Assembly: GCF_963675585.1 (NCBI RefSeq)
Contig: NZ_OY776414.1
Location: forward strand, 1,033,001 to 1,097,000
Origin: an uncultured Draconibacterium sp.
GTDB taxonomy: Bacteria; Bacteroidota; Bacteroidia; Bacteroidales; Prolixibacteraceae
Direction of reading: 5' to 3'
DNA: 64,000 nucleotides
Position 1 is the stretch's first letter. Every line of letters starts with the position of its first letter. The translations under genes and the position numbers were made by a program. The notes below the pieces were generated by a model. The model had not been told where the DNA came from and searched no databases. It was given only the letters and a program-made list of their open reading frames with translations. Shown here in pieces: positions 1-64,000 of this stretch.

Positions 1-1
1 G

Positions 2-484
2 CTCGAATCGCGCGAGGGAATAGGTAGTACGTTCTATGCGACAATTGAATACAAACCTCTTTCAAAAAAGGAAAAGACCTTAATAAATAAAACAAACGGA
101 ATTAAAACTATGGTAGAAGATAAAAAGCATATACAGATTTTGGTTGCCGAGGATGATGACGTTAGTTTTATGCTCCTGGAAAATATACTTTCATCGGAGA
201 ACTACACGCTAACACAAGCGAAAAACGGGAAAGAATTAATTAAAGCGTTCAAACAAAATCCGTCGTTTAAATTGATATTAATGGATATTAAAATGCCGGA
301 ACTGGATGGAATTGAAGCAACAAAACGAATAAGGGAATTTAATGAAACTGTTCCGATTATTGCACAAACCGCTTATGCGCTTGAAGGTGATAGAGAAAAG
401 GCATTGGAAGCAGGGTGTAATGCTTATGTTTCGAAACCTATAAATAAGAACGATTTGTTGCAAAAAATTCAATCGCTTTTGTAA
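2..484 (+). CDS. Hybrid sensor histidine kinase, C-terminal part (ATPase end plus receiver), partial
   Basis: The frame is open from the first bases of the window, so this is the tail of a gene that begins upstream, not a free-standing response regulator starting at the ATG at 110. The first residues (LESREGIGSTFYATIEY) are the end of a HATPase_c domain with the G2-type GxGSTF motif. A linker of about 20 residues follows, then a complete receiver domain. The receiver has the acidic pocket AEDDD, the phospho-acceptor Asp in LILMDIKMPELDG, the switch Thr in AQTAY and the Lys in SKPINK. It would take phosphate from the kinase core in cis. The receiver closely resembles that of the hybrid kinase at 57690-60170, so the two are probably paralogues. 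The sensing domain lies outside the window. Confidence 0.9.
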   Translation, partial: LESREGIGSTFYATIEYKPLSKKEKTLINKTNGIKTMVEDKKHIQILVAEDDDVSFMLLENILSSENYTLTQAKNGKELIKAFKQNPSFKLILMDIKMPELDGIEATKRIREFNETVPIIAQTAYALEGDREKALEAGCNAYVSKPINKNDLLQKIQSLL

Positions 485-581
485 TTTTTCCAGGTTGTTC
501 TTCAACTTTCTTATCTTCTGACTTATTTTGTCTGATTCGATATAAAACAAATTGAATGTACACAATCAGTTCTATTAAGAA

Positions 582-639
582 CGTCACCCTGAATTTATTT
601 CAGGGTCTTTTTGTCAATGGTCAGGTAATCAGCATGACG
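582..639. repeat. REP-like palindromic intergenic element
   Basis: The terminator hairpin at 586-612 sits inside a larger imperfect palindrome bounded by CGTCA (582-586) and TGACG (635-639). The core pattern, CTGAAnTTnnTTCAG after a GTC, recurs in variant form at 33824-33852. Such elements are typical dispersed repeats of Bacteroidota intergenic regions; I infer membership in a family from two copies only. Confidence 0.45.
586..612 (+). terminator. Intrinsic terminator after the hybrid kinase
   Basis: A perfect 8-bp stem (ACCCTGAA / TTCAGGGT) with a 5-nt loop is followed by CTTTTT, about 100 nt after the kinase stop codon. Confidence 0.75.
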
Positions 640-773
640 ACCTATTGGTAAATATCGCAGAGTGTAGATATTCATTAAAACAAAGTAACGGTAAACATTG
701 TCATTTGATTTTACAATGGTGTTTTGTTCGCAGTATTGGTTTCACCGAAAATCAAAAAATAGGTTTTATGTCT

Positions 774-802
774 TTTGTTATTCAATAAAACCATTACTTT
801 TG
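774..802 (+). promoter_or_regulatory. Bacteroidota sigma-A-type promoter for corA leader
   Basis: TTTG (774-777), a 17-nt spacer and TACTTTTG (795-802) match the Bacteroidota -33/-7 consensus TTTG...TAnnTTTG. The predicted transcript starts near 808, leaving a leader of about 125 nt before corA. Confidence 0.65.
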
Positions 803-835
803 CCACCGATTATAAAAATTAAAACAAATTTTGAA

Positions 836-883
836 ATGGACGAAGGCCCGTATCATACGAAGAAATTATTAACTTTCCTTTAA
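836..883 (+). CDS. Putative 15-residue leader peptide upstream of corA (MgtL-like)
   Basis: The ORF encodes MDEGPYHTKKLLTFL followed by TAA at 881-883. It lies wholly inside the predicted corA leader. Asp-Glu and then Pro come directly after the initiator. In enterobacterial MgtL, an acidic/proline-rich N terminus makes the translating ribosome fall apart at low Mg2+ (intrinsic ribosome destabilisation), which switches on the downstream Mg2+ transporter gene. The stop codon is embedded in the 5' arm of the hairpin at 877-912, so a ribosome that completes the peptide would mask that arm. An in-frame reading back to about 698 exists, but it begins upstream of the predicted transcription start. 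No strong Shine-Dalgarno is visible, which is normal for this phylum. Function is inferred from position, composition and RNA layout. Confidence 0.55.
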   Translation: MDEGPYHTKKLLTFL

Positions 884-930
884 GGGGGCACTTTGTTTTG
901 TCTCCTCAAAGGGTTATTTGAAAGGAGACA
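877..930 (+). promoter_or_regulatory. Two mutually exclusive hairpins controlling the corA ribosome binding site
   Basis: Structure A pairs 877-890 with 899-912: 13 pairs including two G-U, one A-C mismatch and an 8-nt loop. Structure B pairs TGTCTCCT (899-906) with AGGAGACA (923-930): 8 perfect Watson-Crick pairs covering the corA Shine-Dalgarno just before the ATG at 933. A and B share 899-906, so they exclude each other. Neither is followed by a U tract, so control would be translational. The leader-peptide stop codon (881-883) lies in the A-specific arm. A ribosome terminating there would favour B and silence corA. Early ribosome drop-off would favour A and open the site. Confidence 0.6.
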
Positions 931-932
931 GC

Positions 933-1865
933 ATGATCAAAATTTTCAAAAGTTTGGCTGGTCAAATCAGCTTGTCGAATCCTGAAAAAGGATGTTGGAT
1001 AAATGTACTGGAACCAACAACGACAGAAATTAACCATTTAACAAACGATTTAAACGTACCTGAAGATATTATTCGCGATATTTTAGACGTCGACGAACGT
1101 CCGCGCGTGGAGTATGACGATGACTGGACTTTGATTATTTTCAGGATTCCGGTAGCCACCGAGAATAACGGAGTGCCTTACCAAACGGTTCCTCTGGGAA
1201 TATTTGTGAGCTCCGATTTTACACTAACGCTTTGTTCAACAAAAAACGAAGTTTTAAACTTTGAATCGCCCACTTTGTACCGCGAGAAAAAACAGCAGGT
1301 TTCTGATATTCTTAATTTTCTGTTTCGTTTGTCATTGCGTTCGGCACAGGTTTTCCTGATCTATCTGAAACAAATAAATCAGCAAACAGCTGCAATTGAA
1401 CAGGATTTGGAAAAATCGATCAGGAACAAAGAATTGAATAAGCTGCTAAAAATGGAAAAATGCCTGGTTTATTTTATCACTTCGTTGAAAGCCAATGAAT
1501 TGGTGCTTGCGAAATTGGGCAACGCCAAAAAAAATACCATTAGCGAAATTAACGAGGATTTGCTGGAAGATGCTATTATTGAAAACAAACAGGCACTCGA
1601 AATGTCTCAAATTTATTCCGACATACAAAGTGGAATGATGGATGCATTTGCATCGGTAATATCAAACAACCTAAATGTTGTTATGAAACAACTGGCATCT
1701 ATTTCAATTATTTTAATGATACCAACCTTAATTGCGAGTATGTACGGAATGAACGTTCCCAATTCGGCTGAAACATCACCGTGGGCTTTCCCATCAATTT
1801 TAGGAGCGTCTGTTTTTATGTCGGGTTTGGGCATATTTATTTTCAGAAAAAGGAACTGGTTTTAA
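933..1865 (+). CDS. corA: CorA-family magnesium/divalent cation transporter
   Basis: Inner-membrane pentameric channel for Mg2+ (also Co2+/Ni2+ in some members). The 310-residue protein has the family layout: a soluble N-terminal alpha/beta domain, a long helical region (about 150-250) and two C-terminal membrane segments. The first segment ends in the hallmark YGMN motif (nt 1741-1752); the second is followed by the short basic tail FRKRNWF. An in-frame TTG at 918 would add five residues. I prefer ATG 933 because AAAGGAGA lies immediately upstream with normal spacing. The gene stands alone and is preceded by its own promoter and a structured leader (see 774-930), which suggests control by Mg2+. 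No terminator was recognised after it. Confidence 0.93.
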   Translation: MIKIFKSLAGQISLSNPEKGCWINVLEPTTTEINHLTNDLNVPEDIIRDILDVDERPRVEYDDDWTLIIFRIPVATENNGVPYQTVPLGIFVSSDFTLTLCSTKNEVLNFESPTLYREKKQQVSDILNFLFRLSLRSAQVFLIYLKQINQQTAAIEQDLEKSIRNKELNKLLKMEKCLVYFITSLKANELVLAKLGNAKKNTISEINEDLLEDAIIENKQALEMSQIYSDIQSGMMDAFASVISNNLNVVMKQLASISIILMIPTLIASMYGMNVPNSAETSPWAFPSILGASVFMSGLGIFIFRKRNWF

Positions 1866-1973
1866 CACATAAACTCCAATTGTTAAAGAATAACACAGCT
1901 TAACGCTATTTAACAAACATTGCGGGAAAAGTTTATTTCAATTGTTTATTTTTACTTGTGATTTAATTAAAGC

Positions 1974-2303
1974 ATGAAAATTCTGTTTACCATATTATAC
2001 TTGTTTTTTGGAGCACTGGCGGGTAGTTGTACTCAGCCGGATATTTCAAATAACCTGGCTAATGATAACAGTGCTTTTTATGCCGATATGGCAAGCCACA
2101 ATCAGGCAACACTCCAGGCAAATTTGTATGTCGATCAGGATTCAAACGAATCGAACGACTTCCTGCTTTATTTTATCGATTTGCCGGAAGTTACAAAGCC
2201 AATTCCCCCACAAACAATTTCGGAAGCATTTTGCACTTTCGATTTCTATCAAATTCATTTCAGTATTTTATTGATCGATCTCCCTCCTCCGGCCCAATCT
2301 TAG
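1974..2303 (+). CDS. Small putative lipoprotein, unknown function
   Basis: A 109-residue protein that I do not recognise. The N terminus is a signal peptide with a possible lipobox (ALAGSC, Cys 19), so it may be lipid-anchored in the envelope. The middle is polar and rich in Asn and Asp; the end is hydrophobic and closes with a proline run (DLPPPAQS). A TACTTGTG sequence about 25-30 nt upstream is a weak -7 candidate. An overlapping +1-frame reading (2008-2274) looks like a shadow. It is small and lacks a recognisable domain, so the coding call itself is only moderately secure. Confidence 0.5.
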   Translation: MKILFTILYLFFGALAGSCTQPDISNNLANDNSAFYADMASHNQATLQANLYVDQDSNESNDFLLYFIDLPEVTKPIPPQTISEAFCTFDFYQIHFSILLIDLPPPAQS

Positions 2304-2423
2304 TTTTTCGTTTACCATTCAAAAAGATGTATGTAGTTTAACTGGTTTATAATCAGTTTAAAATGCAACAATTGAATGCATTTAGCAGCATGAAATGGAA
2401 CAAGATTTAAGTGTTATTTAAAA

Positions 2424-2840
2424 ATGGAGATCATGCAAACAAGTATAGAAAACAATAGCCCGGATTATAGTAAATATCTGGGTGGAACATATTTTCAGAA
2501 CGACGAACTATCAGATGATTTGAAAATTGTTGATTACATGAAAAAAACGGAAAGCGGAGAATCGGTAATTACTCTTTTTTCTGAACAACTTTTCAGCAAT
2601 AATATTAAAGTGAACATCCGAAATGAGCGGATAATTTTGGTTATTTCTGAAGTGGTGGATTCACGAAGAAACAACGGAAAGGCCGGCAATACCTGGGAAG
2701 TACTAAATAAACATTCGTATACGCGTATTCAAACTATTCGGATTATGCTGCCCGGCGACAATTTTTACATGTTGAGAAATTACGAACTTAAAGGAGACCT
2801 GTTTCTTAAAATAGTCTTAGGTCAGTTGATTGATAATTAG
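2424..2840 (+). CDS. Possible Hsp20/alpha-crystallin-like protein
   Basis: A 138-residue soluble protein with no signal peptide. From about residue 60 to the end the strand pattern resembles a small heat-shock alpha-crystallin domain: NIRNERIILVISE, then TRIQTIRIMLPGDNFYM, then YELKGDLFLKIVLG. In real Hsp20 proteins these correspond to the beta strands around F-x-L-P-x and the final G-x-L-x-I strand. The classical conserved A-x-x-x-n-G-V-L motif is degraded and there is no C-terminal I-x-I/V tail. It is therefore either a divergent Hsp20 relative or a different sandwich fold. ATG 2433 is an alternative start. A strong bidirectional terminator follows. Confidence 0.6.
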   Translation: MEIMQTSIENNSPDYSKYLGGTYFQNDELSDDLKIVDYMKKTESGESVITLFSEQLFSNNIKVNIRNERIILVISEVVDSRRNNGKAGNTWEVLNKHSYTRIQTIRIMLPGDNFYMLRNYELKGDLFLKIVLGQLIDN

Positions 2841-2849
2841 TGTTTTCAT

Positions 2850-2879
2850 TGGGCCGGCAGAAAATCCGGCCCATACATT
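2850..2879. terminator. Bidirectional terminator between convergent genes
   Basis: A perfect 8-bp GC-rich stem, TGGGCCGG (2850-2857) with CCGGCCCA (2866-2873), separates a plus-strand and a minus-strand stop codon. T-rich sequence follows on the plus side. Confidence 0.7.
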
Positions 2880-2882
2880 TTC

Positions 2883-3122
2883 TTATTTTTTAATTGTGTC
2901 GACATAAAGTTGTTCCACTTTTTCGCGTGCCCAGGGAGTGCGGCGAAGAAACTTCAAACTCGATTTTATACTCGGATTACTGCGAAATGAGTTTATTCGA
3001 ATGATTTCACCCAATTCTTCCCAGCCATAATAACTTACCAGGTACACCAAAATTGCTTCCAGTGTTTTTCCGTGAAGTGGATTGTTTGGTTGCGATTCGG
3101 GAACACCGTTTTCTTTTTTCAT
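2883..3122 (-). CDS. VF530 family (DUF2132) protein, putative DNA-binding
   Basis: A 79-residue protein matching the VF530/DUF2132 family almost throughout: [20 protein letters not shown], then [20 protein letters not shown] and PWAREKVE. The family is a compact helical fold found in Vibrio and many other bacteria and is thought to bind nucleic acid; no cellular role is established. A TTG at 3140 could extend it by six residues into selD, but ATG 3122 leaves a 10-nt gap to the selD stop codon. It is therefore likely the last gene of the mnmH-selD transcript. Whether it takes part in selenium metabolism is unknown. Confidence 0.85.
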
Positions 3123-3132
3123 ACTATTGAAT

Positions 3133-4179
3133 TTACACAACTGAGATTAAATTTTCTTCGCTTTTTACCAATTCACCAAACGGAACTGCTTCAATGGAGA
3201 ATCCTTTCAAACATTCCTGAACTTCGTTTACAGAATCAGGTTCAACCGCCAAAAGTAGTCCGCCACTGGTTTGCGGATCGCAAAGAATATTTTTATAAGA
3301 CTCATCTTTCAGAAAGATATTATTTCCATAGCTTTCCCAGTTACGAATAGTTCCTCCGGGAATACAATTCTGTTCGAGGTACTGAGTAAGCATGGGCAAT
3401 TGTGGGATTTTGCTGTAATCAATGTGTGCCGATAAATTGCTTCCTTCACACATTTCGGTTAAGTGTCCCAGCAGTCCGAAACCTGTAACATCGGTCATTG
3501 CTTTTACTCCGATGATTTTAGCCAGGTCGTATCCCGGAGCATTTAGTTGGCACATTAATTCAGGAGCAATGTTTTCGTGTTCGGGCAACAATACACCTTT
3601 TTTTTGTGCTGTTGTTAAAATCCCAACTCCCAGAGGTTTTGTAAGTAAAAGCTGGCAGCCTTCCGTAGCCGTGTCGTTTTGTTTAATATTCTTAAGATCT
3701 ACCTGTCCGGTAACTGCCAAACCAAAAATAGGCTCAGGGCTGTCGATACTATGACCACCAGCCAGACTGATTCCAACTTCTTTGCAAATTTGCCGTCCGC
3801 CTTCAACTACTTCGCGTGCAATTTCGGGCGATAATTTATTAACCGGCCATCCCAAAATGGCAATGGCCAAAATGGGTTTTCCACCCATGGCAAAAACATC
3901 GCTGATGGCGTTTGTAGCAGCAATTTTTCCAAATGTAAACGGATCGTCAACAATGGGCATAAAAAAATCGGTAGTACTGATTATGGCAGTTCCGTTACCC
4001 ATGTCGAGCACGGCTGCATCATCCCGGCTGTCGTTGCCTACCAACAGATTTGGGAAAACTGGCATGTCAATATTCGATTCTAAAATAGTGCTTAATACTT
4101 TTGGCGAAATTTTACATCCGCAACCTGCTCCGTGGCTATACTGAGTGAGTTTTATGTTTTGTTTTAACGATTGTTGCAT
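3133..4179 (-). CDS. selD: Selenide, water dikinase (selenophosphate synthetase)
   Basis: SelD makes monoselenophosphate, the reactive selenium donor, from selenide and ATP. The 348-residue length is typical. The N-terminal catalytic loop reads GAGCGCK, placing Cys20 and Lys23 where E. coli has its essential Cys17 and Lys20; the residue is Cys, not selenocysteine. Further family signatures are [16 protein letters not shown] and [11 protein letters not shown]. No selenoprotein gene is visible here, and the neighbour mnmH indicates use of selenophosphate for tRNA 2-selenouridine. The start lies 44 nt inside the end of mnmH, so translation is probably coupled. Confidence 0.96.
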
Positions 4180-5188
4180 GGTGTTTTATTATCTTTTTTG
4201 CGTTTTGTTTGAAGTCTATTTTTTGTATTTTAAGCGGAAAAATATCGTCGTGTTTTCTGTTTTGCAATCCGCGTAAATAATATTTGTCGTAGTATATTAA
4301 GGTAATCATGGCTGTTTCGTAAAATTCATTGGCTGCCAGGTGTGCCAATGCTTTTTGTGTGTCCAATCCTCCCAGGCGTTTCGATATCCGGTTTACGGAA
4401 TCTGCCAGCATTTCTTTGTCGGCCTGCGCATAATCGTTTACCAGGTGTCTGGCCCGTTCTTCTCGCGGTATATCTAAAAATAGTACAAGCTGGTTACGCA
4501 TGTTTTCAAAAAAGTTCATTGGAATATTTACAGAACCAATTCGATGGCTTTCGTCTTCCACCCAAATGGTTTTTGTGTAATCCAGATCTTTCCACTTCCA
4601 AAATAAATCATTTTCGAATTGTTCAATGGTAGGTTGATTCCCGCAATTCCCAAACGCCGAACCTTTGTGATTTGCCAGTCCTTCCAAATCGATAATTTGT
4701 TCGCCCATTTGTTCCAATTCCTTTAAAATATAGGTTTTTGCACTCCCGGTGTAACCACCTAAAATACAAATGTTGGCTTCATTTTTAAACGATTCAAGGG
4801 CGTGGTTTCGAAAGGCTTTGTATCCACCTTTAATTACATAAACCGTTTCAAATCCGTTTTCAGACAAATGACCGGCAAACGATTTCGACCGCATTCCACC
4901 TCTCCAGCAATGCACGGCAATTTTTCCGGCCGGCGCTACAGATTCCGATTCAGTAATAAACTGGTCGAGTTTGGGATTTACAAGAGTGTATCCCAGTTCA
5001 ATGGCTTTTTCTTTTGATTGTTGTTTGTAAACGGTTCCAACTTTTGCCCGTTCGTCGTTTGTAAAAAGCGGAATGTTGGTGGCAAATGGTATGTGGCCTT
5101 TCAGGAATTCGCCCGGCGAACGCACATCGATTAAGGGAACCTCATTCGAAAGGACTAAATATTCTGAAAATGTAATTTCCTTTAACAT
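4136..5188 (-). CDS. mnmH: tRNA 2-selenouridine synthase
   Basis: MnmH (SelU/YbbB) converts 2-thiouridine at the wobble position of certain tRNAs to 2-selenouridine, via geranylation and then selenation with selenophosphate. The 350-residue protein has an N-terminal rhodanese domain (about 1-125) with the catalytic Cys94 in HCWRGGMRS. It is followed by a P-loop domain with GGYTGSAKT (about 144-152). The Walker A motif has Ala where Gly is usual (GSAKT rather than GSGKT). I chose ATG 5188 over the upstream TTG 5206. It is first in an operon with selD, which overlaps its last 44 nt. A TACCTTTG box ends only a few bases before the ATG, so the transcript may be nearly leaderless. Confidence 0.95.
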
Positions 5189-5377
5189 GGCTGCAAAGGT
5201 ATTCAATACATCACGAAATTGTAAACATTATCTGTAATAAAAACTGAAATTGCAGGAATCTTAAACCGTAGTAGATCTGCTTATATTGTTAAAAAAAGGT
5301 TGGTAAGTAGAACCGGAGGTTTCGAAACTAACTCATTTGTTTGTCGTAAATTATGTTTAAATACTAAATGAATCATT

Positions 5378-6604
5378 ATGAACGAATCGCTTAAAGAAAA
5401 AATCAGGAATTTTGTTTTAGATGGTGTTAATGAAGAAAAGGTTGTAGGTACCACCGATCCGTTTTGGCAGGGACTAAAAAATACGGGAACCGAACTGTGG
5501 CTCGATACCGGAGATATGGAAGAAGCCGAGAAAAACTGGTCGGCAGAAATGACCGCGCTTACAACCAATAATACACTTGTAAATAACGAAATTCAGAAAG
5601 GAATTTACGATTCGTTTATTGCAGAAACGCGCGAAATTGTAAAGGAGTTACCGCTTCAGGAACAAATTGTTGAAATAGCTTTTATACTGAATGCCCGGCA
5701 TGGCTTAAGGCTGGCGCATAAATTTGGTGGTTTTGTAAGTGTTGAATTACATACCAATACCGCACACAATTTTGAGGCGATTGTGGACTATGGATTGCGC
5801 TATTTTGAAATTTGTCCCGATCAGTTTATTGTAAAGGTTCCGTATACTGCGGTGGGTTTGCTGGGTGCACGTAAATTGCGCGAACTGGGCGTAAAAATTA
5901 ATTTTACGCTTGAGTTTTCGGCCCGGCAAAATGTGATGGTTGCTGCCATAACAAAACCAAATTACTGTAATGTCTTTTTGGGAAGGATTGGGGGCTACAT
6001 TTCTGCCAGCGGTTTGGGAAATGGAAGTGGGGCAGGAGAGCGCACTGTAATAGCTACTCAAAAAATAGTTACCGATCTGACCAAAAACAACGAGGTGCCA
6101 ACCAAATTAATTGCAGCCAGTTTACGTAATTATCCACAACTCGATGCTTTGGCGGGTACCGATGTATACACCATGCCTACCAAAGTTGCAGCCGATGGGA
6201 AAGAAAATATGGATGGCAGTTTTAAATCGAAACTGGATGTTATTTATCCGGTTGATTTGATTGAGGATGCTGCAAAATATTTCCCTGAAAAATTGTGGGA
6301 TGTAACAGAAAAAGAGCTTGCTCTGGCAAAAAGTCTGGATGAAAATTGTCCTAAAAACGGTAGCGAGTTAATCCATCTGGCACACGAGGCCGGTTGTGGC
6401 GATTTGTTTCCCTATTTAAGCGAAAAGGATTTACAATTTATCGCATCGGATGGGAAAATACCAAAACACGAACGCTGGGCCAACCGGATTGAAAGCGGAG
6501 AATTGGCGATTGATACCTTACTTAATTTGGCAGGTTTAGCCAGTTTTACTGCCGATCAGGCTGAATTGGATGCGCGGATCAAACGGATTATTATGGGCGA
6601 ATAG
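5378..6604 (+). CDS. tal: Transaldolase
   Basis: Transfers a dihydroxyacetone unit between sugar phosphates in the non-oxidative pentose phosphate pathway, through a Schiff base on a lysine. The 408-residue protein belongs to the longer transaldolase type common in Bacteroidota. Lys153 in QFIVKVPYT is the likely Schiff-base residue. Other family-like segments are WLDTGDM and TNNTLVNNEI near the N terminus and NFTLEFSARQ after the Lys. The stop codon is one base from the stop of the convergent gene on the other strand, so there is no room for a terminator between them and antisense overlap of the transcripts is likely. Confidence 0.9.
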   Translation: MNESLKEKIRNFVLDGVNEEKVVGTTDPFWQGLKNTGTELWLDTGDMEEAEKNWSAEMTALTTNNTLVNNEIQKGIYDSFIAETREIVKELPLQEQIVEIAFILNARHGLRLAHKFGGFVSVELHTNTAHNFEAIVDYGLRYFEICPDQFIVKVPYTAVGLLGARKLRELGVKINFTLEFSARQNVMVAAITKPNYCNVFLGRIGGYISASGLGNGSGAGERTVIATQKIVTDLTKNNEVPTKLIAASLRNYPQLDALAGTDVYTMPTKVAADGKENMDGSFKSKLDVIYPVDLIEDAAKYFPEKLWDVTEKELALAKSLDENCPKNGSELIHLAHEAGCGDLFPYLSEKDLQFIASDGKIPKHERWANRIESGELAIDTLLNLAGLASFTADQAELDARIKRIIMGE

Positions 6605-6605
6605 C

Positions 6606-7652
6606 TTATAGTTTCAGTTCTTCCAAAATATCAATGTAACGCTCAATTCCGGCGTAAATTTCACTTATGTAAATAAATTCGTCAGCGGTGTGCGAACGTG
6701 CCGAATCGCCGGGGCCCATTTTTACCGATGGGAAAGACATGATTGCCTGGTCGGAAGTAGTGGGTGAACCGTACACTGTAATTCCACGCTTTTTTACAAG
6801 TTGGGCAAAGGGATGTTCTTCGCTAATTCCTGAAGAGTTTAAACGAACAGAGCGTGGTTTTACTTCCGATTCAATCAATTCATCGATAATCCGGGCCGCT
6901 TCTTTATTGGTATAAAACTCATTGGTACGTACATCAGCTACAAAGTGGCAAATGTCGGGAACTACATTGTGTTGTGTGCCGGCTTCAATCTGAGTCACCG
7001 AAATTTTTACTTTCCCCAGTACTTTCGAAACCTGATCAAATTCAAAATTCCTAAGTTTTTCAATGTCCTGAATGGCTTTGTACAGGGCATTTTCACCTTC
7101 TTCACGCGCTGCGTGACCCGATTTGCCGTGTGCATAACAGTCTAAAACCAACAGGCCTTTTTCAGCCATGGCCAAATCCATTTTTGTGGGTTCGCCCACA
7201 ATGGCAAAGGCAATCGGTTTTATTTCCGATAAAACAATTTCAAGTCCTCTGCGTCCCGAAATTTCTTCTTCGGCCGAGGCAACAAAAACCAGGTTATAGG
7301 GCAAATCGTCTCGTTCGTAGAAGTGGATAAACGTGGCTAGAAGTGAAACCAGTGGTCCCCCAGCATCATTGCTACCCAGTCCATACAATTTGTCTCCTTC
7401 GGTAATCGGCGAAAACGGATCTTTGGTGTATCCTTGTGCCGGACGAACCGTATCGATATGCGAATTAAGCATAATGGTAGGTTTGCCACTTTCAAAACTT
7501 TTTGAATAGGCCCACGTATTGTTTTCTTTTGTTAAAAAAGGAACGTTTTCTTTCTCCAGAAAGGCACGCATTACGGCAGCGGCATTTGCTTCCTCCTTAC
7601 TATACGATGGGGTAGAAATCAGTGTCTTTAAAAGCTCAATATACTTCTCCAT
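6606..7652 (-). CDS. M20 family deacetylase, ArgE-like (acetyl- or succinylornithine deacetylase)
   Basis: A zinc-dependent M20 enzyme of 348 residues. Ligand and catalytic positions are visible: His65 and Asp67 in MLNSHIDTV, Asp96 in GSNDAGG, Glu128/Glu129 in ASAEEEISG, an Asp/Glu ligand in VGEPT, and a late His in SARSHTADE. The sequence looks like the Bacteroidota ArgE group, which in Bacteroides acts on N-succinylornithine in arginine synthesis. There is no arg cluster here, so substrate and pathway are inferred; a related M20 dipeptidase remains possible. It is a single-gene unit convergent with tal. Confidence 0.85.
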   Translation of the reverse strand: MEKYIELLKTLISTPSYSKEEANAAAVMRAFLEKENVPFLTKENNTWAYSKSFESGKPTIMLNSHIDTVRPAQGYTKDPFSPITEGDKLYGLGSNDAGGPLVSLLATFIHFYERDDLPYNLVFVASAEEEISGRRGLEIVLSEIKPIAFAIVGEPTKMDLAMAEKGLLVLDCYAHGKSGHAAREEGENALYKAIQDIEKLRNFEFDQVSKVLGKVKISVTQIEAGTQHNVVPDICHFVADVRTNEFYTNKEAARIIDELIESEVKPRSVRLNSSGISEEHPFAQLVKKRGITVYGSPTTSDQAIMSFPSVKMGPGDSARSHTADEFIYISEIYAGIERYIDILEELKL

Positions 7653-7929
7653 AGCTTATGTTTTCGCTCGACAAATGTGGGAAAAAATTTATTAATCCTG
7701 TAAAGAAATAATGCATTGATGGGAATATGTCCAGATATATTATAAATAAATATTAAAAACTCTTTTAATATTCTGAATTTTCATGTAACTTGTAAAAGAT
7801 CGAAAATATATAACCTAATTAATAGTTTTTATGAAACATTTAACCACAAACAGATTGGCTAAAAACAATATTTTATTTTTTAAAAGCCAATCTTTAAACC
7901 CCATTAAATGCAGTACTGCCTTGAAGCAT

Positions 7930-10900
7930 ATGAAAATAATTTATGGCTTGCTGCTGCTTACTGCATTTTCTTTTCTTTCATTAACAGCGAAATCTCAGGT
8001 TCCCATTCCAAATGAAGCCGAGTGGACCGGAGGAGGATATGCTTTAAAGAAAATTGTAAGCAATACCAGTATCCCAAGTGGAGTAAATTTTAGTTACACA
8101 ATTCTTTTTTCAGCTCCTGCAGGTGCCACAAACATTCAAATTCAGGATCAGATTCCTACAAGCCTGGTTGTTGTAAGTGTGCCAACTCCAGCAAATGTAA
8201 ATGGAGTTACTCCGGCAGTTACAATTACCGGAACACCGGGTGTAAACGAAGTTGTAAATTATTCTTTGAGTGGTTTGCCCGGAGGTAGCGCTTCTTCCGG
8301 ATCTTTTACAATTGTAGTTAAATTTCCGGAAGGTGTTACTTGCGATGGTGCTTCAGCACGAAATCGGGCCGGTATTTTTACCGACGATTGGCATTATACA
8401 CCTTTTGTAAGTACCACGGCAAGCGCTGATGATCCATGGCGTGTTTCTAAATCAATACTGGAAGGAGCTGTAGTAAATCCATCGGGAGGAAGTTGCGGAT
8501 ATATGATTGCACCCGATGCCACGGTAAAATATCGTTTGTATGTGATGAAGAATAGTCCGTATTGGGGAAATGTGTCAGGACAAATGAATATGTCGGGTGC
8601 AGTTGTTACCGATGTACTGCCGGCCGGTGCAGTGGTTGTTTCAAGTACTTGTTCCGGAATTTCGGTCGGTGCATCTGGTGTGCTCACCTGGAATGTAAAC
8701 TCGGGTGGTGGCGGATTGCTTGACGCGGCAAATCCGTATGCCTACTATTATTGCGAAATTGAAGTACATTACCCGGTTGCCAGTTTTCCAACTGGTTCGT
8801 TTATTTACAATGACCTTACTTTAGACGGTACAATTTGTAATCAGCCTGTTTCGCACACCAGTAATCAAACTTGCGTTGAGGTGGTTGATTATACTCCTAA
8901 TCCGAATGCCAACTTTCACAAATACATTTCGCTGGCCAATCGGGTACCCGGATGTACAGGAATCTATCAGATCGTCTTTTGTAACAACGGAAATGTGGCT
9001 TTGTCGGCTTTCAACATAACCGATGTAATTCCATCGGGAATTAATGTCGATAAAATCAATATTTACAATGCCAACGCAACCACTACGGTCGATTTAAATG
9101 TAAATGGCTCAACCTACGCGTCCGGAATTACCAGTACCTACACATCCGGAACAATTACGTCTCCAACTGTTAATTCCATTCAGCTGCAAATGACAGGATC
9201 ACTTCCGGTGGGCGATTGTATTTACATGTATGTTTATTTTACCATCGAACCAAATCCGACCGGAACAGTGGTTACAAACTGCGCATCCTTTGACGGGCTT
9301 GCCAACGGATTAACTTTATCCGATGCCTGCGTGTCGTTTACTGTGGAAGAAGGGGCTCCAAAACCTTGTTTGATAAAAGATATTTGTTCGCCGCTTGCCA
9401 GTTATGAGCCGGGCGATATAATTCGTTACCGGATTCGGGTTCAGAACATCGGAAGTGCCGATATCAGCGGAGCAACATTTCAGGACATTTTACATTCGAA
9501 CTTTACTTATGTTGGAAACGAGGAATATTATGTAGCCAGTAATTACAATCCGCCATGTTCTGTTGGTGGAGGAATTCCTGCGGGAACCACTGCCTGGGCA
9601 GGTGTAAATCCGGCGCACTCCGGCAATAATTTGTCGTGGGTATTACCCGACATTCCATCCGATTGTCAGTTGTTCTATTCTTCCTATTGCGGAACTTATG
9701 GCACATCTGCTTTGCCTTATTATTTTATCGAATTCGATGTAATGGTTGACAGTTTGGCTTTGCCCGGAGTAACGCCAAACAGTTATGATATTAGTGGTGG
9801 AAACTTATCAACAACGGTTACTTCAAATACGGTGGATGTACTGGTGGTTGCCTCATTCGGACAAGAGGTTGAAAAACAGGTTTCGGTGGATGGTGGTACA
9901 AGCTTTACGTCAAGTGGAGCGGTAAGTCCGGGTAGTACAGCACGTTACCGCCTGAATTATAAAAACACTTCGAATGTTCCTGTTTCAAATGTGAATCTTG
10001 TGGATTTACTGCCATTGAACGATGCTCCGTCCGATTGGTTAATTCTTGATCGCTCAACCGCGAGAGGAAGTTCTTTTGGTGTTGTTTACGCAAGTAATCA
10101 TACTACAAACCTTGTTCCCGGAGGTGCAGGTCCTGCATCGGTATTAAATTATTCGAATGTATTAAATGCCTGTTTGCCCATATTTTCGTATAACCCGGGC
10201 GGTTGTGCCGGACCTGGGTGGGGAACTACTCCTCCCGGGCAAAATATTAAGGTTGATTACAGTACCTATACTTTGCCACCAAATGTAAAAATTCAGGAAA
10301 GTTTTGATGTAAGTATTCCTGCCAATGCACAGGTGCAACAAATGGCATGTAATGATTTTGCGGCCATTTCAACAGCTGGTTTTTTACTCGATGGAGTGCC
10401 TCAATCCATTACCTTGACGCCCATTGCAGCGCCACCGGTTTGTATCACGGTTGATACTCTGCACCAATCGTCGTGTTGCGATAGTATTCGAATAGAGCAG
10501 ACTTTTGGCGCTGCCGGAGAACAAGAGTGTTGTGTGCGGATTACCACAGAGTGCGAAGTAAAATCGATTGATTTATCAGTGGATAACGGAACAATAAATT
10601 CGGCAGTTTGGAATTGTGGTACGGTTCCAACGGGTTACCAGGGATTGAGTAATTTTACATTTGCTGCCAACGGCTGTGCCATTGATATGACCAACTGTTT
10701 TACTCCCGATCAGTCAGGATCAACCACTGTTTATTATACCATTAACTATCAGAATGGCGAAGTTTGCCGCGATAGTTTGGTGCTTGATTGTAAAGTGGCA
10801 GATGTAAATTGCTGCGACAGTATTTCTCTTGTGACCTATCAGGATGCTGATTTGGAAGAGTGTTGCGTAAGATTAACGACAAAATGCGAAATGGATTCTA

Positions 10901-12867
10901 TACTGGTAACAGTAAACAACGGTGTGTTTAGTTCAAACAGTTGGAATTGTTCAGTACCAGTACCTGCTGCGGCGATCGGGCAAAGTTCGTACATGTTCGA
11001 TGCGGCTTCGTGTGTGTTAAACATGACAAATTGTTTTACCGCTTCGCAGGCCGGAGTCATTTCAGTAAATTACGTTTTCTTTTTTGCCAACGGCGAAAAA
11101 TGTGAAAAGTCAATAGAATTGGAATGTAAGTTTGTGGAAGCGAATTGCTGCGACAGTATTTCACTTGTGGCCTACCAGGATGCTGATTTGGAAGAGTGTT
11201 GCGTAAGATTAACGACAAAATGCGAAATGGATTCTATACTGGTAACAGTAAACAACGGTGTGTTTAGTTCAAACAGTTGGAATTGTTCCGCACCCATCCC
11301 TGCCGCAGCGATCGGGCAAAGTTCGTACATGTTCGATGCGGCTTCGTGTGTGTTAAACATGACAAATTGTTTTACCGCTTCACAGGCCGGAGTCATTTCA
11401 GTGAATTACGTTTTCTTTTTTGCCAATGGCGAAAAATGTGAAAAGTCAATAGAATTGGAATGTAAGTTTGTGGAAGAGAATTGCTGCGACAGCTTAATGC
11501 TGGAACCTGTTCAGGGAGAGGATGGCTGCTGCATTCGTTTAAAAACCAAATGTGAAGTAGAATCCATTGAGGTAACTGCCACAAATGGTGTAATTTCATC
11601 AGCGAGCTGGAACTGTGGAACCATTCTATCCGATGCAATAGGAGTGTCTAATTACACATTTACAACAAATCCTTGTGCTGCCGATCTTGTTACCTGTTTT
11701 AACGCATCTCAAGGCGGCGTAATTTCAGTGAATTACGTGGTAACATTTGCCAATGGCGAAAAGTGTGAAAAAAGCATAGAGATCGATTGTCCGCTCGATA
11801 ATGACCCATGTTGCGCCGAGGTGGAACTAAAATTAAAACCAAAGTGGCCGTGGTGGAATAACCTAAACGGAATGTTTACCATAACAAACGCCGATCCTTC
11901 GGTGCCCATTTGTTATGTGGAGTTGGCCTACTCGCCGGCAACCACTATAACCACCGGCAATTTGTACGTCGATGGAATATTGTCCACTCAAAGCTGGAAT
12001 CAAACACGAATACCGGCTGTAGGAAACTTAAGTCCTTCTGCGGTAAATACAATCAAGTTTAATATGGTTTCATCCAACTACAAAGGTGTGGTTACTGTTT
12101 GTGTGGTTAAGTGCGATGGAACAAGATGCTGTTTTGAATTTAACTGGAATAAAAAACCATGGGGACACACCGATATTCCAATAGAAGAATATAGTCCGGC
12201 AGGCAAACTGGTTGGCATAAGCATTTCGCCTGTTCTTGATATTCAGGAAGATGTGGATGTAAAATATGTGTCGTTTGGTTTTGTGGATGAAACCGAAATA
12301 AACGAAGCTAAAAAGGAATTTTTTGCGGTTTCGGGAAGTACTTCCGGAGACGAGGAGATTCCTGCCGGATTGGCGAACACTACTTCGGCTTACATGGGAA
12401 AACACAGTGCGTTTTTCGAGTTAAACCAACCGGTGGATGTGAAAGCTAACCTTGGTATTTTTAACATGGTATTTTCGAATGGTTTACCCAAACTGGGTTG
12501 TACACTGTTCGATACCGAGGGCAATTTAATAGCCGGAGGGCAAATTGAGGTTTCAGAAGTTGATACCCTGGCTACTGCTGTTATCGATGTAAAAAGTGCA
12601 GGTGCGGGTTTATTCGATTTTGTGAATCTGTATCCCAATCCTTCGCAGGGAGAATTCACAATAACCTACGTAACCGGTCAATCTATGGAAATAGAAATAT
12701 TGGTTGTAAATCCACTGGGGCAACTGATTAAAATCCAGAAAGAAGGAACAGTTGTGGCCGGTGTTCACAATACCACTATCGATGTGCGGGGATTACCTGC
12801 CGGAATGTACAAGACTGTATTAAAAGCCAGTGATCAGTTACTGAGTAAATCGACTCTGATCAAATAA
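7930..12867 (+). CDS. Giant secreted protein: DUF11-type domains, four Cys-rich repeats, T9SS sorting domain
   Basis: A cell-surface or released protein of about 1645 residues. ATG 7930 gives a clean signal peptide (MKIIYGLLLLTAFSFLSLTA). An in-frame ATG at 7831 would add 33 residues before it, which is unusual. The first half holds about five DUF11-like beta-sandwich segments (e.g. YRIRVQNIGSADISGATFQD and YRLNYKNTSNVPVSNVNLVD). It continues with four tandem Cys-rich repeats (10474-11808), a W-rich beta segment and a linker. The end is a type A T9SS sorting domain from about 12618 (NLYPNPSQGEFTI ... GLPAGMYKTVLKA), which directs export by the type IX system and attachment to A-LPS. No enzyme domain is seen, so a structural or adhesive role is likely. 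The gene is monocistronic with its own terminator. Confidence 0.9.
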   Translation: MKIIYGLLLLTAFSFLSLTAKSQVPIPNEAEWTGGGYALKKIVSNTSIPSGVNFSYTILFSAPAGATNIQIQDQIPTSLVVVSVPTPANVNGVTPAVTITGTPGVNEVVNYSLSGLPGGSASSGSFTIVVKFPEGVTCDGASARNRAGIFTDDWHYTPFVSTTASADDPWRVSKSILEGAVVNPSGGSCGYMIAPDATVKYRLYVMKNSPYWGNVSGQMNMSGAVVTDVLPAGAVVVSSTCSGISVGASGVLTWNVNSGGGGLLDAANPYAYYYCEIEVHYPVASFPTGSFIYNDLTLDGTICNQPVSHTSNQTCVEVVDYTPNPNANFHKYISLANRVPGCTGIYQIVFCNNGNVALSAFNITDVIPSGINVDKINIYNANATTTVDLNVNGSTYASGITSTYTSGTITSPTVNSIQLQMTGSLPVGDCIYMYVYFTIEPNPTGTVVTNCASFDGLANGLTLSDACVSFTVEEGAPKPCLIKDICSPLASYEPGDIIRYRIRVQNIGSADISGATFQDILHSNFTYVGNEEYYVASNYNPPCSVGGGIPAGTTAWAGVNPAHSGNNLSWVLPDIPSDCQLFYSSYCGTYGTSALPYYFIEFDVMVDSLALPGVTPNSYDISGGNLSTTVTSNTVDVLVVASFGQEVEKQVSVDGGTSFTSSGAVSPGSTARYRLNYKNTSNVPVSNVNLVDLLPLNDAPSDWLILDRSTARGSSFGVVYASNHTTNLVPGGAGPASVLNYSNVLNACLPIFSYNPGGCAGPGWGTTPPGQNIKVDYSTYTLPPNVKIQESFDVSIPANAQVQQMACNDFAAISTAGFLLDGVPQSITLTPIAAPPVCITVDTLHQSSCCDSIRIEQTFGAAGEQECCVRITTECEVKSIDLSVDNGTINSAVWNCGTVPTGYQGLSNFTFAANGCAIDMTNCFTPDQSGSTTVYYTINYQNGEVCRDSLVLDCKVADVNCCDSISLVTYQDADLEECCVRLTTKCEMDSILVTVNNGVFSSNSWNCSVPVPAAAIGQSSYMFDAASCVLNMTNCFTASQAGVISVNYVFFFANGEKCEKSIELECKFVEANCCDSISLVAYQDADLEECCVRLTTKCEMDSILVTVNNGVFSSNSWNCSAPIPAAAIGQSSYMFDAASCVLNMTNCFTASQAGVISVNYVFFFANGEKCEKSIELECKFVEENCCDSLMLEPVQGEDGCCIRLKTKCEVESIEVTATNGVISSASWNCGTILSDAIGVSNYTFTTNPCAADLVTCFNASQGGVISVNYVVTFANGEKCEKSIEIDCPLDNDPCCAEVELKLKPKWPWWNNLNGMFTITNADPSVPICYVELAYSPATTITTGNLYVDGILSTQSWNQTRIPAVGNLSPSAVNTIKFNMVSSNYKGVVTVCVVKCDGTRCCFEFNWNKKPWGHTDIPIEEYSPAGKLVGISISPVLDIQEDVDVKYVSFGFVDETEINEAKKEFFAVSGSTSGDEEIPAGLANTTSAYMGKHSAFFELNQPVDVKANLGIFNMVFSNGLPKLGCTLFDTEGNLIAGGQIEVSEVDTLATAVIDVKSAGAGLFDFVNLYPNPSQGEFTITYVTGQSMEIEILVVNPLGQLIKIQKEGTVVAGVHNTTIDVRGLPAGMYKTVLKASDQLLSKSTLIK
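10474..11808 (+). repeat. Four tandem 109-112-codon Cys-rich repeats inside the giant protein
   Basis: Repeats begin at the double-Cys codons at 10474, 10810, 11146 and 11482. The first three are 336 bp and the last 327 bp. The pattern is CCDS-x-CC[VI]R-x-T-x-CE ... WNC ... CF-x-x-Q ... NGE-x-C ... C, about ten Cys per copy in copies 2 and 3. By eye copies 2 and 3 differ at about 14 of 336 bases, mostly synonymous, so they are a recent duplication; copies 1 and 4 are much more diverged. Confidence 0.9.
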
Positions 12868-12889
12868 TAAATGTTGTTGAGAGAATTTA

Positions 12890-12930
12890 GGCTATCCGTT
12901 GGTGCTTTGCTCCCGGATAGCCTTTTTTTA
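12890..12930 (+). terminator. Intrinsic terminator of the giant secreted protein gene
   Basis: A 9-bp stem, GGCTATCCG (12890-12898) with CGGATAGCC (12914-12922), is followed by a run of seven T. Confidence 0.85.
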
Positions 12931-12992
12931 TTTAAAACTAAATTCGCTTGGCAATGTTAAGTATCTTTGGCCATTCATTTTAAAAAAGTAAC

Positions 12993-14231
12993 ATGCACGA
13001 AATATTGTTTTGGATTATAATTGGAATTTTGGTTCTGGATTTTTTATTTGAAAAATACCTCGATTATTTAAATACAACCAGGTGGAGTACTGTTATTCCG
13101 GATGAGGTAAAGGGCATTTACGACGAGGAGAAATACAAAAAACAACAGGCCTACCAAAAAGAAAACCACCGTTTTGGAATTCTTACCAGCAGTTTTAGTG
13201 TGCTTGTTACGCTGGCGATGTTTGCTCTGTACGGCTTTGCCCTGGTTGATGGCTGGGCCTGGAGTATTACTGGAAATGCCATTCTTGCAGCGCTTATTTT
13301 CTTTGGAATACTACTATTTGCTTCCGATGTAATTAATACGCCCTTTGCAGTATACGACACCTTTAAAATTGAGGAAAAATATGGCTTTAATAAAACCACA
13401 CCTAAACTGTTTATTCTTGATAAAATAAAGGGTTGGTTGATTGGTGCTTTAATTGGCGGTGGTTTGCTGGCACTTATTATTTTCATCTATCAAAAAACCG
13501 GAAATATGTTTTGGTTGTATGCCTGGATTGTTGTTTCGGTATTTTCTGTTTTTATGGCCATGTTTTATTCCAACCTTATTGTGCCGCTTTTTAACAAACA
13601 AACGCCACTGGAAGAGGGCGAACTGCGCGATGCCATTTCTGAATTCGCTAAAAAGGTAGGTTTTAAACTCGATACTATTTTTGTTATCGATGGTTCGAAA
13701 CGATCGACAAAAGCAAATGCTTATTTTACCGGTCTTGGCGCAAAAAAACGAATTGTATTGTACGATACCCTGATTAACGATTTAAATACCAGTGAACTGG
13801 TTGCAGTTTTGGCACACGAAATCGGGCACAACAAAAAGAAACACGTTGTACAAAGCCTTTTAATCGGGCTGGTTCAAACCGGAGTTGTTCTGTTTATTTT
13901 TGGGTTGCTCATAAATAATCCGGATTTAAGCAAGGCGCTGGGTGTGGATTCGCCAAATTTCCATATTGGCTTGGTTGCTTTTGGTGTGTTGTATTCTCCG
14001 GTGTCGTTTTTTCTTGGCATTTTTATGAATATTCTGTCGCGTAAAAACGAATATCAAGCCGATCGTTTTGCTGCCGAAAACTACCAGCCCGAAGCGTTGG
14101 CATCGGCATTAAAAAAGCTCTCGGTAAATAACCTGAGTAATCTTACTCCGCATCCTACTTATGTTTTCTTTCATTATTCGCACCCTACGCTGTTGCAGCG
14201 TTTGGCTTATTTGAAACAGTTTGAGAAGTAG
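12993..14231 (+). CDS. M48 family metallopeptidase, Ste24/CAAX protease 1-like
   Basis: Membrane-embedded zinc protease of 412 residues, the usual Ste24 length. The zinc motif is LAHEIGHNKKKH (about residues 273-284) with the downstream Glu ligand in NEYQADRFA (about 352). It has several membrane segments: the N terminus, two around 65-115, one or two around 145-205, and two after the zinc motif. Bacterial homologues cleave membrane or misfolded proteins; there is no farnesylated CAAX substrate in bacteria, so the natural substrate is unknown. A good -7 box TATCTTTG lies at 12962-12969, although no TTTG sits at the matching -33 spacing. Confidence 0.92.
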   Translation: MHEILFWIIIGILVLDFLFEKYLDYLNTTRWSTVIPDEVKGIYDEEKYKKQQAYQKENHRFGILTSSFSVLVTLAMFALYGFALVDGWAWSITGNAILAALIFFGILLFASDVINTPFAVYDTFKIEEKYGFNKTTPKLFILDKIKGWLIGALIGGGLLALIIFIYQKTGNMFWLYAWIVVSVFSVFMAMFYSNLIVPLFNKQTPLEEGELRDAISEFAKKVGFKLDTIFVIDGSKRSTKANAYFTGLGAKKRIVLYDTLINDLNTSELVAVLAHEIGHNKKKHVVQSLLIGLVQTGVVLFIFGLLINNPDLSKALGVDSPNFHIGLVAFGVLYSPVSFFLGIFMNILSRKNEYQADRFAAENYQPEALASALKKLSVNNLSNLTPHPTYVFFHYSHPTLLQRLAYLKQFEK

Positions 14232-14270
14232 TCGGATGCTAGAAGTCAGAATAAGGAATCCATACATAGT

Positions 14271-14325
14271 GCTTCCTCCTTTGAAAAGGAGGTGGCTGAC
14301 GAAGGAAGCCGGAGGATTATTGTAC
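14271..14325. repeat. REP-like palindromic element between convergent genes
   Basis: A strong inverted repeat, CCTCCTTT (14275-14282) with AAAGGAGG about two bases on, is followed by a second partly matching arm (GAAGCCGGAGGA). The type, a CCTCC/GGAGG palindrome between genes, is common in Bacteroidota and may act as a bidirectional terminator here. Confidence 0.4.
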
Positions 14326-14339
14326 AACTCTCTGCTATT

Positions 14340-14687
14340 TTACAGATTAATCACTTTTTCGGCAGCTTTCTGCAACTGCATAATGTCGATCATTGTTCCG
14401 GCCAAACCCAGTTCCATTTTATCGCTTAACTGAAAATGGTTCAAACAGGTTTTGCAGGCAATCATTTTTACCCCCTTTTGATCCAGATCGTGCAGAATTT
14501 CAAGAACCGGCGAACCCTTGCAGATTAGTTTTACTCCGCCATTGTAAAATACAATTACTTTGGGTAAAACAGTCTCTTCGCCCAGTAGTTTCAGGTAATT
14601 CGAAACCAGAAGCAAATCCAGCGTTTCATCGCCCGAACCCATCCCGTATTGAGTTATTTGCAGTAATGTGTTTTTAAAAGTTCTCAT
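14340..14687 (-). CDS. DsrE-fold protein like the C-terminal domain of YedF (selenium metabolism family)
   Basis: A 115-residue cytosolic protein that matches the DsrE-like half of the YedF selenium-metabolism family. The matching segments are the GMGSGDETLDLLL stretch, VIVFYNGGVKLICKGSPVLE, and the conserved Cys pair in ACKTCLNHFQL. Canonical YedF proteins carry a TusA/SirA-like N-terminal domain in front of this; here it is absent and the protein begins directly with the DsrE fold. YedF tends to occur in genomes that use selenium, which fits mnmH-selD about 9 kb away. A role in handling reduced sulfur or selenium through the Cys pair is inferred. A generic DsrE sulfur-relay protein is the alternative. 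Confidence 0.75.
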   Translation of the reverse strand: MRTFKNTLLQITQYGMGSGDETLDLLLVSNYLKLLGEETVLPKVIVFYNGGVKLICKGSPVLEILHDLDQKGVKMIACKTCLNHFQLSDKMELGLAGTMIDIMQLQKAAEKVINL

Positions 14688-14903
14688 AGTAATAGTTTAA
14701 ATTAGTTGTTGTAAAAAGAGAGGACAAATATAAACGAATTTGTTAGCGAATTATGTTAAAAATATATTTCCCGGAATTTTATTCATTATGATGAACCACA
14801 AGAAATTAAATTCCAACTTTCGGTATTTCAATCCCTGAGAATATTAATTTTGGTCCTTTAAAATAAATCCGGCTTTGGCATCGGACTTCCAACATAAAAC
14901 AAC

Positions 14904-16157
14904 ATGAAAGCAGAAATAATTACCATTGGCGACGAAATATTGATCGGACAAATTGTAGATACTAATTCGGCGTGGATTGGCGAACAATTTAACCTGAATG
15001 GCATCGAAATTTACCAGATAACATCGGTCCACGACGATCACAATCACATTGTAGAAGCCATCAGAAATGCAGAAAAAAACGTGGATTTGGTGGTAATAAC
15101 CGGCGGACTGGGGCCAACCAAAGACGACATTACAAAACATACACTTTGCGAATATTTTAATACCAAACTGGTTTTTCATCAGCCTACGTTGGATGCAATT
15201 GTAAAACGTTTCCACAAAAGGGGAATCGACATGAACAAGCTCAACCGCGACCAGGCCATGTTACCCGAAGCTTGTACCATTTTAACCAATAAACTGGGAA
15301 CGGCTCCCGGAATGTGGTTTGAAAAAAACGATACCATTTTTGTGTCGATGCCGGGTGTACCTTTTGAAATGAAATACCTGGTGGAGTTTGAATTGTTGCC
15401 TAAACTTAGGGAAACGGGCAGAACCAAAGCTATTTTTCATAAAACGGTTTTAACACAGGGAGTGCCCGAATCGATGCTGGCCGAGCGAATCGCTGACTGG
15501 GAAGATGCTTTGCCGGCACACATAAAACTGGCTTATCTTCCAAATCCGATGCTGGTGCGTTTGCGTCTGTCGGCAATGGGCAACGATGTGGAAAAACTAA
15601 AAGCGGAGGTTGAGGACGAAGTTAAAAAGCTGCAGCAGATTATTCCGGAAAGTATTTTTGGCTACGACAACGAAACTTTGTCGGAAGTAACCGGACGCAT
15701 GTTAACGCTGCAGGGGAAAAAGCTGGCGGTGGCCGAAAGCTGCACCGGAGGCTACATTTCCCACCTGATTACATCTGTTTCGGGAAGTTCTGACTACTAC
15801 AACGGATCGGTTACGTCGTATTCGAACCAGATAAAAGAAAGTGTGCTGGGAGTGAGCAAAGAGTCGCTTGAAAAATTCGGAGCGGTTAGCGAGCAGGTTG
15901 CCACCGAAATGGTACAAGGTGTAAAACGGGTGATGAATGCCGATTATGCCATTGCAACTACCGGAATTGCCGGACCAACCGGCGGAACAGAGGACAAACC
16001 TGTGGGAACCGTGTGGATTGCGGTATCGGGGCCAGATAAAACGCTGGTAAAAAAATACACTTTTGTGGGCGATCACCGCGAAAGGAACATTGTACGATCG
16101 AGCCAGACCGCTTTGCAGATTTTGCGCAGGATGGTGCTGGAGGATGGTAGCAAGTAG
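14904..16157 (+). CDS. cinA: CinA family protein (competence/damage-inducible; nicotinamide-nucleotide amidohydrolase)
   Basis: A full-length two-domain CinA of 417 residues. Residues 1-170 form the MoCF (molybdopterin-binding-like) domain, with IIGDEIL-like ITIGDEILIGQIVDTNS and TGGLGPTKDD; in homologues this domain is an ADP-ribose pyrophosphatase. Residues about 255-410 form the PncC domain, which deamidates NMN, with AESCTGGYISHLITSVSGSS and TTGIAGPTGGTEDKPVGTVW. Together they recycle pyridine nucleotides. Directly after the stop codon an array of 7-bp repeats begins (16158). Confidence 0.95.
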   Translation: MKAEIITIGDEILIGQIVDTNSAWIGEQFNLNGIEIYQITSVHDDHNHIVEAIRNAEKNVDLVVITGGLGPTKDDITKHTLCEYFNTKLVFHQPTLDAIVKRFHKRGIDMNKLNRDQAMLPEACTILTNKLGTAPGMWFEKNDTIFVSMPGVPFEMKYLVEFELLPKLRETGRTKAIFHKTVLTQGVPESMLAERIADWEDALPAHIKLAYLPNPMLVRLRLSAMGNDVEKLKAEVEDEVKKLQQIIPESIFGYDNETLSEVTGRMLTLQGKKLAVAESCTGGYISHLITSVSGSSDYYNGSVTSYSNQIKESVLGVSKESLEKFGAVSEQVATEMVQGVKRVMNADYAIATTGIAGPTGGTEDKPVGTVWIAVSGPDKTLVKKYTFVGDHRERNIVRSSQTALQILRRMVLEDGSK

Positions 16158-16613
16158 TAAGAAGGCAGAAGTTCAAAGGCAGGAGGTAGAAGGCAAAAGT
16201 AGAAAGGAAAAAGGCAAAAGTAGAAAGGCAGAAGTAAGAAGAGCAATGGCGAAAGGAAAAAGTTTAGAGTTTAGAGTTTAAAGTTCAAAGTAAGGAACCA
16301 TCGCACAACTGTAATCCCGAACTAAGGTACGAAGGAGGGATCCGTTATACGAAGCTCAAAGGAAAAAGGCAAAAGTAGAAAAGAAACTCGCGACTCGTAA
16401 CCCGTAACCCGAGACCGAAAGCTTGAAGCATGAGGCTTGAAGCTTGAGACTAAAAGTAAAAAGGCAAAAGTTCAGAGTTCAGAGTTCAGAGTTTAAAGTT
16501 CAAAGTTGAAAGGCAAAAGTACAAAGGAAACTCGCGACTCGTAACCCGTAACCCGTAACCCGTAACCCGTAACCCGAGACTGAAAGCTTGAAGCTAAAAG
16601 TCAAAAGCATTTG
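16158..16613 (+). repeat. Heptanucleotide repeat island 1, interrupted by a REP-like palindrome
   Basis: Starting at the base after the cinA stop codon, 19 consecutive units of exactly 7 bp (16158-16290) fit NNNNRAG (e.g. GCAGAAG, TTCAAAG, GCAAAAG, TAGAAAG), with one ATG variant. A non-heptamer segment with an ATCCC/GGGAT inverted repeat (16314-16341) interrupts. The phase then resumes at 16355 for about 36 units, drifting from purine-rich units to ACTCG/ACCCGTA units (five consecutive ACCCGTA) and then GCTTGAA/GAAGCAT units. The stretch is non-coding and fills the cinA to AsmA gap. The same ordered blocks recur in islands 2 and 3. Confidence 0.85.
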
Positions 16614-16715
16614 ATGGAAGTCGAAACCTTTTCTGCTGGCTTTAAACTTTTTAACAATTTCTATCCTGCAGAATCGTTTCAATAGTATATTTTTGATTCC
16701 GGAAAACAGAAAGCA

Positions 16716-19229
16716 ATGAAGAAAACATTTCTTATAATACTTATCGTAATTGTGGTATTGGTTGGTGCTGTAATTGCCATTCCCATTTTGTTCAAACAGA
16801 ATTTAATCGATGCTGCCAAAAATACGCTCAACAAACGCTTAAATGCCGAGGTAGAATTTGCCGATCTTAAACTTTCGCTCTTTCGTAATTTTCCGCAGGC
16901 AACCGTGGAATTGAGCCAACTTAGTATAAAGGGAAACAACGAATTTAAAAACGATACTTTACTACGTGTTGATCTGGTCCAAACAAAAATGGATTTGTCT
17001 TCGCTTTTTAAGCGCTCGGAGATGAGTATCGAAGAAATCATTCTGGAACGTCCTGAAATTAAGTTGCTTGTTTCGGAGTCGGGGAGTGCGAATTGGAATA
17101 TTTCCTTGCCGGAAAGCACCACTTCGGTACTTGCCGAGTCAACACAAAGCGATGCGGAAGAATTTCAACTTCAGCTAAATAAAATTGAAATCAGAAATGC
17201 TTCCTTACTTTATTCCGACAAGGAATCGAATATAAATCTGGTGCTGAAAGATATCAACTCGGGTATTTCGGGAAATATGTATGGCAATTCATCAAAATTG
17301 CAAAGCGAGGGAACGGTGGGTGATTTTTCATTGGCCTACGAAAATATATCTTACATTTCGAAAACCAGTTTAAGCGTGCACACGCTGCTCGATGTTGATT
17401 TTGAAACCATGAAATTTACCATTACCGAAAATGAACTTCTGGTAAATCGTCTGCCTCTGCAACTTTCCGGAAGTATTGCCGTTCCGTCGGATACCACATT
17501 TTTAGATCTTCAGCTTAAAACAAAGGATTCCGATTTTGAGAATTTTCTGGCCCTTGTGCCTCCTGTTTACGAATCGTATTTAAAAGATGTAACAACAACC
17601 GGTTCTGCAAATATCTCCGGAAAAATAAAGGGGTACTATTTTGATGAAAGTTATCCGTCGTTTAGCCTGAAATTAGAAGTTTCCAACGGCGATTTTCAGT
17701 ATGCCGATTTGCCGGAAAAGATTAAAAACATTACGGCCGATGTGCTGATTGACAAACCTCAGGGAGACCTTGATTTAACGCAAATAAAAATAAACGAAGC
17801 ACATGCCGAGATCAGAAATAACCCGGTTGATTTGACCTTAAAAATTCTGCATCCGGTTACCGATCCGTATTTTGATGGCGCTTTTGTGGGGAAAATAAAC
17901 CTGAGTCATTTAAAAGGAGCATTGCCCATCGACAGTGTAAATATGTCGGGAGTAATTGATGCGAACCTGTTTGCCAAAGGAAATTATTCAGATGTGGAAG
18001 CCGAAGCCTATCAAAAAGTGCAGTCGGACGGTATTGTTTTACTCGATAATTTTGTGTTCGATTCGCCGGATTTAACACAGAAAATTGTGGTGCCCAAAGG
18101 CCAGCTCGACTTTTCGCCCGAGAGCATTCATTTGCGTGGTTTAAACGTACACATCGGGCAAAGCGATTTTCGTTTAAGCGGTAAAGTTTCCAATTACCTG
18201 AATTATGTGTTTAAAGAAGGAGTGCTTCAGGGGAACCTGCAATTAAACTCAACGCTGGTAAATTTAAACGAGTTGTTGCGTCTGCAAAAAAGACCTGAGC
18301 CACATGACAATAAAGGTGCTGCGAAAAAAGAAAACACCGCATCGGTGCCGGATGCAGAAGCAGAGGTTCTGGCCTTCGACGTTCCCAAAAACATTGACAT
18401 TACCTTTAAATCGAACATAAAAAATGCCTGGTTCGATCGTTTGCTAATCACCGATATTAGTGGCTCCATTCAGGTGGTTGACGAAAAATTACTCTTGAAC
18501 AACCTCAACATGAATACGCTCGACGGCGGATTAAAAATGAACGGTTCGTACAAAAATACCGGTCAGAATCAGCCTTTGTTCGATTTTGGATTCGACATGG
18601 CAAGCCTGGATATTCCAATGATGTACAAAACCTTGTCGGGTGTGCGCAGTATTATGCCGGCTGCCTCGAACAGCACCGGAAAACTGAGCTCAAATCTTAC
18701 TTTTAAAGGGCGTTTGAGTCCGCAGCTAAAGCTTATTCCTGCCACTGCAAACGGTGTAGGAAGTTTGTCAACACAAAGTCTTGAAATAAATAATTCACCC
18801 ATTTTTAACCAGCTTGGCGGCATTTTGAAAAAGGAAAAGCTAAAGAATGTGAAGGTGGATGATTTTAAAGCCAATTTTACCTTAACCGACGGCAATCTGC
18901 TGCTAACGCCTTTTACCACGCGGGTGATTGGCCAGGAAACAAAAATTGCCGGAAGTTTAAATGCCGAAAGTCTGCTGGATATGCGTTTCGATTTTAATGT
19001 TGAACGCGAGTTGTTCGGACCGGATATTCAGAAAATTCTGGCTGTAATTCCCGGAAATCAGAAAATTACCATGTTGCCGGCCGGTGTTCTGATAAAAGGC
19101 CCGGTGGGAGAGCCAAAAGTAAATATGGATTTAAGCGCTACCCAAAAAGCAGTTACCGAAGCCACCAAAGACGATTTGAAAAAATCGCTCGATAAATTGG
19201 GAGAGGGGCTCAAAAAACTGTTCAAATAG
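16716..19229 (+). CDS. AsmA family protein
   Basis: An 837-residue envelope protein anchored by one N-terminal membrane segment (about 4-26) with the bulk in the periplasm. The start shows the AsmA signature: LNAEVEFADLKLSLFRNFPQATVELSQLSIKG. The rest is repetitive beta structure. The C-terminal AsmA_2-like part runs from NMNTLDGGLKMNGSYKN to LLDMRFDFNVER, ending in a charged helix (about 800-837). AsmA-like proteins are bridge-type proteins implicated in phospholipid transport to the outer membrane and envelope assembly. A -7 box TATTTTTG lies at 16688-16695, 20 nt before the ATG, without a clear -33 box. It is preceded by heptamer island 1. Confidence 0.88.
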   Translation: MKKTFLIILIVIVVLVGAVIAIPILFKQNLIDAAKNTLNKRLNAEVEFADLKLSLFRNFPQATVELSQLSIKGNNEFKNDTLLRVDLVQTKMDLSSLFKRSEMSIEEIILERPEIKLLVSESGSANWNISLPESTTSVLAESTQSDAEEFQLQLNKIEIRNASLLYSDKESNINLVLKDINSGISGNMYGNSSKLQSEGTVGDFSLAYENISYISKTSLSVHTLLDVDFETMKFTITENELLVNRLPLQLSGSIAVPSDTTFLDLQLKTKDSDFENFLALVPPVYESYLKDVTTTGSANISGKIKGYYFDESYPSFSLKLEVSNGDFQYADLPEKIKNITADVLIDKPQGDLDLTQIKINEAHAEIRNNPVDLTLKILHPVTDPYFDGAFVGKINLSHLKGALPIDSVNMSGVIDANLFAKGNYSDVEAEAYQKVQSDGIVLLDNFVFDSPDLTQKIVVPKGQLDFSPESIHLRGLNVHIGQSDFRLSGKVSNYLNYVFKEGVLQGNLQLNSTLVNLNELLRLQKRPEPHDNKGAAKKENTASVPDAEAEVLAFDVPKNIDITFKSNIKNAWFDRLLITDISGSIQVVDEKLLLNNLNMNTLDGGLKMNGSYKNTGQNQPLFDFGFDMASLDIPMMYKTLSGVRSIMPAASNSTGKLSSNLTFKGRLSPQLKLIPATANGVGSLSTQSLEINNSPIFNQLGGILKKEKLKNVKVDDFKANFTLTDGNLLLTPFTTRVIGQETKIAGSLNAESLLDMRFDFNVERELFGPDIQKILAVIPGNQKITMLPAGVLIKGPVGEPKVNMDLSATQKAVTEATKDDLKKSLDKLGEGLKKLFK

Positions 19230-19347
19230 CGAATCTGTTAAATTATGTTATGAAAATAGGTGAATGTTCCGCCTACTCATGCAAAATTTATGTATTTTTC
19301 GGGTCTGAAAATTAGCAGACACAGAGTATTCGTTTCAATTTGATTTT

Positions 19348-20151
19348 ATGCAAAAAAAAGTAGTTGTTATAACCGGGGCTTCTTCAGGAATAGGAAAAGC
19401 ATTAGCGGAAAAATACGCAGCAGAAAACTTTAATTTGGTTTTGGCAGCCCGGAGGTTGGAGCGTTTACTCGAATTAAAAGAACAACTAAAATCGGTTGAA
19501 GTACTGCCTGTACAAACCGATGTGTCGAAAGAAGAAGACTGCAAAAATCTGATTGAAAAAGCCATCCAAAAATTTGGTAAAATCGACATCCTGATTAACA
19601 ACGCAGGTATTTCCATGCGTGCTGCATTTATCGATGTTGAAACCGATGTCCTTCGCCGCCTGATGGATGTAAATTACTGGGGAACCGTTTATTGCACCAA
19701 ATACGCACTTCCACACATTCTGGAACAAAAAGGCTCTATTGTGGGCGTTATTTCCACCGGTGGATACATTGGTCTGCCCGGACGTACGGGTTACTCGGGA
19801 TCGAAGTTTGCGGTGCGCGGATTTTTAGACACGGTGCGCATTGAGTATTTGCGGGCCGGCCTGCATGTGTTGGTAGCAGCTCCAGGATTTACAGCCTCCG
19901 AAATCCGGAAAACAGCGCTTGTAAAAGATGGCAGTCAGCAAGGCGAAACACCACGTAACGAAAGTAAAATGATGTCGGCCGAAAGATGTGCCAGCATTAT
20001 GTACCGTGCCATTAAACACCGCCGCCGCAAAATGATTATTTCGTTTTGGGATGGTAAAGTAATTGTTCTTACTGCCAAACTGTGGGCCTGGCTGGTTGAC
20101 CAGGTACTTTACATTGTCTTTAAAAACGAACCCGATTCGCCGCTGAAGTAG
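19348..20151 (+). CDS. Short-chain dehydrogenase/reductase (SDR)
   Basis: A 267-residue classical SDR. The NAD(P)-binding motif TGASSGIG is at residues 9-16, followed by NNAG (about 88-91). The catalytic Ser is in STGGYIG and the pair Tyr/Lys in GYSGSKFAVRGF. An Arg-Arg in AARRLERL after strand beta2 suggests NADP preference. The C-terminal region (about 225-260) is hydrophobic (VIVLTAKLWAWLVDQVLYIVF), as in the DltE/YqjQ-like membrane-associated SDRs. The substrate cannot be inferred. Heptamer island 2 starts six bases after its stop codon. Confidence 0.9.
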   Translation: MQKKVVVITGASSGIGKALAEKYAAENFNLVLAARRLERLLELKEQLKSVEVLPVQTDVSKEEDCKNLIEKAIQKFGKIDILINNAGISMRAAFIDVETDVLRRLMDVNYWGTVYCTKYALPHILEQKGSIVGVISTGGYIGLPGRTGYSGSKFAVRGFLDTVRIEYLRAGLHVLVAAPGFTASEIRKTALVKDGSQQGETPRNESKMMSAERCASIMYRAIKHRRRKMIISFWDGKVIVLTAKLWAWLVDQVLYIVFKNEPDSPLK

Positions 20152-20156
20152 GAGAG

Positions 20157-20765
20157 AGTTTAGTGGTCAGTGGTCATTAGTCATTAGTTATTAGTTATTA
20201 GTCAGTGATCAGTATTGGTTGTTGGTTATTGGTCGTTCGTTATTCATCATTGGATATTCGTTATTGGATATTCCGAATTTGCTTTACTTTTCCCGTAAAA
20301 AAAGTTCAGAGTTTAAAGCTCAAAGTAGAAAGGCAAAAGGCAAAAGTTGAAAGCCCAGAGTTCTGTATTGGTTATTGGTTATTGGTTATTGGTCGTTCGT
20401 TATTCATCATTGGATATTCGTTATTGGATATTCCGAATTTGGTTTTCTTTTCCCGTAAAAAAAGTTCAGAGTTCATAGTTTAAAGCTCAAAGTAGAAAGG
20501 CAAAAGGTAAAAGTTGAAAGCCCAGAGTTCGGTATTGGTTGTTGGTTATTGGTCGTTCGTTATTCATCATTGGATATTCTGAATTTGGTGTTCTTTTTAC
20601 GTAATAAATTTAGAGTTTAGGGGTCAAAGGCAAAAGTAGAAAGCTCAAAGGCAAAAGTAGAAAAGAAACTCGTGACTCGCGACTCGCAACCCGAGACTGA
20701 AAGCTTGAAGCATGAGGCTAGAAGCTTGAAACTAAAAGTAATAAGGCAAAAGGCAAAACCAAAAC
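20157..20765 (+). repeat. Heptanucleotide repeat island 2 with a 160-bp higher-order period
   Basis: The island fills the gap between the SDR and ndh stop codons. Units are 7 bp in phase: TGGTCAG, TGGTCAT, TAGTCAT, TAGTTAT, TATTGGT, CGTTCGT, TATTCAT, then GTTCAGA, GTTTAAA, GTAGAAA and GGCAAAA. A whole block is repeated three times; the marker TATTCATCAT occurs at 20241, 20401 and 20561, a 160-bp spacing each time. The 3' end repeats the island 1 order: purine units, then ACTCGTG/ACTCGCG/ACCCGAG, then ACTGAAA/GCTTGAA/GCATGAG. Short open frames across it are by-products of the repeat. I see no gene in it. Confidence 0.85.
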
Positions 20766-20773
20766 ACAGTGAT

Positions 20774-22048
20774 TTAGTTACTGACTCTTTCGCTTGGTTT
20801 GATGATCATTCTAAACGACTGGTCTTTGTAGATGTAGTACCCCAGCCAGTTGTATAAGGTTTGTACTTTATTTTTAAAATTAACCAGTCCCATTATGTGT
20901 ACAAAAATCCAGATTAACCAGGCACTAAATCCCGTAATGGAATGTTTTTGCCCGGGAAAATCCAAAACGGCTTTGTTGCGTCCGATAATGGCCAGCGAAC
21001 CTTTGTCGGTGTATTCAAACGGCTTCCGGTCTTTCTCTGCTCTGCTTAAATTTTCGGCCAGATTTTTTGCTTGTTGCAACGCCGGCTGGGCCAGTTGCGG
21101 ATGTCCGTTTGGGTAATCTTTGTCGCCGGAAACCAAGGCACAGTCGCCCAGAGCGTATATGTTATCGTACAATTCCACGCGGTTAAAGGGATTTGTTTTT
21201 AAGCGTCGGCCGGCTCCAAAACATTCTTCGGCAAAACCTTCAAACACCTTTGCCGAAACCCCGGCAGCCCAAATCAGGTTTTTCGATTTAATTTTGTTTC
21301 CGTCGGACAAATACACCGTTTCTCCGTCAAAATCCTTAACCAGTGTGTTTTTTAAAAAAGTAACATTCAGGTCGGATAATTTTTGGGAAGTGTAGTTTTG
21401 AGCGTTGGTGGACATGGCCGATAAAACCGAATTCTGACCATCGATGAGGTATATATCACCCAGATCGTGTTGCTTTAATTCGGGGTAGTCCTTCAGTATT
21501 ATCGAGGTTTTCATCTCCGACAAAATACCCGAAAGTTCCACTCCGGTTGGTCCGGCACCAGCAATAACAAAGGTGAGGTGCTTTTTTCGTTCTTCGTCGT
21601 TTTCAATTCGTGTGGCACGGTCGAGGCGGGTAAGAATAACGTTTCGCAGCGACAAGGCATCGCTGATGGTTTTCATGGGCAAACTCTTTTCTGCAATGTT
21701 TTTGTTGCCAAAAAAGTTGGTTTCTGTGCCGGTTGCCATTACCAGAATGTCGTAGCTTAATTCGCCGTTGCTGAGTACGATTTTGATTTCTTCGGGAAGC
21801 ACTTTTTCGAGCGCACCAAGCCGAAAACGCACGTTTTTTAATTTCCGCAGAATTTTCCGAAAGGGATAACTAATGGCCGACGGCTCCATAAAACCGGTGG
21901 ACACCTGGTAGATTAATGGCGGGAAGAAATTATAGTTGTTGCTGTCGACCAGAATAATCTCATATTTGTCCGAATTGCCCAACCTTTTTACAAATTCCAA
22001 ACCTGCAAAACCTCCTCCTGCAACAACAATTCTTTTCACATTTCCCAT
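20774..22048 (-). CDS. ndh: Type II NADH:quinone oxidoreductase
   Basis: A 424-residue FAD flavoprotein that passes electrons from NADH to quinone at the inner membrane without pumping protons. Two Rossmann motifs are present: VVAGGGFAGLEFVKRLG at residues 8-24 (FAD) and FVIAGAGPTGVELSG (about 165-180, NADH). The late FAD motif IYALGDCA and the quinone-site-like QLAQPALQQAKNLA follow. The C-terminal hydrophobic and amphipathic stretch (SAWLIWIFVHIMGLVNF ... NWLGYYIYKDQ) is typical of membrane attachment in the alternative NADH dehydrogenases. It reads towards heptamer island 2. Its own promoter is probably just upstream (TAATTTTG on the minus strand, about 22086-22093). Confidence 0.92.
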   Translation of the reverse strand: MGNVKRIVVAGGGFAGLEFVKRLGNSDKYEIILVDSNNYNFFPPLIYQVSTGFMEPSAISYPFRKILRKLKNVRFRLGALEKVLPEEIKIVLSNGELSYDILVMATGTETNFFGNKNIAEKSLPMKTISDALSLRNVILTRLDRATRIENDEERKKHLTFVIAGAGPTGVELSGILSEMKTSIILKDYPELKQHDLGDIYLIDGQNSVLSAMSTNAQNYTSQKLSDLNVTFLKNTLVKDFDGETVYLSDGNKIKSKNLIWAAGVSAKVFEGFAEECFGAGRRLKTNPFNRVELYDNIYALGDCALVSGDKDYPNGHPQLAQPALQQAKNLAENLSRAEKDRKPFEYTDKGSLAIIGRNKAVLDFPGQKHSITGFSAWLIWIFVHIMGLVNFKNKVQTLYNWLGYYIYKDQSFRMIIKPSERVSN

Positions 22049-22171
22049 GGCTTTCTTCTACTATTAACAGTACTGATGGCAAAATTAATGAATTCCAAAA
22101 TCCTAAAAATTAAACTCGTTTAAGAAAATGGATTTTGTTTGGGATTTTGAATAACAGAAGCTGTTAATTCC

Positions 22172-22786
22172 TTACTTTTTAGCCTTTAAATCCTGATGAA
22201 GGTACTCTTTTAATTTTTTATCCTTTTCAACAAGGTCAAGTCGCTCATCCAGTAAAATAACTTCGCCATTTTCAATATTTAGCAATTTTTTTGTTAGGCT
22301 GCATACAGTTCTTGCTGTTTCACCATAATCTATTAATTGGCAAAAAGTATCCTTAAAATAGCAGTAATCACCAAAATATTCGATCTTCGTGAATTCCGTT
22401 TTTGGACCCAATACCGGATTGTTTGGATTGATATACACGTTTTTACCATCGCTAAAACCATATACACTACCAATTGAATTAGCGGTTTTTCTATTAATTG
22501 AAATACGATAGTAGGTTACTTTTCCTTTTGTTACATTTTGTGGGAATCCATTCCCGTAATTGAAGAATCCGTAATTGCGGGTTTTTGTAGAAATCTGATA
22601 ACTAAACTCAATTGACGGATTATTAAACTTAAATTCTTCAAAATTTTTATATATCCCGGGTTTGTAAGTTGTATCGTTAACTATCAAACTCTGACCATTT
22701 GCGAAAAATGTTTGAGCAATTAATAGAAATGCAAGCATTAATTTCACTCGTATCATCCTGGTTTTTGTGGGATTAAGATTATTCAT
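22172..22786 (-). CDS. Small exported protein of unknown function
   Basis: A 204-residue protein with an N-terminal signal peptide (MIRVKLMLAFLLIAQTFFANG from the second ATG, 22756; the longer start at 22786 adds ten residues). The mature part is mixed alpha/beta with many aromatic residues. It contains the segment NDTTYKPGIYKNFEEFKFNNPS, a pattern (something that rises to a required level, then is compared with other fields) seen in small Bacteroidota exported proteins of unassigned function. The C terminus is a charged helix rich in Lys. I do not recognise the family. It lies between ndh and the Argonaute gene on the same strand, but 145 nt of non-coding sequence separates it from the latter, so it is probably not part of the defence unit. 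Confidence 0.75.
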   Translation of the reverse strand: MNNLNPTKTRMIRVKLMLAFLLIAQTFFANGQSLIVNDTTYKPGIYKNFEEFKFNNPSIEFSYQISTKTRNYGFFNYGNGFPQNVTKGKVTYYRISINRKTANSIGSVYGFSDGKNVYINPNNPVLGPKTEFTKIEYFGDYCYFKDTFCQLIDYGETARTVCSLTKKLLNIENGEVILLDERLDLVEKDKKLKEYLHQDLKAKK

Positions 22787-22805
22787 TTTAGGATTGTTTA
22801 AAGAT

Positions 22806-22950
22806 TCTTAATAACGGTAAATTGTATATTACCTATGGGATTTCGGAGAGTGTTCTTGTCTGCGAGGACAGAGCTGCGAAAGGAGAATCTATAGTTGGCG
22901 TTCCACCGAACCTCGCCCTGCAATATGTACTGTTATAGCCAGTGCTTTGT
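22806..22950 (-). other. Structured flank downstream of the Argonaute gene (possible recombination or cassette end)
   Basis: In the gene direction this 145-nt non-coding stretch contains GGCTATAACAGTACATATT, a hairpin-forming GGCG...GTTC / GAAC...GCC, and TGTC/GACA arms. It ends with AATATAC...CGTTATTA, which is partly complementary to the beginning. Outer and inner complementary arms around internal hairpins recall an integron attC site, but the core GTTRRRY is not matched exactly. The left arm of the gene-flanking inverted repeat lies here (22928-22946). Confidence 0.3.
22928..22946 (+). repeat. Left arm of imperfect inverted repeat flanking the Argonaute gene
   Basis: TACTGTTATAGCCAGTGCT reads inward towards the gene. 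The right arm, on the opposite strand at 26091-26110, is TACTAGTTATGGGCAATGCT. After one gap most positions match, including GTTAT and TGCT. A further AATATG/TATATG similarity lies just outside both arms. Confidence 0.4.
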
Positions 22951-22953
22951 TCT

Positions 22954-25900
22954 CTACATAAAAAATCTAAAGTCATAAGGTACCGCTTGTAAAGTTTCCG
23001 CTTGTTTGGCATAACGTGATAATTTCCTTGAAAAATCAAGTGTTACTGGCAATGTCTTGTATAATTCACCGCCATTCCAATTCATCTTTGTGAGTGCAAG
23101 AATTTCTTTAGCAGTCGTTTCGATGGGGTCGGTTCCTCTAAAACGCCTAACAAGGAGAGGGGCAGGAATTCCTCTGCCACTCTGATAGTAATTTCTGTTT
23201 TTACCAGCCACGTTATTGTCAAGGACTGAACCATGTGTCCAAAGAAGGAAACTAAAGTCGTCTAACTGAATAACTGTACCACGCTGTATAGGGTAACCAT
23301 GAATTTTAATTTCTTTTGTTATGCTATTTTTTTCACCTCTAATAGCTCTCCAGTTTGAATACTTTTGAATTTGTAATAATTCAACATTGTCAATCCCGTC
23401 TAAAGCTTCTGTTATTCCTTGCATTTCTTCATTTGTAAAATGCAGTACCTTATGAATAACAAGTTTTTCGAGTTTTGAATTTCCATCAATTCTATAATAA
23501 GCCTCTTTTAATTTTAATATCAATCTTCTTGCATCTTCTTTACTCATGAACGGATTTTTGCCATACAAAACTGGATGTTCGATAGGTTGAATTAAAAACC
23601 TTAACCCTTGACCAGACGAATCAAAGATTTGGCTGCTTCCCAAAACAAAATTTGTTTTACTATTTATTTTTTGAACAGAAAAATCTAAACCGATAAATGC
23701 TGTTGAATCAGTTACTGTTTGATTTCTCCAAGGAGTACCATTTGCCTTTACATACAAACCAAGGGAAAGCCACCATCTTACTTTTGCAGGGTCTTTGTAA
23801 CTTATCGATTTATCCTCAATTATTTGAATTTTGATATTTTTCTTAGCACAGTAAAGTTTTAGAGAATCATGTAAATCAAAATAAGTTGTTTCGTTTTTGA
23901 GTTCACGAAATCTTTGAAATGAATTTGGTATATAAAGAATTAAAACATCAAATTCTCCTCGAATAGTGTAGAAATATTCAATCTTTCTTTTTAGGTAATC
24001 ATAAAATTCTAATTGACTAAGTTTATTTATGTCAGCAACCTTTATTAATCCAACGTATTTGTTGTCAGCATTCTGTGGAATGTCAAGGTATCTTTTGTAA
24101 ATGGTTGAAAAAGGTAAATACTCAATCAGATAATCTTTTTCAGTTGATGCATTTATCTCTTCATTAAGACCATTTAGGTGCTTAACTATTTTGGCAAAAC
24201 CGGTTTCTGGGCAAATTATTCCTAATTTTATTGATTGGGGATTCGCTTTGCTATTTTCAAAAGAATAATCTAATGGACCAAAAGCTTTTAAACCTTTCAA
24301 AGGATGACTCATTTGATAATTCTTTTCCGAAATATGAAAATCTAAAAGTGGTTCGTCATTCTGAAATGCACCTTTAAAACTATGTGTTTTGGCAACTGGA
24401 ATCCCAGCACTTGAATAGTTTGATTCAAACTCGATTTTAAATGTATCAAGTGCAAACTGAATTGTTTCATTGCCATTCTTGAATAAATTAATCCAAAACT
24501 TTTCTTGTTCATTTACAGCATTATTTCTGCGATTGGAGAATATTTTATTTGAAATATTTTGTTTCTCAGTCCGTGTAAGTGTACTATTTGAGTCTACTTC
24601 AATCGAGGGTAAAAAAGTCAAGAAAAGTTCTAAGTTATGAAACTCAATTTGAAGTTCTACTGCTTCATATATTTTTGTATCTGTTTTAATATAGTATTTT
24701 GTTAGTTCCTCTTGTGATACAAGTCTGTCGGTTGAATAATATTTTCTAAAACGATTTGTTGGAACTCGTTGTAATTTAAAAGTAGAAAGAAGGTTAAATT
24801 CAATAAGGTCATAAATCATACCAGTGAAAAAAGAATTTTGGCGATAAGTAATATTGTCGTCAATATCAATGGGGGTTATTTCTGACTTTATTCTGCCATT
24901 GAATATTTCATTTACGGTATCGATATTTGAGAAAACTAGGGTGTTCCCTTTTGTGAGTGCTGCGGATATTGGTTTTCCTGCAATTAATTCTCTAAGTTCT
25001 TTCCATCCTTCCAAATCGCTTTTAAAACTGTAAACAGTTTTAGGATACTTTTTTGCTTTTAGTCCATTTAGTTTTATTGGAGTAAAGTTATTGCTAATCT
25101 GTGGAGAGGAGAATGGCTTTCTTGTTTCAAATCTTATTTTAGCAATATTCTCAATTTCATCATTAGGCTTTTCATTTGCAATATAAAGTTCAAAAAGAAA
25201 TTCATCAAAACTTTCAACTTCTACAAATCCAGATAGCTTCTCTCTGCTTCTTGAATTTACATTTTCAATTAAGTCAATTAAATTTTGGTTTGGTTTTTCA
25301 CCTTTACGAATACACCAATGCAAGCCATATGGAAATGGATTCTTTTCTTTTAGTGTTTCATTAAATGCCTCTAATACAGATTTGTCATTACCGCTGTAAC
25401 CAATAACAATTAATCCTGTCTTAGATTGAATACTTGCAAAGTATTTATTCAAATCATGCTCTAAAGTTTGTAATTCATCAGATGTATTTTGAAGTTTATC
25501 ATAACGATAGTCGCCATGGAGTTTGATTATTCGCTGCAGTTTATTTAAATTATCTAATTGATGTTTACTGTCTTCTGATATTGTTTCAAAATTTGAAGCA
25601 CTATTTATACTTTTAATTCCACTTTCTATTAATTCGTCAAAATTGGTTGTCCAAATCGTATTTACCTTTTGAGTGTCAAATAGAACTCCAAGACACTTGT
25701 GACCAATCGATGGATTCTTGCCTTGTACAGTTCGTTGAATGAATGCTTTTCTATCAATTGAATTGGGATAGCATTTTTCAAAATAAAATGCATATTCCTC
25801 CGAATCATAGGGAGGAGGAAATTCGCCTTTTAACTCAAAGTAACTTTGAATGGTACTTCTATTTCTTTCAGATTCTAAGTCTTTAAATTTTTCCTCTCTA

Positions 25901-26067
25901 ATATTATGTGCTTCACAATAAAGTTTTCTTTTGAATTGCCAAATCAATGTACTTGCAGTTGGTATATTTGCTTGTACAGATGCACCCGCTCCAAGGAGAA
26001 AATTAATAGAACCGTTTGGTCTCACTCCAAAACTTCTTAAAAAATCTTTTTTATCTATTGTTCTCAT
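22954..26067 (-). CDS. SIR2-APAZ-short Argonaute single-chain fusion (predicted NADase defence protein)
   Basis: A 1037-residue cytosolic protein. Residues 1-300 are a SIR2 domain with GAGAS (26-30), TTNFD (140-144, Asn142), LHGD (183-186, His184) and GYSGND (223-228); the NAD-cleaving Asn and His are intact. Residues about 310-565 correspond to the APAZ region. From about 570 a short pAgo follows: HPLKGLKAFGPLDYS at the boundary, MID with HDSLKLYC and SYKDPAKVRWWLSLGLYVKANGTPW (in two pieces, 730-780), then PIWI to the end. The PIWI keeps one Asp (795, GLDFS) but not the rest of the DEDX tetrad, so it should bind but not cut. The chain ends PYDFRFFM, the Argonaute terminal signature. Relatives (SPARSA) use guide RNA to detect invader DNA and then deplete NAD, killing or arresting the cell. 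The gene looks more A+T-rich than its neighbours. Confidence 0.92.
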   Translation of the reverse strand: MRTIDKKDFLRSFGVRPNGSINFLLGAGASVQANIPTASTLIWQFKRKLYCEAHNIREEKFKDLESERNRSTIQSYFELKGEFPPPYDSEEYAFYFEKCYPNSIDRKAFIQRTVQGKNPSIGHKCLGVLFDTQKVNTIWTTNFDELIESGIKSINSASNFETISEDSKHQLDNLNKLQRIIKLHGDYRYDKLQNTSDELQTLEHDLNKYFASIQSKTGLIVIGYSGNDKSVLEAFNETLKEKNPFPYGLHWCIRKGEKPNQNLIDLIENVNSRSREKLSGFVEVESFDEFLFELYIANEKPNDEIENIAKIRFETRKPFSSPQISNNFTPIKLNGLKAKKYPKTVYSFKSDLEGWKELRELIAGKPISAALTKGNTLVFSNIDTVNEIFNGRIKSEITPIDIDDNITYRQNSFFTGMIYDLIEFNLLSTFKLQRVPTNRFRKYYSTDRLVSQEELTKYYIKTDTKIYEAVELQIEFHNLELFLTFLPSIEVDSNSTLTRTEKQNISNKIFSNRRNNAVNEQEKFWINLFKNGNETIQFALDTFKIEFESNYSSAGIPVAKTHSFKGAFQNDEPLLDFHISEKNYQMSHPLKGLKAFGPLDYSFENSKANPQSIKLGIICPETGFAKIVKHLNGLNEEINASTEKDYLIEYLPFSTIYKRYLDIPQNADNKYVGLIKVADINKLSQLEFYDYLKRKIEYFYTIRGEFDVLILYIPNSFQRFRELKNETTYFDLHDSLKLYCAKKNIKIQIIEDKSISYKDPAKVRWWLSLGLYVKANGTPWRNQTVTDSTAFIGLDFSVQKINSKTNFVLGSSQIFDSSGQGLRFLIQPIEHPVLYGKNPFMSKEDARRLILKLKEAYYRIDGNSKLEKLVIHKVLHFTNEEMQGITEALDGIDNVELLQIQKYSNWRAIRGEKNSITKEIKIHGYPIQRGTVIQLDDFSFLLWTHGSVLDNNVAGKNRNYYQSGRGIPAPLLVRRFRGTDPIETTAKEILALTKMNWNGGELYKTLPVTLDFSRKLSRYAKQAETLQAVPYDFRFFM

Positions 26068-26090
26068 TGTATGTTTGTCTGTCTTTTTTC

Positions 26091-26110
26091 AGCATTGCCC
26101 ATAACTAGTA
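26091..26110 (-). repeat. Right arm of imperfect inverted repeat flanking the Argonaute gene
   Basis: This is the partner of 22928-22946, located 24 bases upstream of the Argonaute start codon. Confidence 0.4.
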
Positions 26111-26270
26111 TATCATATACCTTTCTTGTACATTAAAACAATTCTGGGGTGGCTTTCCTACGCTTCATATCTTATTCTGTGTCACCGGGTAAAGATGTTT
26201 TGTAAACATAACAATAATGAGGGAGTAATAAAAACACCGGCGAACAAAAGTTAATAACTTATTGAACATC

Positions 26271-26508
26271 CAGTCTCGAGGTGCGAGTCTTCTTTTAGCC
26301 TCAAGCCTCAAGCCTCAAGCTTTAAGCTTCGTGCTTTCAGTGTCGGGTTACGAGTTACGAGTCTCGAGTTTCTTTTCTACTTTTTCCTTTCGCCTTTACA
26401 CTTTTTCCATGCGATTACTTTTGCCTTTTTCCATTGCTCTTCTTACTACTGCCTTCTGCCTTCTAACTTTTGCCTTCTGCCTTTCCTCTTTTTTCACTAC
26501 TTTTAAAC
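26271..26508 (-). repeat. Heptanucleotide repeat island 3 (minus orientation)
   Basis: Thirty-four consecutive 7-bp units in one phase, e.g. CCTCAAG x3, TTACGAG x2, CTTTTGC, CTTCTGC on the plus strand. Read on the minus strand the order is purine units, then ACTCGTAA/ACCCG units, then GCTTGAGG units. This is the same block order as islands 1 and 2. It lies between the starts of two divergent genes, so unlike the other islands it is not behind a stop codon. The rest of the 518-base gap (26068-26270) holds no gene that I can see. Confidence 0.8.
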
Positions 26509-26585
26509 ACACAAAAAACAGAAGGCCGGGTGTAGCTTTCTGGCATTGTTAAAAACACCCGGTATTCGCAACTAAACAACTAAAA

Positions 26586-27479
26586 ATGACACAACTAAAA
26601 CGATCGCTTTTTCTGGTCTTACTATTTTTGGCCGGAATTTCAAATGCACAAAACACCTCTAAAATAATTGCAAAAGGAGCCGAAGTGCAACAGGCCGGAA
26701 CCGATTTTGCTTTCACAGAAGGGCCTGCCGTAGCTGCTGACGGGCGGGTGTATTTTACCGACCAGCCCAACGACCGCATTTATGTGTGGGACGAAAACAG
26801 CGGGATTACGCTCTGGCTGGAAGGAACCGGAAGATCGAATGGCATGTATTTTAACAACAAAGAACAGCTGGTTACCTGTGCCGACGAAAAAAACCAACTG
26901 GCTTATTTCGACGCAAATAAAAAACTACAGGTCATTCACGAAGGCTACAAGGGCAAACACCTGAATGCACCCAACGATCTCTGGATTACACCTGACGATG
27001 GAATTTATTTTACCGATCCCTACTATCACCGCGATTGGTGGGCCGCAGGACACAAGGAAATTCAGGATACACGCGGTGTTTATTTTGTGCCGGCCGGTGG
27101 CGGAATTACACGGGTGGTTGATGATTTTAAAACACCCAACGGTTTAATCGGAACACCAGATGGTAAAACTTTGTATGTGGCCGATATTGAAGCCGACACC
27201 ACCTGGCAATATACCATTCAGGCGGATGGAACGCTGGCCGGTAAAACCTTTTTTGCCCCGCACGGAAGCGATGGAATGACCATCGATAACAAAGGGAATG
27301 TGTACCTCACTTCGGGTAAAGTGTGGGTGTACAGCGCAAAAGGCAAACTGCTGGAAGAAATTGAATTTCCGGAACAACCGGCCAATGTTTGCCTGGGGGG
27401 TGCAAAACGTAACATTCTTTTTGTAACGGCCCGCACGGGGATTTATACCCTCGAAATGAATGTAAAAGGAGTGGATTAA
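26586..27479 (+). CDS. SMP-30/gluconolactonase/LRE family protein, secreted
   Basis: A 297-residue six-bladed beta-propeller lactonase-like protein with a signal peptide (cleavage near SNAQ, residue 21). Metal-site residues of the family are recognisable: Glu45 in FTEGPAVA, Asn in LNAPNDLW (about 126-133), and Asp in HGSDGMTIDNKGNVYLT. Such enzymes hydrolyse sugar lactones or related esters; periplasmic forms accompany polysaccharide catabolism. The sulfatase gene begins 22 bp downstream, so the two are probably co-transcribed. Together they suggest processing of a sulfated or oxidised glycan, though no SusCD or glycoside hydrolase is adjacent. Confidence 0.88.
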   Translation: MTQLKRSLFLVLLFLAGISNAQNTSKIIAKGAEVQQAGTDFAFTEGPAVAADGRVYFTDQPNDRIYVWDENSGITLWLEGTGRSNGMYFNNKEQLVTCADEKNQLAYFDANKKLQVIHEGYKGKHLNAPNDLWITPDDGIYFTDPYYHRDWWAAGHKEIQDTRGVYFVPAGGGITRVVDDFKTPNGLIGTPDGKTLYVADIEADTTWQYTIQADGTLAGKTFFAPHGSDGMTIDNKGNVYLTSGKVWVYSAKGKLLEEIEFPEQPANVCLGGAKRNILFVTARTGIYTLEMNVKGVD

Positions 27480-27501
27480 TACATAAAAAGTAAAACGAAT
27501 C

Positions 27502-29061
27502 ATGAGAATAAATTATAAAATCAACCTGGCTCTTGTTTTATTGGCAGTCGTGTTGGCAGTGGCTTGTCAGACTAAAAACAAGAATACACAAGAAACAAAA
27601 TCCGACCGCCCAAACGTGGTAATTGTTTATATGGATGACTTGGGCTACGGCGATGTGAGTGCCTACGGCTCAACAACCATACATACGCCAAACATGGACA
27701 AACTGGCGCAGGGAGGAATACTATTCACCGACGGACATGCTACCTCGTCAACCTGCACACCAAGCCGCTATGGTTTATTAACCGGCGTGTATCCCTGGCG
27801 CGAAAAAGAGGCGCGGGTACTTCCCGGAACTGCTCCTCTGATCATCAGTACCGGGCAAATAACGGTTCCAAAAGTTTTTAAAGAGAAAGGGTATTACACC
27901 GGAATTGTTGGCAAATGGCATTTGGGACTGGGTAGCGGAAATGTGGACTGGAACACACACATTTCGCCGGGGCCAAACGAACTGGGATTTGATTTTTCGC
28001 ACATTCTGGCAGCCACGCAGGATCGGGTTCCAACGGTGTACATCGAAAACGGAAATGTGGTTGGTTTGGATTTAAACGATCCCATTGAAGTGAGCTACGA
28101 CAAAAATTTTGAAGGACAACCCACCGGCCTTGATAATCCGGAGCTCACCACAATGAAATGGGAGCACGGGCACAACAACAGCATTGTAAACGGCATTCCG
28201 CGAATTGGTTTTATGAAAGGCGGCGAAAGTGCCAAATGGTCGGATATTGACATGGCCGATCATTTTCTGGCTGTTGCACAGGACTTCGTGCAGACACACA
28301 AAAATGAGCCCTTTTTTCTGGTATATACCATGCAGCAACCACACGTGCCGCGTACACCACATCCGCGTTTTGAAGGAGCAACCGGAATGGGGCCGCGCGG
28401 CGATGCCATTGCCGAAGCCGACTGGTGTTTGGGCGAGTTTATGAAAATACTTGAAAACGAAGGCCTGCTGGAAAATACGCTGATCCTGTTTTCGAGCGAC
28501 AATGGCCCGGTTATTAACGACGGATATTACGACGATGCCATTGAGATGCTGGGCGATCACACGCCGTGGGGTGAATTTAGGGGAGGCAAGTACAGCCTGT
28601 TTGAAGCCGGTACACGCGTTCCGTTTATTGCCTACTGGAAAGGTAAAATTACACCTGCCGTTTCGGATGCGCTGGTGTGCCATGTCGATTTTCTGGCGTC
28701 GCTGGCTAAACTTATTGGCAGCGAGAGCACCACTCCCGACAGTGAAGAATTACTTGATGTGTTGCTGGGTAAAAGCACCGTAGGACGCGAGTCGCTGGTA
28801 CTTGAGGCATCAACACGCACCGCATTCCGAATGGGAGAGTGGGCACTGATTCCACCTTACGGAGGGCCGGCCCTTGCAAAACATGTAAACATTGAATTGG
28901 GGAACGCCCCTGAATGGCAACTTTACAACCTAAACGACGATGTGGGGCAGCAAACTAATGTGGCAAAAGAGCATCCCGAAAAACTGCAGGAATTGATTAC
29001 TGCTTTTGAAGCCATTCGGGGTGAAGATTATACTTCATTTAAAAAGCCGGAGTTAAAATAG
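27502..29061 (+). CDS. Sulfatase (formylglycine-dependent, S1 family), lipoprotein
   Basis: A 519-residue sulfate-ester hydrolase. The signal peptide ends in the lipobox VLAVAC (Cys22), so it is tethered to a membrane. The metal-binding start is MDDLGYGD. The active-site signature TCTPSRYGLLTG has Cys85, which is converted to formylglycine; because the site is C-type, aerobic FGE or anaerobic anSME could mature it, and neither gene is in the window. GKWHLG (about 142-147) and SSDNGP contain further catalytic residues. It closely resembles arylsulfatase A-type enzymes. It forms an operon with the SMP-30-like gene; a strong terminator follows about 65 bp after. Confidence 0.93.
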   Translation: MRINYKINLALVLLAVVLAVACQTKNKNTQETKSDRPNVVIVYMDDLGYGDVSAYGSTTIHTPNMDKLAQGGILFTDGHATSSTCTPSRYGLLTGVYPWREKEARVLPGTAPLIISTGQITVPKVFKEKGYYTGIVGKWHLGLGSGNVDWNTHISPGPNELGFDFSHILAATQDRVPTVYIENGNVVGLDLNDPIEVSYDKNFEGQPTGLDNPELTTMKWEHGHNNSIVNGIPRIGFMKGGESAKWSDIDMADHFLAVAQDFVQTHKNEPFFLVYTMQQPHVPRTPHPRFEGATGMGPRGDAIAEADWCLGEFMKILENEGLLENTLILFSSDNGPVINDGYYDDAIEMLGDHTPWGEFRGGKYSLFEAGTRVPFIAYWKGKITPAVSDALVCHVDFLASLAKLIGSESTTPDSEELLDVLLGKSTVGRESLVLEASTRTAFRMGEWALIPPYGGPALAKHVNIELGNAPEWQLYNLNDDVGQQTNVAKEHPEKLQELITAFEAIRGEDYTSFKKPELK

Positions 29062-29125
29062 AATTTATCCGGACCTGCGCATTTGTTCATTTTAACTGTT
29101 TTGGAGATGAGCAAATGGGCCGACA

Positions 29126-29168
29126 AAACGGAAGATAGGAGCCTTGTGCCTGTCTTTCGTTTTTTTTG
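29126..29168 (+). terminator. Intrinsic terminator after the sulfatase gene
   Basis: A 14-bp stem, 29126-29139 with 29150-29163, includes two G-U pairs (AAACGGAAGATAGG / CCTGTCTTTCGTTT) and is followed by a T run. Confidence 0.85.
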
Positions 29169-29218
29169 TGCAGGGTATTGCGCCTAAGGGTAAAAGGTCA
29201 TACATTTGAAAAAGAGGC

Positions 29219-29292
29219 ACTTTTTCAGCTTAAAAAGAAATCGGATTTAGAACCGGATTTAGTGCAGGAAAGTAGCTGAAAAAAGTCGCGAC
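29219..29292 (+). promoter_or_regulatory. Possible structured leader before the cupin gene
   Basis: ACTTTTTCAGCT (29219-29230) is complementary to AGCTGAAAAAAGT (29274-29286) apart from one extra A. The enclosed 43 nt contain a direct repeat CGGATTTA. A GTCGCGAC palindrome follows (29285-29292), 25 nt before the start codon. This could be a 5' UTR structure; no known class was recognised. Confidence 0.3.
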
Positions 29293-29316
29293 AATCAAAA
29301 TTTAAAATGCAGGCAT

Positions 29317-29673
29317 ATGAATATACTTCAGAGATTTAAAAAGATTGATGAATACTTTGCTCCCAAAATTGTGGGCGAAGTGAACGATGTGTATGTAAAG
29401 ATTGCAAAAATCAAGGGCGACGAAATTCCCTGGCACAACCACCGCGATGAAGACGAAATGTTTTATGTTTTGGAAGGAAGTTTACTTTTTGAGATTGAAA
29501 ACGAAGAGCCTTTCAGAATGAACAAGGGAGATTTGTACATTGTCACCAAAGGGATAAATCACCGTGTGTCGTCGAAAAAAGAGTGCAAAATAATGTTGAT
29601 AGAGAATAAAACAACCGCGCACACCGGCGATGTTCAGAGCGAGATTACAAAATCGATTTCGGAACAGATGTAG
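29317..29673 (+). CDS. Small cupin-domain protein
   Basis: A 118-residue single cupin barrel. Motif 1 is complete: WHNHRDEDEMFYVLEG, with His40, His42 and a Glu near 47. Motif 2 has His82 in GINHRV. These four ligands suggest a bound metal. Proteins of this size are usually isomerases, dioxygenase-like enzymes or small-molecule binders; nothing here decides which. The gene stands alone, with its stop codon two bases from the stop of the convergent histidine kinase gene. Confidence 0.85.
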   Translation: MNILQRFKKIDEYFAPKIVGEVNDVYVKIAKIKGDEIPWHNHRDEDEMFYVLEGSLLFEIENEEPFRMNKGDLYIVTKGINHRVSSKKECKIMLIENKTTAHTGDVQSEITKSISEQM

Positions 29674-29675
29674 TT

Positions 29676-31445
29676 TTATTTAACCGGAAGTGTGAAGTAA
29701 AAAAGAGAACCTTCGCCTTTGAGTCCGGTGCTTTTTACACCAACAGTGCCATCCAGTTTTTCCACAATACGTTTAACGATCGACAGGCCAAGCCCGTATC
29801 CCAGGGCTTTTTCGGGTGCCAGCCGTACATGCTTTTCAAATAGTTTGTGCTGCTGATCTTTTGGAATTCCGTCACCGCTGTCTTTTATCCAGAATCTTAC
29901 TTTGTTACCTTTGGGTTTATCGCAACCTACTTCAATTTTGGGTGCATCGCCGGCATATTTTAATGCATTTCCGAGGTAATTTATCCAAACTTCAACAATC
30001 CAGGCAGAATAGCCAAGGGCAGGTTCCCAGGTGGCCGGGGTTGTAATTTGTGCCTCTTTTTGCGCGATGGTTTCGCTCAGTTGTTTTTGTGCGAGTAGAA
30101 AGGTCCCTGCCATGTCAACCGCTTCCTTTTCAACATCCTGATGACCGGCGGTGGCCATTTTTAACAATTCGTTGGTAAGATCGATGGTATGCCGCGATGA
30201 ATCCCTGATCATCGTTAACAGATCAAGAATCAACTCTTTGTTGTTTTCTTCAAACAATTCAATAACCAGTTCGCTTGATGAAAAAATGGATCCCAGCGAG
30301 TTTTTTAAATCGTGGGCCAGTGTGTGTGCAAACGAATCGAGATCTTCAATCAGCTTTTCGTTTTTTTCCACTTCCTGAAGCAATTGTTTGTTGCTGTTTT
30401 TTAAGCGCATCTCGGCCTGCCTGATCGAAGTAATGTCGTTAAGTACAATTAGTTTTCCCGATAATACGCTGGGGCGTACATAAATGGAAGTAATTTTTAC
30501 GAGGTAATATTTTACATTTTTCTTTTTACCCGTTTCCAAATGGATGGTAGTGTCCTTTTTTGCATAAAATGCTTCTGGTATTTTTGGAAAATCCTTAAAA
30601 ATATGTTCAATCGTTTTATTGGAACATTCTTTAAACGAAATTCCAAAGATTTCTTCGGCTGCCGGATTCATGTCTTCCAGCTGTCCTTTCAGGTTGATCA
30701 CCACCACACCCGCGCTCATGGTGTCCAGTAGTTGTTTTTTAGCCATAGGTATCAGTTCAAACATGTGATAACGATAGATACCAAATGCAATAACAATTCC
30801 TGTTAAAACAAACGAAACGGTGGTCCAGTCGAATCCGGCAAACGGATTTAATTTTGAAACATAAATTACATTCGCAATTACCGGAATAAGCGATGCGATA
30901 ATTAAAATGAGGATATGTGATTTGTAATAAGACGTAAACTTATAAATAGAGCTAAAAAGATTGTAAAGTCCCGAAATAATGAGAACAAAGGTATACGAGT
31001 AGAACACCCAAAACCAATGTCCGTGCACATACAACAACATGTTTTTTTCGGTCGACAAGTTTACTTCTTTCCAAATAAGATGGTGTTGCTGATTGCTGAA
31101 AACCAATAAAATGGTAGCCAGTGGAATAATGGAAATTAAAATTTTATTTCGTGTATTTATAGGTTTCTTTTTCTGACTGAATGCGGTGGTAAAAAGAAAA
31201 TAGGAAGCGGGTAAAAATGCAATTCCAAAATAAGAAAACTGCGACCACAGTGTTTTGGTGGCCAAATCACCTGCAAAAAATTCGAGTGCGTAAAAAATGG
31301 CCCAGATCGCCACATGCATTTCCAGCACCATTAAAAACTTCACCTCGTTCACCTTTCTGAATTTCCACAATAAAACAATGACAAGCAGAGCTGCAACAGC
31401 TGTAATAAATTGGATGAGTCCATTTATGGAAAATGATTCTGCCAT
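29676..31445 (-). CDS. Membrane sensor histidine kinase with N-terminal 7TM region and PAS domain
   Basis: A 589-residue protein. Residues about 8-230 hold seven membrane helices, resembling the 7TM sensor region of histidine kinases (HisKA_7TM type). A PAS domain follows (about 240-340: GVVVINLKGQLEDMNPAAEEIFGIS). The phospho-acceptor His378 is in LAHDLKNSLGS. The ATPase domain shows the N box NYLGNALKYA, G1 DSGDGIP and G2 GYGLGLSIVKRI. There is no receiver domain and no partner regulator nearby, so it is an orphan kinase whose signal is unknown. The start codon faces the S46 peptidase gene across a 206-nt divergent region with a TACATTTG box. Confidence 0.9.
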   Translation of the reverse strand: MAESFSINGLIQFITAVAALLVIVLLWKFRKVNEVKFLMVLEMHVAIWAIFYALEFFAGDLATKTLWSQFSYFGIAFLPASYFLFTTAFSQKKKPINTRNKILISIIPLATILLVFSNQQHHLIWKEVNLSTEKNMLLYVHGHWFWVFYSYTFVLIISGLYNLFSSIYKFTSYYKSHILILIIASLIPVIANVIYVSKLNPFAGFDWTTVSFVLTGIVIAFGIYRYHMFELIPMAKKQLLDTMSAGVVVINLKGQLEDMNPAAEEIFGISFKECSNKTIEHIFKDFPKIPEAFYAKKDTTIHLETGKKKNVKYYLVKITSIYVRPSVLSGKLIVLNDITSIRQAEMRLKNSNKQLLQEVEKNEKLIEDLDSFAHTLAHDLKNSLGSIFSSSELVIELFEENNKELILDLLTMIRDSSRHTIDLTNELLKMATAGHQDVEKEAVDMAGTFLLAQKQLSETIAQKEAQITTPATWEPALGYSAWIVEVWINYLGNALKYAGDAPKIEVGCDKPKGNKVRFWIKDSGDGIPKDQQHKLFEKHVRLAPEKALGYGLGLSIVKRIVEKLDGTVGVKSTGLKGEGSLFYFTLPVK

Positions 31446-31651
31446 AATCAGTAAAAAGGTTTGAGAAACAAATGTAATATATGCTAATTTAATTTATGTT
31501 TTCGTTTTTAGCCAAATTGTTTTTTTAATCCATTAATCAGAAATGTGAGAAAATGAATGCAGGCGATTCATTCAAATGGTTATTGTCATTGTTTTTAAGC
31601 ACTTAATTTATTCTCTTTGAACCTTCTTGAAAACATATATTAATTTTTACA

Positions 31652-33796
31652 ATGAAAAACACAGTAATTACACTGCTCATATTTTTTAGCGCTTTTCATA
31701 TTTCGGCAAAAGAAGGGATGTGGATTCCGCTTTTGCTTGAGAAATACAATTTTTCTGAAATGCAGCAGATGGGATTTAAACTAAGCCCGCAAGACATTTA
31801 CGATGCAAACCATTCGAGCATGAAAGATGCCGTGGTGATTTTTGGAAGAGGATGTACCGGAGAGCTAATTTCAAACGAGGGACTTTTAATTACCAATCAT
31901 CACTGCGGATTCGGCCAGATACAGTCGCACAGCTCGGTTGAACACGATTATCTGACCAACGGTTTTTGGGCGATGGACAAATCGGAAGAACTGGCCAATA
32001 AAGGTTTAACAGTTAGTTTTTTGGAATACATGGAAGATGTTACCGAAAAAATTATGGAGGGAACCGATGCGCTTGAAGGTGAAGCAAAGGCCAATAAAAT
32101 AAAGGGAAACACCGACAAGGTAAACAGTGATGCCAGTGAAAACGGAAAGTATAAAACCGCTGTAAAACCTCTTTTCTACGGGAACCAGTACTTTTTGTAT
32201 GTATATAAAGTGTATAAAGACATTCGTTTGGTTGGTGCGCCGCCATCGGCCATCGGAAAATTTGGTGGCGACACAGATAACTGGATGTGGCCAAGGCATA
32301 CCGGTGACTTTTCCATTTTCAGAATTTATGCCGACAAAAACAACGAACCGGCTGAGTACTCGGAAGACAATGTTCCGTTTCAACCCAAAAAATTCTTTCC
32401 GGTTTCGATGAAAGGAGTACAGGAAGGCGATTTTACAATGGTATTTGGAAATCCAGGAAGCACAACTCAGTACTGGCCGCACCAGGCAGTTGATATTACC
32501 ATGAATCAACGTAATCCGGATCGAATTGCACTGCGCGATAAAAAACTTGAAATAATAGGTGCGGACATGGATGCCGATCCTAAAGTCAGGATTCAGTACG
32601 CTGCAAAATACGCCGGTATAAGCAATTCCTGGAAGAAATGGCAGGGCGAAAGCAAAGGGTTAAAACGTTTGAATGCAGTGAATACAAAACTGGAATTTGA
32701 AAAGGAGTTTAAAAACTGGGCGGAACAAAACGGAAGCTGGGAAAGCACGTACAAGCCGGTTTTTGAGAATTTCGAAAGCCAGTACGCAAACTATGCGAAG
32801 TACATAAAAGCGTCAGATTATTACTCGGAAGTGGTATTTAGGGGAGTTGAGGTTTTTAGAAATGCACGGCTAATAAATACAATCATTAACAACATTGAGA
32901 ACAAGCAGAACGAAAAGGTGGAATCCTTGCGTTCGGCTGCGCTTGGTGGTCTTTCGGCATTTTTTAAAGACTATCAGCAATCAACCGACGAAAAGCTGTT
33001 CGCGGCTTTGCTTCCCATGCTGGTTGACGGTTTAAGTCCCGAATTTTTGCCCGAAGAGCTTGTTGAGATGGTAAATAAATCCGATGGCGAAAAATTGCTT
33101 GATAAAGTATTTCGGAAATCGATTTTGACCGATGAGATGAAATTGAGGAAAGTACTTGAGAGTGGTTCGGAAAAACAGCTTTTGAAATTGAGAAAAGATC
33201 CGGTGGTGGCACTTTTTAATCAGCTGAATTTTAAATACGAAGCCGATATAAGTTCGGTTGTGGCCAAAGTATCGGATGAAATTACAGAAGGGATGAAAGT
33301 GTACATGGCCGGTTTAATGGAGATGAAAAAGGGGCAGTCATTTTATCCCGATGCCAATTTAACGCTGCGTGTAGCATACGGAAAAGTGGAAGGATACGAG
33401 CCGAAAGACGGTGTTGAATACAAATACTACACTACTTTAAGTGGAATAATGGAGAAAGATAATCCGGCCATTTACGATTACGATGTACCGGAACGTTTAA
33501 AAGAACTTTACACTGCAAAAGATTTTGGGCGATACGAAGTTAACGGTGATGTTCCGGTTTGTTTTTCTGCATCGAATCATACAACAGGTGGTAATTCCGG
33601 AAGTCCGGTTGTGAATGGAAACGGAGAACTGATCGGTGTAAATTTTGATCGCTGCTGGGAAGGTACCATGAGCGATATAATGTTCGATCCGGAACGTTGC
33701 CGCAACATTTCGCTTGATATTCGTTATGCACTGTTTCTTATCGATAAATTTGCCGGTGCCGGTTATCTGTTGGATGAAATGGAGATTGTTTATTAG
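31652..33796 (+). CDS. S46 family dipeptidyl-peptidase, DPP11-type (Asp/Glu-specific)
   Basis: Secreted or periplasmic serine exopeptidase of 714 residues that removes N-terminal dipeptides, part of amino-acid acquisition by asaccharolytic and marine Bacteroidota. A signal peptide is present (cleavage about ISAKEGMW, residue 20). The chymotrypsin-fold triad is visible: His in ITNHHCGFGQ (83/84), Asp in RHTGDFSIFR, Ser649 in TGGNSGSPVVNG. In this family the residue 18 positions after the Ser sets P1 preference: Gly in DPP7 (hydrophobic), Arg in DPP11 (acidic). Here it is Arg667 (NFDRCWEG), so I call DPP11. No operon partner is seen; a 15-bp terminator hairpin follows. Confidence 0.93.
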   Translation: MKNTVITLLIFFSAFHISAKEGMWIPLLLEKYNFSEMQQMGFKLSPQDIYDANHSSMKDAVVIFGRGCTGELISNEGLLITNHHCGFGQIQSHSSVEHDYLTNGFWAMDKSEELANKGLTVSFLEYMEDVTEKIMEGTDALEGEAKANKIKGNTDKVNSDASENGKYKTAVKPLFYGNQYFLYVYKVYKDIRLVGAPPSAIGKFGGDTDNWMWPRHTGDFSIFRIYADKNNEPAEYSEDNVPFQPKKFFPVSMKGVQEGDFTMVFGNPGSTTQYWPHQAVDITMNQRNPDRIALRDKKLEIIGADMDADPKVRIQYAAKYAGISNSWKKWQGESKGLKRLNAVNTKLEFEKEFKNWAEQNGSWESTYKPVFENFESQYANYAKYIKASDYYSEVVFRGVEVFRNARLINTIINNIENKQNEKVESLRSAALGGLSAFFKDYQQSTDEKLFAALLPMLVDGLSPEFLPEELVEMVNKSDGEKLLDKVFRKSILTDEMKLRKVLESGSEKQLLKLRKDPVVALFNQLNFKYEADISSVVAKVSDEITEGMKVYMAGLMEMKKGQSFYPDANLTLRVAYGKVEGYEPKDGVEYKYYTTLSGIMEKDNPAIYDYDVPERLKELYTAKDFGRYEVNGDVPVCFSASNHTTGGNSGSPVVNGNGELIGVNFDRCWEGTMSDIMFDPERCRNISLDIRYALFLIDKFAGAGYLLDEMEIVY

Positions 33797-33823
33797 TAAG
33801 CAGTCTCAGTCTCAGTTTCCAGA

Positions 33824-33852
33824 ACGTCGTGCTGTACTTGATTCAGCATCTC
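33824..33852. repeat. REP-like element, second copy of the type at 582-639
   Basis: The core CTGTACTTGATTCAG, preceded by ACGTC and followed by CATCT, matches the 581-610 element in pattern (ACGTC, then CTG.A..TT..TTCAG). Confidence 0.35.
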
Positions 33853-33856
33853 TGGG

Positions 33857-33896
33857 AAAAGCTTTCATTCTTTTCTTCAGAATGAAAGCTTTTTTA
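33857..33896. terminator. Terminator hairpin between convergent genes
   Basis: A perfect 15-bp stem, AAAAGCTTTCATTCT (33857-33871) with AGAATGAAAGCTTTT (33879-33893), has a 7-nt loop and T residues after it. It works for the S46 gene and, by symmetry, for the minus-strand gene. An 18-bp palindrome GGCGAATTCCAATTCGCC follows at 33905-33922. Confidence 0.85.
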
Positions 33897-33953
33897 ATGG
33901 GTTTGGCGAATTCCAATTCGCCATTTATATCTGTTGTTTAATAGATTGTTCAA

Positions 33954-36900
33954 TTATTTATTCTTTACAATTTTTAATGTTGAAACTCCCTCAGAAGTTG
34001 ACAATTTGCAGAAGTAAATTCCAGTGAATTTTAGTTGATTTCCAATTGGAAGAGTGTGTGTTCCTGCATTTAGATTTCCATTTATCAGCGTGCTTATTTT
34101 TCGTCCCTGAATATCGAAAACAGCCAGATTTACTTTTTCGCTGGTTTTGGTATGAAATGAAATGACCGATTCGCTTGTTACCGGGTTGGGGTAAATGGTA
34201 AAATTGTTTTCAGGAATAAGTTTAATTTGAGTATTTGTAATTGTTCCTGTAACATTAAAATTATCCAGTAAAAAATAGATTCCATCATTGGCAGTAAATT
34301 CTGTGTGAAAAGCAAAATAAATGGCATCTCCTAAATCTTCAATAATTATATTTCCTGTGTTATTCCATTCATTTTCGGTTTCCCCTAACAAATAATCCAG
34401 TTCAATCCAGTCGGAAGCATTTCCATTGCCATATAAAATCTTATATAAAAGTTTAGGTTTTTGTCCATTCCCATTATGCTGAACATCAAAATTTATGGTA
34501 AGCTTGCTTAATTCCGAACAATCGAGTGCTTTGGTAATTAACCAGTCATTCTGGTCGATATCACAATTTTCGAATCGCATACACTGGCTGTTGTTAACTC
34601 CTTGTCCGGCAATTATATGCCAGTAATGCCAGCCATCCAGATTTTGAGTTGTCCATTGTGAAAAAGTGGCATCTTCGTTGGATTCTTCAAAATCATCTGA
34701 AAAAGGAAGTTCGGCTAATTCGAGATAATCGAAAAGTGTTGATTTTTTTATCACTCTAACCTCATCAAAATATCCATCGAAATAACGGTTGCTGGGGCCG
34801 CCAGTACCTCCAATTATAAGCCGGTTGGTATTTTGTTTTAAAATGCCGTTGCTTCCTTCCGGGAAGGGCTGATAGTTTTCATACATTAAATTGCGGTTTT
34901 CGTCGTGAACAAAAAAGTTTACGGTTTGCGAAGCTGAATCGCTGATTAATGTAACGTGGTACCATTTGTCAAAATCGAGGGTTTGATTCTGAAAAAAGGT
35001 TATGTTCGAGCCATCCGCAAAATTTAAATAGGCATGAAATCCATTTTTTTGTGCAAAATAATTTTGGTCCACCAATATTCCACACACATCTTCTTTTTCA
35101 ATAATAACAGGGTAGTATCCGGTTTTATCGTCACCAATGGTATTTATTTTTACCCAGGTTTCCATGGTCCAGTTGGTGCCTAAATTCAATTTGTCGGAAT
35201 TATAAATCCATAAAAAATCGGCCATCGGGCTACCGGGGCCACAATCGTTTTTAAATGCTTTTCCTAAGTTCAGATCATAATTATCTACATATTCACCAAT
35301 TGTTAACGCTTCCACGGCATACATATCATTGTTTGCAGCGTTTTCCAGGTTATTTTCAAAATGCATTAAAAGCTCTGTTCCTTCCTCATTATTATAGAGA
35401 AAACTTTTAACAGAATTAGTGGAAATACTAAAATTTCCAGATAAATAGGTAAGTTCACCGTTTTCCAAATCGGTGGCCCTCAATTTTGCTTCGTTGGTTT
35501 CAGTTTCAGGGAAAATAAATGATAAATTATCGTTTACATTTGCCGAATCCTGAATTACCAACCACGTTGTTCCGTTGTCGGTTGAATATTCCAGTTTAAA
35601 AGCTATTATTCCTGTTGCTTCCCAGTAAACAGGTTGCTGCATTCCGCCATTAATAACAGAATTTGTTCCTGGATTTTTAAACTCAAATTGTTTGTTTTCA
35701 TAAACTTCAAAAACATTGGTGCGGCGATTAACATTTAAATCTTCTGTTTCTGAAATCCTTATTTTATATTCTTTCGAAGCCAAATTAGGTACTGTCCAGT
35801 TGTATGCCTCATTTGCATTTGTGCTTTCTGTAATCGTGTTCCAGGTTTTTCCAGCATCATCGGAATATTCCAGCATTACCTCGTTTACGTTTGTTGCAGA
35901 CCATTTAATTTCGGTTTCTGTAGCGGATTTTAAATGACTGTTTTCTGTTGGTGTTATAATTTCAAGTGTTTTATTGTTCCAGTCAGGTTCCATAAAGGCG
36001 ATAATTGACATTCCATAACCATAGTCAAAATTATCCGGGTCATCCCAAACATTATCGGCCATTGAATAATCGGTATGGAATTCATTGTTTTTATTGTATC
36101 CGTCAATTACATAGTAATGACCAGCAGCGCCTTGTCCTGTAACCGTTTCCTTTATAACTCCACCTGCAACCACAGGCCTGCCATTGTTCAATTCATTTTT
36201 TAAAATATTTATCCATTCATCATGTGAATAATCTTCCCGGTGTAAAATTCTGGTTTTAGGCGAATAATGAAAATGGTTAATTAAAAACTCGGGATAGCAC
36301 GGCATGTAATCATAACTTTCACGCGATGATGCTCCGATATGCATTGCGAATGTGGCAGCCGGTGTATATTCTTCAACTGTAACATCAGTTGGAAAATTAT
36401 CGGGCATTAAATCCCATAAATATTCCGTGTTGTCAAAATCAATATACCAGTCGCAATTACTCATTGTATGTTGCAACACTCCGGATGGAAATCTCGGAAA
36501 TTCCCAATAATGTATTGCCCTGGATACTGCTGTTGGTCCACAATGATTTTTTCGGAATATTTCGCCGGTTTCTTTATTGATGGGAAACAACTCACCAAGA
36601 GGCCATTGGTAAGAACCCCAACTATCTTTTAACTGAAGAAAAACTTCTTCCTTAAAAGATGAAATATCAACATCTTGTAAAACATCATCCCGATAATTTC
36701 TTTTTTTATTACTAATCCGTAATTCATCAATCCAGCCATCGAAACAAGACCATCCACCACTTCCAATGCTTAATTTTCCATCGCCGGTTACAGGAGGAGC
36801 TTCCGAGCCGCCATATGTAAAATACAATTCCTTATAATTTGCATCTCTTAGCAATAGTAATAAATGTCTTCCTTCATAACGATAATAAAAAGAGATGTGG

Positions 36901-37409
36901 TACCATTTATCAACTTCAAAGTCTAATAACCGCGTACTTGCATTAACACTCCAATCCCAGTTATTTAAAGTATCACAATCTAAAAATGCTTCCAGGGCAT
37001 TTAATTCAGAACTCACAAATGCACTATATTGCTGAGTTCCATCCTTTCCTTCTTTCCATAATAATGTTTGCAGATTACCATCTCTTTTTGAAGCTGGTTT
37101 AAACCAAAACTCAATCGAAAACTCATCCGTTAAATTTAGCTCGTCGTAAAACGGAACTTCAATCCAGCTTTGTTTATCGGAAGTAGAATTATCGAGACGT
37201 AAAGCCTGCCCATGAACTCCGGTTTCGTATGATACTCCGGAACCATGCACAATTCCATTGTTCCCAACATCAGCCGAGTTGGTGGCGTCGCCATCGAAAT
37301 GCATTAAAAGTACAGTGTTTTCATCGGTGGTATATGGTCCACCATTTTCCTGAGAAAATACAACAATAGAAAAAGCAAATGTGAATAACAGCGCAAAATA
37401 GGTTTTCAT
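33954..37409 (-). CDS. Secreted LamG / C39-like peptidase-fold protein with T9SS sorting domain
   Basis: About 1151 residues from ATG 37409, chosen because MKTYFALLFTFAFSIVVFSQ is a signal peptide; a start at 37451 would put 14 residues before it. Order: LamG-type jelly roll (about 30-245: VLLMHFDGDATNSADVGNNG); a cysteine peptidase-like C39_2 domain with NHCGPTAVSRAIHYW (Cys near 290) and AAGHYYVIDGYN (His near 430); two Ig/FN3-like modules; a second LamG (from ELLMHFENNLENAAN); a MAM/LamG-like sandwich; and a T9SS type A sorting domain (FTIYPNPVTSESVISF to the end). Whether the C39-like unit is an active protease is unknown. The protein should be exported by the type IX system. Confidence 0.85.
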   Translation of the reverse strand: MKTYFALLFTFAFSIVVFSQENGGPYTTDENTVLLMHFDGDATNSADVGNNGIVHGSGVSYETGVHGQALRLDNSTSDKQSWIEVPFYDELNLTDEFSIEFWFKPASKRDGNLQTLLWKEGKDGTQQYSAFVSSELNALEAFLDCDTLNNWDWSVNASTRLLDFEVDKWYHISFYYRYEGRHLLLLLRDANYKELYFTYGGSEAPPVTGDGKLSIGSGGWSCFDGWIDELRISNKKRNYRDDVLQDVDISSFKEEVFLQLKDSWGSYQWPLGELFPINKETGEIFRKNHCGPTAVSRAIHYWEFPRFPSGVLQHTMSNCDWYIDFDNTEYLWDLMPDNFPTDVTVEEYTPAATFAMHIGASSRESYDYMPCYPEFLINHFHYSPKTRILHREDYSHDEWINILKNELNNGRPVVAGGVIKETVTGQGAAGHYYVIDGYNKNNEFHTDYSMADNVWDDPDNFDYGYGMSIIAFMEPDWNNKTLEIITPTENSHLKSATETEIKWSATNVNEVMLEYSDDAGKTWNTITESTNANEAYNWTVPNLASKEYKIRISETEDLNVNRRTNVFEVYENKQFEFKNPGTNSVINGGMQQPVYWEATGIIAFKLEYSTDNGTTWLVIQDSANVNDNLSFIFPETETNEAKLRATDLENGELTYLSGNFSISTNSVKSFLYNNEEGTELLMHFENNLENAANNDMYAVEALTIGEYVDNYDLNLGKAFKNDCGPGSPMADFLWIYNSDKLNLGTNWTMETWVKINTIGDDKTGYYPVIIEKEDVCGILVDQNYFAQKNGFHAYLNFADGSNITFFQNQTLDFDKWYHVTLISDSASQTVNFFVHDENRNLMYENYQPFPEGSNGILKQNTNRLIIGGTGGPSNRYFDGYFDEVRVIKKSTLFDYLELAELPFSDDFEESNEDATFSQWTTQNLDGWHYWHIIAGQGVNNSQCMRFENCDIDQNDWLITKALDCSELSKLTINFDVQHNGNGQKPKLLYKILYGNGNASDWIELDYLLGETENEWNNTGNIIIEDLGDAIYFAFHTEFTANDGIYFLLDNFNVTGTITNTQIKLIPENNFTIYPNPVTSESVISFHTKTSEKVNLAVFDIQGRKISTLINGNLNAGTHTLPIGNQLKFTGIYFCKLSTSEGVSTLKIVKNK

Positions 37410-37640
37410 AGTGTTGAGTTTTAGGTTAACGTAATGGATAGAGAATTGCAAAAATCAGAGTTGTATGTTGCATATCCTTTAGGGATGAAATAAGAAATCC
37501 ATTTGGTTAACGGTTATTGAACAGTTTTTGGTTTTTTATCTTTTTGTTTATCCTGCTTATAAAGAAGGATAGTCATAAATTTAATAAAAAATTATGACTA
37601 TAAAAAGTTTACTGTTAGAAGATTAGATGTGTTTGAAAAC

Positions 37641-38618
37641 CTATTTTCCAAAAATATAAACGATTGAAAGTTGTTGCTGTTGATCCAGAATTTCCCAATC
37701 GATAAGGTGCATGGAAACATTAAATTTTCCCTTTACGTTTTTGTGGTTGATAAAATACCAGATGAGGTCGGTACGCCAATAATTTTTAGCCGTGTAATAC
37801 GTATCTCCAAATGCAAATTTATGACTGCCACCCGAGCTTAGAACCGATTTTAGTCCAAAATTTTTGTATTTCGCATTTGCTTCTGCAAACAAACTGGTGG
37901 CAGTAATATATCCGTCGCTAACACTGCGTTCGCGAAACATCGAAGCCAAAATACCGGCTTTTACATCTCCCTGAAATTCGGAAGTTTTGTTGCTGCGTAT
38001 CCCAGCCTGAATGGCGTAACCCGAATAGTCTTTTATATGCTGGTCGGGCAGGTTTTGTTTAGTGTGCGCATCATGAAACATGATCAGGAAGTTTTGCAGA
38101 AAAAAGTTTTTGTAAAAAATTTCACCAGAAGAACCTGCCATAAATTGCTCGCGTTGCGAAATTGTTTGCCGACCTACCCACTCAACAAAACCAAGCTGAT
38201 GACCCCAGTCCCAGTTTATTTTTCCTAAAAAACCTTCAATGTTCGGGCGGTAATACAAAAGGGTGTCGGTAAGCATTGCCAGAGGGAAATTTAACTTGTC
38301 GCGGCGCGGAAATGCTCCAAACAAAAATTCTTTATTTTCATCGGTGAACTGATAGTAGAGGGTAAGTTTGGGTTTTTGAGCATCAATGTCGCTGCCAAAC
38401 TCCAGCAAATGGCTAAGCCCGCCACGCAACCGATGATTGTCGATATTTATTCCAAATTCAAATGCACCTCTGGCACCCATAATTGTTTGAGGTAAAGCAT
38501 ATTCACTCGAAAATTCACGGTTGTCGCCAATTCCTTCAAACAAAACCTGGTACTCAAAATCCTGTGCTTTTGTTACAAACGAAATAAAGAGCAGTAATAT
38601 AAAAAGCGTTTGTTTCAT
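37641..38618 (-). CDS. Predicted outer-membrane beta-barrel protein, unknown function
   Basis: A 325-residue exported protein (signal MKQTLFILLLFISFVTKAQ). The mature part alternates short amphipathic strands with turns (e.g. PKLTLYYQFTDENKEFLFGAFPR, YAIQAGIRSNK, VLSSGGSHKFAFGDTYYTA). It ends in an aromatic-rich strand (LSIVYIFGK), the usual sign of an outer-membrane barrel. I recognise no family. It reads as a single gene between the LamG protein and the Usp gene; the stop of the latter is 185 nt upstream, with heptamer island 4 between. Confidence 0.8.
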   Translation of the reverse strand: MKQTLFILLLFISFVTKAQDFEYQVLFEGIGDNREFSSEYALPQTIMGARGAFEFGINIDNHRLRGGLSHLLEFGSDIDAQKPKLTLYYQFTDENKEFLFGAFPRRDKLNFPLAMLTDTLLYYRPNIEGFLGKINWDWGHQLGFVEWVGRQTISQREQFMAGSSGEIFYKNFFLQNFLIMFHDAHTKQNLPDQHIKDYSGYAIQAGIRSNKTSEFQGDVKAGILASMFRERSVSDGYITATSLFAEANAKYKNFGLKSVLSSGGSHKFAFGDTYYTAKNYWRTDLIWYFINHKNVKGKFNVSMHLIDWEILDQQQQLSIVYIFGK

Positions 38619-38710
38619 GCTAAATCTGATATCTGTTGCGAAAGTAATAAATGATTTGGTTTTGTAAATTGTTAAATTGATAAACTGTCAGATTACAAAT
38701 TCTAAATATT

Positions 38711-38794
38711 CAATGACCAATGACCAATAACGAATATCCAATGACGAATAACGAATAACGAATAACGAACAACCAACATCGAACTCTGAACACT
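38711..38794 (-). repeat. Heptanucleotide repeat island 4 (minus orientation)
   Basis: Twelve consecutive 7-bp units in phase (CAATGAC x2, CAATAAC, GAATATC, CAATGAC, GAATAAC x3, GAACAAC, CAACATC, GAACTCT, GAACACT). It lies 9 bases beyond the Usp stop codon, on the gene's 3' side. On the minus strand it reads TTGGTTGTTCGTTATTCG..., the same type as the T-rich block of island 2. Confidence 0.8.
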
Positions 38795-38803
38795 TTCTTC
38801 CCC

Positions 38804-39616
38804 TTAGTCGCATAATATATAATTGTCTTTGCGCGCATTTATTACCAAAACCGGTAAGTTCCCTGCACGCTGAATAATTTTTCGCTCGGGTAAGCCAATC
38901 AGCAAGTCGAGTGGAGTTACCGCCGAACTGCCCAATAAAACCAACAGGTTGCAGTCGGAAGCCAAAGCCAGATCCAAGGCTTCAAACGAATTTCTGAAAC
39001 TCGATTTGGTTCCTTTGTAAATTTTATGTTTGATTTTGAATTTACGGTATAATTTACGGCTAAGCTCAATGTTTTTAAGCAGTTCGTTTCTGTTGTATTT
39101 GCCTTTGTCGTTGGCTGCTACCACAACAATTTCGGCGGCATTAAACCGGCCAAAGTACGAGCACCACAACGAACTGTCGCTGTTTTCTTTTCGCAAATCA
39201 ACGGGTTGAACAAGCTGGTTAAAGTCCATTATTTTCGAATCGGGACGAACAAATAACAAGGGGACAGAGCTTTCGGACAGTAGTTTTGAATACTGTTTAA
39301 ATCGTAGCGAATTAACTACCAAAACAATGGCTTCATAGTCGTCGGCTAAAATATCCGGCAAATCCACGTGATTTTCAGAAAGCAAAAGCGTAGAAACCGT
39401 TAAATGGGGAACTTCATTTTTAATGGTAGAAGTGTACTGTTTGAGTTTTTCCTTAAAAAGCGAATAATTATTCTTGTTTTTTTTTGAATAATTATACACC
39501 AGACAAAGCTCCTTTTTAAAAATGGAGGCTACTTTTATTCCGTTTAAAATCAAAGAATTATCTTCAGAAACAAGTTCGGTAAATACAACAATCTTTTGCT
39601 CTTTTGTAGCGGTCAT
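38804..39616 (-). CDS. Universal stress protein (UspA) family, tandem-domain-like
   Basis: A 270-residue cytosolic protein in the size range of two fused Usp domains. The first half shows the strand and helix order KIVVFTELVSEDNSLILNGIKVA; the second begins AAEIVVVAANDKGKYNRNELLKN and ends with a nucleotide-binding-like loop region (LVLLGSSAVTPLDLLIGLPERKIIQRAGNLPVLVIN, the G-x-x-x-x-n-P-V-L pattern). A reading from 39754 would overlap the divergent gene at 39731; ATG 39616 fits the domain start. The intergenic space with the next gene is 114 nt and must hold both promoters. Confidence 0.8.
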   Translation of the reverse strand: MTATKEQKIVVFTELVSEDNSLILNGIKVASIFKKELCLVYNYSKKNKNNYSLFKEKLKQYTSTIKNEVPHLTVSTLLLSENHVDLPDILADDYEAIVLVVNSLRFKQYSKLLSESSVPLLFVRPDSKIMDFNQLVQPVDLRKENSDSSLWCSYFGRFNAAEIVVVAANDKGKYNRNELLKNIELSRKLYRKFKIKHKIYKGTKSSFRNSFEALDLALASDCNLLVLLGSSAVTPLDLLIGLPERKIIQRAGNLPVLVINARKDNYILCD

Positions 39617-39730
39617 TCCATCTTTTTTTGTAAAAATATAGAAATACAAACACCTTTTTAAGCCATGTTGAAAAAAATCAGGAAAGGTTAATATTCCTTT
39701 TTCTACTTTTACAAACCTAAAGCTAGTGTA

Positions 39731-41788
39731 ATGATAAACGACAAATTGCTCCATCCTGAAAGTATTGTAGTTGTTGGAGCTTCAAATAATACAGGAAAGC
39801 CGGGTGGAAAGATTGTAAAAAACCTCTTGGACCATCATTTTAAGGGCGATTTGTTTGCCATTAATCCACACGAATCGCAGGTGCAAGGTATTCCGTCGTT
39901 TGAAGATGTGGGCGAATTACCCGATGTTGATTTGGCAATTCTGGCCATTCCTGCCAAACATTGTTTAAAAACCATTACACAGCTTGTTGAAGAAAACAAT
40001 ACAAAAGCTTTTATAATTATTTCGGCAGGTTTTGGCGAAACCGATGAGGCGGGCAAAGAGCTTGAAAAGAAAATTGTTGAGGTGATTGAAAAACACGATG
40101 CCTGTTTAATTGGCCCCAACTGCATTGGAGTTATGACACCCTCGCACGCCAGTGTTTTTACTACTCCAATTCCGGAATTAACACCTGAGGGTTGCGATTT
40201 TATATCGGGTTCAGGCGCTACTGCCGTTTTTATCATCGAATCCGGGATTCCGAAAGGATTACGCTTTGCCAATGTTTTTTCGGTGGGAAACAGTGCCCAA
40301 ACAGGAGTTGAAGATGTTTTGGCTTATCTCAATGAAAATTACGAAGATGGTGTAAGTCCGCGGGTAAAGTTACTTTACATTGAAAACATAAATAATCCCG
40401 ACAAGTTGCTTTTGCATGCCACTTCGCTGATTCGAAAAGGCTGTAAAATAGCAGCCATAAAAGCCGGAAGCTCATCGGCAGGGAGTAGGGCTGCTTCGTC
40501 GCACACCGGAGCGTTAACGAGTTCGGATGCAGCTGTGGAAGCGCTTTTCAGAAAAGCTGGTATTGTACGTTGTTACGGCCGTGAGGAGTTGACCACAGTG
40601 GCGAGTGTTTTTATGTGTAAAGAACTGGAAGGAGATAAACTTGCCATTATTACGCACGCCGGTGGTCCGGGAGTAATGCTTACCGATGCACTTGAATCGG
40701 GTGGCTTAAAAATTCCTGAGATTGAAGATGTGCCGGCAAAATCGGCTTTACTCGAAAAACTTTTCCCGGGTTCATCAGTCGAAAATCCAATTGATTTTTT
40801 GGCAACCGGAACGGCAGAACAACTGGGCCACATTATTGATGCCTGCGAAAATGATTTTGATGTGGATGGAATGGCAGTTATTTTTGGTAGTCCCGGATTG
40901 TTTCCAATTGGTGATGTGTACGATTTACTTTCCGAAAAAATGAAAGTGTGCAAAAAACCCATTTATCCCATTCTGCCTTCCATTATTAATGTGAAAGAAG
41001 ATGTGGCGCATTTTCTGGCACGCGGAAATGTGAATTTTCCGGATGAGGTGTTGCTGGGCAGGGCATTGACCAAAGTGATGAATACAGCAAAACCATCGGC
41101 CAACAATGTTTTTACCGATGGCATAAAAACAGATGAAATCCGAAAAATAATTGATACAACTGAAAATGGATATCAGCCACCTGAAATAATTCATAAACTG
41201 TTTGCTGTAGCAGGGATTCCAATGGTAAAAGAGCTGGTGGCGACTTCGGAGTCGGAGGCTGTTTTAGCTGCCTTAAACATTGGATTTCCGGTGGTAATGA
41301 AAGTAGTTGGACCGGTTCACAAAACAGAGGTTGGAGGTGTTGTCTTGAATGTCCGAAATGTAAATGAAGTGCGGAAAGAATTTCATCACTTGTTTCAGAT
41401 AGAAGGTACAGAAGGTGTATTGATAGCGCAAATGGCATCGGGGACTGAACTGTTTTTGGGAGCAAGTTATGAGCCCGATTTCGGACATGTGGTTTTATGC
41501 GGAATGGGAGGGATTTATGTGGAAGTTTTAAAGGATGTATCGTCGGGGTTGGCACCGCTTTCGCATGCCGAGGCACATTCGATGATTGAAGGTTTAAAAT
41601 CGTACAGGATTTTGCAGGGATTCCGGAAACAGAAAGGTGTTAACATTGATAAGTTTGCCGATATTTTAGTGCGTTTGTCGACATTACTCCGTTTTGCAAC
41701 TGAAATAAAGGAATTGGATATCAATCCTTTGCTGGGTAACGAAAACGAAATACTGGCTGTTGATGCCCGAATTCGAATTGAAAAATAA
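39731..41788 (+). CDS. Acyl-CoA synthetase (NDP-forming), fused alpha-beta
   Basis: A 685-residue enzyme that converts an acyl-CoA plus ADP and phosphate into the acid plus ATP (acetate-, propionate- or aryl-acetate-type substrates), making ATP from fermentation products. The N-terminal CoA-binding domain begins SIVVVGASNNTGKPGGK. The succinyl-CoA-ligase-like middle part contains the phosphohistidine loop SSHTGALTSSDAAVEALF. The C-terminal part (about 470-685) is the ATP-grasp domain with VMKVVGPVHKTEVGGVVLNV. Subunits that are separate in archaea are fused here. It pairs divergently with the Usp gene. Confidence 0.93.
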   Translation: MINDKLLHPESIVVVGASNNTGKPGGKIVKNLLDHHFKGDLFAINPHESQVQGIPSFEDVGELPDVDLAILAIPAKHCLKTITQLVEENNTKAFIIISAGFGETDEAGKELEKKIVEVIEKHDACLIGPNCIGVMTPSHASVFTTPIPELTPEGCDFISGSGATAVFIIESGIPKGLRFANVFSVGNSAQTGVEDVLAYLNENYEDGVSPRVKLLYIENINNPDKLLLHATSLIRKGCKIAAIKAGSSSAGSRAASSHTGALTSSDAAVEALFRKAGIVRCYGREELTTVASVFMCKELEGDKLAIITHAGGPGVMLTDALESGGLKIPEIEDVPAKSALLEKLFPGSSVENPIDFLATGTAEQLGHIIDACENDFDVDGMAVIFGSPGLFPIGDVYDLLSEKMKVCKKPIYPILPSIINVKEDVAHFLARGNVNFPDEVLLGRALTKVMNTAKPSANNVFTDGIKTDEIRKIIDTTENGYQPPEIIHKLFAVAGIPMVKELVATSESEAVLAALNIGFPVVMKVVGPVHKTEVGGVVLNVRNVNEVRKEFHHLFQIEGTEGVLIAQMASGTELFLGASYEPDFGHVVLCGMGGIYVEVLKDVSSGLAPLSHAEAHSMIEGLKSYRILQGFRKQKGVNIDKFADILVRLSTLLRFATEIKELDINPLLGNENEILAVDARIRIEK

Positions 41789-41802
41789 ATTCGAAAAGAA
41801 AT

Positions 41803-42357
41803 CTAAAGCCCGAGTACTTCGGCAATTTCTTTCATTGCGTTTACCGAAAGTTCGGCAAACTCAGGCAGCGGAATTCCTATTTTTTCACATTCCAAAATAT
41901 TTTCGCGTTTTACAGATGCGGCAAAAGCTTTTTGTTTCATCCGTTTGGTAAGCGATTTGGCCTTAACACCTGCTATTTTTTTATCGGGATAAACCAGTGT
42001 AGTAGCTGTAATTAATCCGGTAATGGTTTCGCCCGCCGCCAAAGCATGTTGAAATTCGCTTGTTCGCTCTTTTCCTGTAGCTACTTCGTTGTGCATTACA
42101 ATGGCATCCATCATTTCATCAGTTACTTTCCCCTGCAGAATTTTTTCGGCATAAGGACCGTGTGTGTGCGGATCGGCATTGGTAATTTCAACATCAATAT
42201 CGTGCAACAAACCTGCCAGGCCCCATTCTTCTTCGTTTTTTCCCAGTTTTTTGGCCATTGCCCTTAAAACAACTTCAGAAGCATAACAGTGTTTGCGCAT
42301 GTTTTCAGCTTCAATATTTTCTTCCAGTAAACGAATGGCTTCTTCTCTAGAAATCAT
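41803..42357 (-). CDS. HD-domain hydrolase
   Basis: A 184-residue HD-fold protein: HCYASEVVLRAMAKKLG, then LAGLLHDIDVE (the HD pair), and a later HNE. It may hydrolyse a phosphomonoester or nucleotide, as in many small HD proteins; no specific function can be read from it. It is convergent with the acyl-CoA synthetase (15 nt between stops), and its start faces the CYTH gene at 42427 across 69 nt. Confidence 0.85.
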   Translation of the reverse strand: MISREEAIRLLEENIEAENMRKHCYASEVVLRAMAKKLGKNEEEWGLAGLLHDIDVEITNADPHTHGPYAEKILQGKVTDEMMDAIVMHNEVATGKERTSEFQHALAAGETITGLITATTLVYPDKKIAGVKAKSLTKRMKQKAFAASVKRENILECEKIGIPLPEFAELSVNAMKEIAEVLGL

Positions 42358-42426
42358 AATGCAGGTTTATTTTTTTATTCTTACAATGCTTTAAAAATAG
42401 TAATAAATTTGTGCCAACTAAAGAGA

Positions 42427-42894
42427 ATGGAAACAATGCTTGAGATTGAGAGGAAATATTTGATCGATTTGGATAAATGGGAACCTAAAAACAAAGGACT
42501 GAAAATAAAACAGGGCTATTTATCTGTTGATAAAGAGCGGGTTGTGAGGATTCGTACAAAAAAAGATAAGGCATATTTAACCATAAAAGGAAATCAGCAG
42601 GGAATTACACGAACCGAGCTGGAATATGAAGTTCCGGTAAGTGATGCGGAAACAATGTTGAGAATGTGTTTAAACTTCCCGATCGAGAAAACACGTTATC
42701 TTGAAAAAATTGGTGGTTTGTTGTGGGAAATTGATGTTTTTGAAGGTGAAAACAGTGGATTGTATCTTGCCGAAGTAGAACTGGAAGATGAAAATCAGAC
42801 CATTGAATTGCCGGACTGGATCATTAAAGAAGTGAGTTATGATCATCGTTACTTTAATTCCTGGCTCTCGCAGAATCCATTTTCAAAATGGTAA
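42427..42894 (+). CDS. CYTH domain protein (triphosphate tunnel metalloenzyme)
   Basis: A 155-residue CYTH protein starting METMLEIERKYLID; the E-x-E-x-K signature is at residues 6-10. Conserved pairs of charged residues line the predicted tunnel: RIRTKKDKAYLTIKG, RTELEYEVP, WEIDVFEGE and AEVELEDE. Such enzymes hydrolyse inorganic triphosphate or nucleoside triphosphates with a divalent metal. A TTG at 42409 is a possible earlier start, but ATG 42427 comes 16 bp after a perfect TAAATTTG box (42404-42411). The pairing with the divergent HD gene may be chance. Confidence 0.9.
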   Translation: METMLEIERKYLIDLDKWEPKNKGLKIKQGYLSVDKERVVRIRTKKDKAYLTIKGNQQGITRTELEYEVPVSDAETMLRMCLNFPIEKTRYLEKIGGLLWEIDVFEGENSGLYLAEVELEDENQTIELPDWIIKEVSYDHRYFNSWLSQNPFSKW

Positions 42895-43025
42895 ATTAGT
42901 TTCTTTTTCATTGTTTAAAATTTTAATTAAGAGCGAGTTGTTAATTCTTCCTTTTTTTTTCTGATGAGAAAGAAAACAATGGTATTATTTTTGCGTTTTA
43001 ACCGAAAGCTAAAAAAACAGTACAT

Positions 43026-45023
43026 ATGTTCGTAGTACGTGGAAAGTCTATTTTATTCACCTTTTTATTTATTTGTTTTGCGCCGTTTGTTTTTGGTCAG
43101 ACCGAAAATAAAGAGGAAGCAAATCAAGCTCTTGAAAGTGGCATTCAGATTTTGAAAAACTATTTTTCGGAAAACAGCAACTGGCATGTAATTGATTCTG
43201 GGGTAGGAAAGGATGTTTCCGGATTGATTAATTATCTGGAAGATCAACCAATAGATGATATTATTAAAGGATTGAACAATGCCAAATTGATGCACGGTAA
43301 TTATGTGCTTCGTTTGCCCGAAAATGTGGAAGACAGTTTAAGTGTGCCGGGCTATGTGTCGGCGTCGATAGTAAAAACCAATATTGAAAAGATTGGTGTC
43401 GATTATCGGAACGAGGTGAAAATTCATGAGATTATGGTGCCCGCTTCAGTTATCGAACAGGCTACAAACGAAGTTGAAACCATCCCTCCGGGGAAAGGGA
43501 TTCAATTGTTTAGCGATTCTGTTTATACTTTTCCCAGGGATTTAATTATTCCTGAAGTAATACCGGATTCGGTATTGAATTCGCCCGAGCAGTTTAACCG
43601 GCTTGTCCGAATCGACAGTATCCGGAATGTATATATTGAAAATAAACGGGTGGCGTATAACGATTCCATTACTGCATCGCATGTAAATTCGGTTGTAAGA
43701 GATTATCGACAAAAACGATATAACGAAGGTTTGGACTTTCGCATTAAACGATACAAAGACAACACAAAAGTCAGCAACTATCAGATATTAAAAGAATACA
43801 ACGACAATGCCATAATGCAAGTCAATGATTCTATTGAAGAAGTAATTGATATTCTGACCGAATATGCCGATTTTATTGATACTACAAGAATTCGGTTTGT
43901 GAACCTGACAGGCGACACCGAAGATATTTTACTTCAGAATGGGAATGAGCGATACTCAAGAGTGTGGCTAAAAAACGAGCAAAACGACTCATTGCGGGTA
44001 ATGGTTAAAAACCTGGACAAAAGAAGCGTTCAAATGCTGATTGATGATGGTGTGACTTTTTCGCGTTTTAAAGAAAAAGAAACCAAAAATTTTGATTTTG
44101 AAACTTTAAAAGGCGATTACAATAAATTCTCGAAAGTTGGGAAAAGTTACGAACTTGAAACTCCCTGGAGCATTGGAGGAGAAGGTAGTATTGGCTTTAC
44201 TCAAACTTATCTGGAAAACTGGAAAAAAGGGGGTAAAAGTGCCTTGTCGACTTTAATTGTTTTAAAAGGTTTTGCCAACTATTCACGTAGCGATAATAAA
44301 TTGAAATGGGAAAATTCAGGCGAGTTACGGAGTGGCTGGATAAGACCCGGTGGCGAAGATGAAGAATTACAAAAGAACGACGATAAATTTGAACTTACTT
44401 CGCGTGTGGGAATTAGTGCTTTCAAAAAATGGTACTACAGTTCTGAATTGAACATTAATACCCAGCTTTTCAGAGGGTATAGTTATCCTAAAGCAAGTCA
44501 TCCCGAACCGTTTTCGGCAATTATGGCTCCTGTTCAAACCTATTTAAAGGTAGGTTTAGACTATAAACCGAATAAGGATTTTTCGTTGTTCCTTTCGCCT
44601 CTTACACTTAAAAATGTGTACGTGCGCGACACCAGTTTAATTGACCAAACCAAATACGGGGTGGCAGCAACCAGAAAAGCTTTTTGGGAGCCGGGTTTAA
44701 ATGCCGATATCAGATATAAAACAAATTTTACCAAAGACATTTCGTATGAAACCAAATACAAAATGTTTATCAATTATCAGGATCCGTTTAAAAAGTTTGA
44801 TATAAACTGGGAAAACCTGTTTAAAATGCAGCTTAACAGTTACATCGGAATGCAGTTTATGGTTCATTTTATCTACGACGACAATATACTTTTCCCGATT
44901 TATGGCGACGATGGCGTGACTAAAATAGGGGAGGAACCCAAGCTGCAGATCAAAGAATTTTTTAGCATTGGATTTACCTATAAAATCAATAAGCAAGTAA
45001 TGCGAACTCACCGCGTTCGTTAA
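43026..45023 (+). CDS. DUF3078 family outer-membrane protein
   Basis: A 665-residue protein with a signal peptide (cleaved near FVFGQ, residue 25). The first 350 residues are soluble and helical. The last 290 or so are the DUF3078 module (FTQTYLENWKKGGKSALSTL is characteristic), ending in alternating aromatic beta strands (FFSIGFTYKINKQ), so it is probably an outer-membrane barrel with a long periplasmic N-terminal part. The family has no known function. A TATTTTTG box lies at 42986-42993, without a clear -33. Confidence 0.85.
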   Translation: MFVVRGKSILFTFLFICFAPFVFGQTENKEEANQALESGIQILKNYFSENSNWHVIDSGVGKDVSGLINYLEDQPIDDIIKGLNNAKLMHGNYVLRLPENVEDSLSVPGYVSASIVKTNIEKIGVDYRNEVKIHEIMVPASVIEQATNEVETIPPGKGIQLFSDSVYTFPRDLIIPEVIPDSVLNSPEQFNRLVRIDSIRNVYIENKRVAYNDSITASHVNSVVRDYRQKRYNEGLDFRIKRYKDNTKVSNYQILKEYNDNAIMQVNDSIEEVIDILTEYADFIDTTRIRFVNLTGDTEDILLQNGNERYSRVWLKNEQNDSLRVMVKNLDKRSVQMLIDDGVTFSRFKEKETKNFDFETLKGDYNKFSKVGKSYELETPWSIGGEGSIGFTQTYLENWKKGGKSALSTLIVLKGFANYSRSDNKLKWENSGELRSGWIRPGGEDEELQKNDDKFELTSRVGISAFKKWYYSSELNINTQLFRGYSYPKASHPEPFSAIMAPVQTYLKVGLDYKPNKDFSLFLSPLTLKNVYVRDTSLIDQTKYGVAATRKAFWEPGLNADIRYKTNFTKDISYETKYKMFINYQDPFKKFDINWENLFKMQLNSYIGMQFMVHFIYDDNILFPIYGDDGVTKIGEEPKLQIKEFFSIGFTYKINKQVMRTHRVR

Positions 45024-45106
45024 GCGATTGCAGTGTATTCCAAAAATAAGCCGCTAATCTTATATTATAAATATAAAGCGCTAAATTTGAAGCAAACAAA
45101 TTACGA

Positions 45107-45484
45107 ATGAAACAAATTAAAAGATACTACACACTGGGAGCCGAACCCAAAGACGTTTACAACTCATTAACCAATAAAAGAATGTTGGAGATTTGGACAG
45201 GTGAGGAAGTGCTTATGGAAATTGAACCGAACACTGAATTTTCGTTGTGGGGAGGAAGTATCTCGGGAGTTAACCTTGAATTTGAGGAAAATAAAAAAAT
45301 TGTACAAAAGTGGTTTTTTGGCGAAGAGGAAGAGAACTCAATTGTTACCATTAAAATACACCCGCACAAAAAAGGATGCAGTGTGGAACTTTTACATACC
45401 AATATTCCGGATGAAGCCTACGAAAATATTTCGGAAGGATGGGATGAGGATTATTTTGGAGCAATAAGCGAACTGTTTATGTAA
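45107..45484 (+). CDS. SRPBCC/AHSA1-like protein
   Basis: A 125-residue START-like fold. The pattern YYTLGAEPKDVYNSLTNKRMLEIWTGEEV, then EFSLWGGSISGVNLEFEENKKIVQKW and SIVTIKIHPHKKGCSVELLHTNIPDE is that of the activator of Hsp90 ATPase homologue 1 (AHSA1) group. The group has a hydrophobic ligand cavity and no generally known substrate. The stop overlaps the next start by one base (TAATG), so the two are translationally coupled. A perfect TAAATTTG box is at 45082-45089. Confidence 0.88.
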   Translation: MKQIKRYYTLGAEPKDVYNSLTNKRMLEIWTGEEVLMEIEPNTEFSLWGGSISGVNLEFEENKKIVQKWFFGEEEENSIVTIKIHPHKKGCSVELLHTNIPDEAYENISEGWDEDYFGAISELFM

Positions 45485-45987
45485 TGGAGTCGGCAAAATT
45501 CTGGATTGATAAGCTGGCTCTTCAAAAACATCCGGAAGGTGGCTGGTTTAAAGAAGTGTATCGTTCGGAAGATACTGTACCAGAGGACGCGCTGCCCGGA
45601 GGTTTTTCCGGTCTGCGAAATTTTTCAACATCGATTTATTATTTGCTCGAAACCACCGACTTTTCCTCGTTTCATAAAATTAAATCAGACGAAATATGGC
45701 ATTATTATACCGGAAGTTCTGCTGTGGAAATTTTATGGATCGAAAATGGAAAGCTGATTTCACAAAAACTTGGAGACGGTAGCCAGAACGACCATGAATT
45801 TCAGGTGGTGGTGCCAAAAAACAAATGGTTTGCAGCCCGTTTACTTAATTCCAAAGGATTTGCCCTGGTTGGATGTACTGTTTCTCCCGGATTTCATTTT
45901 GATGATTTTGAGTTGGCTGATAAAAGTTTGCTTGAAGAGTTTCCCGGGTTAAAAGGTCAAATTGAAAGTATGGTTGGAAACAATTGA
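45484..45987 (+). CDS. DUF985 family cupin-fold protein
   Basis: A 167-residue RmlC-like cupin of the DUF985 family. HPEGGWFKEVYRS opens the fold. The motif-1-like segment is FHKIKSDEIWHYYTGSSAVE and the motif-2-like segment VGCTVSPGFHFDDFELA. The function is unknown. It is coupled to the AHSA1-like gene through TAATG overlap. No terminator was recognised, and a minus-strand gene follows after 25 nt. Confidence 0.9.
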   Translation: MESAKFWIDKLALQKHPEGGWFKEVYRSEDTVPEDALPGGFSGLRNFSTSIYYLLETTDFSSFHKIKSDEIWHYYTGSSAVEILWIENGKLISQKLGDGSQNDHEFQVVVPKNKWFAARLLNSKGFALVGCTVSPGFHFDDFELADKSLLEEFPGLKGQIESMVGNN

Positions 45988-46012
45988 ATGAGATTGCTGT
46001 TTTGAATTGAAG

Positions 46013-46483
46013 CTAATTTTTCAATTCTTCTTGCAATAAATCACGTATCGACATGAAATTATTTTCCAGTTGCAACATGTTGTCAATGTAAAAGTTAAAT
46101 ATGTCGGGCCACTGGTTTTGCCGGTGAAAATCAACATTTGGAAGCCGGGTGAAAATACGGCAAACTTCTTTCCCGCTATCTTCCCGTTCGTGAAAAAATT
46201 CCCATATCAAACCTTGTTCAAAACCTTCTTCAATCAACACTTTGTAGCGTTCTAAAAATTCGTAAGCCTTAAAACGAAGATTTTCACTGCGATTACTTAA
46301 TTCCAGAATAACTTTGGCATCTTCACGACTCACATCAAAACGCAACGCAACACCTTTTATTTTGGTACGGTGCAGCACCCATTTTCTTTTCCGAAACTGA
46401 AGCTCGGGATGAACTTCACAACGTTTTCCAAACAATTCCCAAAAGGTTAATCGTAGTTTTTTTATCTCGTCTTTTGAATACAT
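46013..46483 (-). CDS. DUF4268 family protein
   Basis: A 156-residue soluble protein typical of DUF4268: KKLRLTFWELFGKRCEVHPEL, then WVLHRTKIKGVALRFDVSRE, AKVILELSNRSENLRF, and WPDIFNFYIDNMLQLE. Related domains are found fused to restriction-type nuclease parts, but this stand-alone version has no clear catalytic motif. It is monocistronic and convergent with the DUF985 gene. Confidence 0.85.
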   Translation of the reverse strand: MYSKDEIKKLRLTFWELFGKRCEVHPELQFRKRKWVLHRTKIKGVALRFDVSREDAKVILELSNRSENLRFKAYEFLERYKVLIEEGFEQGLIWEFFHEREDSGKEVCRIFTRLPNVDFHRQNQWPDIFNFYIDNMLQLENNFMSIRDLLQEELKN

Positions 46484-46563
46484 ATTCGAATATACACTAA
46501 AAACTATTTATAGGGCAAAGAAATAATTTTTACATTTGAGAATTACACAAAACTAAACGGAAG

Positions 46564-47445
46564 ATGATCCGAAAAAACTGTTTCCTTTTGTTTTTATTGC
46601 TGTTTGCCGGGACGATTGTAGCGCAGCCAGTAGATGTTCAGGCCGATTACAATGGGGTAGGCGACTGTATTTTTACTGCAAACAATAACTCGAAAGCGCC
46701 GGTATATTTACACCTTAATTTTGCCGATTTACAAAATACTTCCTTCCCCGAAACGCTTCCATATGTAAAGAGATTGACACCGGGTTTTAATTCGTTGTTT
46801 ACACTTCAACGCGATGTGGATGCGGATGTGCCTCGTTTTCATTACGAAATTAACTCGTTCCGTTCAAATCCCATGGCTGATGTAAATTTGGACTTCCCTT
46901 ATTTATTTCCCTTTGCGGAAGGAGAAAAGGTAAGTGTTTTTGATGTGGAGAATATTGACGGTTTTCGTGGAAATTCAAAAATGGATTCGTGGAATGCAAG
47001 CGGCTTTTATGCAAAAGCCGGTGCAGCGGTGTATGCCGTTAGAAATGGAATTGTGGTAGAAACGGTTGGAGCCAAACGTAACGACGATCCACAATCATGG
47101 TACAACGGTTGGGTGTATAACATTACAATTATGCAGCCCGATGGCACTTTGATTTGCTACCGAAATGTATTCGACAAACAAAAACAGTTACAAATTGGGC
47201 AAATCGTTTATGCAGGGCAAATTCTAGGAGAAGTGGCGCCCGGCACAAATCAACTACAAATACTTATTTATCATCATTCGTTAAATACAAACGGATTGCT
47301 GTTTGTTATTCCTCAGTTTGTAATTCAAGAGGGTAAAACAGATATCGTTAATTCAGTCACTGAATATACCGTTGTACATCCGGTTTCGGTTCTCGGTCTT
47401 GAAATGACAAAACGTGAAAAAAAGAAAATATTAGGAGTAAAATAA
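46564..47445 (+). CDS. M23-like (LytM-fold) exported protein with degenerate zinc site
   Basis: A 293-residue exported protein (signal to about VAQ, residue 20). Residues about 145-250 follow the LytM/M23 fold pattern: WNASGFYAKAGAAVYAVRNGIVVETV, then YNGWVYNITIMQPDGTLICY, GQIVYAGQILGEVAPGTNQLQILIYH. Active M23 enzymes have H-x(3)-D in the first segment and H-x-H in the last; here the places hold non-ligands (NASGFY; QLQ). It is therefore probably not an endopeptidase but a binding or regulatory relative such as the LytM-domain activators. A TACATTTG box is at 46531-46538. Confidence 0.75.
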   Translation: MIRKNCFLLFLLLFAGTIVAQPVDVQADYNGVGDCIFTANNNSKAPVYLHLNFADLQNTSFPETLPYVKRLTPGFNSLFTLQRDVDADVPRFHYEINSFRSNPMADVNLDFPYLFPFAEGEKVSVFDVENIDGFRGNSKMDSWNASGFYAKAGAAVYAVRNGIVVETVGAKRNDDPQSWYNGWVYNITIMQPDGTLICYRNVFDKQKQLQIGQIVYAGQILGEVAPGTNQLQILIYHHSLNTNGLLFVIPQFVIQEGKTDIVNSVTEYTVVHPVSVLGLEMTKREKKKILGVK

Positions 47446-47939
47446 TTAAGTACATTCATAAATGTAGATAATTAGATATGTGTTTCATGTTTTTGATAAA
47501 CTTTTCAATTCTCATTTTGTTTAAGGATAGGAATTAAAGAAAATCATAAATTATTTAATGTAGTTTATGAAAAATTGGAGAGTGAGTTATGATAAATAAA
47601 TTATTGAAAATCAGACTTCATTTGCAAATTTTAAATTTTGATAAATGTTAAAATGTATTAATAATCCTCAAAATCTGTAATTATTTAATCAAAACATTGA
47701 CTAAAGTCACATATAATTTCTGAGATGTAAATATATTTGTTGTACTATTTCGGGTGAGTAAATAAATTGAAATAGTGGCATATACAGTTGAAGGGTTATT
47801 TATACTAAAATTAAAATACTAATTTACAGAGGAATATTTGATTTTTTTCTTTTGTGAAAAAATGTTAATTTGTATTTTTTAAATTTAGTCTGTTTATTGC
47901 GTTGTGAGTGAGTTATTAACTATTTATAAATTTTATTCT
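47446..47939 (+). other. AT-rich intergenic region upstream of susC
   Basis: There is no gene in these 494 bases. ACTATTTC and GAAATAGT form an 8-bp stem with a 17-nt loop (about 47744-47776). TATATTTG at 47732-47739 is a second possible -7 box, without a -33 partner. The likely promoter is listed separately. Confidence 0.4.
47851..47880 (+). promoter_or_regulatory. Candidate promoter of the susC-susD operon
   Basis: TTTG (47851-47854), 18 nt, and TATTTTTT (47873-47880) match seven of eight -7 positions. The transcript would start about 54 nt before the ATG. Confidence 0.45.
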
Positions 47940-50900
47940 ATGAAAAAAATTGCGCTAATGCTGTTAGGCATCGCCATGTTTGGCGTGCTCGTAGTTGAAG
48001 CACAGGTGAAAAGTATCTCAGGAACAGTAACGAGTTCAGAAGATGGTACCGGGATCCCGGGTGTTTCAGTAAGTGTTAAAGGAACCACCATTGGTACCGT
48101 TACCAATATCGATGGTGTTTATCAGTTAGATGTACCTACTGATGCAGAAACTTTGGTTTTCTCATTTGTTGGTATGAAATCGCAAGAAGTAGCTATTTCG
48201 GGTTCAACTGTAGATGTACAGATGCAAGCTGATTTGGTTGGTCTTGACGAAGTAATGGTTGTTGCTTATGGTACTGCAACAAAAAAATCTTTTACAGGTA
48301 CCGCTACAAAGGTGGATGCAGAAAGAATTGAATCTAAGAATGTTTCAAACATTTCTCAGGCGCTATCCGGTGAAGTTGCAGGGGTTCAGGTTATCAATAG
48401 TAATGGACAACCAGGATCATCTGCACAGATTCGTATTCGGGGAATTGGTTCTATTAATGGAAGTAGAGATCCTCTTTACATTGTGGATGGAGTACCTTTA
48501 CAAGGAGATATAAATTCAATCTCTCCATCCGACATTGAATCAACGACTGTGTTAAAAGATGCATCGGCAACTGCAATCTATGGTTCCAGAGGAGCTAATG
48601 GTGTAGTAATCATTACTACTAAAAAAGGAAAATCAGGCGAGAGTAGCATTGAGGTAGATGTAAAACAAGGTGTTAACTTTAGGTTATTAGCAGATTATGA
48701 TGTGTTTGATAATCAAGAAGAGTATGTAGAAACGGCTTGGTCTGCTCTAAAGACTCGCGGAATGCTGAGAGGGAATGAAGATCCTGCAGGTTACGCTAAT
48801 ACATGGTTGTTCAACTCAAATACACAAGGTCCAGGGTTTAACGATTATTATAATATGTGGGATGTTTCAGGCGATCAGTTGATTAATCCTGAAACTGGGA
48901 AATTTAATTCAAATGTTAATCGCAGATATACTCCGGAAAAATGGTCAGATGAACTTTTTCAGAGTGCTAAAAGAACAGAAGCAGGCTTGCGACTTAACGG
49001 TGGCAATGAAATGACCACATTCTATTCATCTTTTAACTTTTTAGATGATGAAGGGTATTATCTAAATTCAGATTATGAACGGTTTACTGGAAGATTGAAT
49101 GTTGACCACAAGATTAGAACTTGGTTAAAAGGCAACATGAACATGAGTTACATGCATTCTACCTCTAACTTTGCTGGGGGACAGGATACAGACTCTAATA
49201 ATGGATTTTGGCTTGTTGCAAATATGCCATCAATTTACCCAGTATATGCTCGCGATGCAAATGGGGTAGTAGTTCCTGATGAGGTTTTAGGCGGATCTGT
49301 ATTTGATTATGGTGATGGTACTTATGGTACACGTCGTTTTGCATCATTAACGAATGCAGTTGGTTCAAGTACATACGATGTGGTTCGTTCTATTAATAAT
49401 CAATTCAGCGGAAGTTCAAAATTGGAAGCAACCTTTTTAAAAGATTTTACTTTAAGTTCAACTTTTGGTGTAGAGTATCTTACTTCCGGATATGATAATC
49501 TTGGCAATGCTTTTTACGGTGGTTCTGCACAACAAGGAGGTAGTATTTACAAACGAAAAAGGGAATGGTTTGCCTACACACTTACAAATATGTTAAGGTA
49601 CCAAAAGGATTTTGGCAATCATAATTTTAATGCATTTATTGCGCAGGAAGCTGTAGATATTGAATTTAAGCAAATGTCAGCTTTTAAATCGGGATTAGCC
49701 GATCCATGGAGTCTTGAGTTAAATAATGCTATCGTTTCTTCACCATCAGGTTCTTATAAAGAAGATTTAATGTTGTCAAGTTATTTTGGCCAGCTATCTT
49801 ATGATTATGATGAGAAATATTTCTTTAATGGAGTAATTCGTCGAGATGGTTCATCTAAATTTATTAATAATAAATGGGGTACTTTTGGCTCAGTAGGTTT
49901 AGCATGGATGATTTCAAAAGAATCGTTTATGGATGGCACAAATGGCTTTTTAGATGAATTGAAATTAAAGACCAGTTACGGTATTATTGGAGAGCAAGGA
50001 GGAATTGGTACCTATGACTCTTACACCTTATATGAGGTGAATAATCAAAACGATAATTTGGCGTTAACCGAAAATCACGTTGGGAACCCTGATTTAACTT
50101 GGGAAAAGGCAAAAATGTTTCAGGTAGGAACCGAATTTGTATTGTTTGATAAAATCAATGGTTCGATAGATTACTACAATAAAAATACAAGTAACCTATT
50201 ATTTGATAAAAGAGTTGCTCCAAGTCATGGTTATGCCATTATTCAGGTAAATGATGGAGAAATGCTTAATTCTGGTTTAGAAGTTGCCTTCGATGCGGAT
50301 ATTGTTCGATCAAATGATTTTAATATTAATTTGAGTATTAATGGAGCATTTGAAAAAAACGAAATTACTGCAATGCCTTTGGAAGAAGGTAGTGGAGAGC
50401 AAAAAGTTATTGATGTGTCTGGTCTTTATGGTCGTTCTGTAGGGCATTCGTTATTTGATATTTACACCACAGAGTTTGTTGGAGTTGATCCTGAAACAGG
50501 GCTGTCACAATGGAATAGATATTACAATGAAGTGAATGGACAAAAAGAGTATATCACAGATATGGCATCATATATGGCAGAAAATAAGGATAATATTGGT
50601 GAGATTGGTAAAGAAACGACCACGAATTATGCCAATGCAACTGATACCTATATCGGAAAATCACCAATTCCAACTGTTCGCGGATCATTCAATTTAAGCA
50701 TAGATTATAAAGGTTTTGCATTAACTGCATTATTTAATTACAGTTTGGGAGGATATGGTTATGATGCAAATTATGCTACTCTTATGGATGATGATTTAGT
50801 AGGTAGTAATAATTGGCACAAGGACATGCAGAATGCATGGAAACAACCAGGAGATATTACAGATGTTCCTGCAATTACCAGTGGAACAAATTTAGGCGCC

Positions 50901-51179
50901 GCCAGTAACTATTCGTATGCAAATGCTACTTCTGATCGTTTTGTCACCAAAACGGATTATCTGACTTTAAACAATGTTGTTTTATCTTATTCGTTTAATA
51001 AAATTGCATTAGATAAACTTCATTTAAAGGGACTCAAACTGTTTGTTTCTGGCGATAATTTGTGGGTTGGATCAAAGCGCAAAGGATTCTATCCTAACAC
51101 ATCAGAAGTTGGGGCTTCTTCAAGATACCAGTACGTGTCTTTGTCAAGCATAACAGGTGGTGTAAATATTAAATTTTAA
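47940..51179 (+). CDS. SusC/RagA family TonB-linked outer-membrane protein
   Basis: A 1079-residue TonB-dependent transporter, the barrel partner of the SusD lipoprotein that follows. ATG 47940 gives the signal peptide MKKIALMLLGIAMFGVLVVEA. A carboxypeptidase-regulatory-like domain follows (about 25-105: VSGTVT-type GTVTSSEDGTGIPGVSVSVKG). The TonB-box/plug region starts DEVMVVAYGTATKKSFTGTA and contains RIRGIGSINGSRDPLYIVDGVP, the SusC signature. The barrel ends with an aromatic strand (SSITGGVNIKF). The substrate is unknown because no glycoside hydrolase, peptidase or sulfatase is in the same operon. The sequence is more A+T-rich than the surroundings. Confidence 0.96.
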   Translation: MKKIALMLLGIAMFGVLVVEAQVKSISGTVTSSEDGTGIPGVSVSVKGTTIGTVTNIDGVYQLDVPTDAETLVFSFVGMKSQEVAISGSTVDVQMQADLVGLDEVMVVAYGTATKKSFTGTATKVDAERIESKNVSNISQALSGEVAGVQVINSNGQPGSSAQIRIRGIGSINGSRDPLYIVDGVPLQGDINSISPSDIESTTVLKDASATAIYGSRGANGVVIITTKKGKSGESSIEVDVKQGVNFRLLADYDVFDNQEEYVETAWSALKTRGMLRGNEDPAGYANTWLFNSNTQGPGFNDYYNMWDVSGDQLINPETGKFNSNVNRRYTPEKWSDELFQSAKRTEAGLRLNGGNEMTTFYSSFNFLDDEGYYLNSDYERFTGRLNVDHKIRTWLKGNMNMSYMHSTSNFAGGQDTDSNNGFWLVANMPSIYPVYARDANGVVVPDEVLGGSVFDYGDGTYGTRRFASLTNAVGSSTYDVVRSINNQFSGSSKLEATFLKDFTLSSTFGVEYLTSGYDNLGNAFYGGSAQQGGSIYKRKREWFAYTLTNMLRYQKDFGNHNFNAFIAQEAVDIEFKQMSAFKSGLADPWSLELNNAIVSSPSGSYKEDLMLSSYFGQLSYDYDEKYFFNGVIRRDGSSKFINNKWGTFGSVGLAWMISKESFMDGTNGFLDELKLKTSYGIIGEQGGIGTYDSYTLYEVNNQNDNLALTENHVGNPDLTWEKAKMFQVGTEFVLFDKINGSIDYYNKNTSNLLFDKRVAPSHGYAIIQVNDGEMLNSGLEVAFDADIVRSNDFNINLSINGAFEKNEITAMPLEEGSGEQKVIDVSGLYGRSVGHSLFDIYTTEFVGVDPETGLSQWNRYYNEVNGQKEYITDMASYMAENKDNIGEIGKETTTNYANATDTYIGKSPIPTVRGSFNLSIDYKGFALTALFNYSLGGYGYDANYATLMDDDLVGSNNWHKDMQNAWKQPGDITDVPAITSGTNLGAASNYSYANATSDRFVTKTDYLTLNNVVLSYSFNKIALDKLHLKGLKLFVSGDNLWVGSKRKGFYPNTSEVGASSRYQYVSLSSITGGVNIKF

Positions 51180-51197
51180 TTGTAAAAAATAGATGAC

Positions 51198-52685
51198 ATG
51201 AAAGATACATTGAAATACTTCTTGTTAGCTCTGGTTGTTGGATTAGGAGCTTGTACGGATGATTTTTTAGAATCTGAACCTACCGAATTCATTTCAACAG
51301 ACAGAATGGCTGAAATGGGTGGACAAAACCCAGAAATATTTAATGGAACCATTCGAGGTTTATATACTTTAATGTACCAAACAGGAACTGGTGGAAGTAC
51401 AGGGCATGATGATTTTGGTCAGAAAGGTTTTGATATCTACTCTGATTTATTAAGTGGAGATATGGTTTTAGGAGGTTATAATTACGGTTGGTATAAAGAT
51501 ATAGCAACTTTGGCATCGACCGTTGATTATAGAGATGTGGACAATTACAGAGCTTGGCGTTATTATTACAGAATTATACGTGCAGCGAATACAATTATTG
51601 ATGGTCTTGGAGGAAATGATGTTGTATTAGATACAGATAATGAGAAATGGCAAATGGGACAAGCTAAAACAATGAGAGCATATTCCTATTTCTATTTAGC
51701 GAATTTTTATCTAACTGAATATGATGTAAATTCAGCCGCATTACCCTTATACCTTTCGTTGGAAGATAAAAATTTAGGACTTAGTACAGGAGCTGATGTT
51801 TGGAATCAAATTAAGTCAGACTTGGAACAAAGTGTTGTGCTTTTAGATGGTTATAGTCGTGAAGGAATCCATGGTGTGAATAAAGACGTAGCCAATGGAT
51901 TATTAGCCTATACATACCTTACCATGGGGGATTATGCAAATGCTGCAAGTACAGCTCAGGAAGTAATTGATAACGGCTATGCAATTGTTCCTTTTGACTA
52001 TGTGGTTGGTGGATCTGCTATTCCTAGAAATGCATTTAGTTATTACAATGGCGAAGGTGCCGATTGGATTTGGGGAATGGATTTAACCTTAGATCAAGGA
52101 TTAGACTTGGTTTCATGGTGGGGACAAGTGGACCTTTTTACATACAGTTATGCCTGGGCTGGAGACCCAAAAACAATGGATATGGGTTTATATAACAGTA
52201 TTCCTGAAACAGATTTAAGAAAGTACTGGTTTTTAGATCCATGGGCCGAAGGTTTGAATTATCCGATTTATAAGTTTTATGATGAAGGAAGGAGTATTGG
52301 AGGACAGCGAGAAGTTACTTCTGACTATGTTTACATGAGAATTGAAGAAATGTATCTGATTAAAGCAGAAGCTGAGGCTTTCGATAATAAAGATACAGAA
52401 GCTAAAATTACTCTGTCATCACTGGTTGTTGAAAGAAATGCAGACCCTAGCTATTTAGATGCATTATCTGGTCAAGACTTAAAAGATGAGATATACAAAC
52501 AATGGAGAGTTGAGATGTGGGGAGAAGGTAAAAGTTATTTAGCTATGAAACGTAACCATGCAACCGTGGTTCGCGAGGGTCATATCGATCACGATGGTGT
52601 TGCTATTCCGTCTAACGATGATAGATTAACTTTTGATATTCCTTATCAGGAAATTCAAGATAATCCTAATATTAGTAGAAACTAA
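51198..52685 (+). CDS. SusD/RagB family nutrient-binding outer-membrane lipoprotein
   Basis: A 495-residue surface lipoprotein that captures the substrate and delivers it to the SusC barrel. Signal with lipobox LGAC, Cys19. SusD-family landmarks: RAYSYFYLANFY (TPR-like), and the C-terminal RIEEMYLIKAEAEA ... WRVEMWGEGKSYLAMKRN. The start is 18 bp after the susC stop codon, so they form one operon, closed by a strong terminator. No anti-sigma/ECF pair, sensor or catalytic gene belongs to it here, so it is an orphan uptake pair. Confidence 0.95.
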   Translation: MKDTLKYFLLALVVGLGACTDDFLESEPTEFISTDRMAEMGGQNPEIFNGTIRGLYTLMYQTGTGGSTGHDDFGQKGFDIYSDLLSGDMVLGGYNYGWYKDIATLASTVDYRDVDNYRAWRYYYRIIRAANTIIDGLGGNDVVLDTDNEKWQMGQAKTMRAYSYFYLANFYLTEYDVNSAALPLYLSLEDKNLGLSTGADVWNQIKSDLEQSVVLLDGYSREGIHGVNKDVANGLLAYTYLTMGDYANAASTAQEVIDNGYAIVPFDYVVGGSAIPRNAFSYYNGEGADWIWGMDLTLDQGLDLVSWWGQVDLFTYSYAWAGDPKTMDMGLYNSIPETDLRKYWFLDPWAEGLNYPIYKFYDEGRSIGGQREVTSDYVYMRIEEMYLIKAEAEAFDNKDTEAKITLSSLVVERNADPSYLDALSGQDLKDEIYKQWRVEMWGEGKSYLAMKRNHATVVREGHIDHDGVAIPSNDDRLTFDIPYQEIQDNPNISRN

Positions 52686-52710
52686 TACTGGTTATATTAA
52701 TATATTAATT

Positions 52711-52744
52711 AAAGGCTGCTCGTTTTACGATGCAGCCTTTTTTT
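52711..52744 (+). terminator. Terminator of the susCD operon
   Basis: A perfect 9-bp stem, AAAGGCTGC (52711-52719) with GCAGCCTTT (52732-52740), is followed by T residues. Confidence 0.88.
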
Positions 52745-53083
52745 ATGCCTAAAGGTAACTTTGCTAACCCTCTTTTTTTATGCTGACATAACATCAAATT
52801 CAATTGTTTACATACTTTCAATTCCAACCAAACCAATAAAGGTTCTTTTAAAGAGTACTCTTCTGTCCGGGTTGCCTGAGATAAAAGTTTTATAGAGGAG
52901 ATTTAGCGGTGGAAAACAAATTATTGATGATTACATGATGGCTTTGTTTTTCTTCGGGTTTAGCCTGCTTGCAAGGTTTGAAATATCTGGAAATGTAAAT
53001 TCCGAAACAGGTGAATGATCGGGGCCAGATCAAAGTTGTACTGTTGTATGAATTGGAAATCGTTTACTAGTGGCAGATCGAAA
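52745..53083. other. Intergenic stretch without a recognised gene
   Basis: About 340 bases separate the susD terminator from the terminator of the minus-strand M1 gene. I find no ORF of credible length, repeat array or RNA gene in it. Confidence 0.5.
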
Positions 53084-53120
53084 ACAAAAAATCCCGATCT
53101 GAATTTTCAAACCGGGACTT
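53084..53120 (-). terminator. Terminator of the M1 peptidase gene
   Basis: Read on the minus strand, TCCCG ... CGGGA form the stem, extended by two further pairs, one of them G-U, followed by six T. It lies about 15 nt after the stop codon. Confidence 0.8.
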
Positions 53121-53135
53121 CATTTGTTTTGCTTA

Positions 53136-55448
53136 TTATTCTTTCTTTGCTTCCTGCATAGGATTTGATCCGGAAAAACCACCCCGGCCATATCTTGATT
53201 TATACAACTGAAAACGCGAAGGTACCTGTTTCTCTGGCCAGAAATTATTCTCCATTTCGGTATCGGCTGTTTCTAAATACGGATCAAGCGTTATCTGTTT
53301 AACTTCCTTTTCAAACATAAATACTTTTGAAACTTCCTCGTTGTTTTTACGCCATATCTCAGCAGGAATTCTTAGAATCTCTTCTGTTCCATCCGTAAAG
53401 TCGAATTTTAAGATAAGTGGCATTACCAAACCACCAATGTTTTTGAAATCGATTTGATAAAAATTGTAATTGCTGTTCACCATATCTTTTTCCTCATCCG
53501 ATAACGATGAAAGGTATTTGTCGTATTGTTTTCTATCGGCTTCGGTTACTTTGTATTTGTCGTAAGTAGAGTAGAAATCAATGGCTTCCGGATTGTTTGA
53601 CAAATAAGTTTGATCTGCCAGCTTTTTATTCCGAATATCAGTTATAGCAACTTTTTCATCAGCCTCCTTTTTCTCCAGCGCTTTTTCAATTTCCGGATTT
53701 TGTGTATTTGGCTGATACCAGGTTACCTTCTCCATTGAAATGTCGCAGTGGTCGGTGGTGTAAAACCAACCTCTCCAAAACCAATCTAAATCCACTCCCG
53801 ATGCATCTTCCATCGTTCTGAAAAAATCAGCCGGGGTAGGGTGCTTAAACATCCAACGCTGGGCGTATTCTTTGTAAGCGTAGTCGAAAAGTTCGCGCCC
53901 CATAATGGTTTCGCGCAAAATGTTTAGTGCAACAGTAGGTTTACTGTAGGCATTGCTTCCAAGATTCCAAACCGATTCGGAATTGGTCATAATTGGAGAA
54001 ATAAACCTTTTGTCGCCTTTCATATAGGGAACAATTGTATAGGCTTTTCCCGATTGCGAAGGATAATTAGGTTCCCATTCCTGTTCGGTTAAAAACTGCA
54101 TGAATGTATTAAGTCCTTCGTCCATCCAGGTCCACTGGCGTTCGTCGGAGTTTACAATCATTGGGAAAAAGTTATGACCTACTTCGTGAATGATTACACC
54201 AATCATCGAGTATTTGGTACGTTCGCTATACGTTCCGTCACTTTCCGGGCGGCCACCATTAAAACAAATCATAGGATATTCCATCCCAATTTGTTTGGTA
54301 TGTACCGAAATGGCGACCGGATAAGGATAATCAAAGGTATGTTTCGAGTAAGTTTTAATGGTATGAGCAACCACGCGTGTTGAATATTGTTCCCAAAGCG
54401 GATTTCCTTCTTTTGGATAATACGACATGGCAAGCACTGTGCGGTCGCCAAAAGGCACTGCCATTGCATCCCAAATAAATTTCCTTGAGCTGGCAAATGC
54501 AAAATCTCTTACATTTTTAGCTTTAAAAATCCATGTCTTTTCTTTTTTCGATTTCGATTTTTCGGCATTCTCAGCATCTTTTTGCGAAACAATTACAACT
54601 GGTTTATCGCTTGATTTTTTTGCCTTCTGAAAGCTTTTGATTTGTTCAGAAGTTAGCACTTCATCAGCGTTTTGAAGCTCGCCGGTGGCTCCCACAATAT
54701 GATCGGCCGGAACGGTAAGTTTAACTTCAAAATCGCCAAAAGGCAATGTAAATTCTCCGGTTCCTAAAAACTGTTTGTGTTGCCAGCCTTCCACTTCGTT
54801 GTAAACTGCCATTCGCGGATAAAACTGTGCAATGGTGTACAAATAATTGTCCTCGCCTTCAAAATATTCGTAGCCCGAGCGACCGTGATCAGTCATACGA
54901 TTATTAACATTGTACCACCATTTTACCGAAAACGAAAAAGATTCTCCGGGTTTTAACGGTGCCGGCAAATCAATTCGCATCATTGTTTTATTTACAGTTG
55001 CAGGTAAATCTTTTCCTTTTGTATCTTTTACATAGTCGAGTTTAAATCCGCCATCAAAATTATTTTGCAGCCTTTTAAGTTGCGAAAACGAAATGCGGTC
55101 TTTCATTTCGGAAGTGCTTATTTTATAGGTATCCGAATTTTGTTCCCGAATGTTCTGATCGAGTTGCAACCAAATGTATTTTAATATATCGGGCGACTGG
55201 TTAAAATATGTGATTGTCTCTTCTCCGTATATGCGTTGATTCTCATCGTCCAGTTTAATGTCTATTTTGTAATTGGCTTTTTGCTGCCAATATTCGTGCC
55301 CGGGAGCTCCGGAAGCAGTTCGATATACATTAGGAGTTGCCAACTCTTGTTTTAGTTGCCTGAATTTGTTGAGATTAATGTTTTCCTGTGCAGATAAACT
55401 AAGTGTGATTGCTAATAAAAAGATAGATAATAAAAATTTATTTCTCAT
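53136..55448 (-). CDS. M1 family metallopeptidase
   Basis: A 770-residue zinc aminopeptidase-like protein with a signal peptide (MRNKFLLSIFLLAITLSLSA). The zinc site HEVGHNFFP (about 418) has the third ligand Glu 18 residues on (WMDEGLNTFM). The exopeptidase signature GAMEN is replaced by IGMEYPM, as in the Bacteroidota subgroup that is often annotated simply as M1. The C-terminal third after about 570 has an extended charged linker and a beta domain. It probably takes part in periplasmic peptide degradation. The divergent region and the HupE gene upstream are separate. Confidence 0.93.
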   Translation of the reverse strand: MRNKFLLSIFLLAITLSLSAQENINLNKFRQLKQELATPNVYRTASGAPGHEYWQQKANYKIDIKLDDENQRIYGEETITYFNQSPDILKYIWLQLDQNIREQNSDTYKISTSEMKDRISFSQLKRLQNNFDGGFKLDYVKDTKGKDLPATVNKTMMRIDLPAPLKPGESFSFSVKWWYNVNNRMTDHGRSGYEYFEGEDNYLYTIAQFYPRMAVYNEVEGWQHKQFLGTGEFTLPFGDFEVKLTVPADHIVGATGELQNADEVLTSEQIKSFQKAKKSSDKPVVIVSQKDAENAEKSKSKKEKTWIFKAKNVRDFAFASSRKFIWDAMAVPFGDRTVLAMSYYPKEGNPLWEQYSTRVVAHTIKTYSKHTFDYPYPVAISVHTKQIGMEYPMICFNGGRPESDGTYSERTKYSMIGVIIHEVGHNFFPMIVNSDERQWTWMDEGLNTFMQFLTEQEWEPNYPSQSGKAYTIVPYMKGDKRFISPIMTNSESVWNLGSNAYSKPTVALNILRETIMGRELFDYAYKEYAQRWMFKHPTPADFFRTMEDASGVDLDWFWRGWFYTTDHCDISMEKVTWYQPNTQNPEIEKALEKKEADEKVAITDIRNKKLADQTYLSNNPEAIDFYSTYDKYKVTEADRKQYDKYLSSLSDEEKDMVNSNYNFYQIDFKNIGGLVMPLILKFDFTDGTEEILRIPAEIWRKNNEEVSKVFMFEKEVKQITLDPYLETADTEMENNFWPEKQVPSRFQLYKSRYGRGGFSGSNPMQEAKKE

Positions 55449-55603
55449 TTTGAAAATAGATTACACGAAATGTTGTCAAATTGTATTTAAACCAAAATTA
55501 ATAATACTACGTATTTATTATATTTTTTACTCAACAAATTAACAAAGGTTAATAATTGTTTGTTGTACTCTGACCAAAATTATTCCGAATGGTTTAATCA
55601 AAA

Positions 55604-56182
55604 TTAGAACAATACTTTTCCAGTGTCCATAAGTAAAATCATAGCAATTCCGACTGCAATACCTGAAATAAATATGCGCCAAAAATTGTCACGTGCCTTA
55701 AATACATTTACTGTTAAAAGCAGGAGTAGGAAATAGGCGATTAAGATTACAATCTGTCCCAACTCAAGCCCGATATTAAAGGCCAGTAGCGGTGTAATTA
55801 TATTGGCTTCTCGGCCAAGCAATTCCTTCAGGTAATTTGAAAATCCCAATCCATGGATCAATCCAAAAAATAAAGTTACAATATAAATAAACCGGTTGTT
55901 GCGCGACTTAAAGGGGAGCACATTAGATAGGGCAGTAACTAATATGGTTGCCGGAATTAGAAATTCGATGATATCAGAAGGTATGCTTATGATTTTTAAT
56001 GTGGAAAGAGCCAGCGTTAATGAGTGTCCAATCGTAAAAGCGGTTACTAAAATCAGAACTTTTTTTAATTCTTTAATGCTGTATCCGGCGCAAAGTGCCA
56101 AAACAAAAACAATGTGATCGTACCCGTTAATATTAATAATATGTTGGAAACCCAACTTAAGGTACATCTCAAATAAACTCAT
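55604..56182 (-). CDS. HupE/UreJ family membrane protein
   Basis: A 192-residue protein with about six membrane segments. The HupE/UreJ_2 signature is present: GFQHIININGYDHIVFVLALC, then VTAFTIGHSLTLALS. Histidines in the first and second helices are conserved (FQHI, DHI, GHS). HupE members are implicated in nickel or cobalt permease roles next to hydrogenase and urease genes; here there is neither, and the neighbour is a DUF6702 gene starting on the opposite strand. The same pair is seen together in other Bacteroidota in my recollection, so the metal link is open. Confidence 0.85.
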   Translation of the reverse strand: MSLFEMYLKLGFQHIININGYDHIVFVLALCAGYSIKELKKVLILVTAFTIGHSLTLALSTLKIISIPSDIIEFLIPATILVTALSNVLPFKSRNNRFIYIVTLFFGLIHGLGFSNYLKELLGREANIITPLLAFNIGLELGQIVILIAYFLLLLLTVNVFKARDNFWRIFISGIAVGIAMILLMDTGKVLF

Positions 56183-56273
56183 AAAATTTATAAATTAGCC
56201 CAAAATTTGAAAAGGATGTAATCAACCAAAAGTGTTTAATTTTACTTTAAGTTGAAAATTTAAAAATATCGAG

Positions 56274-56780
56274 GTGAAAATAGGAAAAATATACATTATT
56301 CTGATCTTGGTTTCTGTGTTGAGTATAAAATCGGTTGGTGCGCACCCGTTTTATGTGAGTATTTGCCAGGTAGAATATAATAAAGAAACAAAGTCGTTGG
56401 AAATGGCGTTAAAGGTATTTGCCGATGATTTGTTGCTCGGCCTGGAAAATGAAGGGATTACAAAATTGTTTTTGGGTGAAGAAAAGGAAAATCCAAAAAC
56501 CGATGAATATATTTTTGACTACTTAAAATTGCAGATGAAATTTAAGATAAATCAAAAGGATGCTGAATTTAGTTATGTGGGGAAAGAAATGGAAAATTCA
56601 GTGGTATGGATTTACCTTGAAATTGTGAATGTGGATGATTTGCAAACGGCTGAAGTGGAGACTAAATTATTGACTGAAGTTAGGGAAACTCAGAATAACA
56701 TAGTTCAAATCAATAAGAACGGTGAGATTAAAAACATGCTTTTAAATAAAGATAAGACAGTTGATTCAGTGCAATTTTAA
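56274..56780 (+). CDS. DUF6702 family exported protein
   Basis: A 168-residue protein starting with GTG. It has a signal peptide cleaved near VGAHPF, after which the mature protein begins with HPFYVSICQVEYN. This start and the pattern LEMALKVFADDLLLGLE are characteristic of DUF6702 proteins. These are small periplasmic proteins of unknown role, commonly beside HupE-like and M1 peptidase genes. A link to metal uptake is a guess from context. It faces the HupE gene divergently across 91 nt. Confidence 0.8.
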   Translation: MKIGKIYIILILVSVLSIKSVGAHPFYVSICQVEYNKETKSLEMALKVFADDLLLGLENEGITKLFLGEEKENPKTDEYIFDYLKLQMKFKINQKDAEFSYVGKEMENSVVWIYLEIVNVDDLQTAEVETKLLTEVRETQNNIVQINKNGEIKNMLLNKDKTVDSVQF

Positions 56781-56827
56781 GTAATTCGTAAGAATTATGT
56801 TTAATTTGAAAATTAGCAATAAAATAC

Positions 56828-56857
56828 TTTGATGTCTTATTCATAGGATTATCTTTG
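56828..56857 (+). promoter_or_regulatory. Promoter of the HsmA-like / SUI1 pair
   Basis: TTTG (56828-56831), an 18-nt spacer and TATCTTTG (56850-56857) are an exact Bacteroidota -33/-7 match. The start codon lies 19 nt after. Confidence 0.75.
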
Positions 56858-56876
56858 TTACAGAAAAATATTATAT

Positions 56877-57257
56877 ATGAATCCATTGGCAATTGTTGGA
56901 GCATTTATAATAACCCTCTCACTGCTTTCGTATGGCATAGGAAGCATCTCACTTATTCGTTTTAAAATTGTTAGTTCAATTGTACTTATCTTTTTAAGTT
57001 TGGGTATTCTATTTGACATGGCGGCCATAACTTTAATGGTTTTGGGAGCAAAAGGATCACCTTTTACTGCTCATGGTATTGTAGGGTATTCTGCATTATT
57101 GGTGATGTTGGTAGATGCCGTGAGTGTTTGGAATATTTATATCAAACGTGGAATTGATGCACCTGTTAGAAAGAAATTGCTGAGATATACAAAGTTTGCT
57201 TATTTTTGGTGGGTGCTTGCGTATTTTACAGGCAGTTTATTAGTACTTTGGAGATAA
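56877..57257 (+). CDS. HsmA-like small membrane protein
   Basis: A 126-residue protein with four membrane helices (1-24, 28-52, 60-85, 104-126). It resembles the HsmA family (TIGR03987): SLGILFDMAAITLMVLGAKGSPFTAHGIVGYSALLVMLVDAV matches the family's central FDTTGT...HGITG...VHA segment. No biochemical role is assigned to the family. It is followed after 3 nt by the SUI1 gene and shares its promoter. Confidence 0.75.
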   Translation: MNPLAIVGAFIITLSLLSYGIGSISLIRFKIVSSIVLIFLSLGILFDMAAITLMVLGAKGSPFTAHGIVGYSALLVMLVDAVSVWNIYIKRGIDAPVRKKLLRYTKFAYFWWVLAYFTGSLLVLWR

Positions 57258-57260
57258 ATT

Positions 57261-57605
57261 ATGGCAAACGATTGGAAAGAACGATTAGGAATGGTTTATT
57301 CAACCAATTCCGATTACGAATTTAATACGGGTGATGACGAGGTTGAAGAGACTTTGCCTCCGCAGCAACAAAACCTGCGAGTAATGCTCGACCGGAAAAA
57401 ACGGAAGGGCAAGGCTGTTACTTTGGTTACCGGTTTTGTTGGTGATGCTGAAGATTTGAAAGATTTGGGCAAAATTCTTAAATCGAAATGTGGAGTAGGA
57501 GGAACTGTTAAAGATGGGGAAATTCTTATTCAAGGTGATTTTTGCCAACGAGTTATGGATATTTTAAAAAATGAAGGTTACAAAGTGAAACGATCGGGAG
57601 GATAA
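57261..57605 (+). CDS. yciH: SUI1/eIF1 family translation factor (YciH)
   Basis: A 114-residue protein. The N-terminal 45 residues are a polar tail; the rest is the SUI1 fold with [35 protein letters not shown] and [27 protein letters not shown]. Bacterial homologues bind the ribosome and can influence start selection; they are dispensable in E. coli. The ATG is 3 bp from the preceding stop codon, so it forms an operon with the membrane protein gene. A strong terminator follows. Confidence 0.93.
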
Positions 57606-57625
57606 AAGCAATTTTGGCAATATAC

Positions 57626-57663
57626 AAAGAGAGGACTTTCAGCTGAAAATCCTCTCTTTTTAT
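57626..57663. terminator. Terminator between convergent yciH and hybrid kinase genes
   Basis: A 10-bp stem, AAAGAGAGGA (57626-57635) with TCCTCTCTTT (57650-57659), continues inward as a further imperfect stem (TTTCA/TGAAA). T runs lie at the right end and A runs at the left, so it may serve both directions. Confidence 0.8.
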
Positions 57664-57689
57664 ATTTGAGCCAGTTTATTAGCAGAGAT

Positions 57690-60170
57690 TTAATCTGAGG
57701 CAAATCGTTCAGCCAGTATACTAATCAATTCTTCCTTATTAATTGGTTTTAGCAGAAAGTCGTTGCAGCCGGCTTCAATTGTTTTAACACGGTAACCGTC
57801 TTTTGCAAACGCTGTTTGAGCAATTATAAAAACATCCTGGTTCATTTTTCTGATTTGGCGTGTAGCTTCCAGACCGCTTATTCCAGGCATTTTCATATCC
57901 ATAAGAATAACATTGGTGTCTGGGTTTGATTTAATCAATTCAATGGTATCGTTTCCATTTGTTGCAAACAATACTGTTTTTGCTATTCCTTTCACCAGTA
58001 AACTCAAATATGTTGCAGAAATGTTGTCGTCTTCAGCAATTATTATTCTTAGTTTTCCGGAAGGAATTTCAGCATTTGATCGCTCTTTTACCGGCGGAGT
58101 TTCCAGTTCTGGTTTTTGAATAACAGGAAGGTGTACCACAAAACTTGTTCCCTCACCAAGCGTCGATTTCATTTTGATAGTACCTTTCAGCATTTCTACG
58201 TAACCTTTGGTTATCGATAAACCAAGTCCGGATCCTTCATAGCCTCTGGTAGTGGAAATGTCAGCCTGAACAAAATAGTTAAAAATCGACTTTTGTTTGT
58301 TCTCCGGAATTCCCATTCCGGTATCTGTCACAAATATTTCTAACCCGTTTGCTGAAAAAGAATATCCAAAAGTAATTTTTCCTTCTTTTGTAAATTTTAA
58401 TGCATTCTTAATCAGATTATTTACGATGGAATTTATTTTGTAATTATCAGTAGAAAATAGATGCTCAGTAGTAATTGCAGGAAGTTCGAGGACAAATTTT
58501 AATCCCTTTTTTTCAGCCTCCGGTAAAAAGAACCGATACCAGTCGTGCATAATTTGTTTGATATTTACCTGGTCGATGTGAACGGTTTCAACACCGGATT
58601 CAATTTTGGAGATATCAATAATACTGTTGATTGTAGAGAGCATTCGCTCGCCACTTTTTTGAATAATATTTATAAAACCAAGTTGTTCTTCTGTTGAATA
58701 CTTTTGCGATTTCAGCAGGTCTGCAAATCCGAGTATACCGTTCATCGGTGTTCTTATTTCGTGACTCATGTTGGCCAAAAACGCTGATTTTAAATGGTCG
58801 CTTTCTTCGGCTTGCTGTTTTGCTTTTAGTAATTCAAGTTCTTTGTTTTTACGTTCGGTAATATCATGTATTATACCCTGAATGGCGAGCTCATCTTCCA
58901 GCTCGATAAAAGTAACAGATACTTCCAGATAAAGCCTTTCATTTGTTTTTGTAATGCCCGTAAATTCAATATTTTGCGATGCTTTACTGTATTCTAAAAT
59001 GTTTTGGTGGTATTTTTTTATTTTGTCACGGAATTCAGGTGCGACCATCGTTAAAAAATCGAAATCAGGATGTAGCAATTCATTTTGACTATACCCAAAC
59101 AAATCTTCAAGTTTTTTATTAACCAATGTAAATTTACCCCGGTGTAAAATGTAAATCGCATCGGTTGAATTTTCGATAAGCGAACGGTAACGTTTTTCGT
59201 TATTACGAATTATAGTTGTGGCTTTGTAAACTTGTTTTCGAAGATTGGTTAACCAAAGCCACATAATTAGAATTGTAAATAAAGTAATACCCGATAAAAT
59301 CAGAACTGCATAAACAATCTTCATCGAAATATTAATAGGAACATTGTAAATCCATTTTCTGTATATTTCTTTTTGTCGTGATACCGGAATCTGGTCAACC
59401 GCCTTATCCACAATTTCATAAAGTTTTGGATTTTTTATTGAAACGGCAGCAGCCATCCGATTTATATAACCGCTTTCTCCTGCTATTTTTAAGTTAAAAA
59501 GTCCTTCTTCTTCAATAAGATATGTGCTGTTTATCTGGCCAATTAACATGGCATCATACGTGCCCGAAGATACTGCCCTTAATCCACTCAGATCCGATTC
59601 TACTTCGTTTGCCTGCAATTTTGGATGGTGAAGTTTTAGATATTCCTTTACGGCATAATCCTCTGTAACACAAAAAGAGGTGTTGCGAAGATCATTCATG
59701 TTCAGAATCTTAGCATCTTTGCGAGTTACAATTACATACGGAATTTTTAAAAACGAATTGGTAAAACGCAGGAACTTTTCGCGCTCGCTGGTTCGTGCAA
59801 TTCCAACAATTATGAAATTTTCCGATTGTTCTGCGAAATCCAACAGTTTGCTCCAGGTTTCGATGTGTTTTATTTGAAAATCAGTATTTAGCGTTTTTTC
59901 AAGTTCCGCTGAAAAATCGACTAATAATCCTGTGTATTGGTTGTTTTCGTTGTAAAATGCATCCGGTGGAGCTGAATATCCAAATGGGATAACAATTTTT
60001 TCAGCATTTTCTTTCAACCATTGTTTTTCTTCGTTGGTGAATTCCGAATTGGATTGTATGCATGAACTTAAAACAAGAACAATCAGAAAATACAGCATTT
60101 TCGTTGTTAAACGAAAAACCGGTATTTGAGATGATTCTGTAGTATGATTGAATTTCGAAATGGATTTCAA
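57690..60170 (-). CDS. Hybrid sensor histidine kinase with SBP_bac_3-like sensor
   Basis: An 826-residue protein. The ATG at 60170 and the one at 60098 (giving MLYFLIVLVLSSC, a lipoprotein-like or membrane start) are both possible. Residues about 48-265 form a periplasmic amino-acid-type substrate-binding domain (FNENNQYTGLLVDFSAELEKTL and ARTSEREKFLRFTNSFLK-like). A membrane helix follows (about 283-308), then a PAS domain with PAC tail (325-445), HisKA with His in FLANMSHEIRTPMNG (about 468), HATPase_c (NLIKNALKFT, GMGIPENK, GSGLGLSI) and a C-terminal receiver with phospho-Asp in VILMDMKMPG (about 757). It senses a small ligand, probably an amino acid or similar. It reads as a single gene. 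Confidence 0.93.
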   Translation of the reverse strand: MKSISKFNHTTESSQIPVFRLTTKMLYFLIVLVLSSCIQSNSEFTNEEKQWLKENAEKIVIPFGYSAPPDAFYNENNQYTGLLVDFSAELEKTLNTDFQIKHIETWSKLLDFAEQSENFIIVGIARTSEREKFLRFTNSFLKIPYVIVTRKDAKILNMNDLRNTSFCVTEDYAVKEYLKLHHPKLQANEVESDLSGLRAVSSGTYDAMLIGQINSTYLIEEEGLFNLKIAGESGYINRMAAAVSIKNPKLYEIVDKAVDQIPVSRQKEIYRKWIYNVPINISMKIVYAVLILSGITLFTILIMWLWLTNLRKQVYKATTIIRNNEKRYRSLIENSTDAIYILHRGKFTLVNKKLEDLFGYSQNELLHPDFDFLTMVAPEFRDKIKKYHQNILEYSKASQNIEFTGITKTNERLYLEVSVTFIELEDELAIQGIIHDITERKNKELELLKAKQQAEESDHLKSAFLANMSHEIRTPMNGILGFADLLKSQKYSTEEQLGFINIIQKSGERMLSTINSIIDISKIESGVETVHIDQVNIKQIMHDWYRFFLPEAEKKGLKFVLELPAITTEHLFSTDNYKINSIVNNLIKNALKFTKEGKITFGYSFSANGLEIFVTDTGMGIPENKQKSIFNYFVQADISTTRGYEGSGLGLSITKGYVEMLKGTIKMKSTLGEGTSFVVHLPVIQKPELETPPVKERSNAEIPSGKLRIIIAEDDNISATYLSLLVKGIAKTVLFATNGNDTIELIKSNPDTNVILMDMKMPGISGLEATRQIRKMNQDVFIIAQTAFAKDGYRVKTIEAGCNDFLLKPINKEELISILAERFASD

Positions 60171-60293
60171 CTTAATTATGGTTTTAGAGTTCTGCTAATT
60201 TAGTTAACCAATTACAAAAACAAGTGCTCTGTATTCATGTTTCTAACTTCACCTAAAGTTAAATATATTTCGAAAATAAAAAATTAAAGTTTT

Positions 60294-60327
60294 GAGCAAA
60301 AAAAAGGCCTCTGTGCAGAGACCTTTT
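60294..60327 (-). terminator. Terminator of rplS
   Basis: Read on the minus strand, AAAGGTCTCTG pairs with CAGAGGCCTTT with one mismatch in the middle, followed by eight T. Confidence 0.8.
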
Positions 60328-60345
60328 TTAGTATGATAATTCTTT

Positions 60346-60693
60346 CTAGAATCTTTTTTCTTTGATACGAGCTTTTTTACCAGTAAGATTACGTAAGTAA
60401 AAAATTCTTTTACGACGAACACTACCGTGTTTGTTCACTTCAATACTGTCGATGAAAGGAGAGTTAATTGGAAAAATTCTTTCTACTCCAATATTTCCAG
60501 ACATTTTACGAATAGTGAATGTTCTTGTAGAACCGCTTCCACGTAACTGAATAACTACACCACGGAAATTCTGAATCCTTTCTTTGTTACCCTCCTTAAT
60601 TTTGTAACTAACAGTGATTGTGTCTCCCGCACCGAAATTTGGGTAGTCATTTTCTACCGCGAATTCCTTTTCTACTAATTTAATTAAATCCAT
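60346..60693 (-). CDS. rplS: 50S ribosomal protein L19
   Basis: 115 residues, the normal L19 length. L19 sits at the 30S-50S interface. Typical segments: [26 protein letters not shown], then [25 protein letters not shown] and [21 protein letters not shown]. It is alone, not in the rpsP-rimM-trmD-rplS operon seen in many bacteria. A textbook Bacteroidota promoter is upstream; the 5' UTR of about 68 nt could carry ribosomal-protein regulation, but I saw no known element. Confidence 0.98.
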
Positions 60694-60767
60694 TTTATTT
60701 TCTTTTTTAATAAGTTGGCAATGTAAAACGTCCTGTTAACGAATCAGAGATTGCTTAAAATCGGCTG

Positions 60768-60797
60768 CAAAAATAGTATTTTTTTTATTACGCCAAA
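60768..60797 (-). promoter_or_regulatory. Promoter of rplS
   Basis: On the minus strand TTTG (60794-60797), an 18-nt spacer and TATTTTTG (60768-60775) form an exact consensus match, the same spacing as at 56828-56857. Confidence 0.8.
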
Positions 60798-60932
60798 CAC
60801 ATATTTCCATGTATTTTAATCAAATCGTTTGATTTTCAATAAAAGTACAGCTCTTTCTGAAATCATATAACACGATTTAACCGCGAACACCAACCACCAA
60901 CTAACAACAAATAACTAAAAACCGTTAATTAA

Positions 60933-62621
60933 TTAGTGACTGCTTCCGGTAACTTTAAAATGATCGCCTGTTGCATTTACAATTGCTTTGTACCACCAGT
61001 CGGGGTAACCTGCAAAAATTGGAGATGCCGGCATGCCGGTTTCGGTACGTTCAAATTTACCGTCTTTTTCGCGTTTTATATTTCCATCGGTATATTTTAC
61101 CATTAAATATTGTCCCAATTTTTTCCAGTGCTTGGTTGCATTGTTGGCTTCGTTAACCGAATATTGCGTGATAAATTTACGGGCTTGTTTTTTTCCTTTG
61201 TTTGTATACAAGTCTTCTGCAGCCTTGTCAATAACAGGAATGTAGGCTACAAATTTGTCTTCCAACTCTTTTTGAACCAACTGTATGTCCTGAATCATAT
61301 CGCTGTAACGCAGGTAAGCATAGTTGGCCACTGTGCTGAATGTCCAAAATGCTGAAGTCTCACTGAACGTTAACATGTCGCCGTTGCCAACTTTAAAACA
61401 TTCCGGAATCTCTGTTATTCCACAATACATAGGTACATAACAAGTGCTGTACGCGTCGTCAACACCAAACCAAAGTATTCCACCAATTGGATCGGGCAGC
61501 CAGTTACGGCTTTGTGCCACAAACGAAAATCCGGTTTGTTGAGTTGAAATTGCTCTTTCGTTGCAGTATTCAACCGAATCAACTTTCCAGGTTAAACCAC
61601 GCCAGCGGTATGGCAATTGATATGGCCCGGCACCAATGTCTTGTGTCATATCCAAATCAGTACCTTCAAAGTGGTCACGCATCATTCCCATTACATCCTG
61701 AACCGAAAGTTGTTTGTTGGGCTTTACCCACAAGGGCATACGATTGGTTGGGAAGTTGTTTTCTCCGCCATGTTCCACTGTTCCTTTGGCATATTCGGTA
61801 TAGCTTTGCATTCCACTGGCCACCTTGTTAAAACCTGCCCAAACCCGAGCGTCGCAAAAACGTGCCCCACCAAAATCAACCGGAGCATAAACATCCGAAA
61901 AACTAAAATCTTTGTTTGTTCCTTTGTACCATCCTTTTTCGCGGGCAAACGAAATTACATCTTTTGCATATAGACAGTTTTTCGAATCACTTAAAGGAAA
62001 TGTAGTAATACGTGCCTGATTGGCATGGCCGCTTATAAAACCATCGGGAATACGTTGTGCCACCCAAACAGCACCTTTTTCACCTTCACCTTTTCCAATC
62101 ATTTCCAGAATCCATACTTCTTCCGGATCAGAAATAGAAAAGGACTCGCCCGAACTGTAGTACCCGAATTCTGCAACAAGGTCGGTCATAACCTGAATAG
62201 CCTCGCGGGCAGTTTTGGCACGCTGTAAGGTTACATATATTAAACTTCCGTAATCCATAATTGCTCCACTTTGGCTTGCCAATTCACTTCGTCCGCCATA
62301 AGTAGTTTCGCCAATGGCTACCTGAAACTCATTCATATTTCCAATTACACTGTAGGTGTGTGCCGGTTGAGGAATTTCTCCCAAATATGTTCCAGTGTCC
62401 CACTCATAAATTTTACGCATGGCTCCTTCAGGATAGTCGGCAGCCGGCTGGTAATACAATTCGCCATAAAGGGTATGCGAGTCGGCAGCATAAGTTATCA
62501 TTGTTGATCCATCGATGCTGGCCCCTTTTGTTATTAAAAAGTTGGTGCAGGCAGTAGAAACTTGCTGGTTTATAATCAGGAATGAAATAATTAACATTCC
62601 AAGCATGGAAATTCTCTTCAT
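60933..62621 (-). CDS. C69 family dipeptidase
   Basis: A 562-residue N-terminal-nucleophile hydrolase. Signal peptide to TA; the first residue of the mature protein would be Cys25 (TACTNFLITKGASIDGST), the catalytic N-terminal Cys of PepD/C69 enzymes. Other family features are ITYAADSHTLYGE, GNMNEFQVAIGETTYGGR and DPEEVWILEMIGKGEGEKGAVWVAQRIPDGFISGHANQARI. It cleaves dipeptides, and with the M1, S46, M20 and M48 genes it adds to a peptide-using profile. A TATCTTTG box (minus strand, 62653-62660) precedes it. Confidence 0.92.
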   Translation of the reverse strand: MKRISMLGMLIISFLIINQQVSTACTNFLITKGASIDGSTMITYAADSHTLYGELYYQPAADYPEGAMRKIYEWDTGTYLGEIPQPAHTYSVIGNMNEFQVAIGETTYGGRSELASQSGAIMDYGSLIYVTLQRAKTAREAIQVMTDLVAEFGYYSSGESFSISDPEEVWILEMIGKGEGEKGAVWVAQRIPDGFISGHANQARITTFPLSDSKNCLYAKDVISFAREKGWYKGTNKDFSFSDVYAPVDFGGARFCDARVWAGFNKVASGMQSYTEYAKGTVEHGGENNFPTNRMPLWVKPNKQLSVQDVMGMMRDHFEGTDLDMTQDIGAGPYQLPYRWRGLTWKVDSVEYCNERAISTQQTGFSFVAQSRNWLPDPIGGILWFGVDDAYSTCYVPMYCGITEIPECFKVGNGDMLTFSETSAFWTFSTVANYAYLRYSDMIQDIQLVQKELEDKFVAYIPVIDKAAEDLYTNKGKKQARKFITQYSVNEANNATKHWKKLGQYLMVKYTDGNIKREKDGKFERTETGMPASPIFAGYPDWWYKAIVNATGDHFKVTGSSH

Positions 62622-62761
62622 TGTACAGTTTGTTTTATTTTTAAGAATGGAACAAAGATAATTAAATCGTATTTGCTTTGTATGATATTTGTTATTAGTA
62701 AACTATGTAATCATGATGTTGTTCAATATGCAATTGCCAAATGGAATTTTGTACACGGAAG

Positions 62762-62802
62762 TAAAAGAAAAGGATTCCATCTTTTCTAAAAAATGAAATC
62801 CT
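62762..62802 (-). terminator. Terminator of the PLP enzyme gene
   Basis: Read on the minus strand, AGGATTTCAT pairs with ATGGAATCCT with one G-T wobble, followed by TTTCTTTT. It lies just after the stop codon. Confidence 0.75.
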
Positions 62803-62809
62803 AATATAC

Positions 62810-63991
62810 TTACAAACAAGTCTTAATTTTCTCAAATGTTTCGTTAATATCGTTGTCTAATCCAACTGAAAGTCGCACTAAACCATCGGACAATCCCATC
62901 TCTTTTTGAACTTCAACCGGAATCTCGGATGAAGTGCTGTGTCCTGAACAGCTAAATAGTGTGCGGAAATATCCCAGAGAAACTGCCAAATAACCAACGC
63001 CCGCTTCTTGCATTTTAAACATGATTTGATTGGCATTTTTTTCGGTTCCGAAATCAATGGCAAGCATACCACCATAACCAAATTGTTTGTTCATAAGTTG
63101 GGTGTGGAGTTGATTCTGAGGATGACTTTCCAATCCGGGATACTTTACAGCCAATCCCATCTCTTCCAGTTTTTTTGCAACAAACAAGGCATTCGAACTG
63201 TGTTGTTTCATTCGTAAATGAAGGGTATGCAGGTTTTTAAGAATACTTGACGAACGCAAAGGATCGAGTACCGGCCCAAGCAACATCGCAGTTCCATCGT
63301 TTACATTCGATAATTTTGCAATAAATTCGTTCGAGCCACAAATGGCACCGGCCACACAATCGTTTTTACCGTTAATAAACTTGGTCATGCTGTAAACTAC
63401 AAAGTCAGCACCCAATTCGGCAGGCGAAAAAATCATTGGTGTAAAAGTGTTGTCCACCATTAATTTTGCACCGTTTTCGTGTGCAATTTTTGCGAGTTCC
63501 GGAATGTCAGAAACCTGTAAAAGTGGATTGGTAACGGTTTCGGTATAAATAACTTTTGTATTTGGTCGAATTGCTGCTTTTACCTGCTCCAGATTTGTGA
63601 TGTCAACAAACGAAACTTCAATGTTGTATTTGGGCAACCAGTTTTTCAAAAATGCATAGGTTCCTCCGTAGGTTGTTACACTGGTAATAATTTGGTCGCC
63701 CGAGTTGCATACCTGTAATAACGAACAGGTGATAGCCGCCATTCCCGATGAAGTGATCCATGCGGACTCGGTCTTTTCCATAGCGGCCAAAGCATCAGCC
63801 AGGTATTTGTTACTTGGATTCCAGTGTCGGGAGTACAAAAAACATCCTTCCATATGTCCCAGGAAGGTTTCCTCCATCGTTTCTCCTTCTAAAAATGTAT
63901 AAGTTGACGAATCGGTGATGGAAGGATTTACACCACCAAATTCACCGAATTGCTGAATATCATAAATTCGTTTTGCCGGATCTGTACTCAT
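62810..63991 (-). CDS. PLP-dependent Cys/Met metabolism enzyme (cystathionine gamma-lyase/synthase family)
   Basis: A 393-residue trans-sulfuration family enzyme. Schiff-base Lys204 is in VVYSMTKFINGKND, Asp180 (pyridine ring) in LMVDNTFTP, the phosphate-binding SSGMAAI at 81-87, and YSR at 53-55. The segment that follows the catalytic Tyr reads TTYGGTYAF, with Gly where methionine gamma-lyases carry Cys (YGCT). That argues against a standard methionine gamma-lyase and leaves cystathionine gamma-lyase, gamma-synthase or a homocysteine-forming sulfhydrylase. The gene starts 10 bases before the end of the window; its upstream context is unseen. A terminator follows. Confidence 0.87.
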   Translation of the reverse strand: MSTDPAKRIYDIQQFGEFGGVNPSITDSSTYTFLEGETMEETFLGHMEGCFLYSRHWNPSNKYLADALAAMEKTESAWITSSGMAAITCSLLQVCNSGDQIITSVTTYGGTYAFLKNWLPKYNIEVSFVDITNLEQVKAAIRPNTKVIYTETVTNPLLQVSDIPELAKIAHENGAKLMVDNTFTPMIFSPAELGADFVVYSMTKFINGKNDCVAGAICGSNEFIAKLSNVNDGTAMLLGPVLDPLRSSSILKNLHTLHLRMKQHSSNALFVAKKLEEMGLAVKYPGLESHPQNQLHTQLMNKQFGYGGMLAIDFGTEKNANQIMFKMQEAGVGYLAVSLGYFRTLFSCSGHSTSSEIPVEVQKEMGLSDGLVRLSVGLDNDINETFEKIKTCL

Positions 63992-64000
63992 GTTTTAGAT

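Follow-up and report, generated by a model that had tools for sequence, protein, structure and literature searches.

We have identified, upstream of the corA gene in a 64,000-base stretch of DNA from an uncultured Draconibacterium sp. (the whole stretch is called the window hereafter), a leader that is likely to act in cis, as a translational attenuator, on the Mg2+ transporter genes that it precedes in Bacteroidota. It carries a short upstream open reading frame (uORF) with an acidic start. The uORF stops at arm 1 of a hairpin, and arm 2 of this hairpin can pair either with arm 1 (helix P2) or with the corA initiation region (helix P3). These two helices are mutually exclusive, since both use arm 2. 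The recurrence of this design is far from what chance would give. From its place before two unrelated kinds of magnesium transporter in related bacteria, and by analogy with the enterobacterial mgtL leader, it is probably a sensor of magnesium shortage. The initial annotation, which had described an MgtL-like switch on corA translation, is partly supported: it was largely upheld, corrected in several details, and widened.

Anatomy of the leader upstream of corA

The elements of the leader in the window are as follows.

774-802, + strand: promoter of the presumed Bacteroidota type, with TTTG at 774-777 and TAnnTTTG at 795-802
836-883, + strand: uORF MDEGPYHTKKLLTFL, 15 codons, whose acidic start recurs in 89 of 92 distinct corA leaders
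838-849, + strand: segment 1, uORF codons 1-5, partner of the hairpin loop (probable helix P1)
876-890, + strand: arm 1, partner of arm 2 (helix P2, initiation region free)
886-898, + strand: loop segment, sharing its first bases with arm 1, partner of segment 1 (probable helix P1)
899-913, + strand: arm 2, partner of arm 1 (P2) or, through 899-906, of the corA initiation region (P3)
921-930, + strand: purine-rich Shine-Dalgarno (SD)-like tract in the corA initiation region, of which 923-930 pairs with 899-906 (P3)
933-1865, + strand: corA, CorA-family Mg2+ channel of 310 aa (Pfam PF01544, E 3.6e-51)

The sequence and its computed fold confirmed the promoter, the uORF, the hairpin arms and the alternative pairing where the initial annotation had placed them, except that the arms, given as 877-890 and 899-912, each extend one base further at the outer end. 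The hairpin has an 8-base loop and one A-C mismatch, and the uORF stop codon TAA (881-883) lies within its first arm. In the competing helix, TGTCTCCT (899-906) and AGGAGACA (923-930) are perfect reverse complements, and corA at 933 is preceded by the tract AAAGGAGA. The minimum free energy of 808-960 gave a z of -2.33 (4 of 200 shuffles equally good), and in the corresponding structure bases 839-849, at the uORF start, paired with 886-897, in the hairpin loop. The leader had been read as having two helices; P2 and P3 stand, and this third pairing, P1, had been missed.

The assignment of 774-802 follows the TTTG/TAnnTTTG consensus, which we take to be the Bacteroidota promoter type, and transcription would then start near 808-812. 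A sigma-70 scan, whose coverage does not extend to the Bacteroidota type, found no promoter at 774-802. Among the 88 leaders with enough upstream sequence, TAnnTTTG occurred upstream of the uORF in 83, with 2.3 expected from shuffling, and in 82 of those 83 it lay 19-33 nt before the uORF ATG.

The window corA product scored 123.9 bits against NCBIfam TIGR00383, under the equivalog cut-off of 200.75. In its own genome the leader DNA had one full-length match, the other 13 matches being 14-27 bases long, and no such leader was found upstream of the second, distant CorA gene of the same genome. At gathering score, Rfam gave no match in the 64,000-base window or in six leader loci; the best sub-threshold match over 760-960 reached 27.3 bits, with 46.5 needed.

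Conservation of the leader before corA relatives

Close relatives of corA were collected from the genus (match in 34 of 37 genomes) and from named genomes (80 of 171 kept), among which the nearest corA was that of Draconibacterium aestuarii with 85% identity. The 107 loci with a full gene start gave 92 distinct corA leaders. The acidic uORF, the conservation of which had been proposed as a check, was present in 89 of these 92, and the three leaders without it (L015, L052, L054) were excluded from the helix tests and from all later counts. Holders of the leader include Draconibacterium, Mariniphaga, Prolixibacter, Ancylomarina and Marinifilum, as well as Anaerophaga, Mangrovibacterium, Sunxiuqinia and Maribellus. 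Yeosuana, with a uORF starting at TTG, and Mesonia, both presumably Flavobacteriaceae, also hold it.

For the later analyses, a joint set of 107 leaders was assembled from 89 corA leaders, 14 mgtE leaders, three corA leaders of the MDD type described below and one leader before an MgtE_N protein. The corA leaders had been chosen by an ATG/TTG-GGA start, so that aspartate or glutamate at residue 2 is built in.

A corA gene of this type was also seen in records titled Desulfobacteraceae, Ignavibacteriales or Chlorobiota, with the leader in L068, L086, L036, L044 and L101 and without it in L052 and L054. These records are possibly binning errors or cases of transfer.

The leader before mgtE and distant corA genes

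When 295 genomes of the order were searched with a leader DNA pattern, 15 had a match, and 10 of these matches were judged by eye to be leaders, five before corA and five elsewhere. The remaining matches (L127, L128, L129, L131, L134) showed no such arms and no CorA match and were set aside by eye, as were six of the eight matches from another pattern search. The reversed control pattern matched 2 of 295 and 3 of 392 genomes. A covariance model (R1) gave matches in 2 of 392 genomes with 10 candidates scored per genome, and the pattern searches were preferred.

Four of the five leaders outside corA stood before MgtE, and three full-length MgtE proteins exceeded the NCBIfam cut-off. The fifth, at L130:1501-2876, has the uORF MDEGPENIDYYLSI and stands before a PRC-barrel/MgtE_N/CBS protein in which the MgtE membrane domain was not matched. 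With an MgtE query, relatives at E 1e-90 or better were found in 21 of 295 genomes; the leader preceded mgtE in 12 of the 21 and was absent in nine, the 12 including the query, which had been picked for having the leader, and three more known from the earlier pattern search. Two further mgtE leaders came from family searches. The uORFs of mgtE leaders start with MDEGP, MDDVP, MEEDP or MKDDP, and proline at residue 5 in all 14 mgtE leaders of the joint set is built in by the pattern that picked them. In L193 and L197 the mgtE uORF reads MKDDPYSC, with a lysine ahead of the acidic pair and proline kept at residue 5. MgtE and CorA are unrelated families of Mg2+ transporters. It is chiefly because the leader occurs before both that we propose Mg2+ as the signal.

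Before distant corA genes, 50 loci (L140-L167, L218-L239) gave 29 distinct leaders with a uORF starting MDD, picked by the two aspartate codons and with identical leaders dropped. Their uORFs start with, among others, MDDYY, MDDYH or MDDSNP, and a hairpin lies close to the stop codon; as hairpins were searched for from 6 nt before the stop onwards, the stop-to-arm distance is limited on one side by the search itself. Arm 2 paired with the own initiation region at -12.2 kcal/mol, compared with -7.0 for permuted partners (z -8.8) and -5.8 for shuffled ones (z -16.3; n=29). In the MDD leaders of genus g10 there is no SD, and arm 2 pairs around the start codon. Of the acidic/proline start that the initial annotation had given the peptide, the acidic part holds for these genes; proline is not universal, being absent in most of the 29 leaders, with many distant corA leaders starting MDDYY or MDDYH.

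Among 20 further loci, a clear MDD uORF was found in L169, L171 and L172 (L171 being the same place as L239). Six of 28 distant corA loci (L219, L221, L222, L223, L224, L228) were without such a leader, and it was absent before many of the distant corA genes examined. For L218 (MDGVP) and L220 (MDEVP, 130 nt upstream), inspection by eye was the sole basis for counting them as leaders. In L224 an MDDGP ORF lies 161 nt upstream.

Peptide and reading frame of the uORF

In the 89 corA leaders, proline occupied residue 5 in 87, although it played no part in their selection, and residue 3 was aspartate or glutamate in 85. Residue 2 was acidic in 105 of the 107 leaders of the joint set, which is largely built into the selection. 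All four proline codons are used among the leaders. Tyrosine at residue 6 (76 of 107) and histidine at residue 7 (70 of 107) were also frequent. At codon 2 (839-841 in the window), GAC was used in 95 leaders and GAT in one (n=107), and in the MDD leaders the counts were 27 and two (n=29). This preference for GAC exceeds what the need for an acidic residue alone would require.

Relative to the first base of arm 1, the uORF stop codon fell between -8 and +9 nt; this is the observed range of the 107 leaders, all of which are therefore inside it by definition. When the frame was shifted after codon 6, the first stop fell within this range in only 25 and 12 of the 107 leaders for the two shifts, and earlier than the range in 60 and 86. 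The hairpin search for the joint set began at leader base 25, independent of the stop. Residues from 6 to the end carried a net positive charge in 89 of 107 leaders, compared with 51 and 14 in the shifted frames. Both this placement of the stop and the positive charge of the tail are less frequent in shifted frames, and these results favour a translated uORF on which termination occurs at a fixed place. The tail itself tolerates frame changes: the tails of L059 (MDEGPYHSKLKY) and L060 (MDEGPYHSKLKLLTIL) differ by an indel, and termination moves to the following stop codon, again near arm 1.

In 98 of the 107 leaders, half or more of arm 1 would be covered by a terminating ribosome, and a ribosome at codon 5 would touch arm 1 in only one leader of the 107. 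The polarity proposed earlier, in which a ribosome at the stop codon blocks arm 1, fits the position of the stop in the 107 leaders.

Covariation of the rival helices

Both P2 and P3 covary. In 48 representatives, the own partners paired better than permuted ones for P2 (z -14) and for P3 (z -8.8), with 0 of 1000 permutations equally good in either case, and the mean duplex energies of the two helices were nearly equal (-14.7 and -14.4). In the alignment of these 48 leaders, changes on both sides were found in 9 of 10 counted pairs of each helix, with 34 cells for P2 against 8.1 in shuffles and 28 cells for P3 against 9.3. Pairing amounted to 87.5% for P2 and 80.1% for P3, and fell to at most 54.0% and 53.7% when the partners were slid. 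Because of the common descent of the corA leaders, the permutations and shuffles overstate significance.

Symmetric exchanges of arms between independent pairs of leaders favoured the own partner of P2 in all three bands of similarity (23:3, 39:3, 46:3). For P3, the own partner won in the two more divergent bands (28:11 and 47:2); among the closest leaders the own partner was better in three exchanges and the swapped one in nine, which was not significant and gave no coevolution in that band. One of the five alignment measures for P3, further pair types, was equalled by 97 of 500 shuffles. An asymmetric swap between nearest neighbours was borderline for P3 (55 vs 47, p 0.066); it was judged to be biased by hub sequences and set aside, and the symmetric exchange was used instead. 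The covariation that the initial annotation had called for thus passed the permutation, shuffle and slide controls for both pairings, with these exceptions for P3.

In L043, L107 and L093 the strong purine tract is lost, and arm 2 still matches the altered tract. Accordingly, it is the pairing rather than the SD strength that seems to be kept.

A probable third helix

The pairing of uORF codons 2-5 with the hairpin loop (P1, 838-849 with 886-898) is probable, with moderate support. The own loops paired better than shuffled ones (z -13.1 for 89 corA leaders, z -5.7 for 14 mgtE leaders) and better than permuted ones (z -3.0; 6 of 1000 equally good, 48 representatives). The symmetric exchanges gave 9:5, 26:10 (p 0.011) and 28:15 (p 0.066), significant in one of three bands, and the asymmetric nearest-neighbour swap went against P1, with 39 better and 68 worse. 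Single covarying cases were seen in L201 (GACGTACC with GGTACGT) and L094 (GTCCC with GGGGAC). In MDD corA leaders the P1 duplex was weak in L165 (-5.3) and L171 (-3.2) and reached -8.7 in L172 with a 44-base partner. P1 may be the source of part of the nucleotide conservation at the uORF start.

Initiation region and computed switching

The initial annotation had named the masked element as the SD of corA. On the one hand, the pairing over the start stands. On the other hand, the label does not, as in Bacteroidia ribosomes the proteins bS21, bS18 and bS6 hold the 16S tail, so that SD sequences go unrecognised (PMC9976891). Because SD pairing is not normally used in Bacteroidia, the element is better named the initiation region. 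Within the window, 33 non-overlapping ATG ORFs of at least 150 aa were compared, and corA alone had a strong SD. P3 may be the reason for the purine tract at 921-930, or the tract may serve ribosomes that lack bS21. Ribosomes without bS21 are also a possible second layer of control on corA.

We computed the accessibility of the SD-like tract by constrained equilibrium folding with a ribosome footprint at codon 4 or at the stop codon. The tract was more accessible with the footprint at codon 4 in 92 of 107 leaders, with a gain above 0.2 in only 33. Mean accessibility in corA leaders was 0.10 in the free RNA, 0.21 at codon 4 and 0.07 at the stop, so that the tract is mostly paired throughout. 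The leader of the window gave 0.46 at codon 4 and 0.26 both at the stop and without a ribosome. The three MDD leaders tested showed no gain (0.218 and 0.215). Equilibrium folding thus supports the direction of the predicted switch, not a full switch. Since a ribosome at codon 4 still leaves the tract mostly paired, the open state would have to depend on folding during transcription, in the course of which P2 can form first.

Proposed mechanism and alternative explanations

From the arrangement of the parts, the output would be a masking of the translation start. In the proposed mechanism, ribosomes would translate a uORF that has an acidic start, usually followed by proline (a second form lacks it), and that ends at arm 1. 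When the uORF is finished, the terminating ribosome would sit on arm 1. In this case arm 2 would pair with the initiation region (P3) and the transporter would be off, and segment 1 could pair with the loop behind the ribosome (P1). When ribosomes pause on the acidic codons or drop off from them, arm 1 would be free. A ribosome on codons 2-5 would block P1, and arms 1 and 2 would pair once both are transcribed (P2), leaving the initiation region open. We infer that the uORF is translated, that the switch has this polarity, that low Mg2+ destabilises the ribosomes and that Mg2+ is the signal; the choice of Mg2+ rests on the gene context and on the analogy with MgtL.

The same uORF switch could respond to a signal other than Mg2+, such as general translation stress, for instance with EF-P-like or EttA-like factors limiting, or a different metal, for example cobalt. 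According to PMC11282234, pausing at acidic residues early in a peptide, as in MgtL, is modulated by EttA, and the frequent Y6 and H7 would be unneeded by a simple destabiliser. However, the leader precedes two unrelated families that are both annotated for Mg2+, and its early acidic/proline rule matches the known Mg2+-sensing MgtL, so that we consider another signal unlikely. Alternatively, Mg2+ might act on the RNA directly, with the uORF being incidental or secondary, if P1 and P2, which can be drawn as an H-type pseudoknot, were stabilised by Mg2+ binding. A nucleotide constraint is indeed indicated by the GAC codon 2 in 95 of 107 leaders and by the shuffle tests of P1. This explanation is very unlikely considering that the reading frame matters for the placement of the stop, that P1 is weak in two of three tested MDD leaders in which the acidic start is kept, and that P1 together with P2 would open the start at high Mg2+, which is the wrong sense for an importer.

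The destabilisation of ribosomes on the acidic codons might also be replaced by a sequence-specific, erm-like arrest of the nascent chain at MDEGPYH as the event that sets the switch. With a ribosome held on codons 2-5, P1 would be blocked, and residues 6-7 are often tyrosine and histidine, which would suit such an arrest. The variety of the starts (MKDDP, MDDVP, MESDP, MDDYY) fits a rule of composition better, and we regard an arrest as highly improbable. Finally, the leader might be conserved by descent without any regulatory function, in keeping with the shared ancestry of the corA leaders and the significance that this overstates. The exchange tests between divergent leaders, the frame-dependent placement of the stop and the recurrence before an unrelated gene family make this scarcely credible.

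Comparison with known leaders

In erm attenuators, the position of a ribosome on a uORF picks between two exclusive helices, one of which hides the main start. The present leader resembles them in that the uORF ends at a hairpin arm and the other arm can pair with the downstream initiation region. It differs in that a drug stalls the ribosomes of erm leaders, whereas here an acidic start and a Mg2+ transporter gene are found. The M-box (ykoK) riboswitch is a ligand-binding leader RNA of Mg2+ transporter genes that senses Mg2+ and has no uORF; the present leader shares its place before Mg2+ transporter genes and, unlike it, has a uORF.

In the enterobacterial mgtL leader, early acidic and proline codons destabilise the ribosome and thereby act as the Mg2+ sensor. 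Compared with mgtL, the present leader places its second helix over the translation start itself, precedes CorA and MgtE, and belongs to another phylum. For MgtL, PMC11282234 describes an EPDP motif with ribosome drop-off at low Mg2+. The mgtL leader of mgtA in Escherichia coli and Salmonella is also alike in having a short acidic/proline uORF before a Mg2+ importer and two exclusive RNA structures, and, as predicted here, efficient translation of its uORF switches the importer off (PMC11552253 and PMC11282234). It is unlike the present leader in its Rho-dependent transcription termination and in its ATP-dependent importer (PMC11282234).

The earlier statement that no such leader was known before corA was too strong, as PMC11552253 describes corL before corA in Salmonella and E. 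coli. As in the present leader, there are two exclusive structures in corL, and, as predicted here, translation of the uORF is inverse to corA expression. In contrast, corL is Rho-dependent, starts with UUG in E. coli and has fewer acidic or proline residues than mgtL (PMC11552253). Leader-peptide candidates in Bacteroidota in general are described in PMC7366714 and PMC9723704, the main texts of which do not mention corA in their available parts. Our search of an article library found no report of the present leader.

Taken together with these systems, the leader may be described as MgtL-like in its sensor and erm-like in its output, a likeness of build. We lean towards the view that it is a widespread Mg2+ sensor of Bacteroidota, independent of mgtL in origin, in which the acidic uORF codons would gauge ribosome stability and a four-segment RNA would set the translation of two unrelated transporter families. 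If this is true, the fragility of ribosomes on acidic codons could be a general way to read the Mg2+ of the cell, and the leader would be a family of regulatory RNAs in a phylum that normally does not use SD pairing. More than 100 natural variants are available for finding which residues matter.

Elsewhere in the window, two adjoining ORFs (3133-5206, - strand) presumably encode, as judged from the translations, relatives of selenophosphate synthase and tRNA 2-selenouridine synthase.
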